A stretch of DNA of 19,373 bases. It comes from a bacterium (GTDB taxonomy: Bacteria; DRYD01). This document shows positions 1 to 19,373 of this stretch, one piece after another. The stretch's first letter is position 1; each line of letters begins with the position of its first letter. The notes beneath the pieces were generated by a model. That model was not told where the DNA came from, did no database searches, and worked only from the letters and a program-made list of their open reading frames with translations. The position numbers and the translations under genes were made by a program. The DNA lies in assembly GCA_030549815.1 (NCBI GenBank), contig JAUQQQ010000006.1, positions 1-19,373 of the forward strand, written 5' to 3'.

Positions 1-28
1 TTTCTAATTTACCCTTTCTATTAAAAAT
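1..28 (-). CRISPR. Possible terminal CRISPR repeat cut by the window edge
   Basis: Read on the minus strand, the first bases of the window begin with ATTTTTAATAG and end with AAATTAGAAA. That matches the general shape of type I-B repeats, which open with GTTTTTA-like bases and finish with an ATTGAAAC-like crRNA handle. A last C would fall just outside the window. The adjacent AT-rich stretch at higher coordinates is where a leader would lie if the array ran leftward. Only one copy is visible and no repeat-spacer periodicity can be seen inside the window, so this is an inference from resemblance plus the cas genes about 1.1 kb away. Confidence 0.3.
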
Positions 29-536
29 ATTGGACAAAATATAGGGGGTATCCTTCTTTTTTTTGAGGAAAATTTCTGTCGATGTCCGGTAGGTAAAAAA
101 ATAGGTCAAAAATGCCAAAAAACGATGTTCTTTCCTAATAGTATCAATATCCCGTCGATCCCATTTTCTATATAAAAAAATTTAAATTTGTCAATATTTT
201 TTATATATCTAATCATTGATAACAATCAATAAAATTGAATTTAACAAATTTTTAACAAAAACGATAGTATCTAAACGAGTATTACCAAGTATTCGTCGAT
301 GTGGTCTTTTTTAAAAATTTGTTTCAAAAAATTGATTTATATCAACAATAAAATCAAGTTTTTCGACCTCTTTTTTACAATTTTTTTACAATTACATAGA
401 TACTTTTTATTATTATAAGTTTTTAGTAAATGATGTAAGAATTTTCATAAAAGGGCTTTGAAGTATCGTGGATAGGAATTGGAAGTGTAACCATGTTTAT
501 ATTTTTGCATCAGCTCATCCAAAGATATCGCTGAAC
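29..536. other. AT-rich gene-free stretch, possible CRISPR leader
   Basis: No convincing coding region is seen on either strand. The stretch is strongly AT-rich, with A and T runs and a short direct repeat of the type (T)nACAA near 369-392. The word GTCGAT recurs near 79, 154 and 295, and ATAGTATC near 138 and 264, without regular spacing. If an array starts at the left edge, this would be its leader, which is normally AT-rich and carries the promoter and integration signals. I see no array, tRNA or rRNA here. Confidence 0.3.
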
Positions 537-704
537 TTAATAGTCAAATATATAAAAATTATGATTGTGACCTCCTCTCCTCGTTAAAACGAGGAGCTTC
601 CTCCTAAAGCTTACACGAATATAGGAGTTAGACCTCAGTGCAGAGGCTTCTACAGGCGTCAGTTCGGGCTGGTCCAGCTCTACCACCCTTGAGGCGGGTG
701 ACAC
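537..704 (-). pseudogene. tnpB: Decayed 3' end of an IS200/IS605-family tnpB
   Basis: On the minus strand an open frame ending in TAA at 537-539 contains VELDQPELTPVEASAL (roughly 683-636). This resembles the loosely conserved C-terminal tail of TnpB (OrfB of IS605), where a TPVE-type motif is common. The catalytic RuvC and zinc-finger parts are absent: upstream the frame runs into an AT-rich stretch and a stop at 735-737. The segment is much richer in GC than its surroundings, fitting foreign origin. I read it as the truncated remnant of a transposon beside the CRISPR locus. The family call rests on the tail motif and the hairpin end only. Confidence 0.5.
571..704 (-). ncRNA. OmegaRNA-like structured right end of the tnpB remnant
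   Basis: This segment is compact and self-pairing. CTCCTCGTT at 577-585 pairs with AACGAGGAG at 588-596 (9 bp, 2-nt loop). CCTC at 633-636 can pair with GAGG at 643-646, and CACCC at 684-688 with GGGTG at 696-700. IS200/IS605 elements end in such hairpins, and the RNA covering the tnpB 3' end is the TnpB guide (omegaRNA). With TnpB gone it is probably inert or borrowed by a copy elsewhere. Expression cannot be judged. Confidence 0.4.
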
Positions 705-764
705 TATACGTATATTATATTCCTTTTTTTTATATTATACTCTTTTTTTGAAAAATTTCAAGCT

Positions 765-930
765 ATTTATCTCCTACTTGTAGAGGTGTGAGACTTCTGG
801 CTTTATAGATTGTTGTTTTCAGCCATTCATCTCTCCTTTACCCGAAGGGAATCTTCACCTACCCCAGGGAGGCTTTACCTGCCTGCCGGCAGGCTTCGCC
901 TGAAAAGGAAAGCTTTCTTGCTTGGGTTTC
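765..930 (-). mobile_element. Second GC-rich structured segment, possible truncated IS200/IS605 right end
   Basis: A GC-rich island lies in AT-rich surroundings. On the minus strand the part near 857-827 can be read GEDSLRVKER, followed after a stop by MAENNNL. The sequence then ends in AGAAGTCTC and half of a hairpin (CTCACACCTCTAC, about 792-780) whose partner arm is replaced by unrelated bases. TnpB C-termini and their RNA tails have this general form. It also carries the perfect palindrome GCCTGCCGGCAGGC (881-894) and the palindrome GAAAGCTTTC (908-917). It could instead be a dispersed palindromic repeat of the genome; no intact gene is present. Confidence 0.35.
881..894. repeat. 14-bp perfect palindrome GCCTGCCGGCAGGC
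   Basis: The sequence equals its own reverse complement over 14 bases and is made almost wholly of G and C in a locally AT-rich region. It is flanked by further complementary bits (AGGC at 870-873, GCCT at 898-901) that could extend a cruciform or RNA hairpin. Such palindromes are often dispersed in many copies, but no second copy was noticed in this window. Confidence 0.6.
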
Positions 931-1015
931 GTAAATTTATGTTTTAATATGAAAAAAACAAGAATATTTCTTAAAAAGAGCTGTGTAGTGTGTTCGGAAA
1001 GCTGTATTCAGTTTC

Positions 1016-1041
1016 AGAGCTTTTAAAAAGAGCTTTTAAAA
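1016..1041. repeat. Tandem 13-bp direct duplication
   Basis: The 13-mer AGAGCTTTTAAAA occurs twice head to tail (1016-1028 and 1029-1041), downstream of the cas2 stop on the side of the decayed mobile DNA. A partial third match, AAAAAGAGCT, lies at 973-982. It is probably a slippage duplication in low-complexity DNA. Confidence 0.7.
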
Positions 1042-1079
1042 ACTTCTTTGTTAGAAAACTAAAATTTCTTTTGTTAAAA

Positions 1080-1118
1080 TAGGGGAATTGAGGAGTTAAG
1101 GAGAGGGTGGAGAATTTT
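1080..1118 (-). terminator. C-rich, G-free tract after cas2, candidate rut site
   Basis: On the minus strand, which is the cas mRNA sense, this tract just past the cas2 stop has no G at all over about 39 bases and many C residues. That composition is the classic feature of Rho-loading sites. No GC-rich stem followed by a T-run was found between cas2 and the window edge, so Rho-dependent ending of the cas transcript is a reasonable inference. Only composition supports it. Confidence 0.25.
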
Positions 1119-1123
1119 CGTAT

Positions 1124-1387
1124 CTAATAGAAAATATCATTTTGATTTTTGTCTATGCCTAAAATTTCTCTTGATGTGTAAAATGATACTTTGAAAATGT
1201 ATATTATAACTGAATCTTCAGAAGGATTTATAGTGTTTTGCAATTCAATTTTTAGTTTTTCTAATGTTGCTGGTGTGATTTCTCCTTCGAATACTGAATT
1301 CTGAACCCATTTTAGGTACTTTCTGCATATTTTCAGAACTTTTTGAACTCTTTTTTCTCCTATGTCATACACGAGTATCACATTCAT
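1124..1387 (-). CDS. cas2: CRISPR-associated endonuclease Cas2
   Basis: Cas2 is the small ferredoxin-fold dimer that bridges two Cas1 dimers in the spacer-integration complex. The 87-residue protein has the family's normal size. It begins MNVILVYDIGEKRVQKVL, with the conserved Asp at residue 8 after the first beta strand and the (K/R)-rich first helix. The later WVQNSVFEGEIT segment (residues 27-38) is the typical second strand region. It starts 6 bases after the cas1 stop and is the last gene of the operon. There is no strong Shine-Dalgarno site before the ATG, so translation probably depends on coupling with cas1. Assignment is secure from sequence and context. Confidence 0.95.
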   Translation of the reverse strand: MNVILVYDIGEKRVQKVLKICRKYLKWVQNSVFEGEITPATLEKLKIELQNTINPSEDSVIIYIFKVSFYTSREILGIDKNQNDIFY

Positions 1388-1393
1388 TATTTT

Positions 1394-2386
1394 CTAAAAT
1401 GGATAAATAAATGGGGTATAATCTTCCTCTCCTATGATATGCTTTTGTAATTTATAAATTTCCAGCCTTATTAGTTCTCTATATGATACGTTTCTATTGA
1501 GTTTAGGATGATTGATCGTTGATTGTAGTTTTTCTTCAAACTCTTTGATAAATATTTTTGCTCCTTGTTCATTTAGTGTTATTCCGTTTAATAATGTTTC
1601 AAAATGTTCTTCTTTTATAATTTTTTTATTTATGAGTGAAAAGATTACTCTATCAACGATTATGGTTTTAAATATTTCTGCTATATCAAGATTTAGGCTA
1701 AATCTTCTAAAATTTGATTCATGCAGATATCCTATTCTTGGGTCCAATTGAGTTTTGTAGATTTCTGATAATGCTGTTGTATATAAAAGGGAATTTCCAA
1801 AGCTTATTAATGCATTTAATTTATTTTTAGGTGGTTTTTTTGTTCTTTTCTCAAATTTGAATTCTTCATTCTGTAATATCTTATCAAATGTTTTGTAATA
1901 TATTTCTCTTACGTTTCCTTCAATTCCCATTATTTCTGAAATTGATTGAACATCATTAATTTTATTTATCAGTAATTCGATCGTTTTTATTTCTTCTTTA
2001 AAGTTTCTGTCTCTGTTATTGTAATAATAGATATTTTTCAAAATATTTTGTATTGCTCCGTAAAAAATTAATTTTGCTATGTTTATTCTTTTTTGGTTAT
2101 CTATGTAGTGTTCGACTTGTTTGACTATAATGTAACCTGAGTTTAGATGTTCTCGGGGGTAAAATGATCCTATGTAGTAATCATAGAAGTTGAAGAAATG
2201 CAGAATAATTTGATTGGATGTCAAAAATTCAAGAGCTCTTTTGTTTATTGTTATCTCGCCGAATATATATATTTCTTTTGTATTTTCGACAGGTATATAG
2301 TTTTTATTATTTTCTGATTCCAAAAATAGGGTGTTATCTTTTCTTTTTAGTTCTCCATGTGAGAACAAATAAATTGTTTTTTTCAT
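1394..2386 (-). CDS. cas1: CRISPR-associated integrase Cas1 (type I-B)
   Basis: Cas1 is the metal-dependent integrase that inserts new spacers. The protein is 330 residues from the ATG at 2386, which is preferred over an ATG 36 bases upstream. The later start gives the usual MKKTIYLFSHGELKRKDNTL beginning of the family, has TGGAG about 9 bases before it, and lies just past the cas4 stop instead of overlapping it. The catalytic residues are visible: Glu156 in MGIEGNVRE, His222 in GYLHESNFR and Asp234 in LNLDIAEIFK. The N-terminal beta domain (about 1-80) and helical C-terminal domain are both complete. It lies between cas4 and cas2, the standard I-B adaptation module. Confidence 0.95.
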   Translation of the reverse strand: MKKTIYLFSHGELKRKDNTLFLESENNKNYIPVENTKEIYIFGEITINKRALEFLTSNQIILHFFNFYDYYIGSFYPREHLNSGYIIVKQVEHYIDNQKRINIAKLIFYGAIQNILKNIYYYNNRDRNFKEEIKTIELLINKINDVQSISEIMGIEGNVREIYYKTFDKILQNEEFKFEKRTKKPPKNKLNALISFGNSLLYTTALSEIYKTQLDPRIGYLHESNFRRFSLNLDIAEIFKTIIVDRVIFSLINKKIIKEEHFETLLNGITLNEQGAKIFIKEFEEKLQSTINHPKLNRNVSYRELIRLEIYKLQKHIIGEEDYTPFIYPF

Positions 2387-2391
2387 ATTTA

Positions 2392-2892
2392 TCAACTCCA
2401 GCACATATCTCTGTATCCACAATTTTTACAAAATGGTATTTTTTTAGTTTTTGGTGGTGTTTCATTTTTCACTATTTCTTCTATTTCTTTTTCCATTTTT
2501 TCTAATTTTTGTTTTATTTCTTCTGTCAAATTCAATTTTATATTCTTTTTTTCTTTTGGTATGAGTAGGATACCTTCTGCTTCTATACCGAGTTCTTGAA
2601 GTTTTTTTAGGTAAAAATAAAGCTGAAACATGCAAGATTCTAAATTTTTTGAACTTTTCTTTATTTCTCCCACTATTAAATGGTTATCTTCTTTTTTTAC
2701 GATATCTATTATCATATTTTCTATTACTACTTCTTTTCTTTCGTTTTTATAGTATTGTTCTGATATAACTTTTCCTATTTGTATATTTGGATCATCTTGA
2801 TTTGGGACAATATTTCTTGACATATACCAAACTTGTTTAGGGCATATAAGATAATACCATACCAGAGTTGCGTATACTTTGAATTCTTTCAT
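2392..2892 (-). CDS. cas4: CRISPR-associated exonuclease Cas4
   Basis: Cas4 is a RecB-like Fe-S nuclease that helps select and trim prespacers with the correct PAM. The 166-residue protein has four cysteines placed for an iron-sulfur cluster: Cys17 in LICPKQVW, and Cys155, Cys158 and Cys164 in FCKNCGYRDMC. RecB motifs are seen as Asp63 (IIDIV), Glu76-x-Lys78 (GEIKKS) and Gln90...Tyr94 (QLYFY). The usual His of motif I (G-x-x-x-H-E) is Ser44 here (GKVISE), which may weaken metal binding. Its ATG overlaps the cas3 stop as ATGA, and it is followed by cas1 after 5 bases, so it belongs to the adaptation module. Confidence 0.92.
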   Translation of the reverse strand: MKEFKVYATLVWYYLICPKQVWYMSRNIVPNQDDPNIQIGKVISEQYYKNERKEVVIENMIIDIVKKEDNHLIVGEIKKSSKNLESCMFQLYFYLKKLQELGIEAEGILLIPKEKKNIKLNLTEEIKQKLEKMEKEIEEIVKNETPPKTKKIPFCKNCGYRDMCWS

Positions 2893-5282
2893 ATTATTAA
2901 GAAATCGTCATTTTCTGTAATATATCCTGTTTCTATATCATAGTAATGCGGTAAGTCATCTATACTTATAAAACCCATTGAAGAATTTTCTTTATTGAGA
3001 AATGGTGGTAAATTTTTTATTCTGTATGGCAATGAAATAACATGTTCAAAAAACTCGGATTTCATTTTTTCGAATTCTTTTTTTCTTTCGAAAACGTTTT
3101 TTAATGATAGTGCTTTTTGGTATTTTTGCCATATTTCTTGGGCTTGTTTATCTACCTGTATGAAAATCATTATTTCGGGATATTCTTGATCTATTAATTT
3201 AAACTTGCTTATTGAATTATCATCGTTTGAGTAGTATTTTAATTGGGATATTGATTGAATAAATTCGTCTGATTTGTTTTGTGATACTTTCAATTCTTGG
3301 TAATACTGTTCCAATAATTCATAGAATTTTTTTTCATTTATTATTTTATATTTTTTCAATATTTCTTCTGTTTTACTTAATAGTGTTGAACTGTATATGT
3401 ATGAGGAGTATTTTACATTTTTTTCGTTTACTAATTTAAATATTTTAAATACTCCTTTTTTTGTGAAGTTTCTATTGCATCTACCGGCGGATTGATTTAA
3501 GCTGTCAAGTGGTGCAAGATCTCTAACGACTACATCAAAGTCTATATCGACTCCTGCTTCGATTAGCTGGGTTGATACCACTATCCTATATTTTTTCTGT
3601 TTTATTTCGTTTATTCTTTGCATTCTGTGTTTTGGTATCACTGATGTAGCTAAGAATGTTTTGTCTGTATTTTTTATCATTTGATAAAACTTTTTTGCAC
3701 TTTTTATTGTGTTAAAAATGAATAAATATGTTTTGTTATCGTTATTTATTTGTTCTTCAAAAATTTGTAATAAATTTTCAATTGTTTTTGGTTCTAAATC
3801 TATTTCTACTTCGAACCTATCGAGATTTTGGATATATAATTGTGGTTTAGATAAAAACTCTACTTTTTCAAATATATAGGGATAGGTTGCTGTTGATACA
3901 ATACAATATGAATCCAGTGTTTCTGTAAGAAAGTTTATTGTTTTTTCTATTAATTTCCAATATTTAGGGTCTATTGCTTGAATTTCATCTAAAATTATTA
4001 TACTATTACATAGTTTATTTAGTTTTTTTATGCTGGCGTTTGAATTGGAAACAAGAGTATGAAAAAGTTGGACGAACGTTGTTATTACTATATTTGATTC
4101 CCAGTCTTCGATCAAAAATTTTTCTTGATCAAAATTTAATAAATCTGTATAATTTCCTTTTTCTTCTAATTTCTTTTTAATTTCTTCAAAACTTTTACTT
4201 AATTCTGTAAGAGAATGATATTTTAGTACGAATTGGGGATCTATTATTTGGGAAATGGTGTTAAAACTTTGGTCGATTATGGATAAAAACGGTAAGCAAT
4301 ATATTATTTTGGGTTTCTTGAATTTTATTTTATCATATATTTTCAAAGCTACGGAAAAATTGATTAAAGTTTTACCTAAACCAGTTGGTAGGTTGACACA
4401 TAAAATTCTGTTGCCATTTCCCCATACCTGCATTAATTTTTCAATTGTTTCTCTATATGCTTCATATCTCATCTTATTTATTTTATCATTCTTTTTTATT
4501 TTTTCAATGTGTTTATCGATTACTTGCGAAAAGTCCTGTATTGATTTTGAAAAATCATATATTGAGGATACTTCTTCTAAAAGATTTATATCTGAAATTA
4601 TAGCTTCTGTTTTATCTGATTCTATAAGTATTGAAAATATTAAATTTAGTAAAAAATAAAGATCGAACGAAGAATTTTTCTTATTTTCATCCACGAGTTT
4701 TCTAAAGAAAATCCTAAAAGAATGATCTATTTTTATATTGGCATATTCTTTCAGTTTTTCTTTCGTTATTCTAAAATCGAGATATTTTTGTAATTCTAAG
4801 CAAAGAATTTCGAATTTACTTTGATCAATACTTTCCAATTGTTTTTTTAATAATTCTTTTTTATTTTCTATTTTTGTTGGTTCTTCATCCAATGGATCGG
4901 ACAAATTTGAGTGATGATGTTTTATCACAAAGTATATCAAAAATTCTAATAATGGATTATTTATTAATTCTTTGGCTATGAAGTAGGCAAAATAGGCTGA
5001 GAAGAAACTGTGTTCTTTACATTTTTGTTCAACTTTATTTCCATGCAAATACTGTTGGAAGTAATTTGTTGATTTTCCTAAGTCATGAAGTAAGCAAATT
5101 ATTTTTATAGCTTTTTCAATTTTCTCAAGATTTAAAGCATAATCATTTTTTGTTTGTATGTTTTTTATGATATTTTCTATAGGTTTTTTTATTCTATTGA
5201 ATTTTTTTTCTGCAATGATTAAGGTATTGATAGAGTGGTCTTCGAGATATTTGTTGGGATGTGAAAATAATCCTGATTTCAT
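2889..5282 (-). CDS. cas3: CRISPR-associated helicase-nuclease Cas3 with N-terminal HD domain
   Basis: Cas3 unwinds and shreds target DNA after recruitment by Cascade. At 797 residues it is a full-length HD-helicase fusion. The HD nuclease domain spans about 1-250, with His8, the HD pair at 66-67 (LLHDLGKS), His91 and the HHH at 122-124. The SF2 helicase domain follows: Walker A LPTGLGKT at 298-305, DEAH-type box DEIQ at 432-435, motif III STAT at 463-466, and motif VI QSAGRCNR in the second RecA lobe. All key residues appear intact, so it should be active. Its ATG shares four bases with the cas5 stop (ATGA), and the same overlap links it to cas4. Confidence 0.96.
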   Translation of the reverse strand: MKSGLFSHPNKYLEDHSINTLIIAEKKFNRIKKPIENIIKNIQTKNDYALNLEKIEKAIKIICLLHDLGKSTNYFQQYLHGNKVEQKCKEHSFFSAYFAYFIAKELINNPLLEFLIYFVIKHHHSNLSDPLDEEPTKIENKKELLKKQLESIDQSKFEILCLELQKYLDFRITKEKLKEYANIKIDHSFRIFFRKLVDENKKNSSFDLYFLLNLIFSILIESDKTEAIISDINLLEEVSSIYDFSKSIQDFSQVIDKHIEKIKKNDKINKMRYEAYRETIEKLMQVWGNGNRILCVNLPTGLGKTLINFSVALKIYDKIKFKKPKIIYCLPFLSIIDQSFNTISQIIDPQFVLKYHSLTELSKSFEEIKKKLEEKGNYTDLLNFDQEKFLIEDWESNIVITTFVQLFHTLVSNSNASIKKLNKLCNSIIILDEIQAIDPKYWKLIEKTINFLTETLDSYCIVSTATYPYIFEKVEFLSKPQLYIQNLDRFEVEIDLEPKTIENLLQIFEEQINNDNKTYLFIFNTIKSAKKFYQMIKNTDKTFLATSVIPKHRMQRINEIKQKKYRIVVSTQLIEAGVDIDFDVVVRDLAPLDSLNQSAGRCNRNFTKKGVFKIFKLVNEKNVKYSSYIYSSTLLSKTEEILKKYKIINEKKFYELLEQYYQELKVSQNKSDEFIQSISQLKYYSNDDNSISKFKLIDQEYPEIMIFIQVDKQAQEIWQKYQKALSLKNVFERKKEFEKMKSEFFEHVISLPYRIKNLPPFLNKENSSMGFISIDDLPHYYDIETGYITENDDFLII

Positions 5283-5995
5283 ATGAAAACAATGTTTTCT
5301 CCTGTTTCCTTTACTTCTATGTATTTTTCAGGGATACATTTTATGGTATCAGCGTTTATTTCTGCTATTATATCTTTAAATGATAGTATTTTTCTTTCCA
5401 CTGTTATATTTAGTGGCACTCTTTCTTTGATATATTTTTTACCTTCTTCAAATTTTATGTATTTTATTTTTTCTTCTGGAATAATTGAATGTATGTCGAT
5501 TTCATTTTCTGTAATATTTTCTGATGCTTCGAAGGTTCCTATATATTTTACTTTTGCTATCAATTCACTTAATCCTAAAGAGATTGTGTAAAAATTTTTG
5601 TTCTCTTTTAGAAAAGTTTCTAATTTTTCTGTATTTTCGTCAATTTTCTGTATGTATATTCTGAAGTGGGGGTTTTTTAGAAATTCGAATCTTATTTGTG
5701 TTCGGTCCTTTATAAACCAATTACCATCCTTATTTATTTTTATGTTATCCTTAGTATTTACCAAGTTTATGCCCATTCTTGTTTTGTTTATGGGATTTAT
5801 TATTCTTTGGGAGAATTTTATGGTTTGGTAGTTTATGATTTTAAGGTATTCATTTTTATCTATTCCTATTATTGCGGCGATTATTCCATACAGTGCAGTT
5901 GGTGGTATGAAAGAGAATGTTAAGGGTGAAGTTGTTGTCCAATATTTTCTAAAGTGCCCATAATCTCCGAATATATCAAACACTATTATCTCCAT
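5279..5995 (-). CDS. cas5: Cascade subunit Cas5 (type I-B, Cas5h/Cas5b)
   Basis: Cas5 caps the 5' handle of the crRNA and joins the Cas7 backbone to Cas8. The 238-residue RAMP protein has the hallmark N-terminus: IFGDYGHFRKYWTTTSPL (about 9-26) followed by FIPPTALYGIIAAIIG (29-44), the glycine-rich segment shared by Cas5h proteins. The start at 5995 is preceded by GAGGAGAG at a suitable distance. The gap to cas7 is 24 bases and contains an AT-only hairpin; the 3' end overlaps cas3 by four bases. In type I-B the processing nuclease is Cas6, so Cas5 is expected to be non-catalytic. Confidence 0.93.
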   Translation of the reverse strand: MEIIVFDIFGDYGHFRKYWTTTSPLTFSFIPPTALYGIIAAIIGIDKNEYLKIINYQTIKFSQRIINPINKTRMGINLVNTKDNIKINKDGNWFIKDRTQIRFEFLKNPHFRIYIQKIDENTEKLETFLKENKNFYTISLGLSELIAKVKYIGTFEASENITENEIDIHSIIPEEKIKYIKFEEGKKYIKERVPLNITVERKILSFKDIIAEINADTIKCIPEKYIEVKETGENIVFI

Positions 5996-6008
5996 ACTTC
6001 TCTCCTCG

Positions 6009-6032
6009 TTTTAATTTTATTAAAAATTAAAA
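6009..6032 (-). promoter_or_regulatory. AT-only hairpin enclosing the cas7 stop codon
   Basis: TTTTAATTTT (6009-6018) and AAAATTAAAA (6023-6032) form a perfect 10-bp inverted repeat with the 4-base loop ATTA. On the mRNA strand the loop contains the cas7 TAA stop (6020-6022), and the cas5 Shine-Dalgarno region follows directly. There is no GC stem and T-run, so a simple terminator is unlikely. A role in transcript processing, or in making Cas7 more abundant than Cas5, is inference. Confidence 0.5.
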
Positions 6033-6928
6033 TTTTCTATTAGAATTTCATTACCTTCTATTTCTTTACTCAATTTTAGTTCGGGTATGTATTTAATTTT
6101 TACTTTTTCAATCTTGTCTTTTGCTTCTGTAAGCTTTTCAATTAATCTATCGGTAGTTAAAATATATTCATCAATTTTTCTTATTTCTTCGTCTTTTTTA
6201 TCTGATTTTATTTCTATTAGATGGTCTAAATTACCTATTTGATAGAATGTTCCAGGTTTGTAGTATATAGCCATAAGCATAACTGATCTGTGTCCGATTT
6301 TGGATGTTGTTGCTAATGAGTTGGTGCCGTTCCACATGGATTCAAATAAAATGTCAATATCCTGGTAGGTAAGATTAATGTTTTGAGTTTCTGCAGCTTT
6401 TTCATTAATAACTCCATAGAATGAGATAAGAGAGTAGGGGAGTATGTATTTGCTTGTCATTGTTCCTTGTTGTTTTCCTTCTCCTGAAGGCATGACAGTT
6501 GTTCCTTTAATATACTGTAAATCTACTTTATGCAAGGATCTGCCAAATTTAAATTGGACAGGTCCTGTAAGAGCTATGGTATTTTTTTCTACTGCTATAG
6601 TACATCCAAATAACCTGATATCTATAAACTTTTCTAACAAACTTTCCTTATTTGAATTTCCTCCCAGCTCTTTTATTTTTTCTTCTTTGCTTTTTAACTC
6701 TTTATTTTCTTTATTTTCTTTTCTTTCCTCTTTAACGAATATGTCCATTTTTTTATATTCTAAAATGAAATCTCTTATTGTTCTTTTTAATCTTACATCG
6801 GTTACTATGTTGTAATTTGTGCTATAATCTATTCTTGGTTTATTTTCATCTAAAGGATCTCCATTAGGATTATTGAAGGATACATCGTAAAGGAATAGGA
6901 TTTCTATCCTTTGATTTACTTTAGTCAT
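6020..6928 (-). CDS. cas7: Cascade backbone subunit Cas7 (Csh2)
   Basis: Cas7 polymerises along the crRNA to form the Cascade backbone. The 302-residue protein has the Csh2 signature NNPNGDPLDENKPRIDY (about 19-35) and IVTDVRLKRTIRDF (41-54), and TGPVQFKFGRS at 121-131. The start at 6928 is chosen because GGAGGTGAT lies four bases before it; a GTG nine bases upstream lies inside that Shine-Dalgarno site. Start and cas8b stop overlap in ATGACTAA. An unusual highly charged Lys/Glu stretch at residues 59-88 looks like a flexible insertion in the thumb or web region. All else matches the family. Confidence 0.95.
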   Translation of the reverse strand: MTKVNQRIEILFLYDVSFNNPNGDPLDENKPRIDYSTNYNIVTDVRLKRTIRDFILEYKKMDIFVKEERKENKENKELKSKEEKIKELGGNSNKESLLEKFIDIRLFGCTIAVEKNTIALTGPVQFKFGRSLHKVDLQYIKGTTVMPSGEGKQQGTMTSKYILPYSLISFYGVINEKAAETQNINLTYQDIDILFESMWNGTNSLATTSKIGHRSVMLMAIYYKPGTFYQIGNLDHLIEIKSDKKDEEIRKIDEYILTTDRLIEKLTEAKDKIEKVKIKYIPELKLSKEIEGNEILIENFNF

Positions 6929-7298
6929 TGTTATCACCTCCGTAGATGATGTCTTTAATTTTTCTATACAAACTCATACCTGTTGCAAAATAGAAATTCA
7001 TTTCTTCATTTGACATTTCCCATTTTGATTTTAATAATTTTTCTGATGCTTCAGGATATAAAATTTCTTGAATTTTACTATAGTAATCATATTCTTGGAA
7101 TTTATTAATAATTTGTGGTAGTAAATCCATAAAATCTTTTTTTGTCATTCTTAATGATTTTAATTTGTTAAAGAAGGGAGTATTATTAAGTCTTTTTCTT
7201 TGTTCTTCTAATAGTAGTCTTGTTAATATTCCAAGGATAAAAATCCCCTGTTTATCCTCATTATCCAACTTTAGATCGCTGTAAATTTTATCGAGCAT
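6921..7298 (-). CDS. cas11: Cas11b small subunit from an internal start within cas8b
   Basis: Within the cas8b frame, the bases coding Gly-Gly-Asp form a perfect Shine-Dalgarno sequence GGAGGTGAT (7302-7310), followed by TAT and an ATG at 7298, an ideal distance. The product would be the last 125 residues of Cas8b, MLDKIYSDLKLDNEDK onward: predicted all helical, charged, and of the size of Cascade small subunits. In type I-B, I-C and I-D systems Cas11 is known to be made by internal initiation within the large-subunit gene, and no separate cas11 gene exists here. The same 9-mer serves cas7 and hsp20. Translation is inferred from sequence. Confidence 0.75.
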   Translation of the reverse strand: MLDKIYSDLKLDNEDKQGIFILGILTRLLLEEQRKRLNNTPFFNKLKSLRMTKKDFMDLLPQIINKFQEYDYYSKIQEILYPEASEKLLKSKWEMSNEEMNFYFATGMSLYRKIKDIIYGGDNND

Positions 7299-8696
7299 AT
7301 AATCACCTCCTACTTCTTCTTTAAATTCTGATTCTTCTTTGTAAGAAAATAGATTATCTAAATCTATCAAACACAGATTTATGAAAAATAAAAAATTGGA
7401 AATAGAATCAAAAACTAAAGTATCAAAATCATAAGGTCTATCATTTAATTTTTGCACAGAATTTTGCAGATTAAGAATAAAATGTTTAATCAATAAGTTT
7501 TTGTTTATCTTTTTCAATTTAAATATTGATTCTAAATAATCGAGGAAGAATTTTTTAGATTCTATCGTTAAACTACCTTGCTTTGTTATAAAGAATTTTT
7601 TCAGTTTTGATAAATAATAATGGTAATCATAGTTTTTAAAGGCATATTTTTCTATTATTGTTTCGGTTTTATGCTTAGATTCGAATATTTTTTTGAAATT
7701 TGAAGGTGGGATATCTTCTACTAAAAGTAGTATCCTTTCAGCACTGTTGTCCTCTTCATAAAACAATAGATAAAAGTAGAGAAAATTTTTGTCCTTTAAT
7801 AAGAAAAGTATTTCATCTTGTTCATTGGTAATTCTTTCTGCTTCTTTTAGCTCTTGTTTTTTATTTCGTAATTCCATAATCGTTTGTATTTCTTCATAAG
7901 CTTCTTTTTTAGCGAAAATAATTGAAGGGATTAAATAGTATTTTATACCTTCCATCGAGAAAGATAGTTTATTTTTTAGGATTTCCTTTGATTTTTTTAA
8001 AATTTCATAGCAATCAAGACATACCGGGTAATTTTTCCAACTCTTTTCCTTTTGAAAATTATTTATTTGTGACCCTGCTATGAATCCTGGTTTATCAACT
8101 GTATAGAATTTAAAAACATTATTTGTTTGGTCTGAAATATTTTCTTTTTCTTCTTTACAGAATGAACAGATAGATTTGTTTAAATTTTCTTTTAATTTAT
8201 CTTCTTCTATTTTTTTGCTAATATTTCTTATAATTTCAATTTCTCCAGGATATTTGTATTTTCCATCGTGGTATATTTTTATTCCGAGGAAAATTTTCTG
8301 ATCTTTAAACATTTTGTTTGATTTAATTTGCTTTAATTCTTCTTTTATTTTATCGATTAATTTTTCGTCTAATTGTTGTAAGATTTGTTGAAAATCTATT
8401 GTTTCTTTTTTCATTTTTTTACTTTCATTAAATATTTTTTCAATGAATTTTTTTATTTTTTCGGTTGTTTTTTGTGGTTCTGTTAAGGGTGCGAATAATG
8501 CTGGTTTATTTCCTTTTGAATCCCCTTGAATATATAAATTTTTGTTTTCATTTATATAGTCTTCAACGGACACAAAAACTTCTTTTTCTTCTGGATTTGC
8601 ATTAATGAAGATTATTTTCCCTTCTGTTGATGCGGTTTGGATATTTTCATTTTGATTTAGTAAGAATTTAGTGAACTCGAAAATTTGTTCAATCAT
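6921..8696 (-). CDS. cas8b: Cascade large subunit Cas8b (Csh1)
   Basis: Cas8b recognises the PAM and helps recruit Cas3. The correct start is the ATG at 8696, giving 591 residues. It has AAGGAGGG six bases upstream and overlaps the cas6 stop by 8 bases, whereas an ATG 45 bases further upstream lies deep in cas6 without such a site. A zinc-finger of Csh1 type is visible as Cys177-x2-Cys180 (ICSFCKEE) and Cys226-x2-Cys229 (VCLDCYE). The rest is rich in Lys, Glu and Ile and poorly conserved, as usual for this family. The C-terminal 125 residues are helical and correspond to the small subunit, which also seems to be made separately from an internal start. Confidence 0.9.
   Translation of the reverse strand: MIEQIFEFTKFLLNQNENIQTASTEGKIIFINANPEEKEVFVSVEDYINENKNLYIQGDSKGNKPALFAPLTEPQKTTEKIKKFIEKIFNESKKMKKETIDFQQILQQLDEKLIDKIKEELKQIKSNKMFKDQKIFLGIKIYHDGKYKYPGEIEIIRNISKKIEEDKLKENLNKSICSFCKEEKENISDQTNNVFKFYTVDKPGFIAGSQINNFQKEKSWKNYPVCLDCYEILKKSKEILKNKLSFSMEGIKYYLIPSIIFAKKEAYEEIQTIMELRNKKQELKEAERITNEQDEILFLLKDKNFLYFYLLFYEEDNSAERILLLVEDIPPSNFKKIFESKHKTETIIEKYAFKNYDYHYYLSKLKKFFITKQGSLTIESKKFFLDYLESIFKLKKINKNLLIKHFILNLQNSVQKLNDRPYDFDTLVFDSISNFLFFINLCLIDLDNLFSYKEESEFKEEVGGDYMLDKIYSDLKLDNEDKQGIFILGILTRLLLEEQRKRLNNTPFFNKLKSLRMTKKDFMDLLPQIINKFQEYDYYSKIQEILYPEASEKLLKSKWEMSNEEMNFYFATGMSLYRKIKDIIYGGDNND
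7302..7310 (-). promoter_or_regulatory. Internal Shine-Dalgarno site in cas8b
   Basis: GGAGGTGAT is fully complementary to the standard 3' tail of bacterial 16S rRNA. It lies inside coding sequence (Gly-Gly-Asp codons of Cas8b) with its GGAGG core seven bases before an in-frame ATG. It is identical to the site of cas7 at 6933-6941 and of hsp20 at 19344-19352. Confidence 0.8.
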
Positions 8697-9477
8697 AATT
8701 TCCCTCCTTTTGGTTTGCGTGTATAATTTTAATACATCCAAATCCTTGACTGTTTTTGTTTCCCATTCCTGCGTTAAGCGCTACGAAATACAAATGTTCT
8801 GGAAGAAATACCTCGAAAATCCCATGGTATGCTTTTATTACTGTGTTCTTATATTTTACAATGTTTTCTTTGTATTTTATTGGTTTAATGTAGTAATTAC
8901 CCCCTGTTTCTTCTTGGTTTAAATTTTCTGTTGTAATATTTGTTTGGGGATATGATTTATACTTTCTTATTAGGTTCTGTATTATTAGATTAGAGAATTC
9001 TTTTTCGGATGGACTATAAAAATAGGTTTTTTTAGAGTTATTAATCTTAACTGTGCTGTATATAGTAATAGGTGATAGGGTTTTTATTTTTGTTTTTCCT
9101 GAAATTTGGTTATTTTTTTCAACTTCTATTGAATGTATTTTTAGTTCCTGTTGTCCTAATTTGACATTTTGCTTCTTTATAAGATTTAGTGCTAATTCTT
9201 GAATCATTTTGTCAATCAAGCTACAAACTACTATGGAAATTCTATTTTTGAAAAGAAAATATTTTTTATCTTTTTCAGGCTGACTATATGAAAGTATTCT
9301 TGAGAAGGTGAAAAGTTTGAATTTTCTTTTTTGGTATAAAAATCCAGAGTTGTGAATTAATTCTGCTGTATCTACATTAAGGTTGTCATAAATAAATGCT
9401 TGAACAATTTCATTGTATTCTATTGGTATTTTTATGTAATCATTCTTTATGTTTTCAAGATGTATTTTTATTCTCAA
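8689..9477 (-). CDS. cas6: CRISPR RNA-processing endoribonuclease Cas6
   Basis: Cas6 cuts the repeat in pre-crRNA to leave the 8-nt 5' handle. The 262-residue protein has IPIEYNEIVQAFIYDNL (about 17-33) and then LIHNSGFLYQKRKFKLFTFSR (40-60), in which His42 is the expected catalytic histidine. The C-terminal glycine-rich RNA-binding loop is NAGMGNKNSQGFGCIKI (about 235-251). The start is a TTG at 9477: an in-frame TAA lies at 9481-9483, so nothing upstream can be used, and GGTGGT stands just before it. A TTG start implies modest translation. It is the first gene of the cas operon, and its stop overlaps the cas8b start by 8 bases. Confidence 0.92.
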   Translation of the reverse strand: MRIKIHLENIKNDYIKIPIEYNEIVQAFIYDNLNVDTAELIHNSGFLYQKRKFKLFTFSRILSYSQPEKDKKYFLFKNRISIVVCSLIDKMIQELALNLIKKQNVKLGQQELKIHSIEVEKNNQISGKTKIKTLSPITIYSTVKINNSKKTYFYSPSEKEFSNLIIQNLIRKYKSYPQTNITTENLNQEETGGNYYIKPIKYKENIVKYKNTVIKAYHGIFEVFLPEHLYFVALNAGMGNKNSQGFGCIKIIHANQKEGNYD

Positions 9478-9483
9478 TTTTTA

Positions 9484-9644
9484 CCACCATCCTTGAATAA
9501 ATTCCATAGGATATTAATTTTATACAAAAAACATAAAAATTCCTTCTTTTTTATTTATTTTTTTATTAAAAAAAATAAACAAAAAAATTAGGTTAAACCC
9601 TGTTGGCTATATTTGCATTTGAAAATTGACAAGTTTTGATTAAG
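9484..9644 (-). promoter_or_regulatory. secG-cas6 intergenic region with candidate cas promoter and AT hairpin
   Basis: This is the only real gap upstream of the cas operon, so its promoter should be here unless it is read through from secG. A TATAAA at 9519-9524 (minus strand) could be a -10 box, but no good -35 lies 17 bases away. TTGTCA at 9627-9632 followed by TATAGC is a second weak candidate. TTTATTTTTTT (9554-9564) and AAAAAAATAAA (9569-9579) form an AT-only 11-bp hairpin with loop ATTA, like the one at the cas7 stop. An 8-codon reading frame, MEFIQGWW, ends at 9481 three bases before the cas6 TTG. Confidence 0.3.
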
Positions 9645-9899
9645 TTAAGGTTTAAAGATTTGTTGAGACATTATGCTTAACAGAACTGATAAAAATAGGA
9701 AAATGTAAGCGATAATCGATGTATATCTTTGAATTAATTCTTCCTTGGTTAATTTTTTGCTTTGTCTTGATTCTGTTGATTGTTGTCCCATTATTCCACT
9801 TAATCCCGATTTTTCAGTGACATAACTGGCAACACCTGCTACCAATAAGAGAGATACTATTATGAAAACTATGGTAAGAAATCTGTATAAGTTTTCCAT
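9645..9899 (-). CDS. secG: Protein-export membrane protein SecG
   Basis: SecG is the small accessory subunit of the SecYEG translocation channel in the inner membrane. The 84-residue protein has two transmembrane helices (about 8-26 and 60-78) joined by a cytoplasmic loop. That loop carries the SecG hallmark SGLSGIMGQ (31-39), followed by a polar Ser/Gln/Lys linker. Size and topology match the family. The ATG shares one base with the gcvH stop (TAATG), so the two are translationally coupled. No clear intrinsic terminator follows before the cas operon on the same strand. Confidence 0.88.
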   Translation of the reverse strand: MENLYRFLTIVFIIVSLLLVAGVASYVTEKSGLSGIMGQQSTESRQSKKLTKEELIQRYTSIIAYIFLFLSVLLSIMSQQIFKP

Positions 9900-10285
9900 T
9901 ACTCACCTATGAATTCTTTATATTTTTTTGAATCCATGAGTTTGTCTTTGTATTTTTCAAAATTTTTAATTTCTACTTCAAATATCCAATGTTTATAGGG
10001 GTCTTGGTTAAGTAGCTCGGGTTTATTAAGCACTTCTTCATTAACATTAATGACTAATCCTTCTACCGGGCTATATAAATCGGATACGCTTTTTACAGAT
10101 TCAATCGACCCACATATTTTCATAAATTCGACTCTTTGGTTAATTTGTGGTGGTTCTATATAAACGATATCTCCAAGTTCTTTTTGGGCAAAATCTGTTA
10201 TCCCAACTTTTGCTATATTTTCATTAATTTCTATCCATTCATGTTGTTCTGAATATAAAAGATTATCGGGGATAATGTATCCCAT
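9899..10285 (-). CDS. gcvH: Glycine cleavage system H protein (lipoyl carrier)
   Basis: GcvH carries the lipoyl arm that shuttles the aminomethyl group between the P, T and L proteins of glycine cleavage. The 128-residue protein is full length: YSEQHEWIEI (11-20), VGITDFAQKELGDIVYIEPP (27-46), and the lipoylation motif ESVKSVSDLYSPVEG with Lys65 as the attachment site. AGGAGGT stands before the ATG. It lies 9 bases after infB and is coupled to secG, with no gcvT, gcvP or lipoate ligase nearby. It may serve a glycine system encoded elsewhere, act in lipoate relay, or serve another lipoyl-dependent pathway. The H-protein family call is firm; the pathway is not shown. Confidence 0.92.
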   Translation of the reverse strand: MGYIIPDNLLYSEQHEWIEINENIAKVGITDFAQKELGDIVYIEPPQINQRVEFMKICGSIESVKSVSDLYSPVEGLVINVNEEVLNKPELLNQDPYKHWIFEVEIKNFEKYKDKLMDSKKYKEFIGE

Positions 10286-10294
10286 AAAAACCTC

Positions 10295-12319
10295 CTATTC
10301 TTTTGTTGTTTTGATAAATGCTCTGATGATATCTCCAACCTGTATATCATTAAAATCTTTTATTTTAATTCCGCACTCATACCCTTGTATGACTTCTTTA
10401 ACATCTTCTTGGAATCTTCTTAGTGATTCTATTTTTCCTTCAAATACTTTTTCTCTATTTCTTTCTACTATAACTTTTGAATCTCTGGTTATTTTTCCTG
10501 TTAAGACGTAGCATCCTGCTACTTTTCCGTTTTTGACCTTGAATACTTGTTTTACTTGTGCTTCTCCAATTTCAACTTCTATTTCTTCTTGTTTAGTTTG
10601 TCCTTCTATCATTTTTTTGAGGTTTTCAATCAATTCATAAATTATGTTGTGTAAATACACTGGTATATTTTCTTTTTCTATTAATTTTTTAGCGTTTGCC
10701 TCTATTTTAGTGTTGAACCCGAAGATACATGCATTTGATGCTTTTGCTAATAAAACATCACTATCGGAGATATTTCCTATAGCGCTGTGTATAATATTAG
10801 GTTTAACTTTATCGGTTGCTGTTTTTTCTATTACAGCTTTTAATGCTTCCAAGCTTCCCTGAGTATCCGCTTTTAGGATTATATTTAAAAGAAAAGTATC
10901 CTCATTATGTAATTTAGAGAGTATATCCTGTATTGAAAATGATTTTGATAATTTTTTGTTGTATTCTTCTATTTTTTGGTTTTCTATTGCTATTTCCTTA
11001 GCTATTTTTTCATTTTCAACTACTACCAATTTTTCTCCTGCTGTGGGAACTTGTGCTATTCCTATGATTTCGACAGGTGTTGATGGTGGAGCTTCTTTTA
11101 ATTGTTGTCCTCTTTCATTATACATTGCTCTGATTTTACCCCATGTTTTTCCTACATAAAATGCCATTCCGGGTTTTAAAATACCTTTCTTTACTATGAC
11201 AGTTGCCACAGGACCCCTATTTTTATCGAGTTTTGATTCTATAACTATTCCTTCGGGTTTGCCTGCTATGTTTGCCTTTAACTCCATTAGTTCTGCGACT
11301 AACAATATTATTTCAAGTAAAGTATTAATGTTTTTTCCTGCTTTTGCAGATATTTCAACAAATGGAGTTTGTCCTCCCCATTCTTCTGGAATTAAACCAT
11401 AGGTAACTAATTGGTTTTTAACTCTGTCTATGTTAGCATTTGGTTTATCTATTTTGTTTATAGCGACTATTATGGGCACACCTGCTGCTTTAGCGTGGTT
11501 TATTGCTTCTATTGTTTGGGGCATTACACCATCGTCTGCTGCTACTACTAAGATTACTATATCGGTTGCTAAAGCACCTCTTGCTCTTAGGCTTGTAAAT
11601 GCTTCATGTCCTGGAGTATCTATGAATGTTATTTTTTTACCCATGAATTCGATTTGATAAGCTCCGATATGTTGGGTTATTCCTCCTGCTTCTAAACTTG
11701 CCACATTGGTTTTTCTTATTGTATCTAAGAGGGTTGTTTTTCCATGGTCAACATGCCCCATTATTGTAACTACAGGGGGACGCGGAACCCAAACCTCTTC
11801 TTCCTCTTCTTCGAAACCTTTTACTTCATCTCTTGATTTTAATCTTATTAATGTGTTAAACTCTATTGCCACTTCTTCTGCTAACTCGACTGTAAGACTG
11901 CTATTTTTATTTATCAGGTGTCCTTTTGAGAATAATATTTGTATTACTTGGTTAGGATGAATTTTAAGTGCTTCTGCTAATGAATCTACTGTTATTGGAA
12001 AAGTTAATTCAATTTCTTTTATTTCTTCTTCGGTTTCTTTCTTTCCTATAACTTCTTGTTCTTTTTCGATTTCTTTTTGTGTTATTTCTTTTTGCGGTTT
12101 TTCGATTATTTCTGTTGTTTTTTCCATTGGTTTATCTATTATTTCTATTTGGGTTATATTATTTGAATTATTTTTATTTACAAATTTCTCTATTTTTTCA
12201 ATTTGTTCATCTGTTAAATTTTGATTAGGGGATTTTATAATGATATCAATTTCTTGTGCCATTTCTTTAAGTTGTTTGAATGGTATGTTTAGAACTTTGG
12301 ATATTTCATGTGCTTTCAT
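10295..12319 (-). CDS. infB: Translation initiation factor IF-2
   Basis: IF-2 is the GTPase that places initiator fMet-tRNA on the 30S subunit and drives subunit joining. The 674-residue protein has the short N-terminal IF2_N helix module ([17 protein letters not shown]), then a charged linker about 60-105 rich in Glu and Lys, then a second IF2_N module (105-160). The G domain has G1 GHVDHGKT 188-195, G3 DTPGH 234-238, G4 NKID 288-291 and G5 SAK 324-326, and the C-terminal tRNA-binding domains follow. The start has AGGAG at a good distance and overlaps the ugd 3' end by 14 bases. The usual neighbours nusA, rbfA and truB are absent; here it sits between ugd and gcvH. Confidence 0.97.
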
Positions 12320-13694
12320 AGCTAACTCCTATTCTGTAATATTCAAATCCGTATTCTAATATTTCTGGATAATTGATTATATTTCTTCCATCGATTATTA
12401 TTGGTGTTTCCATTAATTCATAAATTTTGAAGAAATCTGCTTTTTTGTATTCTTCCCAATCATTTGTTATGACGATAAGATTCGAATTAACTGTGCTTTC
12501 ATATATATCTTCTGTAATTTTTATATTTGGATTTATTGAGTATTGTGGGAATTGATTTTTAAAGTTATGTGTTGCTTTTGGGTCGTATAGAACTAAGTAT
12601 GCTCCTTCATTAAGCAAATGAGGGATTAATTTTAGGGTAGGTGATTCTCTTATGTCATCTGTTCCTGCTTTAAATGAGATACCCCATATTGTTATTATCT
12701 TTCCTTTAATATTCCACAGAGCTTTTTTTATTTTATTCATAAGTAACGTTATTCTATCGTTGTTTATTTTTTTGACTGCCTCAAATAAGATTGGATCAAC
12801 TTGTTTTTCTTTGAACAATGATATTATTGCTTCTAAATCTTTGGGTAAACAAGAGCCTCCAAATCCTATGCCTGGTTTTAGGAAATCCAGTCCGATCCTG
12901 TTGTCTAATCCTATACCTGTTCTAACGTTTTCTATATCGCAACCAAGCTTCTCGCATATATCGGAAATGGAATTTATGAAAGAAATTTTTGTTGATAGGA
13001 AACAATTTGACGCTAATTTTATTAATTCTGCCTCTGTTGTAGATACGATTAATATTGGTGCGGGAAAATCATGGTATATTTGTGTAAGATCATCAATAAT
13101 AGATTTATTGTCAACACCTATTATTATTCTGTTGGGATTAAAGAAATCGTAGATAGCGTTTCCTTCCCTAAGGAATTCTGGTATTGATGCTATTTCTATG
13201 TTTGTTTTTTTCCCTCGTCTATATCGGTGAATAATTTTTTTAAACCATTTTGCGGTGCCTGGTGGTACTGTGCTTTTTATGATTATTATTTTTTGTTCGT
13301 TAGAGGGTAAATGATTTGCTATTTCTTTTGCTGCGGCGTCTAAAAAAGACATATCGTAAGTTTGGTCTTCTTTTATAGGTGTTCCTACACATATGTAAAT
13401 ATGTTTGCATGATTTAACTAATTGTGAAATTTCATCTACGAATTCTAAGTTCCCTGAATTTAGGGAATTAAGTAAGAATTTTTGTAAATCAGGCTCATAA
13501 AAAGGTGCTATACCTTTTTTTAATAGATTCAGTTTTTCTTTGTTTTTTTCAAATACTAAAACTTTGAACCCTTTATAAGCTAATCCTATGGATGTGACTA
13601 ATCCTACGTATCCGGCTCCTACTATCCCTATTTTTATTTCTTTCTTTTCTTCACTATCTTTTACTCTTTCTAATTTCTCTTCCAACAAAACCAT
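12306..13694 (-). CDS. ugd: UDP-glucose/GDP-mannose family 6-dehydrogenase
   Basis: Enzymes of this family oxidise C6 of a nucleotide sugar twice with NAD to give a uronic acid for surface polysaccharide. In the 462-residue protein the Rossmann motif GIVGAGYVG is at 23-31 and STVPPGTA at 141-148. PEFLREGNA is at 172-180, and GFGGSCLPKDL contains catalytic Cys282. FKAGTDDIRESP at 351-362 marks the UDP-binding C-terminal domain. All key residues are present. The pattern fits UDP-glucose dehydrogenase best, but UDP-GlcNAc- or GDP-mannose-type activity cannot be excluded. About 20 charged residues precede the Rossmann fold. No Shine-Dalgarno site lies before the ATG, although a TAGTAT box sits just upstream, so a leaderless message is possible. 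Divergent from ftsA. Confidence 0.9.
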   Translation of the reverse strand: MVLLEEKLERVKDSEEKKEIKIGIVGAGYVGLVTSIGLAYKGFKVLVFEKNKEKLNLLKKGIAPFYEPDLQKFLLNSLNSGNLEFVDEISQLVKSCKHIYICVGTPIKEDQTYDMSFLDAAAKEIANHLPSNEQKIIIIKSTVPPGTAKWFKKIIHRYRRGKKTNIEIASIPEFLREGNAIYDFFNPNRIIIGVDNKSIIDDLTQIYHDFPAPILIVSTTEAELIKLASNCFLSTKISFINSISDICEKLGCDIENVRTGIGLDNRIGLDFLKPGIGFGGSCLPKDLEAIISLFKEKQVDPILFEAVKKINNDRITLLMNKIKKALWNIKGKIITIWGISFKAGTDDIRESPTLKLIPHLLNEGAYLVLYDPKATHNFKNQFPQYSINPNIKITEDIYESTVNSNLIVITNDWEEYKKADFFKIYELMETPIIIDGRNIINYPEILEYGFEYYRIGVSYEST

Positions 13695-13827
13695 ATATTT
13701 ATACTATTATCTAAGAATCACAATTTACCTTCTCAAATTACATTTTTTTTCAATTTTGGAAGGAGGAGGATGCTTTTTTTTGTTGAAATTCTATTTAGAG
13801 ATGGTTTTAAGATAAAAAAAACAAAAA
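13695..13827. promoter_or_regulatory. Divergent ugd/ftsA promoter region
   Basis: This 133-base gap must hold promoters for both directions. On the plus strand TTGAAA (13783-13788) and TAAGAT (13808-13813) are a possible -35/-10 pair, with a long 19-base spacer, that would start transcription within a few bases of the ftsA ATG. On the minus strand TAGTAT (13701-13706) ends six bases before the ugd ATG. A strong GGAGGAGG (about 13762-13769) directly abuts an ATG at 13770 that opens a 26-codon frame (MLFFVEILFRDGFK...) overlapping the ftsA start in another frame; the spacing is too short for normal use. Confidence 0.4.
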
Positions 13828-15150
13828 ATGAAGAATATTTTATTTATTGATTTAGGTAGTAGAAATACAAAATATGGGCTATTTAGATTTCATGATGAAA
13901 ATTCAAAGAATGGAAGTGATATCTTAGAACCAATACTTGTTGGAATATCGGATACTCAAGGTATAAATTTAGGTAGAGTCGTAGATTACTACGAATACGA
14001 AAATTTTATTAATAATCTCTTTGCTAAAATTAAAAATGATACCAATATTAATTCAATAGACAATGTATTCATTAGTGTTGGGGGGTATAATCTATATACA
14101 ACTATTTCTTCACTAAAAGAGGAAGTTAGTAATCAAGAAATAACTACGGAATTTATTCAAAATTGGATATCAGGTAAAGCCAAAATTGGAAAAATAGATA
14201 TGAACAAATTTGTTGCTATCCCAGAAGAATACGAGAATATCATCTCAATTTTACCAAGAATGTATATAATAGATTCTATCGATAGAACATACAATCCCTT
14301 TGGGTTAACAGCCAAAAATTCTATAGAGGTTGAGTTGTTAATATGTTCAGTTGGTACAGACTATAAAAAAACAATTCTTAAACCTTTTGAAAAAATGTCC
14401 TATGAATTTACTGATAATTTTTCTTTGGCTCAGAAAAATACCATTTCTTTCTTACCAAATATTGTTAATTATTCAAAGGCATTGGGAAGTTATAAAGTTT
14501 TAAAGGACTATCCACCTTTTGCTCTAATGGACTTTGGTTATTCTACAATAGAGGTTTTTATAATCTTAGAAGGAACACCATACACGAGAGTCTACATAAA
14601 AAGGGGTTTAAGAAATCTTCTTAAAGATATCTCTTTTTCCTTGGGAACTGATATGAATGAAGCAGAAAATATTTTGAATGAAATAGGAGATATTAGCAAA
14701 AAAGATACGGATGAATATATAACATATACCCCTATATTTGGTTCTAAAACTTTAACACAAGAAAAAGTTTCAAAAAGCATTTTAGTGGAAACAGTAATAT
14801 ACCCTCGGTTAGAAGAGATCTCTAAACTAGTAAAAGCAGCAGTTTCAAATGTCTTTAATTTGAGTATTATATCAAATATTATCTTGGTTGGTGGGGGAGC
14901 AAAAATTAAGGGAATAAACAAAGTCTTTTACAATCTTTTTGAAACTAAATTCTCTTTCTTTGAAACACAAGATGAAAAATTTAAAGACTATCAGTTAGTT
15001 AATCTTTATGGTATGAAAGAAAGTTTTGTTTTTAAAGTAAAAGAGGATTTAAAAAGAAATAAGTACCCTGCTTTAAAAGTGGTTAATAATACTTCCTCAA
15101 AGAACGTTATTGAAAAGGTTTGGCATTTCTTTAAAAATTACTTCTTCTAA
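13828..15150 (+). CDS. ftsA: FtsA-like actin-fold cell-division protein
   Basis: FtsA is an actin-fold ATPase that tethers FtsZ to the membrane at the division site. The 440-residue protein shows phosphate-1 motif IDLGSRNTKYG (7-17), the FtsA-type 1C segment ending in MYIIDSIDRTYNPFGLTAKN (145-164), phosphate-2 DFGYSTIEV (235-243) and adenosine motif VGGGAKIKGI (354-363). The C-terminus ends in the amphipathic VIEKVWHFFKNYFF, like the FtsA membrane anchor. Both phosphate loops deviate from the usual DIGT and DIGGGT forms, so it is divergent. The related PilM is the main alternative, but no pil genes are near and the 1C domain favours FtsA. An in-frame TAA at 13813-13815 fixes the start, which has no Shine-Dalgarno site. 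Confidence 0.7.
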   Translation: MKNILFIDLGSRNTKYGLFRFHDENSKNGSDILEPILVGISDTQGINLGRVVDYYEYENFINNLFAKIKNDTNINSIDNVFISVGGYNLYTTISSLKEEVSNQEITTEFIQNWISGKAKIGKIDMNKFVAIPEEYENIISILPRMYIIDSIDRTYNPFGLTAKNSIEVELLICSVGTDYKKTILKPFEKMSYEFTDNFSLAQKNTISFLPNIVNYSKALGSYKVLKDYPPFALMDFGYSTIEVFIILEGTPYTRVYIKRGLRNLLKDISFSLGTDMNEAENILNEIGDISKKDTDEYITYTPIFGSKTLTQEKVSKSILVETVIYPRLEEISKLVKAAVSNVFNLSIISNIILVGGGAKIKGINKVFYNLFETKFSFFETQDEKFKDYQLVNLYGMKESFVFKVKEDLKRNKYPALKVVNNTSSKNVIEKVWHFFKNYFF

Positions 15151-15152
15151 TT

Positions 15153-15689
15153 ATGCGAAAAGCTAATTTGATAAAAATTAGAGAAATTTCAGAAGATGAT
15201 ATTCAAAGGGCTCAAGAATTTTTGGAATACTTTAATTCTCTTGTTGAGGAAGAAGCAATGATATGTTTGGATAGAAAAAAAAATTTAGAACAAGAAATAA
15301 AATGGTTAAATTCTAATTTAGAAGCACAACAAAAAAAGAAAAAAGTTGTTACTATTGCAGAAGATGAAAAAAATCGGAGAATAGTGGGCATAGCTGAGAT
15401 TACCTTGAAAAGTGGAAGGCAAAGTCATGTTGGAGAATTGGGTATATCGGTTAAGAAGGAATACCGTGGAAAGGGTGTCGGAAAAATGTTATTGGATAGT
15501 GTTTTGAGTTTAGCAGTAGAAAAGTTGGATCCTAAACCGCAAATTATCAGACTTTCTGTCTTTTCAGAAAATGATGTTGCTATAAATTTATACCGAAAAG
15601 CTGGGTTTATTGAAGTGGCAGTTGTTCCTGAACAATATCAATATAAGGGTAAAAAAGTAGACGAAATTATAATGATAAAGAAGGTATAA
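15153..15689 (+). CDS. GNAT-family N-acetyltransferase
   Basis: This is an acetyl-CoA-dependent acyltransferase; the substrate is unknown. The 178-residue protein has the GNAT core: strand and motif A in ELGISVKKEYRGKGVGKMLL (95-114), where R105-G-K-G-V-G110 is the pyrophosphate loop, and motif B in SENDVAINLYRKAGFIE (138-154). These resemble RimI-like protein N-terminal acetylases and other small-molecule GNATs. A charged helical insertion lies at about 40-65. It begins 2 bases after the ftsA stop with no evident Shine-Dalgarno site, so it is likely translated by coupling. Family confident, specific function not assignable. Confidence 0.85.
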   Translation: MRKANLIKIREISEDDIQRAQEFLEYFNSLVEEEAMICLDRKKNLEQEIKWLNSNLEAQQKKKKVVTIAEDEKNRRIVGIAEITLKSGRQSHVGELGISVKKEYRGKGVGKMLLDSVLSLAVEKLDPKPQIIRLSVFSENDVAINLYRKAGFIEVAVVPEQYQYKGKKVDEIIMIKKV

Positions 15690-15724
15690 AATTTGAATTT
15701 TGTTAAATAAAGAAGGAGAAGAGT

Positions 15725-16699
15725 ATGTTTGGAGTTAAAATATCGGGATTAGGAATGTACATACCTACGAAAAAAGTTTCAAATTTCGACCTTGAGAAAA
15801 TAATGGATACAACTGACGAATGGATTTATCAAAGAACAGGTATAAAATATAGATATATTGCTGAAAACGGGAATACCACTTCTGATTTGGCTCTTAAAGC
15901 AAGCCAAGAAGCAATAGCTAATTCAAATGTCAATTCTATTGATTATATCATAGTTGCAACTAATTCTCCGGATTACATTATTCCTGCTACTTCGTCAGTT
16001 TTGCAAGGAAAATTGGGTATTAATGCAGGAAGTTTAGATGTATTTTCAGGTTGTACGGCTTTTGTTTATGCTCTTATTGTAGCTTCTTCTTTGATAAAAT
16101 CTAATATGGCAAAAAATGTACTTTTAGTTGGTTCTGAAACAATTTCTAAATATTTGGATTGGGAAGATAGAACAGTTTCAATATTGCTTGGTGATGGAGC
16201 TGGGGCTTTTGTATTATCCCAAGTTGAGGACCCTAATGTGGGAATAATCGATGCTAACGTAGGGACTGATGGTAGTAAAGCAGAATTAATATTCATCCCT
16301 GTTGGTGGTACCAAAGAACCTTTTTATCAACAAGCGGTAGAAGAAAAAAAAGTTTATCTTAAAATGCAAGGTAGAGAAGTTTTTAAAACCGTTGTATCTC
16401 TCATTCCTGAGGAGATAAAAAAATTATTAGATAAAAATGGTTTGAAACCTAACGATGTGAATCTGTATATATTCCACCAAGCAAATATAAGAATAATTAA
16501 TGCTATAGTGGAAAGTTTAGGAATAGATGAGAAAAGAGTTTATAATAATATTGAGGTTTATGCTAATACATCTGCTGCTTCGGTTCCCATTGCTTTTTAT
16601 GAATCGTATAAAAAAGGTATGGTAAAAGAAGGAGATTTGGTTTTGTTTTCGGCTTTTGGAGCTGGTTTAACATGGGCTAACGTCCTGTGGAAATTATAA
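15725..16699 (+). CDS. fabH: 3-oxoacyl-ACP synthase III (FabH)
   Basis: FabH condenses acetyl-CoA (or a branched primer) with malonyl-ACP to start fatty-acid synthesis. The 324-residue thiolase-fold protein has a complete catalytic triad: Cys110 in DVFSGCTAF, His251 in YIFHQANIR and Asn281 in YANTSAASVP. It also has the substrate-side motif TDEWIYQRTGIKYRYI (30-45) and the C-terminal SAFGAGLTWA (309-318). The ATG follows AAGGAG (15713-15718) at a normal distance. No other fab genes or acpP are near. It forms a same-strand run with the GNAT gene upstream and pdo downstream. Family members in other condensations exist, but length and motifs fit true FabH. Confidence 0.93.
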   Translation: MFGVKISGLGMYIPTKKVSNFDLEKIMDTTDEWIYQRTGIKYRYIAENGNTTSDLALKASQEAIANSNVNSIDYIIVATNSPDYIIPATSSVLQGKLGINAGSLDVFSGCTAFVYALIVASSLIKSNMAKNVLLVGSETISKYLDWEDRTVSILLGDGAGAFVLSQVEDPNVGIIDANVGTDGSKAELIFIPVGGTKEPFYQQAVEEKKVYLKMQGREVFKTVVSLIPEEIKKLLDKNGLKPNDVNLYIFHQANIRIINAIVESLGIDEKRVYNNIEVYANTSAASVPIAFYESYKKGMVKEGDLVLFSAFGAGLTWANVLWKL

Positions 16700-16720
16700 A
16701 ATAAAGGAGGTAAAAAAATT

Positions 16721-17422
16721 ATGTTCTTAACAGAAGAAGATAGAAATGAAATAAGAAATCAATTAGGAAAGCTAAAGAATGAAACTGAACTCATACTTTT
16801 TTCTCAGAAAATAGGATGTGAATATTGCACGGAAACAGAGCAACTATTAAAAGAATTAACTGAAACTCTATCAAATCTTAAACTTGTTGTATATAATCCT
16901 GTTCTTGATGAAACAATTTCAAAAAAATACGGTGTTGATAAAGAATTACCTGTTATAGGAGTAAAATCTTCAACTAATCCTAATACTGAGAATGTCAAAT
17001 TTTTAGGTATTCCTGCGGGTTATGAGTTTACTTGGTTGTTATCATTGATTAATATGGTCGCAAATGATAAATATCCATTACAACCTTCAACTGTTGATGA
17101 AATAAGGAAGATAGATTCTTTATTAGGACTTAAAGGAGCAGAATTGGAATTAATGGTTTTTGTTACTCCAACTTGCCCTTACTGTCCTATAATGACGATT
17201 AATTCAACATCTTTTGCTTTATTGGCAAAAAATATAAAAGCTTTATTAGTTGAAGTTTCTGAGTTTCCTCACTATGCTCAACAATATTCTGTCATGGGGG
17301 TTCCTAAAACTGTTTTAAAACTAAAAGTAGGAGATGTTATAAAAGAAGCATTTATTGAGGGAGCTTTGCCAGAAAATAAGTTTGTCGAAAAAATAAAAGA
17401 ATTCATAGAAAAAAATATGTAG
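16721..17422 (+). CDS. pdo: Protein disulfide oxidoreductase (PDO), two glutaredoxin/thioredoxin domains
   Basis: PDO forms, breaks or shuffles disulfides in the cytoplasm and is typical of thermophiles that use disulfides to stabilise proteins. The 233-residue protein has two fused thioredoxin-fold units with redox sites Cys33-Glu-Tyr-Cys36 (GCEYC) and Cys152-Pro-Tyr-Cys155 (TCPYC). Both cis-proline segments are present (ELPVIG at 75-80 and GVPKTV in the second unit). No signal peptide is seen, so it is cytoplasmic. A very strong AAAGGAGGT (16703-16711) precedes the ATG, suggesting high expression. Its stop TAG is directly followed by the sufS ATG, linking thiol redox and sulfur mobilisation. 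Confidence 0.9.
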   Translation: MFLTEEDRNEIRNQLGKLKNETELILFSQKIGCEYCTETEQLLKELTETLSNLKLVVYNPVLDETISKKYGVDKELPVIGVKSSTNPNTENVKFLGIPAGYEFTWLLSLINMVANDKYPLQPSTVDEIRKIDSLLGLKGAELELMVFVTPTCPYCPIMTINSTSFALLAKNIKALLVEVSEFPHYAQQYSVMGVPKTVLKLKVGDVIKEAFIEGALPENKFVEKIKEFIEKNM

Positions 17423-18658
17423 ATGAATTACTATTTCGACGTTTTTAAGATTAGAAAAGATTTTCCATTTTTTATTAATAATCCCGATATAATTTACTTA
17501 GACTCTGCAGCTACTTCTCATAAGCCTTCTATAGTTATCGAAAAAGAAAAAGAGTTTTATGAAAAGTATAACTGTAATGTTCATAGAACATCGGGGAGTT
17601 TTTCATTAAAAGTTGAAGAAATGTGTGAGAATAGTAGAAAAACAATAGCAAATTTCCTAAATTGTGATGAATCTGAAATATTCTTTACTTACAGCGCAAC
17701 TTATGGAATAAATTACATCGCATATTTTCTGTGTATTAATGAATATTTGGGAAATGATGATGAAGTTATTATTACTGAAATGGAACATCATGCTAATTTG
17801 TTACCTTTTCTTAATTTATCGAAAATATTTGGATTTAAAGTGAAGGTATGGAAAATGAATGAAAAATTGGAATTAGATATTGAGGAGTTGCAGAAAATAA
17901 TAAGCGATAAAACAAAATTGTTAGCAGTAACCCACATGTCAAATGTTTTAGGAGTAGTAAATGATATTGAGAATATCGTTAAAATTTGTAAAGATAGGGG
18001 ATTAATGGTTTTGGTTGATGGGGCACAGGGTATTGTTCATAATCATGTTGATTTGAAAAAATGGGATTTGGATTTTTATGTTTTTTCTGCTCATAAACTG
18101 TATGGTCCTTTGGGGTTAGGAGTTGTTTATGTAAATAAAAAACATTCTAAAAAGAAAAAACCTGCTTTTAGTGGTGGGTCGATGATAAGCTATGTTTCTC
18201 TTGATAAAATAACTTATCTTGATTCACCTTATTTCTTTGAGCCTGGCACTCAAGCTTTTGCACAAATTTTCGCTTTTAAATATGCTATAGAATATTTAAA
18301 AAATCTTAATCTTGAAAAAGTAAAAATGTATGAAATTGGTTTAACTAAGTATTTATTGGAAAAACTAAAAGAGTTAGATTTTGTGGAGATTTATGGTAAT
18401 TACGAGGAAGTAAATGATAAGCGTTTTGCGATCGTTCCGTTTAATGTAGTGAATTTGCATTCACATGATGTTTCCTTTGTGGTGGATAGGTTTAATGTGT
18501 TGATTAGAGTAGGACATCACTGTGCTCAGTTGATACATCATAAACTTGGAATCCCTGGTAGTTGCAGAGTTAGTATAGCTTTTTATAACACCAAAGAGGA
18601 TATAGATAAATTTATCGAAGCTCTTAAACAAGTAAAATTCTTAATATCCAAAAATTAG
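17423..18658 (+). CDS. sufS: Cysteine desulfurase, SufS/CsdA family
   Basis: SufS uses pyridoxal phosphate to take sulfur from cysteine as a persulfide for Fe-S cluster or thio-cofactor synthesis. The 411-residue fold-type I aminotransferase begins FKIRKDFPFF and YLDSAATSHKP (25-35). It has the PLP-stacking His in EMEHHAN (119-125), Asp199 in VDGAQG, the Schiff-base Lys225 in SAHKLYGPLG, and catalytic Cys367 in RVGHHCAQ, followed by SCRVSIAFYNT. All are typical of group II desulfurases. The start codon touches the pdo stop (TAGATG) with no own Shine-Dalgarno site, so reinitiation is likely. No sufBCD or sufU follows; a hairpin terminator does. Confidence 0.92.
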   Translation: MNYYFDVFKIRKDFPFFINNPDIIYLDSAATSHKPSIVIEKEKEFYEKYNCNVHRTSGSFSLKVEEMCENSRKTIANFLNCDESEIFFTYSATYGINYIAYFLCINEYLGNDDEVIITEMEHHANLLPFLNLSKIFGFKVKVWKMNEKLELDIEELQKIISDKTKLLAVTHMSNVLGVVNDIENIVKICKDRGLMVLVDGAQGIVHNHVDLKKWDLDFYVFSAHKLYGPLGLGVVYVNKKHSKKKKPAFSGGSMISYVSLDKITYLDSPYFFEPGTQAFAQIFAFKYAIEYLKNLNLEKVKMYEIGLTKYLLEKLKELDFVEIYGNYEEVNDKRFAIVPFNVVNLHSHDVSFVVDRFNVLIRVGHHCAQLIHHKLGIPGSCRVSIAFYNTKEDIDKFIEALKQVKFLISKN

Positions 18659-18685
18659 TTAATTTAACAAATAATTTTACAAAAA

Positions 18686-18709
18686 TCAGATAAAGATCTG
18701 AATTTTTTT
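18686..18709 (+). terminator. Intrinsic terminator after sufS
   Basis: TCAGAT (18686-18691) pairs with ATCTGA (18696-18701) around the loop AAAG, followed by a run of seven T. It lies 28 bases after the sufS stop. The stem is short and AT-rich, so it may be leaky, with the stronger hairpin further on as backup. Confidence 0.65.
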
Positions 18710-18809
18710 CTATATTACAGTAAAACTTTAAAATGAGTTAAATTGTAGTAGTAATTATTTGAATGTAAAGAGAATTAAATAATTGTCAAAATAAAAAAAA
18801 ACAAAAAAT

Positions 18810-18840
18810 AAAAAGGGGGGCTTTTACAGCCCCCCTTTTT
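18810..18840. terminator. Strong bidirectional terminator between sufS and hsp20
   Basis: GGGGGGC (18815-18821) pairs with GCCCCCC (18829-18835) around a 7-base loop, flanked by A5 on the left and T5 on the right. It therefore works in both directions and ends the convergent sufS and hsp20 transcripts. Confidence 0.93.
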
Positions 18841-18861
18841 ACTAATCTCTAAACCCTAATC

Positions 18862-19338
18862 TTATGAGATTTTAACTTTGTGTCCTTGTGGATTTGAGGT
18901 TGTTAATGGGAGAGTAATTCTCAAAACGCCGTTTTCATATTTTGCATTAACTTGTTGTGTATTAACTGGGAATGGGAGAGAAACTTGTCTGTAGAAGCTT
19001 CCAAATGGGTATTCATACATATAGAATGTTGGGGTATTATTTTCTCCCCATGGGCTCTTATAGGTTCCACTTATTGTTAATGTATCTTCGGTTACATTAA
19101 CTTCTAATTGGTCTTTGTTTAATCCAGGAACGAAGCATTCTACGAATAGTGTATTGTTTTCAACCCACATATTCATTGGGGGTAACCAGGTCCATGTTGG
19201 TGTAGATGTGGTTGTTGAAGAAGGGGTAGAGAGTCCGAAAACTTCTCCCATTAAGTTTTCTACCAAGTTGTGAATTCTTTCGAGTTCAGATAACATTGAT
19301 CTTCTTCCTAAAGGTCTTCTTTCTCTGAGTGTTAACAT
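18862..19338 (-). CDS. hsp20: Small heat-shock protein, Hsp20/alpha-crystallin family
   Basis: Small heat-shock proteins hold unfolding proteins as large oligomers without ATP. In the 158-residue protein an arginine-rich N-terminal arm (1-35) leads to a Ser/Thr/Pro linker (38-50), then the alpha-crystallin domain: MWVENNTLFVECFVPGLNKD (57-76), LEVNVTEDTLTISG (78-91), and the signature YENGVLRITLP (134-144). The usual C-terminal I-x-I/V oligomer motif appears only as VKI at the very end (155-157). GGAGGTGAT (19344-19352) precedes the ATG, predicting strong translation. The promoter lies outside the window; a strong shared terminator follows the stop. Confidence 0.93.
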   Translation of the reverse strand: MLTLRERRPLGRRSMLSELERIHNLVENLMGEVFGLSTPSSTTTSTPTWTWLPPMNMWVENNTLFVECFVPGLNKDQLEVNVTEDTLTISGTYKSPWGENNTPTFYMYEYPFGSFYRQVSLPFPVNTQQVNAKYENGVLRITLPLTTSNPQGHKVKIS

Positions 19339-19343
19339 ACCTT

Positions 19344-19352
19344 ATCACCTCC
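19344..19352 (-). promoter_or_regulatory. Shine-Dalgarno site of hsp20
   Basis: GGAGGTGAT lies five bases before the hsp20 ATG. It supports the chosen start and shows that this organism uses the full consensus at strongly expressed genes. Confidence 0.85.
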
Positions 19353-19373
19353 GTGTTTATTTAGTTTTTCCTT

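Follow-up and report, generated by a model that had tools for sequence, protein, structure and literature searches.

Does the cas8b gene of this type I-B CRISPR operon encode one subunit of the Cascade complex, or two? An earlier note, made from the DNA letters alone, had proposed that translation of a Cas11b small subunit begins inside cas8b, in its reading frame and behind a perfect Shine-Dalgarno (SD) site. In this study, we examined that proposal in the window, by which we mean the whole stretch of 19,373 nucleotides that was analysed, as well as in the surrounding genome and among relatives of the gene. Judged from these sequence comparisons, the C-terminal fifth of cas8b very probably constitutes a nested second gene that would make Cas11b through initiation at Met467. 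The mechanism itself is an already known one; what is new is its quantitative conservation at the RNA level across the Cas8b1 branch.

The host gene and its operon

The host gene (6921..8696, on the minus strand, as are all genes of the operon) encodes a type I-B Cas8b of the TM1802/Csh1 family (Cas8b1), 591 amino acids in length. It matches PF09484 with an E-value of 3.9e-103 and TIGR02556 with 235 bits against a cut-off of 157, and both TIGR02591 and the PADLOC Cas8b model agree with this assignment. The 125-residue part under study, taken alone, still matches the C-terminal end of the Cas8b family profiles. The operon is of type I-B and has the order cas6-cas8b-cas7-cas5-cas3-cas4-cas1-cas2. 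Profile matches above cut-off identify cas6 (8689..9477; TIGR01877), the type I-B cas7 or Csh2 (6020..6928; TIGR02590), cas5b (5279..5995; TIGR02592), cas3 with its HD and helicase parts (2889..5282; TIGR01587 and TIGR01596), cas4 (2392..2892; TIGR00372) and cas1b (1394..2422; TIGR03641), the start codon of the last being uncertain, while cas2 (1124..1387) is inferred from its position after cas1 and its sequence. The putative cas11b forms the in-frame 3′ part of a cas8b of type I-B, with the I-B cas7, cas5, cas3 and cas6 adjoining.

Two further features of the operon deserve mention. Next to cas2 (window 1-1123) we see no CRISPR array, despite the full adaptation set in the operon; since the contig starts at window base 1, an array may have been cut off by the assembly. 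Just downstream of cas2, positions 554-687 (minus strand) give a weak match to the Rfam HgcC RNA (28.7 bits against a gathering score of 50), perhaps the relic of a structured element.

An internal start site in cas8b

On the minus strand, GGAGGTGAT occupies positions 7302-7310 and is followed by TAT and by an ATG at 7296-7298 in the frame of cas8b. This ATG is Met467 of the 591-residue Cas8b, and the open frame from it to the cas8b stop (6921..7298) would give a helical product of 125 amino acids and 15.04 kDa. The GGAGG core of the SD ends 7 nt before the ATG, and its duplex energy of -17.8 kcal/mol is the strongest among the operon starts tested. Site, spacer, start codon and product length lie exactly where the earlier note had placed them, and the identical 9-mer does precede both cas7 (6933-6941; ATG 6928) and hsp20 (19344-19352; ATG 19338), as it had reported. 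The cas7 copy lies within the 3′ end of cas8b, the two genes overlapping by 8 bases, and shares its codon phase with the internal SD (window 6921-6941); it is read as Gly-Gly-Asp, hence the Cas8b C-terminus GGDNND. Around the internal ATG, RNA folding is unremarkable: the local value is -5.3, and so is the mean for the gene. An internal promoter giving a separate cas11b mRNA was considered and rejected, as no consensus site is prominent and promoter-like sites are fewer than in shuffles.

The 9-mer is rare by chance, three copies being found in the window against 0.04 expected from shuffles. GGAGGTGAT-N2-7-ATG is found at 19 sites across the genome (1.59 Mb), against two for a reversed control pattern. 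Seventeen of the 19 are ordinary gene starts, one of which belongs to a truncated copy, and their upstream open frames do not exceed 29 codons. Another (L078) is a chance match of 6 codons, and the cas8b site is the only one deep in a long open frame, with 494 codons upstream. The start of hsp20 (a gene at 18862-19338 of the window) has a truncated duplicate nearby, at G000:C10:19563 (L092), which shares its SD and first 12 residues and is open for just 77 codons.

Conservation of the signal among relatives

By an alignment-based scan we found 69 loci, from about a dozen or more phyla according to their record titles; a protein-only scan gave none. Removing duplicates, along with two loci interrupted by runs of N, left 68 usable genes, the window's included. 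At the homologous junction, 67 of the 68 carry a strong SD (duplex of -8 kcal/mol or lower) together with a start codon, and 58 reach -10 kcal/mol or lower. Control stretches of equal length from the same genes reach these two thresholds in 73 (6.6%) and 20 (1.8%) of 1109 cases, respectively, and of the ATGs elsewhere in cas8b (70 genes) 4 in 653 attain -10. The homologous start codon is present in all 68 genes, as ATG in 59, GTG in four and TTG in five, and the SD core ends 5-10 nt upstream of it in 63 of 67. In each of the five nearest relatives, this position carries an ATG behind a strong SD.

Such an arrangement could in principle follow from the protein sequence that is encoded there. 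We therefore substituted synonymous codons throughout the region, following the codon usage of the gene concerned, and re-picked the best start, which gave a null mean of -7.8 against the observed -13.1 (z -15.1); for 37 representatives below 60% identity, z was -11.8. The SD core occurs in each of the three codon phases (46, 19 and 2 genes), insertions and deletions occur beside the SD-containing codons among near relatives, and the residues encoded across the SD region, VGGDYM in the window, become SGGGKM, EMEVKDM, EKEEINM and QEVIGM in near relatives. Since the SD stands in different codon phases, it is the RNA signal and not the protein that is conserved, and on these sequences synonymous recoding cannot explain its conservation. 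The homologue alignment that the earlier note had suggested as a check thus finds SD and start codon kept beyond protein constraint, and homologues lacking both the SD and the Met, which it had named as telling against its proposal, are absent among the 68.

These results bear on three other ways of explaining the site. The SD and ATG might be coincidental, the product of low-complexity coding (Gly-Gly-Asp or Glu-Glu) that happens to resemble an SD; the residues encoded are indeed Gly-Gly-Asp, and the same 9-mer encodes GGD again at the C-terminus of Cas8b. Set against the expected number of copies in the window, the marking of the junction in 67 of 68 genes, and the contradiction by both the synonymous null and the SD codon phases, we give this explanation next to no credence. 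A pause of elongating ribosomes at the domain boundary, aiding folding of the C-terminal domain with no separate protein made, would suit the location of the site exactly at the edge of the helical domain. A pause requires no start codon, however, whereas one is present in every gene and at a regular distance from the GGAGG core in nearly all, and such optimal sites elsewhere in the genome mark real gene starts; we regard a pause as highly improbable. Finally, a free C-terminal fragment could arise by proteolysis of Cas8b, as was once proposed for the I-B systems of C. thermocellum and M. maripaludis (cited in PMC11899642), and Cas8b fragments have been observed in other I-B systems. This would leave the conservation of SD and start codon beyond protein sequence unexplained, and we consider it even less probable than a pause. 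Internal initiation at Met467 remains the reading that we prefer.

One gene of the 68, L074, has no SD at its internal start and keeps the ATG. In this locus (L074:3776-4165, from a Candidatus Calescibacterium sp. SKYB43 record), the ATG stands in the A-rich context AATAAAAACACAAATATG, and the SD of cas7 is strong. Apparent natural splits of cas8b and cas11b in L064 and L065 coincide with runs of N in the assemblies and were set aside as no evidence; the split in L008 was likewise rejected as a natural separation of cas11b, lying far upstream within the gene.

Predicted fold of the C-terminal domain

An AlphaFold2 model of the 125-residue domain (from a 65-row alignment) has a pLDDT of 93.6, a pTM of 0.88 and seven helices. 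These begin at residue 2, which would place Met467 at the edge of the domain. A Foldseek search against the PDB gave no significant match (best E 2.2). On realignment of the 227 best Foldseek chains, the top 12 rows were all type I-C or I-A small subunits or Cas8c C-termini, with Z between 6.8 and 5.1, the first unrelated chain following at 4.6. The best match was the I-C Cas11 8dex_J (Z 6.8; 104 of 117 residues at 3.8 Å), with residue 1 of the model aligning near residue 2 of this natural Cas11. The solved I-B complex 8H67 was absent from the 227 realigned chains, and searches with Cas8b and Cas11b profiles against PDB sequences returned nothing meaningful. The structure comparison that had been suggested along with the alignment thus points to Cascade small subunits as the best match, and the similarity of the predicted fold lends support, not proof, to the Cas11b assignment, a Z near 6 being moderate for an all-helical protein. 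A domain-profile search for a standalone homologue of this family found only the cas8b C-terminus, in a genome that is about 90% complete.

SD strength across the operon

The internal SD of the window (-17.8 kcal/mol) is followed by those of cas7 (-16.4), cas8b (GGAGG, 8703..8707; -13.3), cas5 (-8.7) and cas3 (-6.4). The medians over relatives, where starts were picked by SD strength for every gene, are -12.9 for the internal SD, -12.2 for cas7, -11.9 for cas8b and -7.2 for cas5, the internal SD being stronger than that of cas5 (p 4e-9) and that of cas8b (p 0.014). The copy numbers used for comparison, one Cas8, seven Cas7, one Cas5, one Cas6 and three Cas11, are those of PMC11096372. The order of the SDs is as would be expected for multi-copy Cas11 and Cas7 and single-copy Cas5, and only weakly so for cas8b. 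We rejected the idea that the energies form a full copy-number ladder, which fits cas5 and not clearly cas8b, the SD of the latter being only a little weaker.

It is conceivable, at somewhat under an even chance in our estimate, that the internal SD across the Cas8b1/TM1802 branch is a selected and tuned device that sets the ratio of Cas11 to Cas8. This is suggested by the retention of the SD although codon phase and encoded residues vary, and by its similarity in strength to the SD of multi-copy Cas7, far above that of single-copy Cas5. If it were so, the lineage of L074 would need another route to its small subunit.

Proposed mechanism

We propose that translation would begin at two codons of the operon mRNA, the cas8b start and Met467. 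The former would yield the 591-residue large subunit, whose last domain is predicted to have the small-subunit fold, and the latter, behind an optimal SD, would yield additional free copies of that domain as Cas11b. Judging from the solved I-B and I-C complexes, several copies of Cas11b would lie along the belly of Cascade, next to the C-terminal domain of Cas8b, and would hold the DNA strand that is displaced as the R-loop forms. That this operon starts Cas11b internally, as the earlier note had put it, is supported by the conservation of SD and start codon and by the predicted fold. Its expression is inferred, as are its incorporation into Cascade, the number of copies there and its function. 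Points against an internally started Cas11b are the missing SD of L074, the non-significant Foldseek result, the moderate Z on realignment, and the failure in E. coli of the Thermotoga maritima site discussed below. If our reading is correct, plain gene calling, here and in nearly all relatives seen, would overlook a subunit on which the complex depends.

Comparison with known systems

Internal translation of Cas11 has been published for types I-B, I-C and I-D (PMC11899642, PMC10212523, PMC11096372), and the premise that related systems make their small subunit in this way is borne out by the literature (PMC11899642, PMC11096372, PMC13199841). The closest solved fold is that of type I-C Cas11c (PDB 8dex and 8g9s; Cas8c C-terminus 7kha), with which the N- and C-termini match; it too is translated internally, in cas8c, and differs in subtype, with 12-14% identity. 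In Haloferax volcanii, as in the window, Cas11b has an in-frame start inside cas8b, which was there shown experimentally, and the protein is required for full interference (PMC11899642). It differs in being archaeal, in its size of 28.9 kDa and in its weak SD-like GGATG (PMC11899642).

In the I-B system of Synechocystis PCC 6714 (PDB 8H67), Cas11b is likewise identical to the C-terminal domain of Cas8b and smaller than 15 kDa; it is made from an internal ribosome-binding site and is present in three copies in the complex (PMC11096372). The two differ in their Cas8b, which belongs to the Cmx8/Myxan variety in Synechocystis and to TM1802 in the window.

The type I-B1 system of Thermotoga maritima has a Cas8b of the same family as the window (PF09484 is named after TM1802) and a cryptic Cas11 of about 15 kDa from the 3′ end of cas8b1 (PMC13199841). 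Its Cascade retains Cas8b1 only if Cas11 is present, and on reconstitution Cas11 had to be supplied as a separate gene. The internal site is described as suboptimal and was non-functional in E. coli; for the Cas8b1 branch, a native demonstration of internal translation was said to remain necessary (PMC13199841). In contrast to that site, the SD of the window is close to perfect and should therefore work in E. coli. Our comparison makes it very likely that members of the Cas8b1 branch natively translate Cas11 from an internal start, and it offers a site strong enough for a test in E. coli. This may have practical application, as anyone moving a thermophilic I-B1 system to another host would have to supply Cas11b or keep its start.
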